This document shows positions 1-49,173 of a stretch of 49,173 nt of DNA, in pieces. The notes below the pieces were generated by a model that searched no databases, was not told the origin of the DNA, and saw only the letters and a list, made by a program, of their open reading frames with translations. The stretch lies in assembly GCA_947426865.1 (NCBI GenBank), contig CANEFS010000006.1:1-49173 (forward strand), in the 5' to 3' direction. Position 1 is the first letter of the stretch, and every line of letters begins with the position of its first letter. The translations under genes were made by a program, and so were the position numbers. This DNA comes from an uncultured Coriobacteriaceae bacterium (GTDB lineage Bacteria > Actinomycetota > Coriobacteriia > Coriobacteriales > Atopobiaceae).

Positions 1-45
1 AACCCGCCGCTTGTGCTCATTTTCTCAACACACAACATACGGGGG

Positions 46-80
46 CAAAAAAATGAGCCCGGCCGAAGCGGGGCTCATTA
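46..80 (-). terminator. Rho-independent terminator after the rubrerythrin gene
   Basis: A 9-bp perfect stem (AATGAGCCC at 52-60 pairing with GGGCTCATT at 71-79) closes a 10-nt loop. Read on the minus strand it is followed by a run of seven T, the classic intrinsic terminator layout. It lies about 105 nt beyond the rubrerythrin stop, and no gene is visible between them. Confidence 0.8.
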
Positions 81-184
81 AAAACTTTCGCGCTGTAATT
101 AAAACAGAGATCCTTTTAAGCGGGCATCGCTTTAAATCTTCAGGTTTTCTCGGCCTTAATTCTTATAGGGAACGCAAATGATTT

Positions 185-733
185 TTAATAGTTTTTGGCG
201 GGTTGCTCAAAGTAGGACTGAGGATGGCCGCAGACGGGGCAAACCTCAGGAGCAGACTCACCAACGTGCAGGTAACCGCATTTTGTGCACTGCCAGACGT
301 TGACGCCGTCGCGCTTGAAGACTTTGTCATTCTCTATACGCTCAACAAGCTTATTGTAGCGCTCTTCATGGGTTTTCTCGATACCTGCGACGAGCTCGAA
401 CTTCTTAGCAATCTCTGTGAAGCCCTCTTCCTCGGCGACTTTTGCAAAACCGGCGTACATCTCTGTCCACTCGTAGTTCTCGCCGCTGGCCGCGTCCTTG
501 AGATTGGTCTTGGTATCAGGCACCGCACCGTTGTGCAGGTACTTGAACCAGACTTTGGCATGGACGGCCTCATTGTTAGAGGTCTCTGTGAAGATGTTGC
601 CAATCTGCACGTAGCCATCTTTTGCCGCTTGTTTGGCGTAATAGCCGTACTTCATGGATGCCTGGGATTCGCCGGCGTAGGCAATCTCAAGATTCTTCTT
701 TGTTTGGGACTCGTTGAATTCAACTTTAGGCAT
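185..733 (-). CDS. rbr: Rubrerythrin (diiron peroxidase)
   Basis: A cytoplasmic non-haem iron protein that reduces hydrogen peroxide in anaerobes, using electrons from rubredoxin or NADH-linked reductases. The 182 residues show the two expected parts. The ferritin-like four-helix domain carries Glu21, the ExxH pair Glu55/His58 and a second Glu/His set near residues 119-123. The C-terminal rubredoxin module has paired cysteines CxxCG at 149-152 and CPVCG at 165-169. The start at 733 is preferred over an upstream in-frame ATG because AAGGAGG lies 5-6 nt before it. The gene lies 94 nt downstream of porB on the same strand, so read-through from the por operon is possible. That pairing suits protection of the oxygen-sensitive iron-sulphur enzyme. 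Confidence 0.95.
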
Positions 734-827
734 GGTTCCTCCTTGCGTTTTGTTCACACACTAATTGCTTTTACCCTCTTTTGGTAACTTTTTCCTACTG
801 ATTTTGCATTTACATCAACATCAGCCA

Positions 828-1853
828 TTACATCTGGAATTGCTCGTGCGAGCCGGACTCTCTCGAGAGGGCTTCGTCAGAGGTCAGCGGCAAGCCGCGC
901 TCCTCGAGAAGTTCTTCGTAGGTCTTGGAGCCAGCGACGCGTGCCTCGTAGTAGCACATGCGACGGTCGACATTCGTTTGGAACTCCTTGATGAGGTGCT
1001 CGTTTCCCGCTTTAAACATATGTTTAAAGCGGCCTTGCGGCTTCAGGAACTCCTCAACGGGCTTGGGGTTCTTGTTGGGTGTCAACTTCCAAACGCCATT
1101 CTCGACTTCAAAGAGAGGCCAGTAGTTCGTCTGAACCGCGAGCTTGGCGATTTCGACCGTCTGGTTGAAGGGCAGACGCCAACCGCGGGGGCAGGGCGCC
1201 ATAACGTTCAGAAAGGTCGGGCCGTCGATGTCGATTGCCTTGGTCGCCTTCGTCACGAGGTCGTTCCAGTTGGAAACGGAGGCCTGCGCGAGATAGGGAA
1301 TGTTGTGGGCCGCAACGATGGAGCTGAGGTCCTTCTCAAAATGACGCTTACCGGGAACGGCAGGGCCTACCTCGGAAGTTGTGGTCCAAGCAGAATACGG
1401 CGTGGCGCCGGAACGCTGGATACCCGTGTTCATGTAGGCACCGTTGTCGTAGCAAACGTAGAGGAAGTCGTGGCCGCGCTCGAGAGCGCCGGAGAGTGCC
1501 TGAAGACCGATGTCGTAGGTTCCGCCGTCGCCGCCAAACGCGATGAACTTGACTTTCTTGTCGGCAGGAATTTTGCCCGCACGCTCCAGCCCGCGGAAAG
1601 CCGCCTCAACGCCAGAAATGGTTGCAGCGCTTGACTGGAAGGTATTGTGAATGAAGCCGCCCGTCCACGAAGTGTAAGGGAATGCGGTCGTAGAAACTTC
1701 CAAGCATCCCGTTGCACTCGAGACAACCACAGGCGTCTTGCCAGCTCCCATCAAGACCTGGCGCACCGCCATAGGTGCTCCGCAGCCACCGCACATGGAG
1801 TGGCCGGGGGTCAGGTGTTGAGGAGTATGAGTGAGTTCTTTAATGTTTGCCAT
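828..1853 (-). CDS. porB: Pyruvate:ferredoxin oxidoreductase, beta subunit (TPP-binding)
   Basis: The thiamine-diphosphate subunit of pyruvate synthase, which cleaves pyruvate to acetyl-CoA and CO2 and passes electrons to ferredoxin. The 341 residues contain the TPP/Mg motif GDGG at 108-111, followed about 27 residues later by an NGAYMNTG segment. Cys21, Cys24, Cys50 and a further Cys in an APCPRGW segment match the four ligands expected for the proximal [4Fe-4S] cluster of this subunit family. AGGAGG stands 7 nt before the ATG. It is the last gene of porC-D-A-B, 12 nt after porA. Substrate assignment to pyruvate rather than 2-oxoisovalerate rests on the subunit order and overall resemblance, not on a decisive residue. 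Confidence 0.9.
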   Translation of the reverse strand: MANIKELTHTPQHLTPGHSMCGGCGAPMAVRQVLMGAGKTPVVVSSATGCLEVSTTAFPYTSWTGGFIHNTFQSSAATISGVEAAFRGLERAGKIPADKKVKFIAFGGDGGTYDIGLQALSGALERGHDFLYVCYDNGAYMNTGIQRSGATPYSAWTTTSEVGPAVPGKRHFEKDLSSIVAAHNIPYLAQASVSNWNDLVTKATKAIDIDGPTFLNVMAPCPRGWRLPFNQTVEIAKLAVQTNYWPLFEVENGVWKLTPNKNPKPVEEFLKPQGRFKHMFKAGNEHLIKEFQTNVDRRMCYYEARVAGSKTYEELLEERGLPLTSDEALSRESGSHEQFQM

Positions 1854-1865
1854 TGCTTCTCCCTC

Positions 1866-3128
1866 CTAGCCCTTATGAGCTGCCGTCTGAGAGTTGGCAA
1901 CAAGGTTGGATTGTGAATCTTTTGCACTAGTACGCGCGCCGACGTAGGTGACACCAATGACGTCGCCTTTCTCGGCAGCGGCGGGAAGCTCTTTCAAGTC
2001 CTCGTAAATCTGGTAGAGAATCTCGAGTGTCACGTCGGCGCCACCCAGACCGTAAATGTAGTTTCTGGTGGGGATGGATACGCCAGCTGTCGCCATAGCA
2101 GCCACTGTTTCTGACCAGAGAGGACCGCCCTGGCCGCCAATGGTCTCGCAGCGGTCCATGATGGCGATGGCCTTGGCGCCCTTAAGGGCAGCTACCAGGT
2201 CGTATGCAGGGAAGGGGCGGAAAACGCGTAGTCCCACGACGCCGACCTTCTCACCATTGGCGCGCAGCTCACGCGCAACGGCACGGGCGTTTCCAATGGA
2301 AGAGCCCATCACGACAATCACGCGCTCGGCGTCTTCCATGCCGTAGGTCTTGACGAACTCGAAGGGGCGACCGGAAAGCTTTTCCCACTCTGCGCCGGCC
2401 TCGCGAAGAACTTTGAAGCTGTTCTCCATGGCTTTGCGCTGGCCCAGTTTCGTCTCCATGTAGAAGTTTCCGAGGTTCGCAAACATGCCGTAGGAGACGG
2501 GGTCTTCCGTGTCGAGAAGAGAATGGGCGGGCTTGTACTGACCCACAAACTCTGCGACCGTCTCGTCGTCCATCAGCTCCGCGCGATCGAGGGCGTGGGA
2601 GGTGATGAAGCCGTCGAGAGTGGTGGCCACGGGAAGCATGACGTCAGGGTGCTCGGCTACGCGGAAGGAAATGAGGGTGTCATCGTAGGCTTCCTGGGCA
2701 TTTTCTGCGAAGAGCATGATCCAGCCCGTGTCGCGGCAACCCATGATATCGGAGTGATCACCGTGAATGTTGATGGGCGCGGAAAGGGCGCGGTTTGCGT
2801 TTGCCATAACGATAGGTAGGCGCATACCGGCCGCAACGTAGAGCTCTTCCCACATGTAGGCGAGGCCCTGAGATGCAGTGGCAGTCACCGTGCGCGCTCC
2901 TGCGGCAGAGGCACCAATGGCAGCTGCCATGGCGGAGTGCTCTGACTCTACGGGCACGAATTCGGTGTGCACCTTGCCGTCTGCGACGAATTTATCGAAT
3001 TCCTCGACGATGATGGTTTGCGGGGTAATAGGATAAACCGGCAAGACGTCGGGGTTTGCCTGGCGGAAAGCCTCTGCAACCATCTGGTCGCCGGAGGCAG
3101 CCATAACGGTTTGTTTTTTCTCGGCCAT
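1866..3128 (-). CDS. porA: Pyruvate:ferredoxin oxidoreductase, alpha subunit
   Basis: The alpha subunit supplies the pyrimidine-binding and transketolase C-terminal domains of the 2-oxoacid:ferredoxin oxidoreductase. The 420-residue product has the family signature TATASQGLAYMWEELY near residue 100, where the substrate- and TPP-facing loop lies, and a C-terminal segment VIVVMGSSIGNARAVAREL typical of domain II. The start at 3128 overlaps the porD stop (TAATG), with GAGGAGG 7-8 nt upstream, so translation is probably coupled. A longer reading frame upstream lies inside porD and is rejected. Length and motifs fit the heterotetrameric (separate-subunit) PFOR, not the fused single-chain enzyme common in clostridia. 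Confidence 0.92.
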   Translation of the reverse strand: MAEKKQTVMAASGDQMVAEAFRQANPDVLPVYPITPQTIIVEEFDKFVADGKVHTEFVPVESEHSAMAAAIGASAAGARTVTATASQGLAYMWEELYVAAGMRLPIVMANANRALSAPINIHGDHSDIMGCRDTGWIMLFAENAQEAYDDTLISFRVAEHPDVMLPVATTLDGFITSHALDRAELMDDETVAEFVGQYKPAHSLLDTEDPVSYGMFANLGNFYMETKLGQRKAMENSFKVLREAGAEWEKLSGRPFEFVKTYGMEDAERVIVVMGSSIGNARAVARELRANGEKVGVVGLRVFRPFPAYDLVAALKGAKAIAIMDRCETIGGQGGPLWSETVAAMATAGVSIPTRNYIYGLGGADVTLEILYQIYEDLKELPAAAEKGDVIGVTYVGARTSAKDSQSNLVANSQTAAHKG

Positions 3129-3502
3129 TATTTGCCCTCCTCTTCTTTTAAGACTTTCTCGGCATGCTCGTGGAGCTCTTTTTCGTCTCCCTTGGCGCGG
3201 ATGTCCTTCTCGACGTGCATCGTCAGGGCATTCACGGGGCAGACCTGCGCACAAACACCACAGCCTTTACAGTGCTCGTAGTCGATGCCGTCCATTTTTT
3301 CGTCCTTGGCCTTGCAGGAGTTGTCCGGACAATACATCCAACACTGCAGGCAGTGGATGCATTTTTCGCTGTCCCAAACGGGACGCTTAACACGCCAGTC
3401 ACCGGTTAGGTGCTTCGTGCCGGTTCCTCCCTCGAGCGTCATTGCTCCCAGAGGAATCTCCTCGTAGGTCCATTTTTCGTTTCCTTCAATGTCCCAAGCC
3501 AT
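3128..3502 (-). CDS. porD: Pyruvate:ferredoxin oxidoreductase, delta subunit (2x[4Fe-4S])
   Basis: A 124-residue bacterial-type ferredoxin subunit that carries electrons from the TPP site to external ferredoxin. Two complete [4Fe-4S] motifs are visible: CIHCLQCWMYCP (about residues 48-59) and CKGCGVCAQVCP (about 78-89). A charged, lysine- and glutamate-rich C-terminal helix follows. GAGGAGG precedes the ATG at a rather long spacing of about 10 nt. The gene is separated from porC by 2 nt and overlaps porA by 1 nt, so the four subunits form one tight operon. Confidence 0.93.
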   Translation of the reverse strand: MAWDIEGNEKWTYEEIPLGAMTLEGGTGTKHLTGDWRVKRPVWDSEKCIHCLQCWMYCPDNSCKAKDEKMDGIDYEHCKGCGVCAQVCPVNALTMHVEKDIRAKGDEKELHEHAEKVLKEEEGK

Positions 3503-3504
3503 AA

Positions 3505-4077
3505 TTAGTGCACCTCCTCGTAAGCGCGATCAATCGAGGCAATGTTTCCCTCAACGACCTTCTCCGGGAATTTCTCAGCGAACGAGTTTTTCACGTACTT
3601 TTTGAGAGAATCAACGTTTATGACGTTCGTCACCTTTGCGAGAGCCCCGGCGATAGGCGTGTTGGGGATGTCGCGGCCGATTGTCTCGACGGCGATGTTT
3701 GAGGCGTCAACGGTTCTGACTTGAACGCCGGCGGGGACCTCAACCGAGACCTCACGGACCTCTTCGGGGGTCATGCGTGTGTTGATGAGGAGGATGCCGT
3801 CTTCCTTCATGCCCTCGCACACATCGATGGTGGGCAGCAAGGTTTCATCCAAAACGATGACGATATCGGGATTCAAGATGTTGTTGTGAATCTCGATAGG
3901 GTCGGAGGAGATGCGCGTGAACGCACGGAGGGGCGCACCTTGGCGCTCTGCTCCAAACTCGGGCATGGACTGGAAGTACTGGCCGTCATCCATCGCCGTT
4001 TCTGCCACGAGGCGAGAAGCGGTAACAGCACCCTGACCAGCACGAGCATGCCAACGGATTTCTGTCAAATTTGGCAT
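3505..4077 (-). CDS. porC: Pyruvate:ferredoxin oxidoreductase, gamma subunit
   Basis: The gamma subunit (190 residues) corresponds to domain III of single-chain PFOR and helps bind coenzyme A. It opens with the recognisable IRWHARAGQGAVTASRL stretch and continues with the SMPEFGAERQGAP segment, both strong family marks. The start at 4077 has AAAGGAG 6 nt upstream. An in-frame ATG 15 nt further upstream lacks a site. This is the first gene of the operon; a long leader containing a GGGTTTT array (plus-strand reading) and a TATACT box lies upstream. Confidence 0.92.
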   Translation of the reverse strand: MPNLTEIRWHARAGQGAVTASRLVAETAMDDGQYFQSMPEFGAERQGAPLRAFTRISSDPIEIHNNILNPDIVIVLDETLLPTIDVCEGMKEDGILLINTRMTPEEVREVSVEVPAGVQVRTVDASNIAVETIGRDIPNTPIAGALAKVTNVINVDSLKKYVKNSFAEKFPEKVVEGNIASIDRAYEEVH

Positions 4078-4106
4078 TGACACTCCTTTCAATTGAGTTG
4101 GTCTCG

Positions 4107-4143
4107 TTTGGGTTTTGGGTTTTGAGTTTTGGGTTTTGGGTTT
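4107..4143. repeat. Telomere-like 7-bp array GGGTTTT x5 in the por leader
   Basis: On the plus strand, five units with exact 7-nt spacing start at 4110, 4117, 4124 (GAG instead of GGG), 4131 and 4138. Four intact G-triplets separated by short T runs meet a loose G-quadruplex pattern on the template strand. The por mRNA therefore carries the C/A-rich complement, 33-67 nt before the porC start codon. Confidence 0.85.
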
Positions 4144-4224
4144 GTTTTATTCGTGGTTTTTGCCTTCTTTGCCCAGTTTTCAGGACATTTTCAGGCCAAA
4201 AAACTCGAGAAGAGCAGCTGTTAA

Positions 4225-4230
4225 AGTATA
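4225..4230 (-). promoter_or_regulatory. Probable -10 box of the por operon
   Basis: TATACT on the minus strand, about 150 nt before porC. A TTGCTT lies 15 bp further upstream but is a poor -35. The same TATACT spelling recurs upstream of the SRP RNA, serS and the dehydrogenase gene in this window. Confidence 0.5.
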
Positions 4231-4268
4231 GCACAACGCTTCGGCAAGCAATGTAGTTGATAGGCGGC

Positions 4269-4302
4269 AAAAACGGCTGGCACGGCTGGCGGATCCGCCG
4301 TT
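4269..4302 (-). terminator. Rho-independent terminator after purL
   Basis: On the minus strand, AACGGC and GCCGTT arms enclose a GC-rich region that includes a perfect 12-bp palindrome (GGCGGATCCGCC, 4288-4299). Five T follow. It sits 30 nt after the purL stop, separating the purine cluster from the por promoter. Confidence 0.65.
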
Positions 4303-4331
4303 GACCCGCCCCCGTCGCCGTTGGCCGCGCC

Positions 4332-7300
4332 TTACTCAAAGTATTCTTTAGCGCTTCTGAAAAGGCCCATGTCGTAGTTGCCGGAAACGTTTTTGTAGAG
4401 CTTTGAGCCGATGCGCTCGGCATGGCCCATCTTGCCTAGAATGCGTCCATCGGACGAGGTAATGCCCTCAATCGCCCAGTCCGAGCCGTTGGGGTTGAAA
4501 CTGGTGTCCATCGAAGGTGCGCCCTCAACGTCGCAATATTGGCTGAGGATTTGCCCGTTTGACGCGAGTTCGTCGAGCACTTCTCGGGGGGAAACAAAGC
4601 GTCCTTCGCCGTGCGAGATGGGAACTTCAAAAACCTCGCCCACGTGGGCGTGATGCATCCAGGGCGACTTCGTCGAGGCAATGCGGATGTGCGCGATGGA
4701 GGACTGGTGGCGGCCAATCTGGTTATACGTCAGCGTCGGCGCGTGCTCGTCGGCGTCTACGATGTGGCCAAACGGCACGAGGCCCAGCTTGATGAGCGCT
4801 TGGAATCCGTTGCAAATGCCGAGCATGAGGCCGTCTCGGTTGTCGAGAAGGTCGTGGATTGCTTCTTTCAGGCGCGCATTTTTGAGAAACGAAACGATGA
4901 ACTTGGCCGATCCGTCGGGCTCGTCTCCTCCCGAGAAACCCCCGGGCAGGAAAATAATTTGCGAGGCGCGGATTTGCTGCTCGAAGATTTCGGCGGACTC
5001 TTGGAGGGCGGCCGGCGTGAGATTTTTAATGAGGTGAATTTGCGGGTCGAGGCCGACGGCGAGGCAGGCTCGAGCAGAATCGTACTCACAATTTGTGCCC
5101 GGGAAGACGGGGATGGCCACGCGCGGTTTTGCAATACTCGTCTTTGCGTGGGTGGCGCCGCAGGACCCGGCGTAGGAAAGGATTGGGGGTGTGTGCTGCT
5201 GGGTGGTGGTAGTGGGATAGACGTCAGCTAAAACTTTTTCGTTTTCTGACAGGAGCTCAGCGATGCTTTCTTTTTGTCCCGCAAGCTCAATGGTGGGCCC
5301 TGTTTGAGTCCGTCCCAAAAGTGTTACGAATTCGTCTTGGTCATCGAGGGGGGCCTCAGTTTCGATGATGAGCGCGCCGGGATAGCGGCCAAACCAATCG
5401 ATGTTGCTGGTGTGCGTGTCCGGCGTCGAGGAAGCTTTCGGGGCATCGGCTTCTTCTTGGAAACCGATGGCGTTGCCGAAACTCATGTTGACGACGGCCT
5501 CGGCCGGTGTCTTGTCCAAAGCGTAGGCAGCCTTGATTTTTCCTTCTTGTGCGATTTTGCGGAATTGGCGCCAAGCCGCCTTAAGTTTCTCGGCATGTTT
5601 GGCGAGGTCTGTTGCGGCAAGGGCGTCATCGGTGGAGTTCGCAACAGGCGCGGGACCGTATTTATATACATAGTGGTTCGGGGCTTTGAACTCGTTCGAG
5701 ATGAGCTCGTCGGCGTCGATGGGCGCGACAGCGAAGGACAGAACGGTGGGCGGGACATCGAGGTCCATGAACGTTCCCGACATCGAATCCTTGCCTCCAA
5801 TGGCCGCCGCCTCGAAATCAATCTGCGCATCGAGCGTGCCAAGAAGAGCAGCGAAGGGCTTGCCCCAGCGATGCGGGTCGTCTCCGAGCTTCTCGAAATA
5901 TTCTTGGAGGGTGAGGTAGGCCGTTTGGTAGTCAGCGCCCGCGGCAACAATTTTTGCGAGCGAGTCGACCACGCTTTGGTAGGCGCCTCGATAGGGATTT
6001 TTGACGAGCTCATCCAGGTCGCAGCCAAACGCCATGAGGCCCGCTTGCTTCGTCTCCTCGTCGGGCATCACGGGAAGGAGTGCGGCCATCGCTTGCGCGG
6101 GCGTGCGCTGGTAGCGGCCGCCGTAGGGCATGAAAAGCGAACCGGCGCCGACCGTGGAGTCGAAGCGCTCGACGAGGCCGCGCTGGGAGGCAGTGTTCAG
6201 TTGCGCCATGAGGGCTTTGAGGGACGCAGGGGTGGGGTGCGTGGAGTGGGCGGTTTTCTCGGCTGGTGTATCGCGCGCGGCATTTTCGTCTTGCGCGTTC
6301 GTTGCATCCACCGCGACGTCAGCGCTACGGTCCGCGCCGTTCGTGTCGAGAAACGCGCGCGACAAGTTAGCGATCTCTTGCCCCTGCCACATCATTTTCA
6401 TGCGCGGGCTTTCTGTGACGTAGGCCACCGGATACGCTTCAAGATTTTCTTCGGCGGCAAGCTGGCAGAACTTCTCGACATCGGTGGTGGCGACGACACA
6501 GGCCATGCGCTCCTGCGACTCCGAGATAGCTAGCTCGGTGCCGTCCATGCCTTCGTACTTTTTGCGAACGGCATCCAAGTCGATTTCGAGACCGGGGGCC
6601 AGCTCGCCAATAGCAACGCTCACACCGCCCGCGCCAAAATCGTTGCAGCGCTTGATGAGGCGCGTGACATCCTTGTTGCGAAAGAGTCGCTGAATTTTGC
6701 GCTCCTCGGGGGCGTTTCCTTTTTGAACTTCGGAGGCCATCGTATCGAGCGAAGTTTTGCTGTGGCTTTTGGAAGAGCCCGTCGCCCCGCCAATGCCGTC
6801 GCGACCGGTGCGTCCTCCCAGCAAAACGACAACGTCTCCGGGCGCTGGCACTTCTCGCTTAACGTGGTCGGCAGGGGCCGCGGCCACCACCGCTCCGCAC
6901 TCCAGATGCTTGGCGACGAAGCCCTCGTTGTAAAGCTCGCGCACGAATCCGGTCGCAAGGCCAATCTGGTTTCCGTAAGACGAGTAGCCCTCTGCCGCTG
7001 TGGTTGCAATCTTTTTCTGCGGCAACTTTGCGGCAAGCGTTTCCGAGAAAGGCGTGCGCGGGTCGCCACCTCCGGTGATGCGCATCGCTTGGTGCACGTA
7101 AGCGCGCCCCGACAGAGGATCGCGAATGCAACCGCCGATGCAGGTTGCAGCGCCACCGAACGGCTCGATTTCTGTGGGGTGATTATGCGTCTCGTTCTTG
7201 AACATGAAGAGCCAATCTTCGTCGCGCCCGTTCACATTGGCGCCGATATGAATCGAGCACGAATTAATCTCTTCCGACTCGTCGAGCTCAGGAATTTTGC

Positions 7301-8159
7301 CCGCTTTCTTCAGCGCCTTCGTGCCCAGGGTCGCGATGTCCATCAAAGTTTTAGGGCGCGCGGCGGCCTTCTCTTCTCCAAAGACTTTCTCGCGAAGGTC
7401 AAGGTAGCGCTGGTATGAAGCGGCGATTTCTTCGTTTTCAATTTCGATATTTTCTAGGTGGGTCGAGAAGGTCGTGTGGCGGCAGTGGTCCGACCAGTAC
7501 GTGTCGACGACGCGAATTTCTGTGATAGTAGGGTCGCGGTGCTCCTCGTCTGCAAAGTAGCGTTGCAAGAAACGGATGTCGGCGCCGTCCATCGCAAGGC
7601 CGAGAGAATCGCGCAGCTCGTCGAGTTCCTCTTCGCTCATGGTCGTGAAGCCGTCGATTGTCGCAACCGGTTTTGGCGCCTCCACTTTTTGTGAAAGAGT
7701 TGCCGGCTTTTCAGCGCCCACGATGTGCGACTCAACCGGGTTCAAAAGATAGTTCTCAATTTTTTTGAGGTCGTCGTTTGTGAGATTGCCCTTGAACTCG
7801 TACACCTGAGCGCTTGCAATCTTGGGGCGCTCGCCTCCGTGAAGGAGTTGGATGCACTGCGCGCATGAATCGGCGCGTTGGTCGAACTGCCCGGGGAGCG
7901 CTTGGATAACGAGCGGGTGGCTATAGCCTTCTTTGGCGGGATATTCTTCGAGGTAGAAGGAGTCAACGAGAGGTGCTGCAAAAACCGTTTTGAGGGCGCT
8001 TGTCAGCACTTCTTCACTTATGCCCTCGGCGTCGTAGCGCACGAGCTCGCGCACGCCTTGAAGCGCGGTGATGCCCAGAAAGTTTTGAATCTCTTGGGCA
8101 AGCTGCGAAGCTTTGGGAGAAGCGCCCGGTTTTTTCTCGACGTAAATTCTTGAAACCAT
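4332..8159 (-). CDS. purL: Phosphoribosylformylglycinamidine synthase, single-chain PurL
   Basis: Converts FGAR, ATP and glutamine to FGAM (step 4 of purine synthesis). At 1275 residues it is the long form carrying the PurS-like N-terminal, the two-lobed synthetase and the glutaminase domain in one chain. The N-terminal 150 residues include a PurS-like part. The synthetase shows HNHPTEIEPFGGAATCIGG and a GGRTGRDGIGGATGSS loop. The glutaminase near the C-terminus starts at VAIPVFPGTNCEYDSARA, has the nucleophile Cys in GICNGFQAL and the His in SHGEGRF. The ATG at 8159 has AAGGA about 6 nt upstream, inside a duplicated repeat. It is the last gene of the purine cluster. Confidence 0.95.
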   Translation of the reverse strand: MVSRIYVEKKPGASPKASQLAQEIQNFLGITALQGVRELVRYDAEGISEEVLTSALKTVFAAPLVDSFYLEEYPAKEGYSHPLVIQALPGQFDQRADSCAQCIQLLHGGERPKIASAQVYEFKGNLTNDDLKKIENYLLNPVESHIVGAEKPATLSQKVEAPKPVATIDGFTTMSEEELDELRDSLGLAMDGADIRFLQRYFADEEHRDPTITEIRVVDTYWSDHCRHTTFSTHLENIEIENEEIAASYQRYLDLREKVFGEEKAAARPKTLMDIATLGTKALKKAGKIPELDESEEINSCSIHIGANVNGRDEDWLFMFKNETHNHPTEIEPFGGAATCIGGCIRDPLSGRAYVHQAMRITGGGDPRTPFSETLAAKLPQKKIATTAAEGYSSYGNQIGLATGFVRELYNEGFVAKHLECGAVVAAAPADHVKREVPAPGDVVVLLGGRTGRDGIGGATGSSKSHSKTSLDTMASEVQKGNAPEERKIQRLFRNKDVTRLIKRCNDFGAGGVSVAIGELAPGLEIDLDAVRKKYEGMDGTELAISESQERMACVVATTDVEKFCQLAAEENLEAYPVAYVTESPRMKMMWQGQEIANLSRAFLDTNGADRSADVAVDATNAQDENAARDTPAEKTAHSTHPTPASLKALMAQLNTASQRGLVERFDSTVGAGSLFMPYGGRYQRTPAQAMAALLPVMPDEETKQAGLMAFGCDLDELVKNPYRGAYQSVVDSLAKIVAAGADYQTAYLTLQEYFEKLGDDPHRWGKPFAALLGTLDAQIDFEAAAIGGKDSMSGTFMDLDVPPTVLSFAVAPIDADELISNEFKAPNHYVYKYGPAPVANSTDDALAATDLAKHAEKLKAAWRQFRKIAQEGKIKAAYALDKTPAEAVVNMSFGNAIGFQEEADAPKASSTPDTHTSNIDWFGRYPGALIIETEAPLDDQDEFVTLLGRTQTGPTIELAGQKESIAELLSENEKVLADVYPTTTTQQHTPPILSYAGSCGATHAKTSIAKPRVAIPVFPGTNCEYDSARACLAVGLDPQIHLIKNLTPAALQESAEIFEQQIRASQIIFLPGGFSGGDEPDGSAKFIVSFLKNARLKEAIHDLLDNRDGLMLGICNGFQALIKLGLVPFGHIVDADEHAPTLTYNQIGRHQSSIAHIRIASTKSPWMHHAHVGEVFEVPISHGEGRFVSPREVLDELASNGQILSQYCDVEGAPSMDTSFNPNGSDWAIEGITSSDGRILGKMGHAERIGSKLYKNVSGNYDMGLFRSAKEYFE

Positions 8160-8160
8160 C

Positions 8161-8217
8161 TTTGTCCTTCTTGTCGTTTTGTCCTTCTTGTCGCTTTAGT
8201 CGTTCTTGTTGTTTTGG
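8161..8217. repeat. 17-18 bp tandem array spanning the purD stop and purL Shine-Dalgarno site
   Basis: Three degenerate copies whose shared core on the minus strand is ACAAGAA, spaced 18 and 17 nt. The first copy encodes the last residues of PurD. The second and third each contain AAGAAGGAC, so the purL ribosome-binding sequence is present twice, the nearer copy being correctly placed before the purL ATG. Confidence 0.8.
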
Positions 8218-9512
8218 GCTGCCTGTAAAGCCTTCTGTCCAATGTCTGTGCGCTTCGTTGCCCCTTCAAACATTATTTCGTCTGCAAGCTTATACGCTTT
8301 TTGTATTGCTTCTTCGAGGGTTGGAGCCTGAGCCACTGCATCGATAACGCGGCCGCCACTTGTCAACAAGCACTCGCCTTCCTTTTTCGCACCGGCCACA
8401 AAGATTTGCTCGCCTGCGTTTGTTGCCGATGTCGCCGCTTGAGCCGTTCCTTCCCGCGCGGGCATTTTAATCTCGAAGCCCTTGTCGTAGGCAACGGGAT
8501 AGCCTTTTGATGCGAGAACAACGCAGCACGAAGCGGCATCGCTATTCTCGACAGGAACGTCCGCCAGATTTCCCGATTCTGTCGCCAGCATGATATCGAG
8601 CAGGTTCGACTGAAGGAGCGGAAGAACGGTCTCTGTTTCTGGATCGCCAAAACGACAGTTATATTCGAGCACCTTGGGTCCTTCATCGGTCAACATAAGG
8701 CCAAAAAAGAGGCAACCGCGGAAAGGATGACCTTCTTTTTCGCAAGCCTCAATAGTTGGAAGGAAAATTTTCTCTTGGGCGATACCTGCGATTTCTTTCG
8801 AATAGAAAGGATTTGGCGCTATGCAACCCATGCCTCCTGTGTTGGGACCTTCGTCGCCGTCGAAAGCGCGTTTGTGGTCCATGGAGGACACGAGAGATTT
8901 GATTGTTTTGCCGTCCGTTAGGGCAAGAACCGATATTTCCGGCCCTTCCATGAACTCTTCAATGACAATGGTTTTTCCGCTTTGTCCAAAAACTTCCTCT
9001 CCCATCATCTTACGAACCGCCCCGGCGGCCTCTTCGCGCGTCTGGCAGATAACGACACCTTTGCCAAGCGCGAGACCGCTTGCTTTAACAACGGTAGGAA
9101 GCGGACATTCTTCTACGTAGGTAAGAGCCTCTTCTTCGTTATCAAAAACTTTGAAAGCCGCTGTTGGAATGTGATATTTCTGCATGAGTTCTTTAGCGTA
9201 GGCCTTCGAAGATTCCAGACGCGCTGCCGCTTTCGTTGGTCCAAACGTGGCAATGCCGTTTTCCTGCAGCGCATCGACCATTCCTAAGGCAAGAGGATCG
9301 TCGGGAGTGACAACGACAAAATCCATTTCATGGTCTTGTGCGGCCTTCACAACGCCTTCAACGTCGGTTGCTGAGACGGGAAGGCACGTTGCGAGAGATT
9401 CAATGCCCCCATTTCCGGGGAGCGCATAGATTTTCTCAACCCGCGCGTCTTTATGAAGCGCCCAAATGATGGCTGCTTCGCGTCCACCCGAACCTACGAC
9501 CCCAATTTTCAT
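8196..9512 (-). CDS. purD: Phosphoribosylamine-glycine ligase (GAR synthetase)
   Basis: ATP-grasp ligase joining phosphoribosylamine and glycine (step 2). The 438 residues begin with the Rossmann-like MKIGVVGSGGREAAIIWAL. The ATP-grasp core shows VVKASGLALGKGVVI, a glycine-rich GGMGCIAPNPF loop and the metal-binding EYNCRFGDPETE segment. All are textbook GARS features at normal length. AAGGAGG precedes the ATG by 4 nt. The last codons (QNNKND) lie within a tandem repeat that continues into the purL leader, so the C-terminal tail may have been shaped by repeat expansion. Confidence 0.95.
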   Translation of the reverse strand: MKIGVVGSGGREAAIIWALHKDARVEKIYALPGNGGIESLATCLPVSATDVEGVVKAAQDHEMDFVVVTPDDPLALGMVDALQENGIATFGPTKAAARLESSKAYAKELMQKYHIPTAAFKVFDNEEEALTYVEECPLPTVVKASGLALGKGVVICQTREEAAGAVRKMMGEEVFGQSGKTIVIEEFMEGPEISVLALTDGKTIKSLVSSMDHKRAFDGDEGPNTGGMGCIAPNPFYSKEIAGIAQEKIFLPTIEACEKEGHPFRGCLFFGLMLTDEGPKVLEYNCRFGDPETETVLPLLQSNLLDIMLATESGNLADVPVENSDAASCCVVLASKGYPVAYDKGFEIKMPAREGTAQAATSATNAGEQIFVAGAKKEGECLLTSGGRVIDAVAQAPTLEEAIQKAYKLADEIMFEGATKRTDIGQKALQAAQNNKND

Positions 9513-9591
9513 CCTGCCTCCTTCTTAGCTTTGTCGTCTCAATTAGTTTTTTTGAAAAATAATGCTGGATTTTATCAGGCCTTTTTGTCGT

Positions 9592-10776
9592 TTAGTGATG
9601 GAAGAGGCGAACCCCGTTCATCACCATAACCATGTTGTGCGCATCAGCCGCAGCAATCACGTCTGCATCGCGCACCGAACCTCCCGCTTGCACCACATAT
9701 TTCACGCCGCTCCTAAAGGCTCGCTCAATGTTATCAGGAAAGGGAAAGAATGCGTCGGAAGCGAGCGAAACATCATCTCTGGAAGCCAACCATGCTTCCT
9801 TCTCGGCATCGGTGAGAGGCGAGGGTTTCTCGGAAAAATACTTTTGCCAAATGCCGTCGGCGGTAACGTCTTCTTCGTTCTTATTAATGTAGGCATCGAT
9901 TACGTTGTCGCGCACAGGGCGGGAAACATCGGCCAAAAATGGCAGGTCAAGAACTTTGGGGCAATGACGCAAAAACCACGTATCAGCCTTGCTACCAGCA
10001 AGACGCGTGCAGTGAATCCTGCTTTGCTGACCTGCACCAATGCCAATCGTCTGGCCGTCAAAAGCGTAGGCAACCGAGTTTGACTGCGTATATTTAAGGG
10101 CGATAAGGGCAATCAGCAAATCGTCTTTCGCGTCTTGGGGAAGATCTTTCTGGTTTGTCACGATGTTTTCGAGAAGAGACTCGTCCAGCTTCGCATCGTT
10201 GTGTCCTTGCTGGAAGGTGATGCCAAAAACGTCCTTTGTCTCGACGGGCGCGGGCGTGTAGGCGGGATCAATTTGGACGATGTTGAAGACACCTTTGCGC
10301 TTTTGTTTCAAAATCTCGAGCGCCTCTGGTGTATAGCCGGGTGCGATAATGCCATCGGAAACCTCGCGCTTAATAAGGCGCGCGCACGTTTCATCGCAAG
10401 GAGCGGAAAGCGAAATCCAATCGCCAAAAGAAGAGAGACGGTCGGTTCCGCGAGCGCGAGCGTAAGCGCAGGCAATGGGACTCTCGTCGAGACCTTCAAC
10501 ATCTGCCGTGAAGGTAGCGCGCTTTAGATCTTCCGAGAGAGGCTTTCCAATAGCGGCGCTCGTGGGAGAGACGTGCTTGAAGGAGGTGGCGGCAACGTGT
10601 CCCGTTTCAACTTGTATCTCTTTCACAAGTTGCCAGCCGTTCAGGGCGTCAAGAAAATTGATATATCCCGGTTTTCCGTTCAGAACTTGCAGAGGAAGTT
10701 TCTGGCCATCTTTCATATAAAGAGAGGCCGGTGTTTGGTTGGGATTGCATCCGTATTTTAGTTCGAGCTGATTCAT
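9592..10776 (-). CDS. purH: AICAR transformylase (PurH without the IMP cyclohydrolase domain)
   Basis: Formylates AICAR with 10-formyl-tetrahydrofolate (step 9). The 394-residue protein corresponds to the C-terminal AICARFT domain of classical PurH only, lacking the roughly 200-residue N-terminal MGS-like cyclohydrolase domain. It opens with LKYGCNPNQTPA and shows SFKHVSPTSAAIG (Lys-His of the active site), a GIGAGQQSRIHC segment and the SDAFFPFPDNIERA segment, all family marks. GAGGG lies just before the ATG. The missing cyclisation step is supplied by the adjacent purO-like gene, a split arrangement that is coherent within this operon. Confidence 0.93.
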   Translation of the reverse strand: MNQLELKYGCNPNQTPASLYMKDGQKLPLQVLNGKPGYINFLDALNGWQLVKEIQVETGHVAATSFKHVSPTSAAIGKPLSEDLKRATFTADVEGLDESPIACAYARARGTDRLSSFGDWISLSAPCDETCARLIKREVSDGIIAPGYTPEALEILKQKRKGVFNIVQIDPAYTPAPVETKDVFGITFQQGHNDAKLDESLLENIVTNQKDLPQDAKDDLLIALIALKYTQSNSVAYAFDGQTIGIGAGQQSRIHCTRLAGSKADTWFLRHCPKVLDLPFLADVSRPVRDNVIDAYINKNEEDVTADGIWQKYFSEKPSPLTDAEKEAWLASRDDVSLASDAFFPFPDNIERAFRSGVKYVVQAGGSVRDADVIAAADAHNMVMVMNGVRLFHH

Positions 10777-10857
10777 CTTCCCTCATCTCTTGCGGTGGTT
10801 TTTGCTCTCGTATCTTTGTTGGCGCGCGTGAGCCCGTTTTTTTGCGTGCGCTTCTAA

Positions 10858-11562
10858 CTATTCGTTTTTGTTCATGATTTTCTCGGCAATTTCGCCCGTT
10901 GCGAGGTCAACCTCGGCGGCGTAAAGCGAGACTTTGTTGTCCGCGTTCAAGCTGTCCCAAAGCGCCTCGGCCATTTCTTGCGAAGAATTCCACAGGGCGT
11001 CAACTGCGATAGGTTCACCTTCGAAGGACGGAACAGGATCGCCATCCCCTTTGTACGTGCTCATGAAGTGGCCGACGCCTGGGATGGGTTGGTCGTAGTG
11101 GAAGAAGAAGCGATTGGCGCTCTCTTCGTCACCTTCGCACGTCTTCAAAATCGACAAAGCGTAGGAACCGTCCCCGTTAAGCGCGCCCGAGATGCGCGGC
11201 GTCCAATTGGGCGCGTCCGGCTCGAACGTGCGCGTCGCGAGAGCTTCCTCCAAGGTCTTGCCCCTCTCAAGAAAATCGCGAATCGTGTCGGTTTGGTCGC
11301 CATTCGTAACGATGGTGCGGCCGTCGGCAAGGCGGCGAACCGGGTGATAGATGATGAGGGAAGGGTCCTGCATTTTCGACTCATCGAAGGCGGCCGTGCG
11401 GATGCCGTCGGCGGTTGGCTCGAAGATGCGATTCTGCGAATTGGCCGAGCGACCCATAATAAAGTAGGCGATAAGCGCCGCGTCTGCCGCCTTGTTGAGG
11501 GCAAGCATGATGCCCCTTCCGGGGTAGGGTTTCTGGGAGAGATATGCTTCGAGACTTTTCAT
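10858..11562 (-). CDS. purO: IMP cyclohydrolase, PurO type
   Basis: Proposed to close the ring of FAICAR to give IMP, the last step of the pathway. The 234 residues start with a PYPGRGIMLALNKAADAALIAYFIMGRSANSQNR region characteristic of the archaeal PurO / IMP_cyclohyd family (an Ntn-hydrolase-like fold), unrelated to the PurH N-terminal domain. The assignment is from recognised sequence style, supported by its place directly upstream of a PurH that lacks its own cyclohydrolase. AGGAAC precedes the ATG. The stop is TAG. I find no second candidate for this step in the cluster. Confidence 0.85.
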   Translation of the reverse strand: MKSLEAYLSQKPYPGRGIMLALNKAADAALIAYFIMGRSANSQNRIFEPTADGIRTAAFDESKMQDPSLIIYHPVRRLADGRTIVTNGDQTDTIRDFLERGKTLEEALATRTFEPDAPNWTPRISGALNGDGSYALSILKTCEGDEESANRFFFHYDQPIPGVGHFMSTYKGDGDPVPSFEGEPIAVDALWNSSQEMAEALWDSLNADNKVSLYAAEVDLATGEIAEKIMNKNE

Positions 11563-11610
11563 AACGTTCCTATCGGGTTGATGTTTTCGTTAACGCCTTT
11601 GTCGTTTTAA

Positions 11611-11655
11611 GGTTGCTTGTGTTCGTTTTGCTTGCGTTCGTGTTGCTTGTTATTT
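11611..11655. repeat. 15-bp x3 tandem array between purN and purO
   Basis: Units begin at 11611, 11626 and 11641 with consensus KKTTGCTTGYGTTCG on the plus strand. The array touches the purN stop codon at 11655 and lies in the gap before purO. Minus-strand mRNA is A/C-rich and weakly structured here. Confidence 0.7.
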
Positions 11656-12350
11656 TAGCCGCGCTCCGAGCGAGACGAGCAAAGCATTGCTGCCACATCC
11701 TCTGTTGCTTGAGGAAGCAGAATCCATTCGGCCTCCTCCATGATGCGGCGTTGCAGCGTCTCGGGGGTGTCGTCGTCTTTCACCTCGACCGCTTTTTGGG
11801 CGATGATTTTTCCACCGTCGACCACCTCGTTTACGAAGTGCACGGTCGCGCCACTTACCTTCACTCCAGTCTTCAGTGCCGCTTCGTGCACTTGAAGGCC
11901 GTAAAAACCTTTTCCGCAAAAAGACGGAATCAGCGAGGGATGAATGTTAATGACCGGCCCTTTGAAATGCGCAAAAAAGTTGGGTGAGAGGATACCCAAA
12001 AAGCCCGCGAGTACCACCATGTCAATTTGATTCTCTTCAAGAGCGGCGATGAGGTTTGTTTCAAAATCAGAAATAATCGTATGGGGCGATCTGGGATTTT
12101 TGGGGTCGGTTGCGTTTGCGGATTTCTTGGCGCGACGGCGAGCAATAACTGAGGTTTTCACATTGGCCTTCTCGGCGCGCACAAGACCTCCCGCTACCTC
12201 ATTGTCGGCAATTACTAGTGCAATTGTTGCATGAGGAAGGTTTCCTGCCTTCTCTTGGTCGAGAAGGGCTTGGAGGTTCGTGCCATTTCCCGAAACGATA
12301 ACGGCAACGCGCGCCTTTTCCGCGTCCGTCCCGTGTTCGCTCACAGTCAT
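11655..12350 (-). CDS. purN: Phosphoribosylglycinamide formyltransferase (PurN)
   Basis: Transfers the formyl group of 10-formyl-THF to GAR (step 3). The core begins RVAVIVSGNGTNLQALL, and later shows the catalytic region INIHPSLIPSF with the Asn-x-His triad and a GATVHFVNEVVDGGKII segment carrying the third catalytic Asp. The family normally begins a few residues before the SGNG motif, so an ATG at 12350 is chosen, giving 231 residues. Its ribosome site is weak (CGGAA). A TTG at 12404 overlapping the purM stop is an alternative that would allow coupling but has no visible Shine-Dalgarno. An internal Arg/Lys/Asn-rich insertion near residues 60-80 is unusual. Confidence 0.88.
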   Translation of the reverse strand: MTVSEHGTDAEKARVAVIVSGNGTNLQALLDQEKAGNLPHATIALVIADNEVAGGLVRAEKANVKTSVIARRRAKKSANATDPKNPRSPHTIISDFETNLIAALEENQIDMVVLAGFLGILSPNFFAHFKGPVINIHPSLIPSFCGKGFYGLQVHEAALKTGVKVSGATVHFVNEVVDGGKIIAQKAVEVKDDDTPETLQRRIMEEAEWILLPQATEDVAAMLCSSRSERG

Positions 12351-12397
12351 TTCCGTTGACAGGGGCTTTTCTAAAGCGCGCCGGTGTTCTGATGGGC

Positions 12398-13480
12398 CTA
12401 ACAAAACTTGATTCTTTTTTCGTCAGCGGGAAGCGCAGGGTCAACTTCGGACGTACACTTCACGACACCCAAAACGTAAGCGTCTATACCAGAGCGCTCT
12501 AGCGTTTCAAGCGCTTTTTCTTTTTGGTCCGCAGGTAAGAGGGCAATCATACCGACGCCCATGTTGAACGTATTGAACATGTCATGCTCGGAAATGTTGC
12601 CGCGTTTTTGCAGGTAGGAGAAGATAGGAGGAATTTTCACAGCACTCTTCTCAATAAGGGCGGTGCATCCTTCTGGAAGGGCGCGCGGGATGTTTTCGTA
12701 AAACCCACCACCCGTAATATGCGCGATGGCATACACGTCGACGGCATCTAAAAGTTCCAGAATGGGCTTAACGTAAATTTTCGTGGGAGCCAACAGCTCT
12801 TCCGTCAAAGTTTTGCCTTCAAGCTCTGCCAAAGGTTTCGAGAGGTCTTCCGTTTCAATGTCGACGACTTTGCGGATAAGAGAGAACCCGTTCGAGTGCG
12901 GACCGGTCGAGGGCAGCGCAACGATCACGTCACCATCGGTCACGCGCCCAGGCTCAAGCATCTTCTTCTTGTCCACGATGCCCACGCAAAAGCCAGCCAC
13001 ATCAAAATCGTCTTCAGCCATGAGGCCGGGGTGCTCAGCCGTCTCGCCACCAATCAACGCGCAGCCCGCCTGCACACAACCCTCCGCAACGCCCTCCACA
13101 ATCGAGGCGATTTTCTCGGGATGATTTTTTCCACAGGCAATGTAGTCAAGGAAGAATAGCGGCTTTGCGCCGACGCACACAATGTCGTTTGCGCACATTG
13201 CCACGCAGTCGATGCCGATGGTGTTGAGGATTCCGCTCAGTTGCGCAAGGCGAATCTTCGTTCCTACACCGTCGGTTCCGCTCACCAAAACGGGCTCTTC
13301 CATCGCCGAGAAACCCTCGGCGAGCTTCAAGGGGAAGGCGCCGCCAAAGCCGCCAATCTCTTCTTGCATGCCCTCCAAAAGGGTGCGCGCAACGTGGCGC
13401 TTCATCAGCTTTACCGACTCATAACCAGCGACAATGTCGACTCCGGCTTGGGCATAAGCTTCCGATTGACTCTCTGACAT
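12398..13480 (-). CDS. purM: Phosphoribosylformylglycinamidine cyclo-ligase (AIR synthetase)
   Basis: Closes the imidazole ring of FGAM to AIR using ATP (step 5). The 360 residues include the signature VLVSGTDGVGTKIRLA, the ANDIVCVGAKPLFFLDYIA stretch and GGETAEHPG, plus IAHITGGGFYENIPRALP toward the C-terminus. These are diagnostic of PurM as distinct from the homologous PurL lobes. GGAG lies 6 nt before the ATG. The length is typical. The 114-nt upstream gap to purF contains a weak CA-rich repetitive leader. Confidence 0.95.
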   Translation of the reverse strand: MSESQSEAYAQAGVDIVAGYESVKLMKRHVARTLLEGMQEEIGGFGGAFPLKLAEGFSAMEEPVLVSGTDGVGTKIRLAQLSGILNTIGIDCVAMCANDIVCVGAKPLFFLDYIACGKNHPEKIASIVEGVAEGCVQAGCALIGGETAEHPGLMAEDDFDVAGFCVGIVDKKKMLEPGRVTDGDVIVALPSTGPHSNGFSLIRKVVDIETEDLSKPLAELEGKTLTEELLAPTKIYVKPILELLDAVDVYAIAHITGGGFYENIPRALPEGCTALIEKSAVKIPPIFSYLQKRGNISEHDMFNTFNMGVGMIALLPADQKEKALETLERSGIDAYVLGVVKCTSEVDPALPADEKRIKFC

Positions 13481-13527
13481 AACCTACTCCGTAACGTTTT
13501 CTTGCTTGTTGTTTTGTGCGCGTCCGC

Positions 13528-13581
13528 TTTTAATTTTTTGCTTGTGCGCTTGTCTGTGCGTTCGCATGTGCGCTTGCGGTC
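13528..13581. repeat. Weak TGTGCGCTTG-type repeats in the purM leader
   Basis: Three or four loosely related 10-14 nt units built on TGTGCGCTTG / TGTGCGTTCG occur in the purF-purM gap. The period is irregular, so this is the weakest of the arrays listed here. Confidence 0.45.
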
Positions 13582-13594
13582 CCTGCGCGCGCTT

Positions 13595-15016
13595 CTATTC
13601 TTTTCCGTTGAAACAGTACGTGCAAATACGCTCTTTTGGCAGTCCGATTGCTTCAATCAAACCGTCCAGCGACTGGAACCTCAGCGACTTGAATCCCATC
13701 TCTTCGCAAATGGTATTGACGAGGCACTGTCCACGCTCCGAGGCAATATCGGCATACTCTTCCAAATGCTTCTGTCCTTCGTCGCCCTCCAACTCCTGCA
13801 CAACGCGGCGCGCGATAAGTTCCATTTCGGATTTGGAACGCGAGAAAGTCAGGTACTTGCAGCCGTACATGATGGGAGGACAAGCGGAGCGGATGTGGAT
13901 TTCTTTCGCACCGCACTTATAGAGAAAGTCGATTGTCTCGCGCAGTTGCGTTCCGCGCACAATCGAATCGTCAACGAAAAGAAGTTTCTTGTTTCGGATC
14001 AATTCGAAGACAGGAATCTGCTTCATCTTTGCCACTTTGTTGCGCGCGCCTTGCGTCGTCGGCATGAATGAGCGAAGCCAGGTGGGCGTGTACTTGATGA
14101 AGGGGCGGCCAAAGGGAAGATGCGCCTCATTGGAATATCCTATAGCATGCGGCACACCCGAGTCCGGCACTCCCGCGACCCAATCAAGTTCGGGAAGAGG
14201 GCCGCGCGCGGCTTCGTCGCGCGCCATAATGGCGCCGTTTCTGTAGCGCATCACTTCAACGTTCACGCCGTCATAATTAGAGTTGGGGTAGCCGTAATAG
14301 ACCCACAAAAACGAGCATATTTTCTCGACATCGCCCGGCTCTTTTACCGTCTTTACCTCATCTTTTGTTACCGAGACAATCTCGCCGGGGCCAAGCTCTT
14401 TGTACGTTTCGAAACCAAGCTTTTGGTAGGCAAACGTCTCGAAACTCACCACGTAACCGAACTCATTTTTTCCCACCAGAATGGGCAGACGGCCAAACTT
14501 ATCGCGCGCGACAATGATCTCATTCTCGCGCAGAATCACAATCGTAATCGAGCCTTCGATGACTTCTTGAGCAAACGCGATGCCTTCGATGAGGGTCTCT
14601 TTTTGATTGATGAGCGCACCGACGAGTTCGGTCACATTGACCTCTCCCGAACTCATGGCCATAAATTGGTTGCCCTTCACGCCGAGAATATCTTCGATGA
14701 GCTGATTGGCATTTGTAACTGCGCCCACTGTCGAGAGGGCAAAGAGCCCCAAGTGCGAACGAATGAGGAGGGGCTGCGGATCATAGTCGGAGATGGCCGC
14801 AATCGCTGACTTGCCGCGGAAGCGCGTCAGGTCGTGCTCGAACTTCGCGCGGAAAGGCGTGGAGGTGATGTTGTGAATTTGCTTTACGTAGCCAATCTCA
14901 TCGTCGTAGGAAATAAGGCCGCCTCGGCTGGTACCAAGGTGCGAATGGTAATCGACGCCGTAGAAAACGTCCTCAATGCAATCTCGTTTAAGCGTTGCTC
15001 CAAAAAAGCCACCCAT
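13595..15016 (-). CDS. purF: PurF-like amidophosphoribosyltransferase lacking the N-terminal Cys
   Basis: Expected to make phosphoribosylamine from PRPP (step 1). The 473-residue chain has an Ntn-glutaminase-like N-terminal half (YGVDYHSHLGTSRGGL, later the FETFAYQKLG stretch) and a PRTase half with the PRPP-binding loop LFVDDSIVRGTQLRET. The unusual point is the extreme N-terminus. It reads MGGFFGA, where glutamine PRPP amidotransferases have a nucleophilic Cys directly after the start or propeptide. The start is secure: the preceding purC stop is only 3 nt upstream, with GGAAAGGA in front. It may use free ammonia, obtain it from a partner, or act elsewhere. The purC-purF-purM context argues for a purine role. 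Confidence 0.82.
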   Translation of the reverse strand: MGGFFGATLKRDCIEDVFYGVDYHSHLGTSRGGLISYDDEIGYVKQIHNITSTPFRAKFEHDLTRFRGKSAIAAISDYDPQPLLIRSHLGLFALSTVGAVTNANQLIEDILGVKGNQFMAMSSGEVNVTELVGALINQKETLIEGIAFAQEVIEGSITIVILRENEIIVARDKFGRLPILVGKNEFGYVVSFETFAYQKLGFETYKELGPGEIVSVTKDEVKTVKEPGDVEKICSFLWVYYGYPNSNYDGVNVEVMRYRNGAIMARDEAARGPLPELDWVAGVPDSGVPHAIGYSNEAHLPFGRPFIKYTPTWLRSFMPTTQGARNKVAKMKQIPVFELIRNKKLLFVDDSIVRGTQLRETIDFLYKCGAKEIHIRSACPPIMYGCKYLTFSRSKSEMELIARRVVQELEGDEGQKHLEEYADIASERGQCLVNTICEEMGFKSLRFQSLDGLIEAIGLPKERICTYCFNGKE

Positions 15017-15019
15017 ACT

Positions 15020-15736
15020 TTAAGCTTCCTTTCCAAAGACACGGCGCATCATTTCCTCGTAGGCGTCCTCAACATTTCCAAGGTCGCGGCGGAAGCGATC
15101 CTTGTCGAGTTTCTCGTTCGTTTCAATGTCCCAGAAGCGGCACGTGTCCGGGGAAATCTCGTCGGCCAAGACAAGCTCGCCTTCGGTCGTGCGACCAAAT
15201 TCCAGTTTGAAGTCAACGAGGCGCACGCCAAGACCTGCAAAGTACGCTTTCAGTTCGTCGTTCACTTTAAGTGCCATCGCGCGGATTTTCTCAACTTCTT
15301 CCGGCGTGGCAAGACCGAGCGCGAGTGCGTGCGACGTGTTCAGCAGAGGGTCGTGCAGGTCGTCGTTTTTGTAGGAGAACTCGAAGGTAGGCGTCGCGAA
15401 TTCGATGCCCTCTTCAACGCCGTAGCGTTTGGCAAAAGAGCCCGCCGAGACGTTTCTGACAATCACCTCCAGCGGCACGATATCAACGCGTTTCACGAGC
15501 GTATCGGTGTCGCTTAGCTCCTCGACAAAGTGCGTGGGAATTCCTTTTTTCTCGAGAAATTGCATGAGGTGGTTGCTCATGCGATTGTTCACGATGCCCT
15601 TGCCGCAAATCGTTCCCTTTTTGGTTCCGTCGAAAGCGGTTGCATCGTCTTTGTACGAAACGATTACGAGGGTCGGGTCGTCCGTCTCGTAAACTTTCTT
15701 CGCTTTTCCTTCGTAAAGTTGGTTTCCTTTTTCCAC
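15020..15736 (-). CDS. purC: SAICAR synthetase
   Basis: Ligates aspartate to CAIR (step 7). The 238 residues begin [13 protein letters not shown], the ATP-binding start of the family, and include [11 protein letters not shown], the [30 protein letters not shown] stretch with metal and substrate contacts, and a normal C-terminus. The start codon is GTG at 15736 with AAAGGA 5 nt upstream. No better start is seen. It is followed after 3 nt by purF, so the two are probably co-translated. A long 9-bp minisatellite lies between it and purE upstream. Confidence 0.95.
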
Positions 15737-15762
15737 GTCAATCCTTTGGTCGTTGATTGTTA

Positions 15763-15859
15763 GTTCCGTTGGTTTCGTTGGCTATTGATTTCGTTGGTGT
15801 CGCTGGCTTTGCTGGTGTTGTCGGTTTTGCTGGTGTCATTGGTGTCCCTGGTTTTGCGG
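15763..15859. repeat. 9-bp minisatellite, about 11 units, in the purE-purC gap
   Basis: Plus-strand units of consensus GTKTYGCTG follow one another from 15763 to 15859, for example GTGTCGCTG, GCTTTGCTG, GTGTTGTCG, GTTTTGCTG, GTGTCATTG and GTGTCCCTG. One unit is shortened to 7 nt at 15790-15796. The purC leader RNA is thus a run of roughly CAGCRAMAC units without obvious hairpins. Confidence 0.85.
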
Positions 15860-15905
15860 TTATTGGTTTCGCCGACATCGCGCTATTTCTTGGCGGCGCC
15901 GCTTT

Positions 15906-16400
15906 CTAGGCGTTGTAGCGTTTCTCAATCTCATCGTTGTCGTTGAGCACGGCCGCTTCCTGCTCTTTTCTGAGTGTAAATAGTTTTTGGGCAAGCTCAG
16001 GCTCTCCAATAGCAAGCATTTCCGCCGCGAGAAGCCCCGCGTTTTTGGAAGCATCCACGCCAACGGTGGCGACCGGAATGCCGGGAGGCATCTGAACGGT
16101 GGCAAAAAGCGCGTCCATGCCCTCGATGACCTTCGCTGAAAGAGGCAGCCCAATAACCGGAAGCGTGGTGTGAGCTGCAATAACACCTGCAAGGTGAGCA
16201 GCCATGCCTGCGGCGGCAATGATGACGCCAATCCCCGAATCGGCAGCGTTTTGCGCAAACTCAGCCGCTTGCGCAGGCGTGCGGTGGGCCGAAAAAACAT
16301 GCACCTCGTGAGGAACATCCAGGGATTCAAGGGCCGAAATCGCACCCGAGACGACGTCAATATCGTGTGCGCTCCCCATTACAACAGCAACTTTTTTCAT
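15906..16400 (-). CDS. purE: N5-carboxyaminoimidazole ribonucleotide mutase / AIR carboxylase (PurE)
   Basis: Produces CAIR (step 6), as the first gene of the cluster. The 164 residues carry the PurE hallmark SAHRTP near residue 45 and an AAAGMAAHLAGVIAAHTTLPVIG stretch matching the conserved GAGGAAHLPGM region. The phosphate/ribose-binding motif normally written GSxSD reads GSAHD at residues 9-13, a Ser-to-His change. GGAGA lies before the ATG at 16400. No purK is present in the window, so whether the enzyme uses N5-CAIR (class I) or CO2 directly (class II) cannot be settled here. Confidence 0.9.
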   Translation of the reverse strand: MKKVAVVMGSAHDIDVVSGAISALESLDVPHEVHVFSAHRTPAQAAEFAQNAADSGIGVIIAAAGMAAHLAGVIAAHTTLPVIGLPLSAKVIEGMDALFATVQMPPGIPVATVGVDASKNAGLLAAEMLAIGEPELAQKLFTLRKEQEAAVLNDNDEIEKRYNA

Positions 16401-16557
16401 TGATCTCTCCCGCAAAATCTGTTCCGAAGCCATTTCGAAATCAATTTCAAAATCGTTTCAAAAACTCATCAGATAGTTCTTCTCGGCACGGCGAAAAAGA
16501 GTGAGATATCCTGCGGAAATCAAGCGGTCCTTTTCTGGCGCGCGTCACGCGTTCAAG

Positions 16558-16563
16558 TATACT
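16558..16563 (+). promoter_or_regulatory. Probable -10 box of the dehydrogenase gene
   Basis: TATACT 30 nt before the dehydrogenase start codon, in the divergent gap to purE. No convincing -35 hexamer is seen. On the opposite strand the same gap holds TTTTGAAAC-like direct repeats (16441-16470) that could belong to purE control. Confidence 0.5.
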
Positions 16564-16592
16564 ATGCTCAGTTCCGTGTTAGAGGAGAAAGG

Positions 16593-17375
16593 ATGATTAT
16601 GCACGAAAAATATTTTGATTTAAGCGGTCAAACCGCTATCGTCACGGGTGCCTCGGGCGGCCTGGGGGTTCAGATGGCGCGCGCGCTTGCAAATCAGGGC
16701 GCCAACATCGCCGTTCTGGCTCGCCGTCAGGAGCTTATCAACGAAGTTGCCGAGAAAATCGCGGCGGATTTTGGCGTAAAAACTCTTGCCGTTCGTTGCG
16801 ACATTACCGACACCGAAAACGTTAACGAGGCCGTGGCCCAAGTTTTGAAAGAGTTTGGCCGCATCGATATTCTCGTGAACAACGCAGGTACGGGCGCGAT
16901 TGCTCCTGCCGAGGATATCACCGACGACCAGTTCGCCAACGAGATGGACATCGACCTGTTTGGTAGCTTCAAAGTTGCTCGCGCTTGTGCAAAGCAGGCC
17001 ATGATTGACGCGAAATACGGACGCATCATCAATATCGCTTCCATGTACGGCCTGGTAGGAAACAAAATTGCTGGTTCTTCCCCCTATCACGCAGCGAAGG
17101 GTGGACTCATCAATTTGACGCGCGCGCTGGCTGCCGAATGGGGCAAATACGGCATCACCGTTAACTCCATTTGCCCGGGTTATTTCTATACGCCTTTGAC
17201 CCAAGAGACGTTGGATAGCGATTTCTTCCAACAGAACGCAAAGACGATGATCCCCGAGGAGCGCTACGGCAAGGAAGGTGAGCTGGATACGGCTACCATC
17301 TTCCTCGCGTCTCCACATTCTGCCTACGTAACGGGCGTCGCCCTTCCAGTCGATGGAGGCTACACCTGCATGTAG
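16593..17375 (+). CDS. Short-chain dehydrogenase/reductase, gluconate 5-dehydrogenase-like
   Basis: A cytoplasmic NAD(P)-dependent oxidoreductase of 260 residues. The dinucleotide motif TGASGGLG is at 18-25, NNAG at 96-99, and the catalytic Ser150, Tyr165 and Lys169 (YHAAK) are all present. A C-terminal PVDGGYTCM ending is typical of classical SDRs. Overall style is closest to gluconate 5-dehydrogenase / 2-deoxy-D-gluconate dehydrogenase, but substrate cannot be read from sequence. AGGAG stands before the ATG. A second ATG two codons later is also possible. It is monocistronic, divergent from purE, and followed by a 9-bp repeat array and a strong hairpin terminator. Confidence 0.88.
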   Translation: MIMHEKYFDLSGQTAIVTGASGGLGVQMARALANQGANIAVLARRQELINEVAEKIAADFGVKTLAVRCDITDTENVNEAVAQVLKEFGRIDILVNNAGTGAIAPAEDITDDQFANEMDIDLFGSFKVARACAKQAMIDAKYGRIINIASMYGLVGNKIAGSSPYHAAKGGLINLTRALAAEWGKYGITVNSICPGYFYTPLTQETLDSDFFQQNAKTMIPEERYGKEGELDTATIFLASPHSAYVTGVALPVDGGYTCM

Positions 17376-17390
17376 GTCATGGGTGTCAAA

Positions 17391-17487
17391 TGGCTCATGT
17401 GGCTCATGTGCCTCTTGCGGCTCTTGTAGCTTATGTGGCTCATGTGGCTCTTGTAGCTCATGTGGCTCATTTGGCTCTTGTAGCTCA
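17391..17487. repeat. 9-bp minisatellite, about 11 units, after the dehydrogenase gene
   Basis: Units of consensus TGTRGCTCW (TGTGGCTCA, TGTAGCTCA, TGTGGCTCT, TTTGGCTCT and similar) run head to tail from just after the stop codon at 17375. This and the hairpin at 17574 occupy the 352-nt gap. No gene is supported there: the open frames read as low-complexity Gly-Ser-Cys or His-Glu-Pro. Confidence 0.9.
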
Positions 17488-17573
17488 TGCGCGCCATGCA
17501 AGCCACGTAATGTGCACGCGCGCATAGGTTGCAAAACACAAAGGCGCAGAAAGCACGCAAGGAATGATGTAAT

Positions 17574-17633
17574 GGGGCAATGTCTGGCATCTCATTTTCG
17601 AGAAAATACCAGATGTTGCCCCGTTTAATTTTT
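17574..17633 (+). terminator. Strong compound hairpin terminator after the dehydrogenase gene
   Basis: Fourteen-nucleotide arms at 17574-17587 and 17609-17622 pair completely with two G-T wobbles (GGGGCAATGTCTGG against CCAGATGTTGCCCC). The apical part holds a second perfect stem, ATTTTC-GA-GAAAAT. TTTAATTTTT follows on the plus strand, and a palindromic AATTTTTCCGAAAAATT overlaps it downstream. Confidence 0.8.
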
Positions 17634-17727
17634 CCGAAAAATTATTAAGGCTTTCGCAGCAATCTCTTCAGCCGTTTGGATTCTTGCCCCTTATGGGACT
17701 CTTTAAGGTTCTTTTAGACTCTTTTGG

Positions 17728-18540
17728 CTATTTTTCAGCCACGTGATTGAGTAATTTCTGATATCCGTCAGAAAAGAAGGTCGAAATTGATCCAGATTTT
17801 CCTGGAACTACCCCATGCTCATCTGATACCAAAAAGATTTCTTTAAAAATCGCTTCGGGGTTTCCCTCGCCTTTTTCAGCATCTGCCATCAGTCCCTTGA
17901 CATTTTCAAGAAGCTCCGGGGCGAAGCGGATCTCATAACCTTTTGTTTTAGCTAAATCCACCAGAAGAGAGTTTGCTCCAGAGAGTGCGACGTTCTCGCT
18001 TACGCCAATAAGGACAACACAATCGTGTTCCTTTGTTTTTTCTTTCGTACTGTCGCTTTCGTTTTCCCGTTCAGTTTTAGCTTGGTTGGCTTTATCGCAC
18101 GCTTGCACAGCCCAAATGAGTTCAGGGGCAATCTGCGTTTTCTCTGCTTCGTTTTTTGCCTGCGCTGCTCTCAATAGAAGTGCAGATACAGGGGAGTTTT
18201 GCTCCGCACCTTTCTTCTTTTTAACGAGAGGCTCAAATGGACCCAGGCTCATGGCTGCTTTACCGTCAGCGTCCATCACTAACATGAGAACGCCATCTTT
18301 TTGCGCCTGTGAAGCTGGTTGCAACGTCCACTCAATATGCTGCTTGACCCAACCAAGAAATTCAGGTGAAAGCGCCTGCTCGTCAATCTTACGAGCCCCG
18401 AGCGCCTTCATATGACGCCCAAAAAGAGGCAACTTCCCGCCCGACAGTCTCCAACGCGTTACAAGAACGGGTTCTTTCATCCCAAATTCATCCATAAGCT
18501 TCGCAAAGTCCTTCTCGGTTCTTTTCTCGGCTATGCGCAA
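17728..18540 (-). CDS. Conserved-looking protein of unknown function, possible degenerate PLP fold-IV relative
   Basis: I do not recognise this 270-residue protein. The N-terminal stretch VLVTRWRLSGGKLPLFGRHM and a C-terminal EIFLVSDEHGVVPG faintly recall branched-chain aminotransferase or aminodeoxychorismate lyase (PLP fold type IV). However, no clear catalytic lysine context is visible and the middle (residues about 100-165) is a charged, low-complexity KKKKG / NESDSTKEKTKE segment. No signal peptide or membrane helix is seen. The longest frame starts at a TTG at 18540 without a Shine-Dalgarno. ATG codons at 18495 or 18480 are reasonable alternatives. It stands alone between a terminator and tRNA-Asp. 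The enzyme resemblance is only a weak inference. Confidence 0.6.
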   Translation of the reverse strand: MRIAEKRTEKDFAKLMDEFGMKEPVLVTRWRLSGGKLPLFGRHMKALGARKIDEQALSPEFLGWVKQHIEWTLQPASQAQKDGVLMLVMDADGKAAMSLGPFEPLVKKKKGAEQNSPVSALLLRAAQAKNEAEKTQIAPELIWAVQACDKANQAKTERENESDSTKEKTKEHDCVVLIGVSENVALSGANSLLVDLAKTKGYEIRFAPELLENVKGLMADAEKGEGNPEAIFKEIFLVSDEHGVVPGKSGSISTFFSDGYQKLLNHVAEK

Positions 18541-18649
18541 AATATCGTTTCAACCGAAAAATGTCACGTTGTAGCAGTCTTAATTCTAGTACACCTGCAA
18601 GACGACACGTGTAAAGAGGCGCTTTTTAGGGACGGGAGAAAAGAGAAAG

Positions 18650-18726
18650 TGGCGGGATGTAAGGGGATCGAACCCTCGACCTCTGGCGTGACAGGCCAGC
18701 GCTCTAACCATCTGAGCTAACACCCC
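18650..18726 (-). tRNA. tRNA-Asp (GTC)
   Basis: Minus-strand cloverleaf starting GGGGTGTTAGCTCAG. The anticodon loop reads CTGTCAC (anticodon GTC), the T arm is GAGGG-TTCGATC-CCCTT, the acceptor pairs GGGGTGT with ACATCCC, the discriminator is G and CCA is encoded. All arms pair. Confidence 0.95.
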
Positions 18727-18943
18727 GCAAGGTGAACTGAAACGTGGGCGCGTTTCAGCGTGATAGCTATTGTGCCATTGAAGCGGCACAAACTCAAGAC
18801 TTTAATGGACGAATTTTCAAAGAAGGAGGCTTTAAGCAAGTACAGTACGCGTATAGCTCGGGGTGAAATTAAGCTGCGCAGAAATACGACGGCGGGCATC
18901 ATAGTAAAATGCATTAGTAAATCGAAGGTTTGGAGAAAGCAAT
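18727..18943. other. Intergenic region with two small hairpins, no gene seen
   Basis: CTGAAACG/CGTTTCAG (about 18732-18752) and TGTGCC/GGCACA (about 18769-18788) are perfect short inverted repeats between tRNA-Asp and the antitoxin gene. On the minus strand, TTGAGT and CACAAT at 17-bp spacing could be a tRNA-Asp promoter. A 73-codon open frame here (18760-18981) lacks a ribosome site and overlaps the antitoxin start, so it is not called. Confidence 0.4.
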
Positions 18944-19171
18944 TTGGATATGAAAGAAACCGAAATTTTCTTCAGCACTGAAGAGATTGCGTGGATTCAA
19001 AGTTACGCAGATAGCTGTGGGAAAACCTTTTCAAACGTCGTTAAAGAAGCCGTTTTAGAAAAAGTTGAAGAAGCAGCAGAGGTTCTCGCCTATCAAGAAG
19101 CACTTGAGGACAGCGATGAAATTCGTTTTAGCAATGACGAAGTTTGTGAGATGGCTTTAAAGGCCGACTAA
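18944..19171 (+). CDS. Orphan antitoxin-like protein (RelB/DUF6290 style)
   Basis: A 75-residue acidic protein with a short beta-strand (EIFFST) followed by two helices (EEIAWIQSYADSCG and FSNVVKEAVLEKVEEA). This is the ribbon-helix-helix layout of antitoxins such as the DUF6290/RelB group, which dimerise on their own promoter and neutralise an RNase toxin with the C-terminal tail. No toxin gene follows; the next gene converges from the other strand. TTG at 18944 is preferred because GGAGA lies 7 nt upstream, whereas the ATG two codons later has none at a usable distance. Family assignment is by sequence style only. Confidence 0.65.
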   Translation: MDMKETEIFFSTEEIAWIQSYADSCGKTFSNVVKEAVLEKVEEAAEVLAYQEALEDSDEIRFSNDEVCEMALKAD

Positions 19172-19231
19172 GGTCTAAGACATTCTTTCGAAGACCTTCT
19201 TCGTTTCTAAATTACTTTCAGAAATCTTTTT

Positions 19232-20014
19232 CTATTCGATTGGAATACTGTCCGTGGCGCCGTTATCAAAGTTCAGTTGAAGATGCGAACCATCCAGGCT
19301 GGCTGAAGATATTTGCCCGTCTCCTTGAACAGGATTGTCGCCATCTCTTGTCAAGATGTTGGGCAACGAACCGTCGGCGTTGACCCACGCCATAACGTTC
19401 CACGTATTATCGAGATTCTCAGGAATGAGGAAAGATCCGTTGTAGAGCACAACCGTCACAGGTTTTCCATCCAAGTTAAAAATAGTAAGAGGTGAACTTC
19501 CATCCTCAGCTGTACGCACAAAAGCCCAGGTACCATCATCGTTTTGTAAGGTGGTATAACGAAAGCCATCGTAGGCAATGCCAGAGCTATCGGAGGCTTA
19601 AGTTCGCTCAGTGCGCGCCGAGTCACCATTAAGAGAGGTGGAGGGAGAGTTCAAAGCGGTAATTGCCACAGCCGCAATGATAATCGCGACGACGGCTACA
19701 GCAACACAGATTCCAATAAATACCGGACGAGATTTTTTCTTCCGAGGCGCCATATGTTTTTTTACACGAGGACGTTTTGCTAATTTCAAACGGGATTTTT
19801 TGTTCTCGCCATGAAGTTGGTTGCGTGCAACTTTTGCGGCCTCGGCGGCATGCGCTCGGTCGTGAATAACGGCACCCTCGCCTCCGGTAAGCGTCTCGAG
19901 AGGAGCGGCGTTAGTCGTATTGACACTTACGGGGCGGGGAGCCCCTTGGCCTATCTCGCCCAACTCGTCAGGAGCGACGTTCTCTGTTGCTTTTGGAATG
20001 AAACGCTCAGCCAT
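19232..20014 (-). pseudogene. Single-span membrane protein gene interrupted by an in-frame TAA
   Basis: From the ATG at 20014 (GAGGT 7 nt upstream) the frame encodes a hydrophilic cytoplasmic part, a basic stretch (KKSRLKLAKRPRVKKHMAPRKKKS), one membrane helix (about residues 97-120) and a short external start, ending at TAA (19598-19600). The same frame continues without another stop to 19232, adding about 122 residues of sensible external domain (GIAYDGFRYTTLQNDDG..., IFNLDGKPVTVVLYNGSFL, NTWNVMAWVNADGSLP). Both halves are therefore one gene, broken by a point nonsense change, a read-through stop or a sequencing error. The external domain has no recognised family. No frameshift is needed to join the halves. 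Confidence 0.8.
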
Positions 20015-20120
20015 TGCGACCTCGATTGTTCGTTTGTCCTATGTTTTCTCGGCTCGTTCTGCCGCTTGCTAGGGTAGCACGAAAAGCGGATGAGGAAGGG
20101 TAATCTGGACATAGATTTTG

Positions 20121-20201
20121 GTCTTTGCAAAGTCCCGGCCAGATTCAGTCTTTGCAAAATCCCGGTCAGATTCAGTCTTTGCAAGGTCGTGGTTAGACGA
20201 G
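20121..20201. repeat. 27-bp x3 tandem repeat
   Basis: Three adjacent 27-nt units start at 20121, 20148 and 20175, each opening GTCTTTGCAA. The first two are nearly identical and the third has diverged. They lie in the 290-nt gap between two decayed genes. There are no spacers, so it is not a CRISPR array. An open minus-strand frame across it reads DFAKTES repeats but has no start signal. Confidence 0.85.
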
Positions 20202-20232
20202 GCCTCTGCGGGCGCTCTGATATTGCCTTCGG

Positions 20233-20283
20233 AAAAATGGGACGGCGCCAGAAGAGAGAACAGGAACTCTTCCACACCGTCCC
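20233..20283 (-). terminator. Long hairpin terminator after the permease remnant
   Basis: On the minus strand GGGACGG (with further GU/AT pairs and an inner GAAGAG/CTCTTC stem) pairs with CCGTCCC, followed immediately by ATTTTTCC. It lies 22 nt past the stop of the truncated permease, which suggests it once ended that transcript. Confidence 0.75.
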
Positions 20284-20304
20284 TGCAAAGCCTTTCCCGG
20301 CCGC

Positions 20305-20690
20305 TTAGGAGATGGCGCGCGAAATGGTTTCTCGGCTTATAAGGTAGCAAATGAGGAGGTAGAGGGCGTATACGGACAGAAACACCAAAGCCGCAACGGT
20401 GCAGGATTGAAGGAGGTCGAAGGGCAGCATAATTGAAGCCACCTTTTGAATCTGCACTAACGCTACCGTTGCAAGCGCAATACCGATAACGAGCGGCGTG
20501 AGAAAGTAGAACAGGATTTGAGAAATCAGCGTTCCGTTAAGCATTCTATGCGACGTGCCCAGATCTGAAAGGACTCGGCAGCGCCTGTTTGAATCGGAAA
20601 CGGTTGTCAGCATTTGAATGGCGACGATAGCGCCAACGCTCATGACGGGAACGAAGTCGATGTAGGCCGCAAGGTAGCCGAGGTTGTTTT
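20305..20690 (-). pseudogene. C-terminal remnant of an FtsX/BceB-type ABC transporter permease
   Basis: About 128 codons remain, ending at a normal TAA. The sequence RRCRVLSDLGTSHRMLNGTL and the following SQILFYFLTPLVIGIALATVALVQI match the last cytoplasmic loop and final membrane helices of FtsX-family permeases of the bacitracin/antimicrobial-peptide export type (BceB, VraG). The frame runs upstream past the ATG at 20643 (NLGYLAAYIDFVPVM) into a 20-bp tandem array that abuts recR. The first 80% of a normal permease and its ATPase partner are therefore missing. Loss by deletion between repeats is a plausible cause. The fragment is unlikely to function. Confidence 0.7.
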
Positions 20691-20769
20691 CGTTTGAACG
20701 AAATTGTGGGTTTTGAACTAGCTTGGTTGTGTTTGAACTAAATTGATTGTGCTTAAACTAAATTGTGCG
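20691..20769. repeat. 20-bp x4 tandem array overlapping the recR stop codon
   Basis: Four degenerate units, on the minus strand near CACAAYCAATTTAGTTCAAA, begin within the last codons of recR (CGCACAATTTAG) and run to the edge of the permease remnant. Spacing is 20-21 nt. The array replaces the sequence where the permease upstream part should be. Confidence 0.8.
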
Positions 20770-21423
20770 ACGGCCTTCAATAGCGCGCCCAAGCGTTACT
20801 TCGTCAGCGAACTCGAGCTCGCCGCCAACCGGGAGACCGCTTGCCAAACGGGTCACTTTTATGTCAAGAGGAGAAAGATATTTGCGCGCTAAATACGTTG
20901 CCGTTGCCTCCCCTTCGATGTCAGGATTGGTTGCAAGGATAACTTCTGTAACCGTACCGTCTGCAAGACGCTGCAGAAGCTCTTTCACGTGAAGCTCTTC
21001 TTCGCCGATACCATCAAGCGGAGAGAATGCGCCCCCCAGAACATGATACGTTCCGTCGTAGGAATGAGTTCTTTCAATCGCTTGGACATCGCGCGGTTCT
21101 GAAACAACACAAATCGTTGTGTGATCACGATTGAGATTTCCGCAAATCTCACACGTGTTACCGGTAGCATACGAAAAACAAATGGGACAAAAATGAACAA
21201 GTTCTTTTACGTCCACAATCGCTTCCGAAAGACGGCGCGCTTCCTCTTCATCCTCTTCCAAAAGATAGTAGGCAATGCGTTGTGCCGACTTTGGTCCAAT
21301 ACCCGGAAGGCGACCGAGCTCGTCGAGAAGACGCTGAAGCGCTTGGCTTTTCGAGGCGTCGGGTTTCTCAGCTTTGCTTGAAGAGGCTTCGAAATTGTTA
21401 TCTATTTCGTTTGCGATATTCAC
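20758..21423 (-). CDS. recR: Recombination mediator RecR
   Basis: Works with RecF/RecO to load RecA at gapped DNA. The 221-residue protein has the helix-hairpin-helix [20 protein letters not shown] (36-55), a C4 zinc finger with Cys79, Cys82, Cys91 and Cys94, and the Toprim core starting [13 protein letters not shown]. The GTG at 21423 with GAGGT about 10 nt upstream adds some 25 residues before the usual RecR start. A later start cannot be excluded. It is the third gene of dnaX-ybaB-recR, a widely conserved order. Its stop codon lies inside a 20-bp tandem array. Confidence 0.95.
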
Positions 21424-21480
21424 GTTTTTGCCCCACCTCTGAATTGGTTCGTTGCTGTGTTGGAAAAGGGAACGCGCGAT

Positions 21481-21858
21481 TTAGAAAAGGCCGCCCATGC
21501 CCATGCCGCCAAAGGCGTCACCTAAACCAGTTGCCGCATTTACCTCGTTGCCTGCAGCTTTTTGGGCCGAATTGAGCGCGTCGTTCACGGCCGCTAAAAA
21601 CATATCTTGAAGCAACTCAACGTCTTCAGGATCGACGGCTTCTTTATCGAGCTCGATAGATTTGATTTGCATATCGCCCGAGGCGGTCACTTTCACCATA
21701 CCGCCGCCAGCACTCGCTGAGACTTCAATGTCTTTCGTTTTTTCTTGCGCCTCGGCAAGTTGCTCTTGCATTTTTTGCGCTTGCTTCATGAGTTGATTCA
21801 TGTTCATGCCGCCCATGCCCCCAGGCATTCCTCCGCGCGGAAAATTTTTCTTTCCCAT
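21481..21858 (-). CDS. ybaB: Nucleoid-associated protein YbaB/EbfC
   Basis: A small DNA-binding dimer (125 residues) of the YbaB/EbfC family, nearly always found between dnaX and recR, as here. The helical core MNQLMKQAQKMQEQLAEAQEK and the segment VKVTASGDMQIKSIELDKEAVDPEDVELL are diagnostic. Both ends are rich in glycine and methionine (GGMPGGMGGMNM and GGMGMGGLF), a flexible-tail style seen in many actinobacterial homologues. AAGGAGAGAG directly precedes the ATG. The role in RecFOR recombination or nucleoid structure is known only generally. Confidence 0.93.
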   Translation of the reverse strand: MGKKNFPRGGMPGGMGGMNMNQLMKQAQKMQEQLAEAQEKTKDIEVSASAGGGMVKVTASGDMQIKSIELDKEAVDPEDVELLQDMFLAAVNDALNSAQKAAGNEVNAATGLGDAFGGMGMGGLF

Positions 21859-21950
21859 TCTCTCTCCTTAAAGTTTTCTCTTTATTGAATTTTAGTTTTT
21901 TGTTTTTATGAATTGAAGCTTTCGCTTCTTGTTCGTTTTTGTTTTCTTCC

Positions 21951-23804
21951 TTACTGCTCTTCCGGTTTTGTACCTTTGGGAACCTCTCCCTCATCAGTCG
22001 AGAGAATCTTTGGAGCTGAACCAAAGGAGTCAGCAATCATATTAAGCACATTTTGCTCGGCACTTGAGATGTTTTCTGTTGGTGTGTTGGTGTCTTGCGC
22101 GACGGGTGCTGTCTGCGCCGGTTCTTTAATGGGCTCGGGAGTGTTGTGAGAAAAGTTTGCGGGCATCTTTTGCACAAGGGGCTCAGGCTCTGAATTTTGA
22201 GGCGTACTTCCCGCTACAAACGTCAGAATTTTACTGTTGCCCGCTTTTCTCATGGCGTCTTGCAAGTATTTCTTTTCTTCGGCGCCGTTTAGTTTTCCTT
22301 CAAAAAACGGGGAGTAATTTTTGCTCGCAATTTTTAGTTCTTTTTCTGTCTCTTCCACAATTATCGAATTGACGATAAGGCCGTGGATGGCAGGTTGTTC
22401 TGTTTTGGCAGCGGCAATCACTTTAGGCCAAGCAACGTTTGCCGGAACTTGCGTTGGCGGAGCTGTTGCTGGTTGCGGCGTGGATTGCGCCTGCGGCGTG
22501 CTTTGCTGAACCGGTTGCGACTGCGGGGCTGACTCCTGTTGCGCTACCGATTGTGGTTGCGGCGTTGGCTGCTGTTGCTGTTGCGACACCGCTTGCGGTT
22601 GCGACACCGGAAGAGTTTCCTGCGCGGATTGCGCACTTTTCGGCGAAGTTCCGCTTCCGGCTTCAAGTGCCTCCAGTCTCTTCTCGAGAGCTTGCAGGGC
22701 ATCCTCTTCCCAAACGAGAGACGGCTTCGTTGCGCGCGCGAACGCAACTTCCAAATCCAAACGGGGCTGCGGCGAGAAACGCATCGCACGTACGGTCTGG
22801 TCGAAAAGCTCTAAAAGATTTGCGATGCGCGCTGGCATTCCAAAGTTCGCCGCTGTCTTTTGCAGAGCTTCAAGGGTCTCGGGAGTGGCCTCTAAAACCC
22901 CAGGTGCAGCGCCTGCAATCGATATAACGTAAACGTCTCGAAGATAGGAAATGAGGTCGGAGGCGAACTGCTGAATGTCGTCGCCCGCTTCAAGCGCACG
23001 AGCGACTTCGGCAAAAAGGGCGACCGTATCGTTTTGCGCAAGCGCATCCATGACAGCGCTGAGGGAGCTGCTTTCCACCTCACCCAAAAGCGCGCGAGCT
23101 TTCTCAAGCGACAAATTTCCGTTCCCAAAAACCGAAAGCTGCTCCAGAAGAGAAATGGCGTCGCGCATACCGCCTTGCGCATGGCGCGTCACCAACGAAA
23201 GCGCCGTGGGGTCTGCCGTGAAACCTTCCTGGTCGCTTATGTATTGGAGATGCTTCTCGATATCGGAAGTTGCGATGGGGCGAAAATCAAAACGCTGCAC
23301 GCGAGAAAGAATCGTCGCGGGAATTTTCTGGGGGTCGGTTGTGCAGAGAACGAAGACAACGTGCTCGGGTGGCTCCTCAAGCGTTTTCAAAAGCGCGTTA
23401 AAGGCCTGAGTGGTGAGCATGTGAACCTCATCGATGATGTAGACCTTTGCGCGACCTTGCGTGGGCGCATAGTCGACGCGGTTCACAATCTCTTCGCGAA
23501 CGGCATCGACGCCGGTGCGAGACGCCGCGTCCAATTCGTAGACGTCCGGGTGAGTGCCCTCGGCGATTTCTGTGCATTGCACGCAGGTGCCGTCCGGCAA
23601 ATTTCCGGGGCCGGCTTCGCAAACCATCGCCTTGGCCAAAATGCGCGCAAGCGTCGTCTTTCCGGTGCCGCGCGGGCCACTAAAGAGGTAGGCGTGCGTC
23701 GTGCGAGCCTCCTGAATGGCGTGCTCAAGCGTGTCGACAACGTGTGTTTGGCCGACAACTTGGTCGAAAGTGAGGGGGCGATATTTTCGATACAAAGATT
23801 CCAT
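21951..23804 (-). CDS. dnaX: DNA polymerase III subunit tau/gamma
   Basis: The clamp-loader AAA+ motor that also tethers the polymerase. In 617 residues it shows Walker A GPRGTGKTT (43-51), DEVH (125-128), sensor-1 FVLCTTDPQKIP and the SRC-like ILSRVQRFDFR. The zinc-binding loop has Cys62, Cys74 and Cys77, but the usual second cysteine is Asp71 (PDGTC). Domain III is followed by a long Gln/Pro-rich linker (about residues 395-455) and a roughly 150-residue C-terminal part for polymerase and helicase contacts. No slippery sequence for a gamma form was identified. The Shine-Dalgarno is weak. A perfect TATAAT stands 117 nt upstream. Confidence 0.95.
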   Translation of the reverse strand: MESLYRKYRPLTFDQVVGQTHVVDTLEHAIQEARTTHAYLFSGPRGTGKTTLARILAKAMVCEAGPGNLPDGTCVQCTEIAEGTHPDVYELDAASRTGVDAVREEIVNRVDYAPTQGRAKVYIIDEVHMLTTQAFNALLKTLEEPPEHVVFVLCTTDPQKIPATILSRVQRFDFRPIATSDIEKHLQYISDQEGFTADPTALSLVTRHAQGGMRDAISLLEQLSVFGNGNLSLEKARALLGEVESSSLSAVMDALAQNDTVALFAEVARALEAGDDIQQFASDLISYLRDVYVISIAGAAPGVLEATPETLEALQKTAANFGMPARIANLLELFDQTVRAMRFSPQPRLDLEVAFARATKPSLVWEEDALQALEKRLEALEAGSGTSPKSAQSAQETLPVSQPQAVSQQQQQPTPQPQSVAQQESAPQSQPVQQSTPQAQSTPQPATAPPTQVPANVAWPKVIAAAKTEQPAIHGLIVNSIIVEETEKELKIASKNYSPFFEGKLNGAEEKKYLQDAMRKAGNSKILTFVAGSTPQNSEPEPLVQKMPANFSHNTPEPIKEPAQTAPVAQDTNTPTENISSAEQNVLNMIADSFGSAPKILSTDEGEVPKGTKPEEQ

Positions 23805-23920
23805 AAATTACTCGTACACCTTATCTTTGATAGCGGTTTTGTTGCGCCGTTCGCTGTGTTATGCGCGCCGTCGGTTGCGTTTTGGTCTCAAGAAACGCTT
23901 TTGTCGATGAAGGCCCGTCC

Positions 23921-23926
23921 ATTATA
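23921..23926 (-). promoter_or_regulatory. Possible -10 box for dnaX-ybaB-recR
   Basis: A perfect TATAAT on the minus strand, 117 nt before dnaX and downstream of the DedA stop. No -35 match at 16-18 bp. The leader between holds no gene. Confidence 0.4.
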
Positions 23927-23990
23927 CAAAGAAACTTTTTTGCGCGCGGGCGCTCCTTGTCGGAAAACGTACGGGCGCTCTTTTCAAAAC

Positions 23991-24662
23991 TTATTTCTCG
24001 GAATCTTCTTTTTTCCGAGAAGAGAAAAAGCTCTTGAAAGCACCCACGGCCGCAGGAATCACCGAGATCAAAATGATGCCGACGATGACCCACTCGAAGT
24101 GCGTTTGCACGAAGGGAATTTGGCCGAAGAAATATCCCAGAAGTGTGAAGAGCGACGACCATACAATGCCGCCCAACACGTTGAAGCCAAAAAAGCTGTG
24201 CCAACGCATGCCCCCCATGCCCGCCAAAAACGGCACGAAGGTTCGGATGAAGGGGAAGAAGCGTCCGAGAAAAATCGATAGGCCGCCCCACTTGTCCATG
24301 AAGTCTTGCGACTCTTGAATGCGCTCGGGAGTGAGTGCTTTGATGCGTCCGGAGGCGATGATGCGCTGACCCAAAAAGTGGCCAATCATGAAGTTGCACT
24401 GATCGCCGAGAATCGCTGCCACCCATACCACCAGCAAAAGCTCCCACAAAGGAAGTGCGGCACTTGCCTCGCCGTGGCAGAGAACACCGGCGGCAAAAAG
24501 GAGGGAGTCGCCGGGCAAGAAAGGCATAACGACGACGCCCGTCTCGATAAAGACGACGAGAAAAATGAAGCCGACAGCAACCCAGGGGCCCTGCGCAATC
24601 CAGCCTTGAATGACGGCCATGGGATTGTGCAGAAGAGACGAGATGAAGTTAATGAAATTCAA
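23991..24662 (-). CDS. DedA-family membrane protein
   Basis: A 223-residue inner-membrane protein of the DedA/SNARE-associated (VTT) family, whose members flip or recycle polyprenyl-phosphate and phospholipids. The signature is clear: ETGVVVMPFLPGDSLLFAAG near residues 40-60, the GDQCNFMIGHFLG segment, and FLGRFFPFIRTFVPFLAGMGGM, including the conserved Arg in FxRFxPxxRT. About five hydrophobic segments are present and the C-terminus is charged. The start is TTG at 24662 with GAGG 5 nt upstream. The last codons contain a TTCTCGG...CCGAGAA inverted pair. It follows the SRP RNA gene on the same strand. Confidence 0.9.
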   Translation of the reverse strand: MNFINFISSLLHNPMAVIQGWIAQGPWVAVGFIFLVVFIETGVVVMPFLPGDSLLFAAGVLCHGEASAALPLWELLLVVWVAAILGDQCNFMIGHFLGQRIIASGRIKALTPERIQESQDFMDKWGGLSIFLGRFFPFIRTFVPFLAGMGGMRWHSFFGFNVLGGIVWSSLFTLLGYFFGQIPFVQTHFEWVIVGIILISVIPAAVGAFKSFFSSRKKEDSEK

Positions 24663-24720
24663 AGAATCCTCGTTTGTTTTTAGTGCGCCAGGCGCGACGG
24701 CACTGCTTAAAAGAGACGGT

Positions 24721-24823
24721 GCGCATATTGGATGCGGATGCCCGACGGGGACCCTTTATGGCTGCTACCTCCCGGTCCTGACCAGGTTCGGGGTATGTCG
24801 TCACCCGCACCCAAGATACGCGC
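24721..24823 (-). ncRNA. ffs: Signal recognition particle RNA (small bacterial type)
   Basis: The minus strand contains CTGGTCAGGACCGGGAGG followed by TAGCAGCC, the conserved SRP domain IV with symmetric loop, asymmetric loop and a GGGA tetraloop. Flanking arms GCGCGTAT and ATATGCGC close the molecule, giving about 103 nt. A TATACT box lies 8 nt before the 5' end. The exact ends are inferred from the pairing of the arms. Confidence 0.9.
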
Positions 24824-24831
24824 CGAGTAAA

Positions 24832-24837
24832 AGTATA
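24832..24837 (-). promoter_or_regulatory. -10 box of the SRP RNA gene
   Basis: TATACT on the minus strand, 8 nt before the inferred RNA 5' end, the correct distance for a promoter of a stable RNA. On the other strand, TACAAT at 24843-24848 may serve the divergent membrane-protein gene. Confidence 0.6.
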
Positions 24838-24900
24838 GCGTGTACAATAGAAAACTAAAAGAAAACTGCAATTGACAAAAACCAACGTCGAAAGAAACTC

Positions 24901-25737
24901 ATGGCAAAAAAATCTTTAACCCAAAACACGACAAAAGGCAAAACAAAAACGAGGGCTCTTACAGAAAAGGGGGGTCCCACCTTCGCCACCTCCGCCACCT
25001 CCGCCGCTTCCGAGAAAACCTCGAAGGCAAAGATTGGCGCTCCCACAAAAAACGGCGTTCCCGAGGGGGCCTCGTTTATCAATCACACAACGTTCACGAA
25101 CGCCCTTATCAAGCGCGCAAGCGCCATGACGGTCTCGACTGTTTTGCGCATCTGCTACATCCTTTTTGGCGTGACTGTTGGGCTTGTCGCTTTCGTGCTG
25201 CGCTCCCTGCTTCTTATTGACAACCTTGTCACCATTTTGGTCGTCGCCTTTGGCCTCATGATGGTATGGCAGGGGTATCGTTTGCCTATCGAAAACGCTC
25301 GGCGCATCATCGCACAACTAGGAGATGCCGATGATGCGCCTGATCTGCGCAAGCGCACCATGTTTGCCACAAATAAAATGTTTGGCATCGTGTTGCACGA
25401 CGACTCAACCTTCACTTTCACGTGGGACAAATTTAACGGTTGGGACGCAAACGATGAGTGCATCACACTTTCTTTGAGGGGCCAAGCGGTCCTTATCGCA
25501 CTCGACGCGAATGGTTTTGTTAAAGGCGATAAGCAGGGGTTTCTCGAGCTTCTTGAGAAAAAAATTGTGCCCAAAAAAGACAATGCGTTCGTCGCCTGGA
25601 CAAAACGCGTTTGCTTTAAGCTCGACAACTGGAAAGACGTAAAAGCGAAGGCGCTTAAAGAAGAGGCTAAGAAGAAAGAAGCGAAACAGGCGGCCAAAGA
25701 AGCGAAAAAGGAAGCCAAAGCAGCAAAAAAGAAATAA
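24901..25737 (+). CDS. Two-helix membrane protein with possible YcxB-like domain
   Basis: A 278-residue protein of uncertain function. Residues 1-60 are a Lys/Thr/Ser-rich disordered lead that includes a TFATSATSAAS stretch encoded by a 9-bp repeat (GCCACCTCC x3 at about 24983-25009). Two membrane helices follow (about 80-102 and 107-125). A soluble domain (130-230) then reads FGIVLHDDSTFTFTWDKFNGW...ITLSLRGQAVLIALDANGF, reminiscent of YcxB-like C-terminal domains. The last 45 residues are a Lys/Ala helix (KEEAKKKEAKQAAKEAKK), probably a basic cytoplasmic tail. The ATG has only a weak GAAAG site. It stands alone, divergent from the SRP RNA gene. The family resemblance is tentative. Confidence 0.75.
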   Translation: MAKKSLTQNTTKGKTKTRALTEKGGPTFATSATSAASEKTSKAKIGAPTKNGVPEGASFINHTTFTNALIKRASAMTVSTVLRICYILFGVTVGLVAFVLRSLLLIDNLVTILVVAFGLMMVWQGYRLPIENARRIIAQLGDADDAPDLRKRTMFATNKMFGIVLHDDSTFTFTWDKFNGWDANDECITLSLRGQAVLIALDANGFVKGDKQGFLELLEKKIVPKKDNAFVAWTKRVCFKLDNWKDVKAKALKEEAKKKEAKQAAKEAKKEAKAAKKK

Positions 25738-25766
25738 AGCGCGGAGCACGTCTCAAAATCCGTCCC

Positions 25767-25795
25767 TGGAAACCCAACGCTTTATACGCTAGAAT
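25767..25795 (+). promoter_or_regulatory. Promoter of tRNA-Ser
   Basis: TGGAAA (25767) and TAGAAT (25790) at 17-bp spacing, 16 nt before the tRNA 5' end. The -35 is a modest match and the -10 is good. Confidence 0.5.
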
Positions 25796-25811
25796 AACGT
25801 CCTGCTGTTAC

Positions 25812-25903
25812 GGAGAGCTGACCGAGTGGCTGAAGGTGCTCGCCTGCTAAGCGAGTAAGGGTCGCAAGACCCTTCTAGGGTTCAAATCCCTAGCTCTCCG
25901 CCA
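25812..25903 (+). tRNA. tRNA-Ser (GCT)
   Basis: A 92-nt class II tRNA. The acceptor GGAGAGC pairs with GCTCTCC, the anticodon is GCT in the loop between CTCGC and GCGAG, a long variable arm (AAGGGTCGCAAGACCCTT) is present, and G73 and CCA are encoded. It reads AGC/AGU serine codons. serS lies nearby on the opposite strand. Confidence 0.95.
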
Positions 25904-25908
25904 GTATG

Positions 25909-25937
25909 TTGACACCATATGCATTATTGTTCATACT
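25909..25937 (+). promoter_or_regulatory. Consensus promoter of tRNA-Arg(ACG)
   Basis: TTGACA (25909-25914), a 17-bp spacer and CATACT (25932-25937): a near-perfect sigma-70-type promoter located between the two tRNA genes. It gives an expected 5' leader of about 47 nt before tRNA-Arg. Confidence 0.75.
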
Positions 25938-25990
25938 AAGACATCGCACGTGCCCTTGGTGTGCAAAGCATCCTGTCTTCAAATTGGAAT

Positions 25991-26067
25991 GCGCCGTTAC
26001 CTCAGCTGGATAGAGGGCCTGACTACGAATCAGGACGTCACAGGTTCGAATCCTGTACGGCGCACCA
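25991..26067 (+). tRNA. tRNA-Arg (ACG)
   Basis: GCGCCGT pairs with ACGGCGC. The anticodon ACG lies between CCTGA and TCAGG stems (expected to be edited to ICG), the T loop is TTCGAAT, the discriminator is A and CCA is encoded. 77 nt. It reads CGN codons. Confidence 0.95.
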
Positions 26068-26120
26068 CTTCCCCCCTATAATTCCAGAACTCATTTTTTA
26101 TAAGTGCTCTCTGTAACGCC

Positions 26121-26144
26121 AAAAGGCCCCGTCTAAACGAGGCC
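26121..26144 (-). terminator. Second terminator downstream of serS
   Basis: On the minus strand GGCCTCGT and ACGGGGCC (one G-U pair) form an 8-bp stem with a TTAG loop, followed by TTTTGG. It may also catch transcripts from the opposite side. Confidence 0.6.
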
Positions 26145-26174
26145 GTTCTCGAAATCTTAGGAAAAATCGTTAGC

Positions 26175-26197
26175 AAAAGGGCCTCAACGCGAGGCCC
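26175..26197 (-). terminator. First terminator downstream of serS
   Basis: A perfect 7-bp GC stem, GGGCCTC/GAGGCCC with a CGCGTT-containing loop, followed by TTTTGC on the minus strand. A further hairpin GTGAGC-ttttc-GCTCAC (26214-26230) lies between it and the serS stop, so three hairpins stand in tandem. Confidence 0.7.
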
Positions 26198-26244
26198 TTC
26201 AAAGCAAACATGCGTGAGCTTTTCGCTCACTAAGTTTGTGCGAG

Positions 26245-27546
26245 TTAGCTTTTTGCGACAGGCGAATCCTCCGGTTCAATCTTGGTGACGCCACCCATGT
26301 AAGGCACGAGTGCGTCGGGGATCGTCACTGTTCTGTCGGCGTTTTGGTAGTTCTCGATGATGGCCGCCATCGCGCGTCCGACCGCCAGACCCGAGCCATT
26401 CAGTGTGTGGGCATAGCGCGTACCCTTGAACTTCTCAGGATCTTTGTAGCGAATATTGGCGCGGCGAGCCTGGAAATCAGTGCAGTTCGAGCAGCTCGAA
26501 ATCTCCTTGTAATCGTTGTAGCTGGGCAGCCAAACCTCTAAGTCGTAGCATTTTGCCGCTGAGAAACCAATGTCTCCAGTGCAAAGGCTGACGACACGAT
26601 AGGGAAGCTCGAGCGCCTGCAAGCACGCTTCAGCCTCTTCAACCATAGATTCAAGCTGATTGAAGGAATCCTCTTGCGTGGCAAATTTCACCATCTCGAC
26701 TTTGTCGAACTCGTGGACGCGAATGATGCCACGGGTGTCTCGGCCGGCGCTGCCCGCCTCTTCGCGAAAACATGGCGTGAAAGCGGTGTAGAGAAGTGGC
26801 AACTTAGAACCGTCGAGCGTTTCGTCGCGATGAATATTGGTGAGCATGACCTCGGCGGTGGGAATAAGATAGAAGTCGGGAGCGACATGGAAGAGATCCT
26901 CTTCGAACTTGGGCAACTGGCCGGTACCGTAGAGCGTGTCGGCGTTGGTGATGACGGGGGGCCACCACTCTTTGAAGCCCACTTTCATGTGCATATCAAT
27001 GAAGAAGTTGATGAGGGCACGTTCCAATCGAGCTCCCATTCCACCTAATAAATAAAAGCGGCTACCTGCGATTTTAACGCCGCGCTCAAAATCGATGATG
27101 TTGAGTTCCGGGCCTAAATCCCAGTGCGCTTTAGGTTTAAAAGAGAAGTCGGGTACCTGTCCCCAACGGCGAACCTCAACGTTTTCAGAATCGTCACTGC
27201 CAAGGGGCACCGACTCATCCGGGATGTTGGGGATAGCGGCCATCAGATTGTGGAGATCTTCCTCGACCTTTGCACGCTCTTCGTCGAGCGATGCAATCTT
27301 GTTCTTGAGATCAGAAACGTCCGCTTTGGCAGCTTCTGCCTCCTCCTTTTTGCCTTCGCGCATGAGGGTTCCGATAGCGTCACTTTCCTTATTGCGCTTG
27401 GCTTGCAATTGCTCCACTTGCGTGATGAGGTCGCGGCGTTTCTTGTCGAGCTCAACGAAGCGCTCGCGATCCCAGGTGACGTTCCGAGAAGCAATCGCTT
27501 TGTCAACAAGGTCAAGATTTTCTCGGACGAATTTGGCATCCAACAT
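26245..27546 (-). CDS. serS: Seryl-tRNA synthetase
   Basis: A class II synthetase charging tRNA-Ser and tRNA-Sec. The 433 residues begin MLDAKFVRENLDLVDKAI and continue with the long antiparallel coiled-coil arm (about residues 30-100). Motif 2 reads CFREEAGSAGRDTRGI and motif 3 GSGLAVGRAMAAIIENYQ, with a normal GVTKIEP ending. The true start is 27546, where the conserved N-terminus begins (GGAAAGTGGA upstream). The frame is open for another 63 codons upstream, but that part is not protein-like. I looked for a T-box leader and found no antiterminator sequence. A TATACT box lies 47 nt upstream. Confidence 0.97.
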   Translation of the reverse strand: MLDAKFVRENLDLVDKAIASRNVTWDRERFVELDKKRRDLITQVEQLQAKRNKESDAIGTLMREGKKEEAEAAKADVSDLKNKIASLDEERAKVEEDLHNLMAAIPNIPDESVPLGSDDSENVEVRRWGQVPDFSFKPKAHWDLGPELNIIDFERGVKIAGSRFYLLGGMGARLERALINFFIDMHMKVGFKEWWPPVITNADTLYGTGQLPKFEEDLFHVAPDFYLIPTAEVMLTNIHRDETLDGSKLPLLYTAFTPCFREEAGSAGRDTRGIIRVHEFDKVEMVKFATQEDSFNQLESMVEEAEACLQALELPYRVVSLCTGDIGFSAAKCYDLEVWLPSYNDYKEISSCSNCTDFQARRANIRYKDPEKFKGTRYAHTLNGSGLAVGRAMAAIIENYQNADRTVTIPDALVPYMGGVTKIEPEDSPVAKS

Positions 27547-27592
27547 AATTTCCACTTTCCTCTGTGTTTTTAAACCTGACTTGCAACTTTGC

Positions 27593-27598
27593 AGTATA
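27593..27598 (-). promoter_or_regulatory. Probable -10 box of serS
   Basis: TATACT on the minus strand, 47 nt before the serS ATG. No -35 hexamer at normal spacing. Confidence 0.45.
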
Positions 27599-27761
27599 GC
27601 ACCTTCTATTTTTGTGTACCCCCTGGCCTGCCGTTTGATTGGCCGCGTGGTTGCCTTCCTTAACGTTTCGCGTGGATACTTTCTTATAGGTATTTCATTT
27701 ATGATTGGGAAGAACACACATTGACCAAATAGCACAAACGCAAGAGCGAAAGAAGGACCTC

Positions 27762-27941
27762 ATGGCATTGATAGACTGGCTTTTCTCGACACCAAAAGGG
27801 GTGTTTGCCCTCTGCCTTCTTGGACTCTGCCTCGCGTTTGTGGTTGCCTTCCTGGCCGAGAAAATCTTGGCGAAAAGCTACTATCAAAACGACGAAAGCT
27901 GGCAGGAAAAGGAAGCTCGCGAGAAAAAAGAGAGCGAGTAG
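27762..27941 (+). CDS. Small single-span membrane protein
   Basis: A 59-residue protein: MALIDWLFSTPKG, one hydrophobic helix (VFALCLLGLCLAFVVAFLAEKIL) and a charged tail rich in Lys and Glu (ESWQEKEAREKKES). AAGAAGGA lies 7 nt before the ATG, which is why this start is chosen over an in-frame ATG 57 nt upstream with no site. No family is recognised. The size and layout suggest a membrane-anchored accessory peptide, but nothing in the sequence tells its partner. It is divergent from serS and convergent with tRNA-Leu. Confidence 0.7.
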   Translation: MALIDWLFSTPKGVFALCLLGLCLAFVVAFLAEKILAKSYYQNDESWQEKEAREKKESE

Positions 27942-27988
27942 GGGCGATAAGAAACGAGCAGAAGTGCCCGAAGAGACTCCTTAGAAAG

Positions 27989-28003
27989 GCCGTGCGACAC
28001 GGC
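27989..28003 (-). terminator. Hairpin after tRNA-Leu
   Basis: A perfect 6-bp stem GCCGTG-TCG-CACGGC on the minus strand, 11 nt past the tRNA CCA end, followed by CTTTCT. The T run is weak. It could also end the small membrane-protein transcript from the other side. Confidence 0.5.
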
Positions 28004-28014
28004 AAGCAAAAAGC

Positions 28015-28101
28015 TGGTGCGGGCGAAAGGACTTGAACCTTCATGAGCTTGCGCTCATACGGACCTGAACCGTACGCGTCTGCCAATTCCGCCACGCCCG
28101 C
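28015..28101 (-). tRNA. tRNA-Leu (CAG)
   Basis: An 87-nt class II tRNA. The acceptor GCGGGCG pairs with CGCCCGC, the anticodon is CAG between TACGG and CCGTA, the variable arm TGAGC-GCAA-GCTCA is present, the discriminator is A and CCA is encoded. TACAAT (plus-strand 28114-28119) is a likely -10. Confidence 0.95.
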
Positions 28102-28162
28102 AAAACAGAGATGATTGTACAACATATTTGGCAATAGCGGGACAAAACGCTAAGATAAACGC

Positions 28163-30091
28163 ATGAAAACGCAGATAAAAACACAGTCCCCCCCTCCTCC
28201 TTCCCCCGACGTTTTTTCAAGTCCCTACGAAACGTACGAAGCGGAAGACGCGCCGATTCTTCTCAATCGCTATCGGATTATCTTTTTCAAAAACGACGGC
28301 GGCTTTGGCTCGGTCTACGTCTGTTGGGACACACGCCTACAACGCCGCGTCGCTATCAAGATTATGCCGCTCGCAACAACGGGTGCCTACGGAGCAAACG
28401 TGCACGAAGCAGACGAGTGGGACGAAGAGTCACTTGCGGCCCGCGATGCCCTCGCCTCCACGCTTGGCGAAGCTCTTTCAGAAGCGCGTGCCAGTTCAAA
28501 TCTGAACCATCCCAACATCGTCACTGTCCACGATTTTGAAACGGACGACGCCTACGCCTATCTGGTGATGGAATACGTCGACGGCCTTAGCCTGGCCGAG
28601 ATTCTTACCCGCGTTGAGGGCGGGGTGCTCCTTGCCGACGAAGCGGCCCACGTCTTACAGTCTCTCTCTAGTGCGGTGGAATACGCTCACGAAAACGGCG
28701 TGCTTCACCTGGACATTAAGCCCTCAAACGTGCTCGTGGCAAAAGATGGGCGCGTCTATCTCACCGATTTCGGCATGGCAAGCTTGCAAAGTGCCACCGG
28801 CTTTGCCGATGCGCGCGGCGGCACCGTCGGCTACATGCCTCCCGAGCAAATCGAAGGCGAAACGGTCGACGAGCGCGCCGATATTTTTGCTCTTGGCACC
28901 GTTGGCTACCAAGCCATCAGTGGCATCTCGCCCTTCGCCGCTGACACCGCAGAAAAGTCCGAGAAACTCATTGAGAAAGGCGCCCAACCTTTAGGAAACG
29001 TGGACGTCCCCCTCGTAGGCATGGTCGAAGACGTTTTCGCCCGCGCCATGGCAGCTGATGCCGCACAGCGTCCCATTAGCGCCAAGGAGGCGTTTGCCCC
29101 TGCCGTCCAATACCTAGGAGATCCAGGAGCTGGACAAGCCTCTTTAAAAAATCTTTTGAACCAAACCGCCGACGAAGAAGAAGCTTTCGACGAAACGCCG
29201 TGGAGAAACTTGGACGCCCCTGGCTTCAAAATCCCCTGGCTCCCCAGCGTCTTAACGCGCGCTGCGAACGGTTTTGTCACCGGATTTTTCGTTTGGAGCC
29301 TCCTGCCCTTTTTTGGCATCAACGATTACGCAGCACAAACGCTTCTTTCCCTTGCCATCTTGGCCGCCTCCTGTTTCTATGCTCCCCTTGGAGTGAGCCT
29401 GGGCGTTCTCGCTTTGACGCTCGCGCTCTTTTCTGTGGGAATTTCAGCCACCACGATCTTGGTCGCCATCCTTTTGCTTGCCGGAGTCGCCGGCTGGATT
29501 CTCCTTTGCGCAACAAAATCGAAACTCGCAGCAACGGATGCGCTTTTCGCGCCTCTTTTGCAAGTGCCCGCGGTCGCCCCTGCGCTGGCCGCCTACTCGT
29601 TTAAGCCGTTCCTTGCAGCGCTCACCGCCGCTTTTTCCGGCCTTTTGGCGCAAGTTACCTCCACGCTATTCGCCTCAAACCCTGGCACGCTCCTCAATCC
29701 AGGGGCTACCTTTGCCGGCGCCAGCGACCTTTTCGCCCAAAATATCGTTCATTTCCTCACGAATCCGAGCTTCTGGGCTTCTCTCGGCGTCTTCGCACTG
29801 AGTGCTTTCGTCGGGTCTTTTCTCGGCCATTTCAAAAATGCGGGGAAGTTTCGCCTGGTAGCGTCTCAAATTTTCGTCTATTGCGGTGTGCTTTGCGGCC
29901 TGAGCCTGCAAGCAGGGCTCGGGAGCGGTTTGGAGACGGGTTTTGACCCAAGCGCCATTTGGGGAATTCCCGCTTTTATCCCAAGCGTTTTTGGGTTAGT
30001 CTTTTGTGTAGTTATGAGCGGCGTGTGCGTGCTTTTTGGCCTGCCGCGTTCAAATCAAAATAGTCTGGAAGGTGAAGATGAACTTTCTTAA
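28163..30091 (+). CDS. Polytopic membrane serine/threonine kinase (non-RD)
   Basis: A 642-residue kinase at the head of the cell-wall signalling operon. The N-terminal kinase domain has a glycine loop NDGGFGSVY (44-52), the lysine in RVAIK (Lys66), a roughly 35-residue insertion before helix C, a catalytic loop HLDIKPSN (182-189) with Leu in place of Arg of HRD, DFG (202-204) and PPE in place of APE. Residues about 360-625 form some eight membrane helices, unlike the single-span PknA/PknB plan. All catalytic residues except the RD arginine are present, so it is probably active without activation-loop phosphorylation. No Shine-Dalgarno is seen before the ATG. It overlaps fhaA by 14 nt. Confidence 0.88.
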   Translation: MKTQIKTQSPPPPSPDVFSSPYETYEAEDAPILLNRYRIIFFKNDGGFGSVYVCWDTRLQRRVAIKIMPLATTGAYGANVHEADEWDEESLAARDALASTLGEALSEARASSNLNHPNIVTVHDFETDDAYAYLVMEYVDGLSLAEILTRVEGGVLLADEAAHVLQSLSSAVEYAHENGVLHLDIKPSNVLVAKDGRVYLTDFGMASLQSATGFADARGGTVGYMPPEQIEGETVDERADIFALGTVGYQAISGISPFAADTAEKSEKLIEKGAQPLGNVDVPLVGMVEDVFARAMAADAAQRPISAKEAFAPAVQYLGDPGAGQASLKNLLNQTADEEEAFDETPWRNLDAPGFKIPWLPSVLTRAANGFVTGFFVWSLLPFFGINDYAAQTLLSLAILAASCFYAPLGVSLGVLALTLALFSVGISATTILVAILLLAGVAGWILLCATKSKLAATDALFAPLLQVPAVAPALAAYSFKPFLAALTAAFSGLLAQVTSTLFASNPGTLLNPGATFAGASDLFAQNIVHFLTNPSFWASLGVFALSAFVGSFLGHFKNAGKFRLVASQIFVYCGVLCGLSLQAGLGSGLETGFDPSAIWGIPAFIPSVFGLVFCVVMSGVCVLFGLPRSNQNSLEGEDELS

Positions 30092-31202
30092 TGTTTTCGA
30101 GGAAAGAATCTCGTCCCTCTTTACTGCAACGGCCGCAGACGCGTCCCCCATCTCCTTTAAGAAGCTGGCGAAAGAAGCGTCGAAGGAGCTGCAAAACGAA
30201 ACCTACGTCATTAACGGCGTCGACACGGCTCCGGCGCTCTTCACCATTTTGATTAACGGTTCCGACAACAAGCAGATGGCCGCCATTCAGGCCGACCTCG
30301 CCAACGAGACCGCGCTCTATCTGGAGGCGGCCGGCAAGCGCAAGAAGTACAAGTTCGTTGGCAAGCCCCTCGTTCGTTTCATGGTCGACACCTCGCTGAA
30401 GCCAGGCAAGTTCTCGGTCTTCGCCGAGAATGTCGATGCAAACGCCCTGGAAAAATTGCGCGCGGAAGAGAACCGTTATCTTGGTGGCGCACCAGGTGCT
30501 GCTCGCGAGCAAGTTTACGGCGATGAGTTCGATGCGATTGGCTCGGCTCCCGTTGCCGAGAATGACGCCGAGCTTGAAGAAGATATCGAAGCCGAAGTGA
30601 GCGCGCGCCCCGCGCGTGGCTCTCGACTCTCTGACGCGGCTGCCGCCCCCAAATCGAGCAGACGTAATGGCTCACGCGAAAGTCGCGGGGCCTCTCGCGC
30701 CGCGGCGGCTGGCGCTGCTGCTGCAAGTGCGGGTGTTGCTGCTGCAGGTGCAGGCGCGGCTGGAGCCGCTGCTGCGGCCGGTGCCGCAAGTTCTGCCGCT
30801 GGCCCTTCTGGCCAAGCGCCAAAGCCAACTTCCCGCGCCAAGAGCGTTTCACTCGTCAATCCGGGCGCCGGCGCACCACAGGCGCAACAAGTACAAAAAG
30901 CCAGCGTTCCTCCCGAGCACACCGCGATGCTTATCGACCGCCAAACCGGACAAACGTTTACCTGCACCGCAGACGAGTGTATCATCGGACGCGAACGCTC
31001 AGCAGGGGGCATCGTTCTTCCCAATCCAAACATCTCTCGTCAACATGCAAAACTTTCTTTTAATGGACGCTACTGGGCGATTGAAGATTTAAATTCGACA
31101 AACGGAACGCTCGTCAACAACGTCGACGTCCAAAAGAAGCGCCTGAGCACAGGAGATGTCGTCACTCTTGGCCTTACAAATCTTGAGTTTATGGAAGCCT
31201 AA
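30078..31202 (+). CDS. fhaA: FhaA-like protein (DUF3662 plus FHA domain)
   Basis: A phosphothreonine-binding adaptor, in mycobacteria part of the complex controlling late cell-wall steps. The 374 residues start MNFLNVFEERISSLFTATAA with an N-terminal DUF3662-like region (to about 125). An acidic and then extremely Ala/Gly-rich linker follows (about 190-260). A C-terminal FHA domain has the binding residues GRE (IIGRERSAGG), SRQH and NSTNGT. The start is fixed by GGAAGGTG just upstream and overlaps the kinase gene. The linker is encoded by GCTGCTGC-rich DNA prone to length change. It probably binds phosphorylated threonines made by the flanking kinases. Confidence 0.88.
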   Translation: MNFLNVFEERISSLFTATAADASPISFKKLAKEASKELQNETYVINGVDTAPALFTILINGSDNKQMAAIQADLANETALYLEAAGKRKKYKFVGKPLVRFMVDTSLKPGKFSVFAENVDANALEKLRAEENRYLGGAPGAAREQVYGDEFDAIGSAPVAENDAELEEDIEAEVSARPARGSRLSDAAAAPKSSRRNGSRESRGASRAAAAGAAAASAGVAAAGAGAAGAAAAAGAASSAAGPSGQAPKPTSRAKSVSLVNPGAGAPQAQQVQKASVPPEHTAMLIDRQTGQTFTCTADECIIGRERSAGGIVLPNPNISRQHAKLSFNGRYWAIEDLNSTNGTLVNNVDVQKKRLSTGDVVTLGLTNLEFMEA

Positions 31203-31207
31203 GCCCC

Positions 31208-31621
31208 ATGATTGAAATCGTCCTTTTCATCTGCCGCGTCCTTCTCGTTGTCATTCTCTACCTCTTCCTTTTTGCGGTTATGCGCACAGGAATTGGACTG
31301 GTGAAAGGACAACGTAAAGACTCTGCGGTCTGGACGCTTGATATGGAGAAGGGTCCCAAAAATCTACGCGGCCTACACGTTGATGTTCTCGGTCCCGTCG
31401 TTATTGGACGCTCTCCCAGCGCCGATATCGTTATCGATGAGCCCTTCGTCAGTTCCAACCATGCACGTTTAACGATGCAAGGCCCCGCTCTCATTCTGGA
31501 AGACTTGGGTTCGACAAACGGAACCTTTTCGAACGGCCACGCCGTCATGGAGCCCACCACGCTGCGCGATGGTGATGAGGTTCAAGTAGGAGATGCCATC
31601 CTGCGCGTCAGCAGACGTTAA
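31208..31621 (+). CDS. fhaB: FhaB/FipA-like membrane-anchored FHA protein
   Basis: A 137-residue protein with one N-terminal membrane helix (about 3-26), a short basic linker and a C-terminal FHA domain. The domain has the phosphothreonine-reading residues GRSPSADIVI, SSNHARL and LGSTNGTF. This is the architecture of actinobacterial FhaB/FipA, which links Pkn signalling to FtsZ/FtsQ at the septum. It starts 5 nt after fhaA. The ribosome site is weak (AAGCCC region), so coupling to fhaA translation is likely. Confidence 0.88.
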   Translation: MIEIVLFICRVLLVVILYLFLFAVMRTGIGLVKGQRKDSAVWTLDMEKGPKNLRGLHVDVLGPVVIGRSPSADIVIDEPFVSSNHARLTMQGPALILEDLGSTNGTFSNGHAVMEPTTLRDGDEVQVGDAILRVSRR

Positions 31622-31641
31622 AGGTTTGAAAGCGAAAACCT

Positions 31642-32994
31642 ATGCCTGGCTCCAAAATTCCCAAATTCCCAGTGCGCAAGAGTCTCGAGGCTCTCGTTGC
31701 AAAGCAGGCAAAAGAGGCTGCACAAGAATCGTTCATGTACGACTTGGATTCACGCCCCGACGCCGATTCCGAGCAAGGCACGAACGGCCGTCTTTCTTGG
31801 GGCTCGCGCGGCGACGTAGGTCTTTCTCGGGAACATAACGAAGATTCTTACCTCTGTCTCCCTCCCCTTTTCGCGGTCTCGGACGGCATGGGCGGTGAGG
31901 CGGCAGGAGAGATTGCAAGCTCTATCTGCATCCAAACGCTCGCCGAAAACGCGCCCACCGAAGCAAACGCGGAGGCCTTGGGAGAGGCCATCGAAGCGGC
32001 CAACCAAGCCATCATCGAGGCGCCCGCGAAAGGCGTGGGCAAGGAGGGCATGGGCTGCACCGCCACCGCGGTTTTGATTGAAAACGACAAGATGGCCCTG
32101 GCGCATGTGGGCGATTCGCGCTGCTATTTGCTGCACAACCAATCGCTCGTGCGCCTGACGCGCGATCACTCTTTCGTCGAGACGCTCATCGAGGCCGGCC
32201 TCATCACAGCAGAAGAAGCCCGCGTCCATCCCAAGCGCTCTATCATCACGCGCGCCCTGGGCTCGGACCCCGATATGTATGCGGACAATCTCACCATCGA
32301 TGTCGAGAAGGGCGAGCGCGTTTTGCTTTGCTCGGATGGTCTCTCGTCGATGATTACCGATGCCGAGATTGAAAAAATCTGTCAGGAAAACAAAACGCCG
32401 CAGCTCTGTGCCGACGCGTTGGTGTCGGCAGCCCTTGCGGCGGGTGGCTCCGACAACGTGACCGTCATCGTCGTCGACATCTTAAACGACGGCAAAGAAG
32501 CCATCATGAAAAAGAAGCGCCATAAGGCCATCATGAGTTGGATGGCCGGCGTCATCTCGCTTCTCGTGGCGCTCTGTTGTGTGGGCGTTTGGTTCGTTGA
32601 CGAGTCCTACTATTTAGCTCCCGACGAAGAGAACCCGCAAAAAGTTGCGATTTACCAGGGATTCAACAGCTCTTTTTTGGGCATTCCCCTCTCACACATT
32701 ACCGAGAAAACCGAAGTTAATATCAGCGACCTTACCCCCGACACGCAAAAGCAGCTGCAAAGCGGCGTCCTTGCCATGAGCGAGGCCGACGCACAGGAAA
32801 AAGTTCAACGCTACCTTTCCTACATTGCAACCAAAAAGGCTGAAGCGCACGAAGGTGCTTCTGACGCAACCGCTACGACCAACACCGATGCGGCAGCCAT
32901 GTCGGGCACAGATACGAATGTCGCACAACTTATCGATCCAAACAATCCTTCCACGATGGCTTCCGTTTCTGATGGCGAAGGGGGTGGACAGTGA
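31642..32994 (+). CDS. pstP: PP2C-type serine/threonine phosphatase (PstP-like)
   Basis: Dephosphorylates proteins phosphorylated by the operon's kinases. The 450 residues show the metal-binding PP2C motifs: RGDVGLSREHNEDSY, FAVSDGMGGEAAGE, ALAHVGDSRCYLL, LTRDHS, VLLCSDGLSSMI and GGSDNVTVIVVD. One membrane helix (about 298-320) follows. An external C-terminal part of 130 residues includes a Thr/Ala/Asp-rich tail. A hydrophilic lead of about 50 residues precedes the catalytic domain. The ATG at 31642 lacks a strong site. The stop overlaps the next gene's GTG by 4 nt (GTGA), indicating coupling. Confidence 0.93.
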   Translation: MPGSKIPKFPVRKSLEALVAKQAKEAAQESFMYDLDSRPDADSEQGTNGRLSWGSRGDVGLSREHNEDSYLCLPPLFAVSDGMGGEAAGEIASSICIQTLAENAPTEANAEALGEAIEAANQAIIEAPAKGVGKEGMGCTATAVLIENDKMALAHVGDSRCYLLHNQSLVRLTRDHSFVETLIEAGLITAEEARVHPKRSIITRALGSDPDMYADNLTIDVEKGERVLLCSDGLSSMITDAEIEKICQENKTPQLCADALVSAALAAGGSDNVTVIVVDILNDGKEAIMKKKRHKAIMSWMAGVISLLVALCCVGVWFVDESYYLAPDEENPQKVAIYQGFNSSFLGIPLSHITEKTEVNISDLTPDTQKQLQSGVLAMSEADAQEKVQRYLSYIATKKAEAHEGASDATATTNTDAAAMSGTDTNVAQLIDPNNPSTMASVSDGEGGGQ

Positions 32995-35831
32995 ATCCCT
33001 ATCTCTCCCTCACCCAAGAACATGGCCTCAGCCGGCGAAACACCGAGCTGCTCCTTTTAATAGGCGCATCGTTCCCGGTTCTTTTGGTTTACGCCACCTA
33101 CGTTTTAGCCGGCGGCAACACGCTTAGTATCGAAACACTTTTGGTACCGCTCTTCTTAATGTTGGCCTTTACCATCGCCCACATCTTCGTGCGCTTTTTA
33201 GCACCCGAGGCAGACCCGTGCCTCTTGCCAATCGTCTACGTTTTAAGCGGCATCGGCATAACTTTTGTCACGCGCCTCAAGCCGGATTTAGCGATGAACC
33301 AGGTCATTTGGCTCTTCCTCGCCATCGCGATGATGATTGTGACGTTGGCTTGCGTGCGAAACATCGACCGGCTCGCTCAATACAAATACACGATAGGCGC
33401 TGTTGGCGTCGTCCTCATTTTGCTGCCGATGATTTTCGGCGAAACGATTGGTGGCTCGAAGTTATGGCTTCAGCTCGGTCCCATCTCCTTCCAACCAGGT
33501 GAATTGGCCAAGATCTGCATCGTTGTTTTTCTTGGCGCCTATTTGGCCGAGAATCGCGAACTTCTTTCAGCCTCATCGAAAAAGATTGGCCCCTTCACCG
33601 TTCCTTCCTTCAAGATGCTTCTGCCCGTCTTTATCATGTGGGGCTTGTCGCTTTTGATTGTTATTTTCGAGTCGGACTTAGGCAGCGCCCTTCTGTTCTT
33701 TACCATCTTCGTTATCATGCTCTACGTCTGCACGGGACGCGTGAGCTACGTGCTTATTTCGCTGGTGCTTCTCGCAATCGGCGCGGTGGGCTGCTTCTTG
33801 CTTTTCCGCCACGTGCGCGTGCGCGTCGACATCTGGCTTGACCCGTTTAAGGATGCGCAAGGCGGCGGCCTGCAGATTGTCCAGTCCCTCTACTCTTTAG
33901 CCGACGGAGGTTTTACCGGAACCGGTTTGGGAAAAGGGTTGCCCACCCTCATCCCCGTCGTTGAATCCGACTTTATCTTTAGCGCTATCGGAGAAGAGAT
34001 GGGACTTTTGGGCGGTTCGGCGGTGCTTTTGCTCTTCATGCTTTTTGCGGTGCGGGGCTTTACGACAGCGGCGCGCGCGAAGTCTGATATTGCTGCCTTT
34101 ACCGCCGTCGGTCTTACGACCTCCATCTGCTTCCAAGCATTTTTGATTGTCGCCGGCGTCACGAAGTTCCTGCCTCTTACCGGTGTGACGCTACCCTTTA
34201 TGAGTCAGGGAGGATCTTCTCTTCTCGCAAGCTTTATCGTTGTCGGCCTTCTCCTTCGCTGCGGAGATCAAGGAACCGGACACTCCGCTTTGCTGCAAGG
34301 TGGCGGCGTAAAAGAAGAATCGATAAAGATGAAACGTCCCGCAGCGCGCGTTACCTACGGCATGAAAACGCCAGAGTCTGGTGTGTTGGGACGCGTTGCT
34401 CTATCGCGGCGCATCACCGTCCTCGTTACGTTTTTTGCAATTTTGTTCGCTGCATTGATTGCAAACATTACCTATATTCAAGTGATTGAAGCGCCTGATC
34501 TGCGCGCGATGGCCAACAACAACCACACTATTCTTCGCACCTCAAAAATTGAGCGCGGCTCCATCATCACAAGCGACGACGTTGTCCTCGCAGAATCGGT
34601 GAAACAAGAGAATGGAACGTATAAACGTGTGTACCCGCAAGGGTCTCTCGCCGCCCATACCGTGGGCTACCTTTCTTCCACCTATGGAGCAGCAGGGCTT
34701 GAGGCTTCTCTGAACGATCAGCTCTCTGGACACGAAAACTATTCGAATTGGATTTCAACCTTCCGCTCGCTAGCCGGCATTCAACAACCCGGCAACACAG
34801 TGCAACTGACGCTGAACTCCAAAATTCAAAAGGCGTGCGAAGATGCTTTGAAAGGATATAAGGGCGCGGTCGTTGTTATGGATCCTTCCACCGGGGCGGT
34901 TCTTGGCAAAGCATCGCTGCCAACTTTCAACGCGGACAACCTGAGCTCGGTCATGAGCGACTCGTCCTCGAGCGCCCTTCTTGACAGAACGACGCAGGTC
35001 CTCTATGCGCCAGGCTCGACCTTTAAGGTCGTCACTCTTTCAAGCGCGCTTGATTCTGGTAAGGCAACGCTGGACTCGACATATAACGCGCCCGCTACTA
35101 TGAAGATTGGAAACGCTGACGTCATCAACGACAACAAGCGCGATTACGGAACGATAAATTTGAAACGCGCGCTGGCCGTCTCTGCCAATACCGTCTTTGG
35201 CCAGCTGGCTGTCGATATTGGCTCGCACACTTTAGTGAAATACTCCAAGGCTTTTGGCTACGAGCAACAGATTGGACTCGACTTCAATGTCACGCCTTCT
35301 CTCATGCCGAATCCTTCCGAGATGACCGAGTGGGAAACGGCCTGGGCAGGATGCGGGCAACCCGTTGGAGAGCATGAGTCCGACCCCGGTCCACAATCAA
35401 CCGTTATGCAAAACGCTGTTATCGCGGCCACCATTGCGAACAAGGGTGTTGCGATGAAACCGTATATCGTGCAGCAGATCTTGGACCCCGATGGAGCCGT
35501 CGTCACCAAGACGCGCGCCGTCTCCTTGGGTCAAGTAGTTTCGCAAGACACCGCGCAGAGCGTGGCCGAGGCCATGCTGGCCGTTACCACAAGCGGCACC
35601 GGAACTGCTGCTGCCAATGGTACAGGCGTCAAAGTCGCCGGCAAAACCGGAACGGCAGAGACAGGCACCGACATCAACTCTCTCTTTATTGGATACGCGC
35701 CCTACGACAATCCAAAGATTGCTATCTCGGTTTGTTTGGAGGGAACACCCGATAAGGACGTAGAAGGAAGCGCAGCTAGAATCGCAGGCAAGATTATCGC
35801 TGCCTGCCTGAGCGTGCTGAACAGCAAGTAG
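32991..35831 (+). CDS. RodA/FtsW glycosyltransferase fused to a class B penicillin-binding protein
   Basis: A single 946-residue chain that combines peptidoglycan polymerase and transpeptidase. Residues 1-430 are a SEDS protein with about 11-12 membrane helices. It shows the LQIVQSLYSLADGGFTGTGLGKG loop, FIFSAIGEEMGLLGG and LPLTGVTLPFMSQGGSS. A linker of about 45 residues leads to a new membrane anchor (about 470-495) and then the PBP with STFK (nucleophile Ser676), SAN (731-733) and KTG (885-887). The start is GTG with GGGGGTGG upstream, overlapping pstP. In mycobacteria these are two adjacent genes, rodA and pbpA. Here no stop or frameshift separates them, so the fusion is genuine in this sequence. 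Confidence 0.95.
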   Translation: MNPYLSLTQEHGLSRRNTELLLLIGASFPVLLVYATYVLAGGNTLSIETLLVPLFLMLAFTIAHIFVRFLAPEADPCLLPIVYVLSGIGITFVTRLKPDLAMNQVIWLFLAIAMMIVTLACVRNIDRLAQYKYTIGAVGVVLILLPMIFGETIGGSKLWLQLGPISFQPGELAKICIVVFLGAYLAENRELLSASSKKIGPFTVPSFKMLLPVFIMWGLSLLIVIFESDLGSALLFFTIFVIMLYVCTGRVSYVLISLVLLAIGAVGCFLLFRHVRVRVDIWLDPFKDAQGGGLQIVQSLYSLADGGFTGTGLGKGLPTLIPVVESDFIFSAIGEEMGLLGGSAVLLLFMLFAVRGFTTAARAKSDIAAFTAVGLTTSICFQAFLIVAGVTKFLPLTGVTLPFMSQGGSSLLASFIVVGLLLRCGDQGTGHSALLQGGGVKEESIKMKRPAARVTYGMKTPESGVLGRVALSRRITVLVTFFAILFAALIANITYIQVIEAPDLRAMANNNHTILRTSKIERGSIITSDDVVLAESVKQENGTYKRVYPQGSLAAHTVGYLSSTYGAAGLEASLNDQLSGHENYSNWISTFRSLAGIQQPGNTVQLTLNSKIQKACEDALKGYKGAVVVMDPSTGAVLGKASLPTFNADNLSSVMSDSSSSALLDRTTQVLYAPGSTFKVVTLSSALDSGKATLDSTYNAPATMKIGNADVINDNKRDYGTINLKRALAVSANTVFGQLAVDIGSHTLVKYSKAFGYEQQIGLDFNVTPSLMPNPSEMTEWETAWAGCGQPVGEHESDPGPQSTVMQNAVIAATIANKGVAMKPYIVQQILDPDGAVVTKTRAVSLGQVVSQDTAQSVAEAMLAVTTSGTGTAAANGTGVKVAGKTGTAETGTDINSLFIGYAPYDNPKIAISVCLEGTPDKDVEGSAARIAGKIIAACLSVLNSK

Positions 35832-35903
35832 AAAGTAATTAAACGGGTGCGTTGGACGTCGGAAGCCAACGGACCTGAGCAGGAATAGCTAAAAGGAGAA
35901 AAA

Positions 35904-37919
35904 ATGGCGGACAAAATTCTAGGGGGGCGCTACCGCGTTCAAGACAAAATTGGCATTGGAGGTATGGCAACTGTCTTCCGTGGATCCGATGAGGTCCTCG
36001 GACGTACAGTTGCCATCAAGATGATGCTTCCTCAATACGCGACGGACTCTTCGTTTGCGGCGCGCTTCAAACAGGAAGCGCAAGCTGCTGCGGCCCTTCA
36101 GAGCCCCTACATCGTTGGTATTTTCGATTGGGGTAAAGCCGACGATTCCTACTACATCGTTATGGAGTATCTGCGCGGAACCGATTTGAAGAGCGGCATT
36201 AGAAAGCACGGCGCTCTCGATAGCAGAAAAGTTGCGCAAATTGGAACGCAAATTTGCTCGGCTTTAACCGTTGCTCATCAACACGATATCATCCACCGAG
36301 ACATCAAACCGCAAAACATCATGGTCCAGCCGGACGGCAACATCAAGGTGATGGACTTTGGTATCGCGCGTGCTAAAAATAGCCATCTCACCACCGACAA
36401 TTCGGTTCTTGGCACCGCCCATTACGTTTCTCCCGAGCAAACCCAGGGCAAAGACCTGGGCCCCACTTCCGACATCTATTCCCTTGGCGTCGTTATGTAT
36501 GAAGCAGCCACTGGAAAAGTCCCCTTCGACGGAGAGGATGCTATCAGCGTTGCTTTGAAGCAAGTGAACGAGCAACCCGTCCCGCCTTCGAAGTTGAATC
36601 CAAAAATTGACCCGGCCTTCGAAGCCATCATTTTGAAGTGCATGGCTAAAAATCCTGCTGACCGTTTCCAAACGGCGCAAGAGCTGCGTGATGCCCTTAC
36701 TGATTTTCTCGCAGGACGCTCCGTGAACATTCCTGGATCCACGATGCTCCTGCCTGCGGCGCAAGCGCAAAAGATGAACGGTGCCAATCCGGGCTCGACC
36801 GCACAAATGGCTGCTATTCAAAGAGGTACGACCGGGAAGCTCGACGCCGACACCTACGGCGGAAGCGGAAACAACAAGAAGGGCTGGACAAAGAAGAAGA
36901 TTGCCGCAGCCGTTATTGGCGGCGTGGCTGTTCTCGCGGCTATTATCGGCCTCGTCGTTGTCTTTACGGGAACACGTGCGGTCATTAACGTCGTGACAAT
37001 GAGCAAAGACGACGCCATTGAGGCCATTCAAAATACTGACTATTTCCAGGTAGGCGATATTAAAGAATCGTATTCCGACGATGTCGAGCAGGACAACGTC
37101 ATCAGTCAAGACCCAAACGCAGGATCGCTTTGCTGGAAAGGAACCCGCATTAACTTGGAGGTCTCGAAGGGCAAAGCGCCCGGTGACCCAGTAACCGTTC
37201 CCAACTTGCAAAATATGACAAGCGACGATGCTATGAAGGCGCTTGATGCTGTTGGCTTGAAGGGAAAGATTGGCGACCCGGTTGCCGATGACAATGTCGA
37301 GCAAGGCAAAGTTGCTAAGCAAGATCCCGTGGCGGGCGCGACTGCCGCAAAAGGTGATACCGTCACCATTCAGCTCTCGAGCGGCAAAGGCAACGCCACC
37401 GTTCCCGACGTTCGCGGCTACACGCAATCGAGTGCTACGAAGACGCTTGAGGATGCGGGCTTTGCCGTGGCCATTGGCACCTCAAAGTATTCCGACTCCG
37501 TTCCAGAGGGCTGTGTCATCAGTTACGATCCAACGGGGTCTCAGCCAAAAGGCACAAAGATTACGCTCACCATTTCTAAGGGAACCGAAACCATTGACGT
37601 TCCTAACGTCACGGGAAAGACCGAATCCGACGCTCGTTCCATCTTGCAGAATGCGGGTTTCTCGGTATCGGTAACGAGAACCCCAAGCTCGACCGTGGAC
37701 ACCGGATACGTCATTTCTTACTCGCCGACAGGGCGCCAAGCCTTGGGCACAACCATTACGATTACCGTGAGCACAGGGAAAGAAAAGCAGGTGAAGAAAA
37801 CGGGAAGCTTTGCCGATGCGCTCAGCTCGCAGGCGAAAACGTTTGCGGTGAATGCCACGTTTGCCGATGGGAAAAACTGGTGCGCCTGGGCGGATTCGAA
37901 CCGTCGACACCCACTTTAG
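35904..37919 (+). CDS. pknB: PASTA-domain serine/threonine kinase (PknB)
   Basis: A cell-wall-sensing receptor kinase of 671 residues. The cytoplasmic kinase has GIGGMATV, Lys39 (VAIK), HRDIKPQN (131-138), DFG (151-153) and SPE. A juxtamembrane linker, one membrane helix (333-356) and four PASTA domains (about 357-640) follow, which bind muropeptide or lipid II. AAGGAG precedes the ATG. After the fourth PASTA repeat the frame runs through about 45 unrelated residues and ends (NRRHPL) inside an antisense tRNA-Arg gene. The last 14 codons are thus complementary to the tRNA. The original stop may have been lost, or the tail may simply tolerate extension. Confidence 0.95.
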   Translation: MADKILGGRYRVQDKIGIGGMATVFRGSDEVLGRTVAIKMMLPQYATDSSFAARFKQEAQAAAALQSPYIVGIFDWGKADDSYYIVMEYLRGTDLKSGIRKHGALDSRKVAQIGTQICSALTVAHQHDIIHRDIKPQNIMVQPDGNIKVMDFGIARAKNSHLTTDNSVLGTAHYVSPEQTQGKDLGPTSDIYSLGVVMYEAATGKVPFDGEDAISVALKQVNEQPVPPSKLNPKIDPAFEAIILKCMAKNPADRFQTAQELRDALTDFLAGRSVNIPGSTMLLPAAQAQKMNGANPGSTAQMAAIQRGTTGKLDADTYGGSGNNKKGWTKKKIAAAVIGGVAVLAAIIGLVVVFTGTRAVINVVTMSKDDAIEAIQNTDYFQVGDIKESYSDDVEQDNVISQDPNAGSLCWKGTRINLEVSKGKAPGDPVTVPNLQNMTSDDAMKALDAVGLKGKIGDPVADDNVEQGKVAKQDPVAGATAAKGDTVTIQLSSGKGNATVPDVRGYTQSSATKTLEDAGFAVAIGTSKYSDSVPEGCVISYDPTGSQPKGTKITLTISKGTETIDVPNVTGKTESDARSILQNAGFSVSVTRTPSSTVDTGYVISYSPTGRQALGTTITITVSTGKEKQVKKTGSFADALSSQAKTFAVNATFADGKNWCAWADSNRRHPL

Positions 37920-37953
37920 GAGAGTGGTGCTCTATCCCCTGAGCTACAGGCGC
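37878..37953 (-). tRNA. tRNA-Arg (CCT), antisense to the 3' end of pknB
   Basis: GCGCCTG pairs with CAGGCGC. The anticodon CCT lies between CCACT and AGTGG, the T loop is TTCGAAT, the discriminator is A and CCA is encoded. 76 nt. The 3' 42 nt overlap pknB coding sequence on the other strand, including its TAG stop. It reads AGG codons. Confidence 0.95.
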
Positions 37954-38004
37954 ATTGATGTCAAAAGACCAAATTGACGGATGCGTCGGGTAGAAAAACT
38001 ACCT

Positions 38005-38667
38005 CTACTGAGTGTGCGTTTTATCCTCTGTTGAAGTGGCTGTCTCGTTTGAGGCGGCCGCTTTTTTTGCCGCTTTTTTCTCTTCTTTCGCGGCGTAGTC
38101 AGACTGAATCAGCTGGCCAAGTTTTTTGTCCGTCATCGAGGCCGCTTCAGCTTCTGCTTTGCGGCGCATCGGGCGAACTTTAATCCAGTCGAAAGCGAAG
38201 CCACCAATAATAAAAGCGTACGCGGCAATTAAGGCAACGGTCGAGACGAGTCCCATCGTTTCACTCGGGTTGTTTGGGTTAGCGGGAAAGACGAACATGC
38301 ATGCCCAACTCACCACCGTCATCGCAAGGCCTACGCCAAGCAGCCCCCACCAGATTTTGCGATAGGTTGAATAGCGCGGATCTTGCTTCAAAAGAACGTT
38401 CACCGCATAGACTTCTTGATCGCGGCGCTCGCGTTCTTGACGCTTCGCTTCTTTCTGTTGAGCGTTGCCAAAGAGGCCCCCTTTGAGGAGTCCGCCTCCG
38501 CCACCGTTCGAAGCACCTTTCGCACCGCCTTTGGCCGAAACCGTATGGACCGTTGTTCCGGCCTTCCGAGAGAGCTTTGCCGAGGTCGCGCCCTTTCGGG
38601 TCATACCCTTCGCATCTCCCGTTATTTTCTTCTGCGTACGTGCGTTTTTATTACTGCGTTGACTCAT
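38005..38667 (-). CDS. Basic two-helix membrane protein of unknown function
   Basis: A 220-residue protein I do not recognise by name. Residues 1-70 are strongly basic and Gly/Ser-rich (RKGATSAKLSRKAGT, GGGGGLLKGGLFG), followed by a charged helix (KEAKRQERERRDQEVYAV). Two membrane helices (about 108-130 and 142-162) and an Ala/Lys/Glu tail follow. Such a layout is seen in actinobacterial integral membrane proteins of unknown role encoded near cell-wall or cytochrome genes, but no motif fixes a function. AAGGAG precedes the ATG. It follows tRNA-Arg on the minus strand, facing pknB. Confidence 0.8.
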   Translation of the reverse strand: MSQRSNKNARTQKKITGDAKGMTRKGATSAKLSRKAGTTVHTVSAKGGAKGASNGGGGGLLKGGLFGNAQQKEAKRQERERRDQEVYAVNVLLKQDPRYSTYRKIWWGLLGVGLAMTVVSWACMFVFPANPNNPSETMGLVSTVALIAAYAFIIGGFAFDWIKVRPMRRKAEAEAASMTDKKLGQLIQSDYAAKEEKKAAKKAAASNETATSTEDKTHTQ

Positions 38668-38782
38668 TCTTTCTCCTTTGCGCGCCCCTTATTATGCCAA
38701 AACTCTTCATTCCGAGAAAGACATGAAAAAGGCGGTTTTTCTCGCGACAGGCTGAATGGGGTGGCTGTTTTTTTCGGTGGCT

Positions 38783-39580
38783 TTAGAGTGAAGGTTGTTT
38801 TTCCAGTGGCAAGCTAATGGCAAAGGCCGCCCCCCCTGTTTTTGTCCGAGAAACCCTTATTGTTCCGCTCGCTTCTTCCACTTTAATTTTTACATAGGTG
38901 AGACCGAGGCCTTTTCCTGTCGGGGCAACGCCGACCGCCTCCTTTGCGCGAAAACCTTCTTCGAAAATATGTGCGACATCTTTTTTTGCTAAACCCGGTC
39001 CGCTATCTTCAATCGTGAAAATGATATGAGGAGTTGCAGCGGTTTTTGAATTTTTAGTTGTCCTGAGGATGAGAGAAACCTTTCCCCGCGAAGGAACGTA
39101 GCGCGCTTCATTTGAAAGAAGATTTTCAAAAATGCGTTCGAGCGCTTTTTTGTCGAGTGCGATGACGCCGGCTTCATCTTCTTTCTTTTGGGTGTCATTT
39201 TCTTGAATCGCAAAACAAAACGAAATTTCCTTCTTTATAAAAAGTGGTTCCATGCGCGCGCAAACGGAGCGCACAATTTCTGCCACACTTTTAACGTCAA
39301 GAAAATATTTAGACCTTTCAGACTTTTCAGACTTTTGCGGCGAAGGAAAAACGCCTTCTGTTTCTGCATGGGCTTCTTCACTTAAGTCATCAAAGGGCGC
39401 TACCGTAAGTTCGGCAAGGAGTTTCCGAAAGGTTTTGAGCTCGTCGGAAAGTAGCGAGATTTTCTCGGAATTGAGGGGGATGACCTGGTCTTTCATGGCC
39501 TCAAGCGTGACTTGCATAACATGCAAGGACCCTCGAGCATCGTGCAGAAGTTGCCTCTTCTTGTGGGCCGGCTGATTAAT
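38783..39580 (-). CDS. Soluble histidine kinase with a probable AUU start codon
   Basis: The sensor partner of the adjacent response regulator: 265 residues, no membrane helix. The phospho-acceptor region RQLLHDARGSLHVM places His13 in the dimerisation helix. The N box ERIFENLLSNEARY, G1 DSGPGLAKKD and G2 GKGLGLTYVK form a complete HATPase domain. The first conventional start (TTG at 39526) falls after the phospho-acceptor His, and no ATG, GTG or TTG occurs between the preceding stop in this frame and that His. ATT at 39580-39578 overlaps the regulator stop (ATTAA) and has AAGGAAGAGG six nucleotides upstream, so it is taken as the start. The signal sensed is unknown. Confidence 0.8.
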   Translation of the reverse strand: MNQPAHKKRQLLHDARGSLHVMQVTLEAMKDQVIPLNSEKISLLSDELKTFRKLLAELTVAPFDDLSEEAHAETEGVFPSPQKSEKSERSKYFLDVKSVAEIVRSVCARMEPLFIKKEISFCFAIQENDTQKKEDEAGVIALDKKALERIFENLLSNEARYVPSRGKVSLILRTTKNSKTAATPHIIFTIEDSGPGLAKKDVAHIFEEGFRAKEAVGVAPTGKGLGLTYVKIKVEEASGTIRVSRTKTGGAAFAISLPLEKQPSL

Positions 39581-40289
39581 ACGAGCCCTCTTCCTTGTGA
39601 GGATCGAAGCGATAGCCGATGCCGTGAACGGTATGAATCCATCGCTGCTTGCGCGGGTCGTCGCCTATTTTGGAGCGCAGATTTTTGACGTGCGAATCAA
39701 TCGTGCGTTCGAAGCCTTCGAAGTCGTAACCCAAAACGCGCTCGACGAGTTCCGTGCGCGTATAAACACGGCCGGGACTTTTCGCAAGCGTTGTAAGGAG
39801 TTTGAATTCGGAGGCGGTGAGATCTTTTTCTTTTCCGCGCGCGATAACTTTGTGGCCTGAAAGGTCGATAATGATGTCACCATAGTCAAGACGCTCAGTC
39901 GTCATCTCTTCGGCGCTTTGCACGCGGCGAAGAATCGCGCGGATGCGCGCAATCAGCTCACGGGGGCTGAACGGTTTAATCATGTAATCGTCGGCGCCCA
40001 ACTCTAGACCGATGATACGGTCCTCAACTTCTGTCTTTGCCGTCAACATGATGATGGGGGTGTCGCTTTTCTCGCGAATGGTGCGACAAACGCGCTCGCC
40101 TGAAAGCTTGGGGAGAATTAAGTCGAGAATAACGAGATCGGGGTTTTCTTCCTCAAACGCTTTGACCGCAGCTTGCCCGTCAGCCACAGGAATCACGACA
40201 TAGTTTTCGCGCTCGAGATAAGCTTGGACGGCACTCCGAACGGCCTGCTCGTCCTCAACTAAGAGAATCGTCTTAGCGTCTTCAGACAT
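39576..40289 (-). CDS. OmpR-family response regulator
   Basis: A 237-residue two-component transcription factor. The receiver domain has Asp12/Asp13, the phosphorylation site Asp56 (LVILDLILPK), Thr83 and Lys105 (IKPF). The winged-helix domain shows LTASEFKLLTTLAKSPGRVYTRTELVERVLGYDF and the recognition helix RTIDSHVKNLRSKIG, ending WIHTVHGIGYRF. AAGGGG lies before the ATG. The kinase gene begins within its stop codon, so the pair is translationally coupled. A short palindrome 38 nt upstream may be an autoregulatory site. Confidence 0.93.
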   Translation of the reverse strand: MSEDAKTILLVEDEQAVRSAVQAYLERENYVVIPVADGQAAVKAFEEENPDLVILDLILPKLSGERVCRTIREKSDTPIIMLTAKTEVEDRIIGLELGADDYMIKPFSPRELIARIRAILRRVQSAEEMTTERLDYGDIIIDLSGHKVIARGKEKDLTASEFKLLTTLAKSPGRVYTRTELVERVLGYDFEGFERTIDSHVKNLRSKIGDDPRKQRWIHTVHGIGYRFDPHKEEGSY

Positions 40290-40327
40290 GGGGTCCCCTT
40301 TAGGCTACGTTGTTCTTCGTTTATCCA

Positions 40328-40342
40328 ACTTATGAAATAAGT
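40328..40342. promoter_or_regulatory. Palindrome upstream of the response-regulator gene
   Basis: ACTTAT-GAA-ATAAGT, a perfect 6-bp inverted repeat with a 3-bp centre, 38 nt before the regulator start, where a promoter or operator would be expected. No clear -10/-35 pair was found with it. Confidence 0.4.
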
Positions 40343-40418
40343 GTAGCATTTATGGAGAAAAAATGCATATTTTGCGAAGACCGCAGGTAGATAGCGAGTC
40401 TTTTCTTTTAAATATGGC

Positions 40419-41705
40419 TTAGTTATAGGCAAAAACGCGGACGTTCACCGAAACGGGGCGCCCGATATCGGCGTCTTTCACCGAGCTATACGTCGCAAAG
40501 TTGTTCGCGGTTCCTGTACGCAAAGGATACTCACCGTAGTCGACGGCGCGATTGGTGGCGTACAAGTTTCCGTAGATTTTCTCGGAAAGAACGAAGACAA
40601 GATAGGACGCGCGATTCTTGACGACCAAAATCGAGTCGTTACCTGTTGGCGCGGCGAAGGGCTCTCGGTTAATGAAGTAGAAGTTTTGCGTGGCGTTCGT
40701 GTTGCCGGCGTCGGTTTGCATGAACGTGCCGAGCTTTCCCAAAACACCGGCCGACTCGTACGCGGCCTCGACGGTGTAGGCGAGGCGACCGCCCACCATC
40801 GTCGCCGCGGCGGGCTTGATAGGAGTTGGCAGCGTAAGCGAAATGGTGTTCGTCGCCAGGTCGTCGGCGAGCGTGTAGGCGGAAAGCGCGTAGTACGTGC
40901 CGCTCTTTGCCGGGTTGGCGCGCGGCGTTAAAATCGCGTGGCCTTCCGAAACACTGGGCGGTGCTGCAAAACGTCCTTGCGATGTGACAACTTGTTTGGG
41001 CTCGGCCATGCCGGGGCGCCAGAGGTAGGCGGTGGAGTCGGCGCGCGTTTGCGTTCCGCCCGTTTTTGGCATGACCTGAAACAGGACGGCATTTCCGCTG
41101 GCGACAAACTGGGGGGCGTCCCATTGCTCATCAGCCGAAAAAAGCTTGACGGGAGTTCCGCTCATGCGCCCGTTAGAAAACGCGGATCCGTAGAGCGCCC
41201 AGGCTCCCGTAGTCGTGTCGACCTCAAGCCAGCTATACGCTTCGTCAGATGCATGTGCTTCTTGGATGACCGTCATGAGAGACGCGTCGATGGGTTTCTC
41301 TAAAACGGTGGAAAGATTTCCGGAAGCAAGTGACAAAACACCTGCTTTTACGAGGGGATTTGCTCCAGCACCTTGGATGAGGGCGGCCGACCAGTAGCCC
41401 TCGGCAGGTTGAAGAATCGTGCCCGCGGCGAGATTATAATTGGCGGTTTGCGCCATGTGAGGAGGGTTTTGGTCCGTCTCCGCAAAATCGTCCATGACAG
41501 AAATAATGTTGTCACCCGTGACGGAAAGAAGCGTGTTTGTGCTGTCGTCATTTTTTTGCACGCAGCCCGTCGCGGCCGACACTCCTCCGGCAATCGTTGC
41601 GATAGCGCCCAAGGCTCCCACGCCTTTGAGAAGGTCCCGGCGCGTTACGCCTTTGCGTTCAGGTGTAATTGGGCGTTTGTTGTGTTCTGTTTTTATGTCG
41701 TTCAT
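40419..41705 (-). CDS. Tat-exported lipoprotein, predicted beta-propeller-like
   Basis: A 428-residue envelope protein. The N-terminus carries a twin-arginine motif (TRRDLLKG, Arg22-Arg23), a hydrophobic stretch and a lipobox ending ATGC (Cys48), so it is probably exported folded and lipidated. The mature part alternates short beta-like blocks with Gly/Ser/Thr turns (AYSWLEVDTTTGAWALYG, WDAPQFVASGNAVLFQVMP, TAYLWRPGMAEPKQVV), suggesting a WD/Kelch-like propeller without enzymatic motifs. AGGAAG precedes the ATG. It lies immediately upstream of the two-component genes on the same strand (130-nt gap) and divergent from a membrane protein. The function is unknown. Confidence 0.8.
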   Translation of the reverse strand: MNDIKTEHNKRPITPERKGVTRRDLLKGVGALGAIATIAGGVSAATGCVQKNDDSTNTLLSVTGDNIISVMDDFAETDQNPPHMAQTANYNLAAGTILQPAEGYWSAALIQGAGANPLVKAGVLSLASGNLSTVLEKPIDASLMTVIQEAHASDEAYSWLEVDTTTGAWALYGSAFSNGRMSGTPVKLFSADEQWDAPQFVASGNAVLFQVMPKTGGTQTRADSTAYLWRPGMAEPKQVVTSQGRFAAPPSVSEGHAILTPRANPAKSGTYYALSAYTLADDLATNTISLTLPTPIKPAAATMVGGRLAYTVEAAYESAGVLGKLGTFMQTDAGNTNATQNFYFINREPFAAPTGNDSILVVKNRASYLVFVLSEKIYGNLYATNRAVDYGEYPLRTGTANNFATYSSVKDADIGRPVSVNVRVFAYN

Positions 41706-41961
41706 AGCTTCCTATTTTACCAGCCTCTCCGAGAAAAACCGGGCGGGTCGGCGCGGGTGAAGAATCGCGCGAGCAAGGGAGGCCGGCGGCTTGCGAAGCG
41801 TCGGGCGAGTGCGCGTTGTGCAACGAGAGCACGCGCGAAGAGCCGGGCGAAGCCGCGACTCCGCAAGAGTTTCTCGGAAGTAAGAATAAAGAGAGCAAGG
41901 ACAGCATATAGCGATAGAATGAAATGCAAGGGGCAGGCGAGACCCAACGAATTTGAGGGAC

Positions 41962-43035
41962 ATGGCAAAGCACAGTAAGAACAATAATTCTGCGCAGTCG
42001 GAAAAGGCACGAGCGGAAAATGCACGAGCGAAAAATGCACGAGCGGAAAATGCGGCGACGCGCGTGCCTCGGCCAACCCGAGGCACGCCACGCGCTTCAA
42101 GCGACCCCGCGACAACGATTGCGCATCATGAGGCGCGTCCCATCGTCGTTGTCGGAATAGGGCTGGTAGCAGCAATTATTCTCTCGCTCGTCGTCCTTAT
42201 CACGACGACGCCGCTCTTTGGCCAGACGGTAGAAAGCATGGATCTCATGCCCGCGCTGGAGCATAATCCCTGGACGCTCGCGGCGTTTTTGCTTATGCTT
42301 TATTGCCTGGGCGCTGGCATTGCCCTCATCGTTCTTATCCTCAAAAAGATTTATCTACGCCGAACAATTCGCTACATCTTCGCGGCCATCTCGGTTGCTG
42401 GTTTCATTTTTATCGCAGCGCTTTGCTTCCTCTCAATCGTCGAGGTATCGTTTTACGGAAATTATTTTTACGGAATTTGCCGAGCGATGATTCTCATCCG
42501 CTGGCCGCTGCTGCTTTTTATGGGCGCGTCCTTTGGTATCGCCATGCCTGTTGGTGAAGCGCCCACAGCTCTCGAGAAAATCCGCCGTTACCCCCGCCGT
42601 TTGCGCATCCTGATTAGTATGGGCGTGCTGGCATGGACTTGCCTTGTGTTCCTGTTTTTAGAAGCATGGACGGACAAACTGCACCGCCTCGATTCCATTT
42701 TCCTCTTGCTCCATCGCATTAACGTCTTTATCGCAGAACCTCTTTTGCTCTTTTTGCTGCTAGGAATCTTTGTCACGATAGTCTTAATGTACCTTTTGCC
42801 GAGAAAACCAAGGCCCGAGCCGCTTGTGCCGCCCAGGCCTTTAGTGCGGTGTCTTTTCTGGATTCCGCTTTTTATTGTGGGGTTTTTCTGTGTGATAAGT
42901 GCGATGAGCTTGGTGCAAACTCCAGAGAGCTACGCGCTCGTTCGCCAGTTATTCTCGCTTACGCCGCTCACATTTTCTGTTATGGGTGTGGCCGGCATTT
43001 CGTTTGGCGTCGCATTCTCGCAAATGCAAAGCTAA
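41962..43035 (+). CDS. Multi-span membrane protein of unknown function
   Basis: A 357-residue protein with a hydrophilic, Ala/Arg/Asn-rich lead (about 60 residues) that includes three exact 15-bp DNA repeats (encoding ARAEN/ARAKN). About eight membrane helices follow (for example VVVGIGLVAAIILSLVVLIT, ILIRWPLLLFMGASFGIAM, EPLLLFLLLGIFVTIVLMYLL), plus short basic loops. No family motif is recognised. The start is uncertain. ATG at 41962 has GAGGGA very close; a TTG at 41953 gives three more residues. The 256-nt divergent gap upstream contains GC-rich inverted repeats and a TAGAAT that could be a -10. Confidence 0.75.
   Translation: MAKHSKNNNSAQSEKARAENARAKNARAENAATRVPRPTRGTPRASSDPATTIAHHEARPIVVVGIGLVAAIILSLVVLITTTPLFGQTVESMDLMPALEHNPWTLAAFLLMLYCLGAGIALIVLILKKIYLRRTIRYIFAAISVAGFIFIAALCFLSIVEVSFYGNYFYGICRAMILIRWPLLLFMGASFGIAMPVGEAPTALEKIRRYPRRLRILISMGVLAWTCLVFLFLEAWTDKLHRLDSIFLLLHRINVFIAEPLLLFLLLGIFVTIVLMYLLPRKPRPEPLVPPRPLVRCLFWIPLFIVGFFCVISAMSLVQTPESYALVRQLFSLTPLTFSVMGVAGISFGVAFSQMQS
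42007..42051. repeat. 15-bp x3 repeat inside a membrane-protein gene
   Basis: GCACGAGCGGAAAAT, GCACGAGCGAAAAAT and GCACGAGCGGAAAAT follow without interruption. Only one base differs in the middle copy, so the array is recent compared with the degenerate intergenic ones. Confidence 0.9.
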
Positions 43036-43099
43036 GAGGCCGCGCCGCGCGATTTTTTGCGCTGGTAGCGTACTTATCGCGCGCGAAGTGCGCAATGCT

Positions 43100-43129
43100 G
43101 CCGGCGCCGCGCTTCTCGCAGCGGCCGGC
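43100..43129. repeat. GC-rich inverted repeat between convergent genes
   Basis: GCCGGCGCCGC and GCGGCCGGC arms can form a bulged stem in the 114-nt gap between the membrane-protein gene and the aldolase. The flanks are rich in GCGC. No T run follows, so its role as a terminator is uncertain. Confidence 0.4.
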
Positions 43130-43149
43130 GCGCTTTACAGCTTCTCGCG

Positions 43150-43815
43150 CTACGCTTCTTTGACGCTTGCCCAGTCCTTCTCGAAAGAAGCCAACCCCTG
43201 CTCGGTGAGCGGGTGCTTCAGGCACTTCTCGAGAGCGGCAAAGGGAACCGTCGCGATATCCGAGCCCAAAAGAGCCGCTTGCGTCACGTGATAGGGGGTG
43301 CGCAGGGAGGCGGCGATGATCTCAGTGTGCTCAGGCGAATAGTAATTTTTAACGGCCGTGATGATATTGGCGAGCTCCTCAACGCCGTCCTCTCCAATGT
43401 CGTCGAAGCGTCCGACGAACGGCGAGACGTAGCGGGCACCGGCGGCACACGCCATCAGCGCTTGCGTGACGTTGAAGATGAGGGTCATGTTGACGCTGAC
43501 ACCCGTCTCTTTCAGCTGCTTCGTTGCGGCAAGGGACTCAGCGCAAATGGGGAGCTTAACGACGATGTTGGGCGCAAGAGCTGCCAGGCGCTTTCCTTCC
43601 ACGACCATCTCTTCGGTGGTCGTGGCAGTGGACTCAGCCGAGACAGGAAGGCCTTCGCAAAGATGAGCAATTTTGACCATGTGATTCTCGAAATCGGCAA
43701 GCTTGCCGCCCGTGCGAGCGTAAAGCGTTGGATTCGTTGTCACGCCTGCCATGCAGCCCCAGCTCATGGCGGTCTTGATTTGCTCTAAGTCTGCGGTGTC
43801 GATGAAGAATTTCAT
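43150..43815 (-). CDS. Transaldolase-like fructose-6-phosphate aldolase (TalC/FSA)
   Basis: A 221-residue TIM-barrel class I aldolase of the small transaldolase/FSA group, acting on fructose 6-phosphate or sedoheptulose 7-phosphate. MKFFIDTADLEQIKTAMSWG, GVTTNPTL, the Schiff-base lysine in VVKLPI (Lys87) and YVSPFVGRFDDIG are all present. AAAGG lies 8 nt before the ATG. The short length (about 220 rather than 310-370 residues) separates it from classical transaldolase. FSA and true short transaldolases cannot be told apart by eye. It is a single gene between two stem-rich gaps, followed upstream by tRNA-Lys. Confidence 0.9.
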   Translation of the reverse strand: MKFFIDTADLEQIKTAMSWGCMAGVTTNPTLYARTGGKLADFENHMVKIAHLCEGLPVSAESTATTTEEMVVEGKRLAALAPNIVVKLPICAESLAATKQLKETGVSVNMTLIFNVTQALMACAAGARYVSPFVGRFDDIGEDGVEELANIITAVKNYYSPEHTEIIAASLRTPYHVTQAALLGSDIATVPFAALEKCLKHPLTEQGLASFEKDWASVKEA

Positions 43816-43855
43816 GGTGGACCTTTCTGCGAAATTGCGTCAATGAACGAAGAAA

Positions 43856-43931
43856 TGGTGCGCCCTGTGGGAGTCGAACCCACGACCTTGGGATTAAAAG
43901 TCCCCTGCTCTACCAACTGAGCTAAAGGCGC
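43856..43931 (-). tRNA. tRNA-Lys (TTT)
   Basis: GCGCCTT pairs with AGGGCGC. The anticodon loop CTTTTAA gives TTT, the T arm is GTGGG-TTCGACT-CCCAC, the discriminator is A and CCA is encoded. 76 nt, with AT-rich TATAGC/TAGTAT sequence upstream. Confidence 0.95.
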
Positions 43932-44042
43932 ACTGCGCTATACATACTAGCAAAAACGCAAGGCTCAAGACGCGAAAATACCAGCAAAATTCGATTTTGC
44001 CTCTTCCGAGAAGAAATTGCGCGCTTGGCGCGCGGCGAGAAA

Positions 44043-45302
44043 CTAAAGGGCCCAGGCTCCGTTTTGGAAGACGGGAATTTCTCGACCGTCGGGAAGCGTG
44101 CCCATTATGCTTAAGTCGTCGGCGCCTACCATGAAGTCGACGTGCGTTGCCGAATTGTTGACGCCGTTGTCCATCAGTTCCTCTACCGAAAGATCGAAGC
44201 CGCCCTCGTAGCACTCAGGGAAAGCTTTGCCCAGCGCAAAGTGGCAGCTTGCGTTCTCGTCAAAGAGCGTGGAGTAGAAAAGAATACCCGATTCGCGGAT
44301 GGGGGAATTTTTGGAAACGAGCGCGACTTCGCCCAGGTAGCAAGCGTTTTCGTCCGTCTCAATGATGGAGGTGAGGACCTCTTTGCCCTCTGCCGCATCG
44401 TAGTCGACAACTTTTCCATCCTTGAACTCAAACCAGAAATCGCGCACGACGGTGCCGGCGTGCACCAAAGGAAGTGCCGAGTGCAGGCGACCTTCTGCGC
44501 GCGTTCTGGCGGGAACGGAAAACACTTCTTCTGTGGGAACGTTGGGGAAAAACGAGACGCCGCCTTGCGTTTTGCAGGATCCGCCATCCCAAAGGTGCTT
44601 GTCTGCAAGGCCGACGATAAAATCGGTTCCGTTCGAGCTCGTGTAGTGGAGCGAGTCAAAGTGCAGCTCGTTCAGCTTGTTCTTCTTGGCCTCAAGTTCG
44701 GCGTTGTGCTCTTCCCAATTTTTGAGAGGATTCTCGCCAATGCGGGCCACGTCAAGAACGGCATCCCAAAGTTTCAGGATTGCCTCGCGTGCATCGATAC
44801 TCGGGAAGACTTTCTCGGCCCATTTTAGAGCGGGAACGCCGCCGATGCACCAGGTGTTGTAACCGAAATCCATGCCGCGACGCCATATTTTGCACTGCGT
44901 GTTGCGGGCCTTGCGAGCGGCGGCAATCTTTTTCGTGTCGAGCCCGTCAAAAGCGTCGGGGTCGTTGCTCTCCAGGAAGAGAAGGGCCGCTCCGTCCTCT
45001 GCCAGGTCGTTCAGCTGCTTCACTTTCCAGGCGGGGCAGGTCTCGAACCATTCTTTCGAGACGTACTTGTAGTCTTCCGCGTCTATTTTTTGGTCGTCCC
45101 AGATAACCGTTACGTGCTTGGCGCCCGCCTCATAGCCTGCATGAACAACGATGCGAGCAAACTCGTAGGCCTCAGGTGCGGCGGTCACCACGAGCTCTTG
45201 GTCTTTTTGAAGAGCCGCTCCCTTTTTCACGAGGAGCTCGGCGTATTTTTCCAGGCGGGGTTTCAAAGCCTGAAGGGCGTCTTGGAATTCTTGATCTGTC
45301 AT
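44043..45302 (-). CDS. M29-family metallo-aminopeptidase (AmpS/PepS type)
   Basis: A cytoplasmic broad-specificity aminopeptidase of 419 residues using two metal ions. The family marks are NVPTEEVFSVPARTRAEG (metal-ligand Glu), a second acidic set in SKNSPIRESGILFYSTLFDENASCH (Glu and His ligands) and NNSATHVDFMVG near the C-terminus (His and Asp ligands). The N-terminal Rossmann-like part (TAAPEAYEFARIVVHAGYEAGAKHVTVIWDD) is typical. AGAGAGG precedes the ATG. The leader contains an 18-bp tandem array about 70-140 nt upstream. Confidence 0.92.
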   Translation of the reverse strand: MTDQEFQDALQALKPRLEKYAELLVKKGAALQKDQELVVTAAPEAYEFARIVVHAGYEAGAKHVTVIWDDQKIDAEDYKYVSKEWFETCPAWKVKQLNDLAEDGAALLFLESNDPDAFDGLDTKKIAAARKARNTQCKIWRRGMDFGYNTWCIGGVPALKWAEKVFPSIDAREAILKLWDAVLDVARIGENPLKNWEEHNAELEAKKNKLNELHFDSLHYTSSNGTDFIVGLADKHLWDGGSCKTQGGVSFFPNVPTEEVFSVPARTRAEGRLHSALPLVHAGTVVRDFWFEFKDGKVVDYDAAEGKEVLTSIIETDENACYLGEVALVSKNSPIRESGILFYSTLFDENASCHFALGKAFPECYEGGFDLSVEELMDNGVNNSATHVDFMVGADDLSIMGTLPDGREIPVFQNGAWAL

Positions 45303-45369
45303 ACAAACCTCTCTTAAAACGTGGGTTTTCTTATGCTTAGTCTTTCCTATGCGTGGGCTTTTTTCAAAG

Positions 45370-45439
45370 CTTGGATTTCGCTTAAGTTTTGGATTTTACT
45401 TAAATCTTGGGGTCGCTTATATCTTGGGTTTCGCTTAGT
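45370..45439. repeat. 17-18 bp x4 tandem array upstream of the aminopeptidase
   Basis: Units start at 45370, 45388, 45406 and 45423 (18, 18, 17 and 17 nt) with consensus CTTGGRTTTCGCTTAAGT on the plus strand. Partial GTGGGYTTTT-like copies continue toward the gene. The aminopeptidase mRNA leader is correspondingly A/C-rich. Confidence 0.85.
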
Positions 45440-45477
45440 TTCACTTATATATATGTGTGTGTGGTTGGAATCTGTTG

Positions 45478-45981
45478 TTAAATTTTGAAAAGCGCCGCGT
45501 CCGTCTCACCCGAGGCATCGTCCAAGCAAAAATCGATAGCTTCGATAAGTTTAGGCGCAAGGCGATTCACATTCGTGGCGTCCGTTTTCGCCACAGGAAT
45601 TATTTTTCTCCAAAAATTCTGATTTCTAACCATGAAGGCGCTGTTCATGTAGAGTTGGCGCAATTCTCGAGGAGAAAATCCACGCTTAACATACCACTCC
45701 TTCGAGTTTTTCACTCCGTGTTCCTCGAGAAAATCACGCGCGTCACCTCGGGATTCAACTGGATTGGAAGGAATCATGTAGCCCTCGTGCCGCGCGATAT
45801 CCCAGACCAAATCATCTACGACAGGATAGAAAGTGAACTCGTCTACGAGCGCAACGTTGGCGAGACGCACGAGAGCGTCGGCTGTAATTTTATCGGGGAG
45901 AATGTAGGAAGAATCGTCTTGGCGGTGGAAAACAATGAGGGCGCGCAGAGCCTCGGCAAGTCTCCGATTGATGCGCTCCAT
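45478..45981 (-). CDS. Soluble protein of unknown function
   Basis: A 167-residue protein with no recognised family. It has an N-terminal helix pair (ERINRRLAEALRALIVFHRQ), a middle block with aromatic residues (VDEFTFYPVVDDLVWDIARHEGYM) and a basic block (KEWYVKRGFSPRELRQLYMNSAFMVRNQNFWRKII). It has no signal peptide, membrane helix or obvious metal site. GAGAGGAC precedes the ATG. It lies upstream of the aminopeptidase on the same strand, separated by the 18-bp array, with tRNA-Gly beyond. Composition does not mark it as foreign. Confidence 0.7.
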   Translation of the reverse strand: MERINRRLAEALRALIVFHRQDDSSYILPDKITADALVRLANVALVDEFTFYPVVDDLVWDIARHEGYMIPSNPVESRGDARDFLEEHGVKNSKEWYVKRGFSPRELRQLYMNSAFMVRNQNFWRKIIPVAKTDATNVNRLAPKLIEAIDFCLDDASGETDAALFKI

Positions 45982-46026
45982 GTCCTCTCTCCTTAATCCA
46001 AAAGCTCTTTAATTCCTAACAAAAAA

Positions 46027-46100
46027 TGGAGCGGGCGACGGGAATCGAACCCGCGTGGTCAGCTTGGGAAGCTGAAATTCTACCATTGAATCACGCCCGC
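46027..46100 (-). tRNA. tRNA-Gly (CCC)
   Basis: GCGGGCG pairs with CGCCCGC. The anticodon loop TTCCCAA gives CCC, the T loop is TTCGATT, the discriminator is T and CCA is encoded and directly followed by T6, which may help termination. 74 nt. Confidence 0.95.
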
Positions 46101-46126
46101 GCTTTGCTCCGTTTGGAACAGGAACG

Positions 46127-46132
46127 ATTGTA
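46127..46132 (-). promoter_or_regulatory. -10 box of tRNA-Gly
   Basis: TACAAT on the minus strand, 26 nt before the tRNA 5' end. A TTCAAT lies about 17 bp upstream as a weak -35. Confidence 0.5.
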
Positions 46133-46287
46133 CCAGATGGCGGATGGGGATTGAACGAAGCGGCCCAGGCTTCTGTGGCCCGCGCTCGGTAAGGTTTCGG
46201 TGCGTTGGGGGTGGGGTTTCAGCAAGATGGGCGGGACATACTTCAGCGACAGCACAAAAGTAATAAAGACGCAGAGAAGGGAGTTCC

Positions 46288-48693
46288 ATGGAACATCTAG
46301 CCGCCGCCTTTCAGGCGACTCACAACCCAACTATATTAAAGACAGCCCCCCGGCGCCGACGGGCCCAAAAAGGCGGGCGCACTGAAAGACGCAGAAAGAA
46401 ATTATCTTTCAAACTCTTCCTGTCTCTTCCCAGTCTCTCCCTCATCCTTATTCTCTCCGGACTTTTCTACCAGCACACACCCGCCCAGGCAACCGAGACC
46501 GAACCTACGCTGAACCATGTCGACGGTGCGGAGCTTTTCACTCATCATAAAAATCCCATGTCCTACATGCGCTTTATGCATTATCGCAACAGTGCGGGGC
46601 AGGTGGCGTATTGCACGGATTACGACAAGGAAGGGCCTGCCGACGGCGGAACGTTTTGGGACCAGGGGGCCGACGCCATCTATGGACCGCTCGAATACTA
46701 CGTCTCTCACGGTTACCCGGCGACAACTTACATTTCTGGTCAGTGGTGGTCGGCGGACGAGGCGGAGACGCTCACGCAACTTGCTATCTGGATTCATCGC
46801 GGCGGCGTTGGTCTGGACGGCACGTGCGTCAATTCCGAGGGGCAACATCAAAACATGCACAACATCGACGGCGACCCTCGTGACAGCACCCTTTTTGAAG
46901 CTGCTGTCAGTTTTTATTACGAGGGAATAAGCGGATACACCCCCTATGGCCTGCACTTTTGTTACCTCTGGAAGCAGCCAAATACCGCTACGCAAAATAT
47001 GCTCGTTGGTATCGTTTACAACGGAACAAACGATTTCACGTTGAAGAAAGTCTCCTCTGACTCCGACTGCACAACGGGCAACGACAACTACTCTTTAGCC
47101 GGCGCCGTCTACGGCATCTATTCTGATGAGGCGTGCAGCACGCTCGTGCAAACGGTCACGTTAGATGAGAAGGGCGAGGCCAACATTCCTGCCCTCACGC
47201 CCGGACCCTACTATATAAAAGAGCTTTCGCCGCCGATGGGCTATAAGCCAAACAGCAATGTTGTCTCGATAACGGCTCTTGGCGACCAAAGCCTGACAAC
47301 GACGGTCACAGATGACCCGTGGATGGACCAGATCAAGATTCAGAAAGCCGATTCCTGGACCTCGCTTTCGCAGAACAACACTCTTTATTCGCTTGCGGGT
47401 GCCGAGTTCGACATTGTGAAAAATGACCCGGCCCGAGAAACGATTGCCACGCTTGTCACGGATGAGACGGGCTCTGCGACCAGCGATTTTTTGCCCCTTG
47501 GCGACTATCAAGTTGTCGAGAAAAAAGCGCCTTTGGGATATGCGATTGCGAAAGGCTATTTTTCCTGTACGCTCACGCAAGAGCTTGCCGAGCAAGACAT
47601 TCCTTATCAGTTAGACGTACCGGAAGCTCCGCAGTACGACCCAGGTGAGATGCTCATCCAGAAAAACGATGCGGAAACAGGCGACGAAAAGCCGCTCGGG
47701 GGCGGAAGCTTAGCGGGCGCCCATTTCAAAGTTTCCTTCTTTGCAAGTTGCGCCGATCAAGACAATCTTCCCGAGACACCCACGCGGTCATGGACCCTCA
47801 AAACGGACAAAGACGGAAAAACTTCCTTGAAGCGCGCCTTTGAGAATCCCAACGTTTACCTGGAAGATGGCCCTTCTTTCTATCTTAACGAGGAGGGAAA
47901 GGTAGTGTTTCCGTTAGGAGTGGTGAAGGTGGAAGAGACGAAGGCGCCCGAGGGTTATATGTTGCCTGAGCGCACCGCTTGGTATTACACGATTTTGCCC
48001 ACAAACGACGGGGTGCGCGAACTTCACGTGGTCAACACCGTTTGGGTGCCCGAATCTCTTAAGCGAGGCGACCTTGAATTTATCAAGGCTCACGGCGAGA
48101 CGATGGCGCGCATGCGGCACATCCCCTTCAAAATCACCTCCCTTTCAACCGACGAGTCTCACCTCGTTACCACCGACGACAACGGGCATTTCTCGACTGA
48201 ATCTTCTAACTATGCACATTCCGAGAATACCAATGTGAACGATGGCGCCTTAGACGGCGAGACGGTGGATGAAGCGAAGTTGGACGATGTCTCGGGGACC
48301 TGGTTTTACGGGCATACTGACCCCGCGCGAACAAATCCTATAAACGACGAGGTGGGAGCGCTCCCTTACGACACGTATCGGATTCAAGAGTTGCCTTGCT
48401 CACAAAACGAAGGATTGAAGTTGGTGGATGTGACAGCCACTGTCAGCCGAGACAAGCAACTGGTCAAGTTTGGCACCATCGACGACGACCCCGAAGATCC
48501 TGTCGACCCAGAGGACCCTCCCGCAGAGGAGAGGAAGGAGGAAAAATCCTCTTCTGAAAAGCTTCCAAAAACGGGCGTCGCGACCTTTTCTGTCCTGGGG
48601 CTTCTTGGCGGAGGAGCGGCGAGTACCGTGGTGGGTGTCTCGAAGTTTAAAAAGGCGCATCCGGCAAAAAATCCCAACGGTCATGTCTGGTAA
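46288..48693 (+). CDS. LPXTG surface protein with thioester (TQXA) and SpaA-like domains
   Basis: A sortase-anchored adhesin or backbone-type pilin of 801 residues. After a basic lead and a signal helix (about 42-62), a thioester domain is visible. Cys109 (AYCTDYDKEG) and Gln164 in TQLAIW (the TQXA motif) should form an internal thioester able to bind host or surface amines covalently. Four Cna-B/SpaA-type modules follow, ending in E-box signatures (YYIKELSPPMGY, YQVVEKKAPLGY, VKVEETKAPEGY, YRIQELPCSQNEG) that support Lys-Asn isopeptide bonds. A Pro/Glu/Asp linker, LPKTG (759-763), a membrane helix and a positive tail complete it. GGGAG precedes the ATG. No sortase gene is in the window. Confidence 0.92.
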   Translation: MEHLAAAFQATHNPTILKTAPRRRRAQKGGRTERRRKKLSFKLFLSLPSLSLILILSGLFYQHTPAQATETEPTLNHVDGAELFTHHKNPMSYMRFMHYRNSAGQVAYCTDYDKEGPADGGTFWDQGADAIYGPLEYYVSHGYPATTYISGQWWSADEAETLTQLAIWIHRGGVGLDGTCVNSEGQHQNMHNIDGDPRDSTLFEAAVSFYYEGISGYTPYGLHFCYLWKQPNTATQNMLVGIVYNGTNDFTLKKVSSDSDCTTGNDNYSLAGAVYGIYSDEACSTLVQTVTLDEKGEANIPALTPGPYYIKELSPPMGYKPNSNVVSITALGDQSLTTTVTDDPWMDQIKIQKADSWTSLSQNNTLYSLAGAEFDIVKNDPARETIATLVTDETGSATSDFLPLGDYQVVEKKAPLGYAIAKGYFSCTLTQELAEQDIPYQLDVPEAPQYDPGEMLIQKNDAETGDEKPLGGGSLAGAHFKVSFFASCADQDNLPETPTRSWTLKTDKDGKTSLKRAFENPNVYLEDGPSFYLNEEGKVVFPLGVVKVEETKAPEGYMLPERTAWYYTILPTNDGVRELHVVNTVWVPESLKRGDLEFIKAHGETMARMRHIPFKITSLSTDESHLVTTDDNGHFSTESSNYAHSENTNVNDGALDGETVDEAKLDDVSGTWFYGHTDPARTNPINDEVGALPYDTYRIQELPCSQNEGLKLVDVTATVSRDKQLVKFGTIDDDPEDPVDPEDPPAEERKEEKSSSEKLPKTGVATFSVLGLLGGGAASTVVGVSKFKKAHPAKNPNGHVW

Positions 48694-48701
48694 AAGCTCT
48701 G

Positions 48702-48731
48702 TTTGGTGCACCAAATTAGCGGGCATATATA
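48702..48731 (+). promoter_or_regulatory. Promoter with palindromic operator upstream of the glutaredoxin-like gene
   Basis: A perfect 14-bp palindrome, TTTGGTGCACCAAA (48702-48715), covers a TTGGTG -35-like hexamer. A 17-bp spacer leads to TATATA (48726-48731), 26 nt before the start codon. The layout suits repression by a dimeric regulator. Confidence 0.6.
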
Positions 48732-48756
48732 AAGAGTTCGAGAGAAAGGATTTGAA

Positions 48757-49035
48757 ATGGAAGAGAAAAAAGTTCGTTCTTTAGAGCTCTTTTATGACCC
48801 CGAATGCACGCATTGCCAGGCCGTGATTAAGTGGATTGAAAACCACGGAATTGAAAATATTGTCTATCACGACTTGTCCACAGAGCCCGCAGAAGGCGAG
48901 CGCCTTGTTGAGATTGGCGGTCAATATGCCTATCCCTGCCTCGTTGAAAATGGGCTTGCTATTTATGGCGATGAGGAAATTATCAAATTCCTCACAGCGT
49001 TGAAGGGTGAGAAAGAGCAGGATATCGCTCGGTAA
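48757..49035 (+). CDS. Glutaredoxin-like thioredoxin-fold protein
   Basis: A 92-residue redox protein. A beta strand (SLELFYDPE), the CxxC motif CTHC at about residues 17-20 at the start of a helix, a second strand (NIVYHDLST), the cis-proline region QYAYPCLVENG and a final helix make a glutaredoxin/thioredoxin fold. The electron partner is unknown. The unusual CTHC active site and the acidic surface set it apart from classical Grx (CPYC). AGAAAGGA lies 7 nt before the ATG. It has its own promoter and a strong terminator, so it is monocistronic. Confidence 0.85.
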   Translation: MEEKKVRSLELFYDPECTHCQAVIKWIENHGIENIVYHDLSTEPAEGERLVEIGGQYAYPCLVENGLAIYGDEEIIKFLTALKGEKEQDIAR

Positions 49036-49069
49036 TTTCGTTTATTTGCGAACGAAGTTCGAACGCAGA

Positions 49070-49117
49070 AAAGCTGGCTAACCGTCGCGTGATGGTTAGT
49101 CAGCTTTGTATTGTTTT
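49070..49117 (+). terminator. Rho-independent terminator after the glutaredoxin-like gene
   Basis: Fourteen-nucleotide arms (AAAGCTGGCTAACC at 49070-49083 and GGTTAGTCAGCTTT at 49094-49107) pair with one G-T wobble, followed by GTATTGTTTTT. The remaining 56 bases of the window show no gene. Confidence 0.85.
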
Positions 49118-49173
49118 TGGGGTTATAGGACAAAAAGTGTGTCTAGGGTTAATAGATTTCATCGGGATATCTA

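Follow-up and report, generated by a model that had tools for sequence, protein, structure and literature searches.

The window, 49,173 nt of DNA, makes up one entire contig of a draft genome (29 contigs, 1.04 Mb) that is 94% complete. It contains pknB, whose product has both a kinase domain (Pfam PF00069, Pkinase; 1.8e-55) and PASTA repeats (4.6e-54, in four stretches) and is thus a PASTA-type Ser/Thr kinase (PknB/Stk). Matches to pknB at E ≤ 1e-60 were present in 138 of the 140 genomes of the family that were searched, its own genome counted in. The pknB search counted 35 genera, and the genome studied here is the sole member of its genus in the set searched.

We found that pknB ends inside a tRNA-Arg(CCT) gene on the opposite strand (Table 1), so that the 3' ends of two facing genes overlap. 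An earlier note on this DNA had described such a convergent overlap, and ORF analysis, ARAGORN and Rfam confirm it. Exactly 42 nt are shared; read in the frame of pknB, they give WCAWADSNRRHPL followed by TAG. The length of 42 nt was correct in that note; the count of 14 codons plus a stop was not, as there are 13 sense codons and the TAG. The tRNA gene scores as intact (Rfam, 62.5 bits; cut-off, 29) and, judged by its sequence, appears to have no visible damage from the overlap. It is the only whole-gene match in its own genome among the matches listed.

Upstream of the tRNA is a conserved ORF that had no Pfam match at E ≤ 0.001. Its relatives adjoin pknB, with the tRNA between them in several loci. 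Since the ORF lies beside pknB in 16 of the 51 loci searched by tblastn (many loci end short of it or lack it), the junction is not an odd join, and a contig chimera at this point is not supported. By eye, the ORF ends approximately 14 residues later than its relatives in the loci L240-L242. Beyond it is a histidine kinase gene (38783-39526, minus strand; 247 aa, TTG start). Compared by eye with the 507- and 510-aa frames of L046 and L073, this kinase is without the N-terminal half (membrane, HAMP and sensor part) and has HDARGSL where those relatives have HELRTPL; its open frame extends into a response regulator gene. The later end of the conserved ORF and the shortened histidine kinase both fit a shrinking neighbourhood. 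On the other side of pknB, a single 946-aa ORF (32991-35831, plus strand) carries FtsW/RodA-type and transpeptidase (PBP) domains (Pfam). It was matched as one tblastn stretch in 44 of the 45 matched loci of L034-L081 and was split in L049; from these matches the fusion looks class-wide.

Table 1. Features at the junction of pknB and tRNA-Arg(CCT)
Feature	Position	Strand	Basis or remark
pknB, Ser/Thr kinase with four PASTA domains, 671 aa	35904-37919	+	ORF, Pfam, family matches
pknB tail, fourth PASTA domain to tRNA, 31 codons	37785-37877	+	no homologue found
110 nt past the tRNA 3' end; hairpin terminator in 42/62 relatives, none here	37768-37877	-	hairpin scan
tRNA-Arg(CCT), CCA encoded	37878-37953	-	ARAGORN, Rfam
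pknB/tRNA-Arg(CCT) overlap, last 13 codons of pknB and stop	37878-37919	+	antisense to the 3' part of the tRNA
Conserved ORF, family without assignment	38005-38667	-	upstream of the tRNA; synteny marker for the junction
Terminator-like hairpin, 13 pairs (7 G-C) then TTTTT	38034-38063	+	beyond the tRNA, inside the 3' end of the conserved ORF

The spacer between the two genes in relatives

We paired 137 pknB places (own genome left out) with the tRNA-Arg(CCT)-like places among the matches listed. About twenty listed tRNA places, second or weak ones, were left out, including the only listed ones of G147, G151, G152 and G161, all of which were off the contig of pknB. Among the matches listed, both genes were found in 127 genomes and on one contig in 104 of these; at any distance, 94 of the 104 pairs were convergent and 10 co-directional. 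The two genes lay within 1500 nt of each other in 65 pairs (63 convergent; 2 co-directional, G002 and G009), again among the matches listed. Measurements were made on 62 of the 63 convergent pairs, with anticodon CCT assigned by ARAGORN; G162, in which the tRNA is cut by a contig end, was left out, and pairs more than 1500 nt apart were outside the measured set.

None of the 62 convergent relatives has the overlap. The gap from the pknB stop to the tRNA ranged from 64 to 1277 nt (median, 240.5). The earlier note had named as counter-evidence relatives whose pknB stops earlier by a simple base difference. This holds in part: all 62, none of them of the same genus, do stop without overlap, but they do so by whole spacers rather than by a simple base difference. 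In the window, 93 nt separate the end of the fourth PASTA domain from the tRNA. The corresponding distance, counted from where the pknB match ends, was at least 127 nt in the 63 convergent relatives with the two genes up to 1500 nt apart; match ends differ between genomes. The genome itself is also small (1.04 Mb, compared to at least 1.4 Mb for other family genomes that are at least 90% complete).

The spacer of the relatives typically contains a hairpin and T-run that mostly begins approximately 10 nt past the tRNA. Using a strict rule (at least 7 pairs and a T-run, within 110 nt), we found a hairpin in the direction of the tRNA in 42/62 relatives, compared to 3/186 shuffles, and in the direction of pknB in 12/62 relatives, compared to 1/186 shuffles. 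With a looser rule the numbers were 52/62 and 32/62, respectively. The three nearest relatives by pknB score (L240, L241 and L242) have a hairpin past the tRNA, by eye. In contrast, under the strict rule the window had no hairpin with a T-run within 600 nt in the direction of the tRNA, and none in the direction of pknB in the 110 nt past the tRNA 3' end. Across the 33 tRNA genes read in this genome, the strict rule finds a terminator at only 6, so its absence at tRNA-Arg(CCT) by itself says little about function.

tRNA 3' ends are common integration sites, and the spacer might have been removed by decay of a mobile element integrated at this one. The spacers of the two nearest relatives by pknB score are 2.3 and 4.5 kb long, which would suit an inserted element. 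However, we recognized no recombinase by eye in those two spacers, and the ORFs in them resemble, as we take them by eye, an ATPase of the ABC type and a secreted protein with repeats. The T-arm pattern of the tRNA (14 bases, at most 1 mismatch) is present at one place in the genome, without a second copy; a duplicated attachment site is therefore not supported. We consider such an element very improbable as the cause.

The pairing of pknB with this tRNA is also found outside the family. In some other Coriobacteriia (Gordonibacter L059, Enteroscipio L062, L063, L076 and L078), tRNA-Arg(CCT) is on the same strand as pknB, 4-129 nt past its stop; one such junction is at 6888-6891 of L063. These cases come from the named loci L034-L081; one of the place searches behind the comparison kept the best 80 of at least 589 confirmed places. 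To judge by this arrangement, a shared transcript is possible in those genomes. Because of these cases, the pknB/tRNA neighbourhood seems to be older than the family, with variable orientation.

The pknB tail and its stop codon

The tail past the fourth PASTA domain measures approximately 44 residues (628-671), in agreement with the roughly 45 residues of the earlier note, and the pknB matches of many relatives end near residue 625-630. The protein is not unusually long (671 aa, compared to 605-673 aa in the 29 loci L005-L033), so the overlap is not accompanied by a 3' end extended beyond that of relatives. Between 2 and 99 residues follow the matched part in relatives; most of these tails, by eye, have a high content of Gly, Ser, Thr, Asn and Asp. 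Since pknB has not been lengthened, the spacer is what changed. The tail of G090 is not of the usual Gly/Ser/Thr kind, and G074, G090 and G069 each have one stop codon inside the pknB match.

The earlier note had proposed that the tail is former non-coding sequence. This is not shown: the tail has a CDS-like codon score and leans, weakly, to coding, and no homologue was found. The codon score was 0.283, and the long ORFs of the window had a mean of 0.198 (sd 0.128; 399 windows). It was exceeded by none of 311 out-of-frame stop-free windows and reached by none of 1000 mononucleotide shuffles; 3.7% of 644 overlapping stop-free intergenic windows reached it, and 22% did so on synonymous choice alone. 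These statistics lean weakly to coding and are not proof. The 31 codons that separate the fourth PASTA domain from the tRNA matched nothing at E ≤ 0.1 in the family's 139 other genomes, a search in which a 31-residue query has little power, and they had no second place in their own genome at E ≤ 10. With no match in either search, at that low power, the notion that the tail is a copied piece of another gene is not supported. An old coding tail, an old spacer or a mixture of the two are possible origins. Inside the tail is a 10-bp direct repeat, TTTGCCGATG, at 37809-37818 and 37860-37869 (51 bp apart), which may be a deletion scar or due to chance.

The open frame of the tail might also indicate that one base was misassembled or miscalled close to where the fourth PASTA domain ends, with the true pknB stopping earlier, for example in the +1 frame, which has stops at 37768, 37792 and 37849. 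The window is one contig of a draft in 29 contigs, and 3'-end extension by a frameshift or lost stop is described, in the passages of Palleja et al. 2008 (PMC2478687) drawn on here, as a known source of false convergent overlaps; there, 124 of 178 convergent overlaps of >60 bp were assigned to the class extended at the 3' end by a frameshift or lost stop. However, the codon score is CDS-like in the given frame, and one wrong base would neither shorten the spacer nor remove the hairpin of the relatives. An error of this kind is thus unlikely, though less so than the mobile element.

The tRNA itself accounts for the position of the stop. Reading the tRNA and the overlap together, the TAG of pknB is the complement of C35-U36-A37, at the anticodon. 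We followed the same frame across the tRNA-Arg(CCT) genes in the fetched family stretches (63 genes, that of G002 included) and found TAG at exactly 42 nt in 50/63; the remaining 13/63 have a stop earlier than 42 nt. The stop position is therefore set by the tRNA and requires no selection on pknB, and the length of 42 nt needs no special cause. The chance that the frame stays open over the 31 codons preceding the tRNA is approximately 0.27 from base composition alone.

More generally, when a spacer is lost, a tRNA gene can furnish the stop codon for a facing protein gene: where C35 or U35 precedes U36-A37 in the tRNA, the opposite strand reads TAG or TAA at the anticodon. Of the 33 distinct tRNA genes read in this genome (from 30 loci, with 44 places listed), those for Arg CCT, Arg TCT, Lys CTT and Lys TTT have such a stop 42 nt into the frame beginning at the tRNA end. 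Besides pknB, two open frames of at least 100 aa enter the 3' ends of these 33 tRNA genes, one into tRNA-Phe (L147) and one into tRNA-Gly TCC (L163), both of them candidate genes only. The frame in L147 (969-1562) is long, extends 65 nt into the antisense tRNA-Phe(GAA) and ends in VAEPGIEPGTRGFSVLCSTN.

Probable transcription across the tRNA gene

The sequence suggests that pknB transcription is likely to read through the tRNA gene. As the strict rule identified a hairpin in the direction of pknB in only 12/62 relatives, read-through of pknB may not be new. Transcription of pknB may end at the terminator-like hairpin beyond the tRNA (Table 1), which had a local fold of -22.8 kcal/mol in a scan of 37920-38200. 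Of 200 shuffles, 1% had a stem as long as this one and 9.5% had some candidate of at least 7 pairs; candidates in the direction of pknB beyond the tRNA were found in 4/62 relatives (7-9 pairs). The hairpin is a single post hoc match, within the coding sequence of the opposite ORF. A separate terminator scan listed none in 37500-38300, probably because the T-run is partly paired in the stem. If the hairpin works, pknB mRNA would carry the complement of the whole tRNA.

The pknB and tRNA transcripts may be somewhat more likely to meet than the earlier note knew, because the hairpin of the relatives (42/62) is missing here. That note had raised a coupling of kinase expression to a rare tRNA, for which we found no support. 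AGG is a rare codon, used 19 times among 12,232 codons of the window's remaining long ORFs, and it does not occur in pknB. The genome also has a tRNA-Arg(TCT) (L162), for which AGG should likewise be readable through wobble pairing. The sequence therefore gives no grounds for linking the kinase to tRNA-Arg(CCT). Taken as a whole, the interpretation in that note is partly supported.

A selected regulatory overlap, with pknB mRNA serving as an antisense RNA against tRNA-Arg(CCT) or with transcription of the tRNA repressing pknB, would fit the 42 nt of complementarity, the lack of a terminator found between the genes, and the possible termination of pknB beyond the tRNA. Conservation of the overlap, as expected for cis-antisense regulation, was found in 0/62 relatives, none of which is from the same genus. 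The absence of AGG from pknB and the presence of tRNA-Arg(TCT) also argue against regulation, and a tRNA, being folded and abundant, is a poor antisense target. Such selection is very unlikely. Hypothetical effects of the overlap, if any, would likely arise through transcription collisions or antisense to the precursor tRNA. There is a faint chance, only slightly better than that of selected regulation, that a pknB mRNA that has lost the separating hairpin and extends to 38034-38063 carries the 76-nt complement of tRNA-Arg(CCT), and that in this lineage transcription of the kinase gene and the transcription or processing of the tRNA disturb each other. The overlap is a small natural case for asking if convergent transcription across a tRNA is tolerated.

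Origin of the overlap and known systems

Our results are most consistent with compaction of a small genome, and we think it highly probable that the pknB/tRNA overlap is a convergent gene overlap made in this way. The absence of overlap from all 62 relatives, their gaps of 64-1277 nt and the hairpin present in 42 of them and missing here count for compaction, as do the small genome and the distance of 93 nt compared to at least 127 nt. The lean of the tail to coding counts against it, as a tail derived wholly from old spacer would not predict this. Across the family, pknB and tRNA-Arg(CCT) often stand face to face with a spacer between them, in most cases with a terminator-like hairpin approximately 10 nt past the tRNA. 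Spacer and hairpin were lost here, most likely by deletion, which would have set the open pknB frame against the tRNA. Since the comparison set is without same-genus relatives, the deletion is neither placed nor dated. By the sequence, translation enters the complement of the tRNA and halts at the TAG from C35-U36-A37; the 13 terminal residues, dictated by the tRNA, probably have no function of their own. Transcription of pknB likely crosses the tRNA gene, with the hairpin on the far side as its possible end, and the consequence of the overlap is probably near neutral. The overlap is ordinary in kind and is not evidence for a new regulatory system.

Typical antisense-tRNA peptides are among the spurious-protein entries of AntiFam. 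As in the AntiFam entries described for proteins overlapping tRNA genes (PMC9710616), the end of PknB is translated antisense tRNA. In contrast to those entries, as far as that description goes, only the 13 terminal residues are tRNA-derived, and everything before them is a kinase with good support, so this is no spurious ORF; the kinase and PASTA domains, with matches in 138/140 family genomes, show that the ORF as a whole is not a tRNA artefact. A search of open-access literature with narrow terms found, among the titles listed, none on a bacterial protein gene ending in an antisense tRNA, which is not proof of absence.

Bidirectional intrinsic terminators are described between convergent genes (PMC5381666), and most of the relatives measured have a hairpin between the two genes, whereas the window has none there. 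Two-way action is supported for a minority of the relatives at most, as only 12/62 have a terminator in the direction of pknB by the strict rule.

A close comparison is with convergent overlaps made by a lost stop or spacer (Palleja et al. 2008, PMC2478687). In the part of that study compared here, the neighbour is a protein gene, and here it is a tRNA gene; overlaps of >60 bp were covered, and this one is 42 nt. In addition, the pknB product at 671 aa falls inside the span of its family relatives (605-673 aa, L005-L033). Facing genes, an overlap of 3' ends and a next stop inside the neighbour are common to both.
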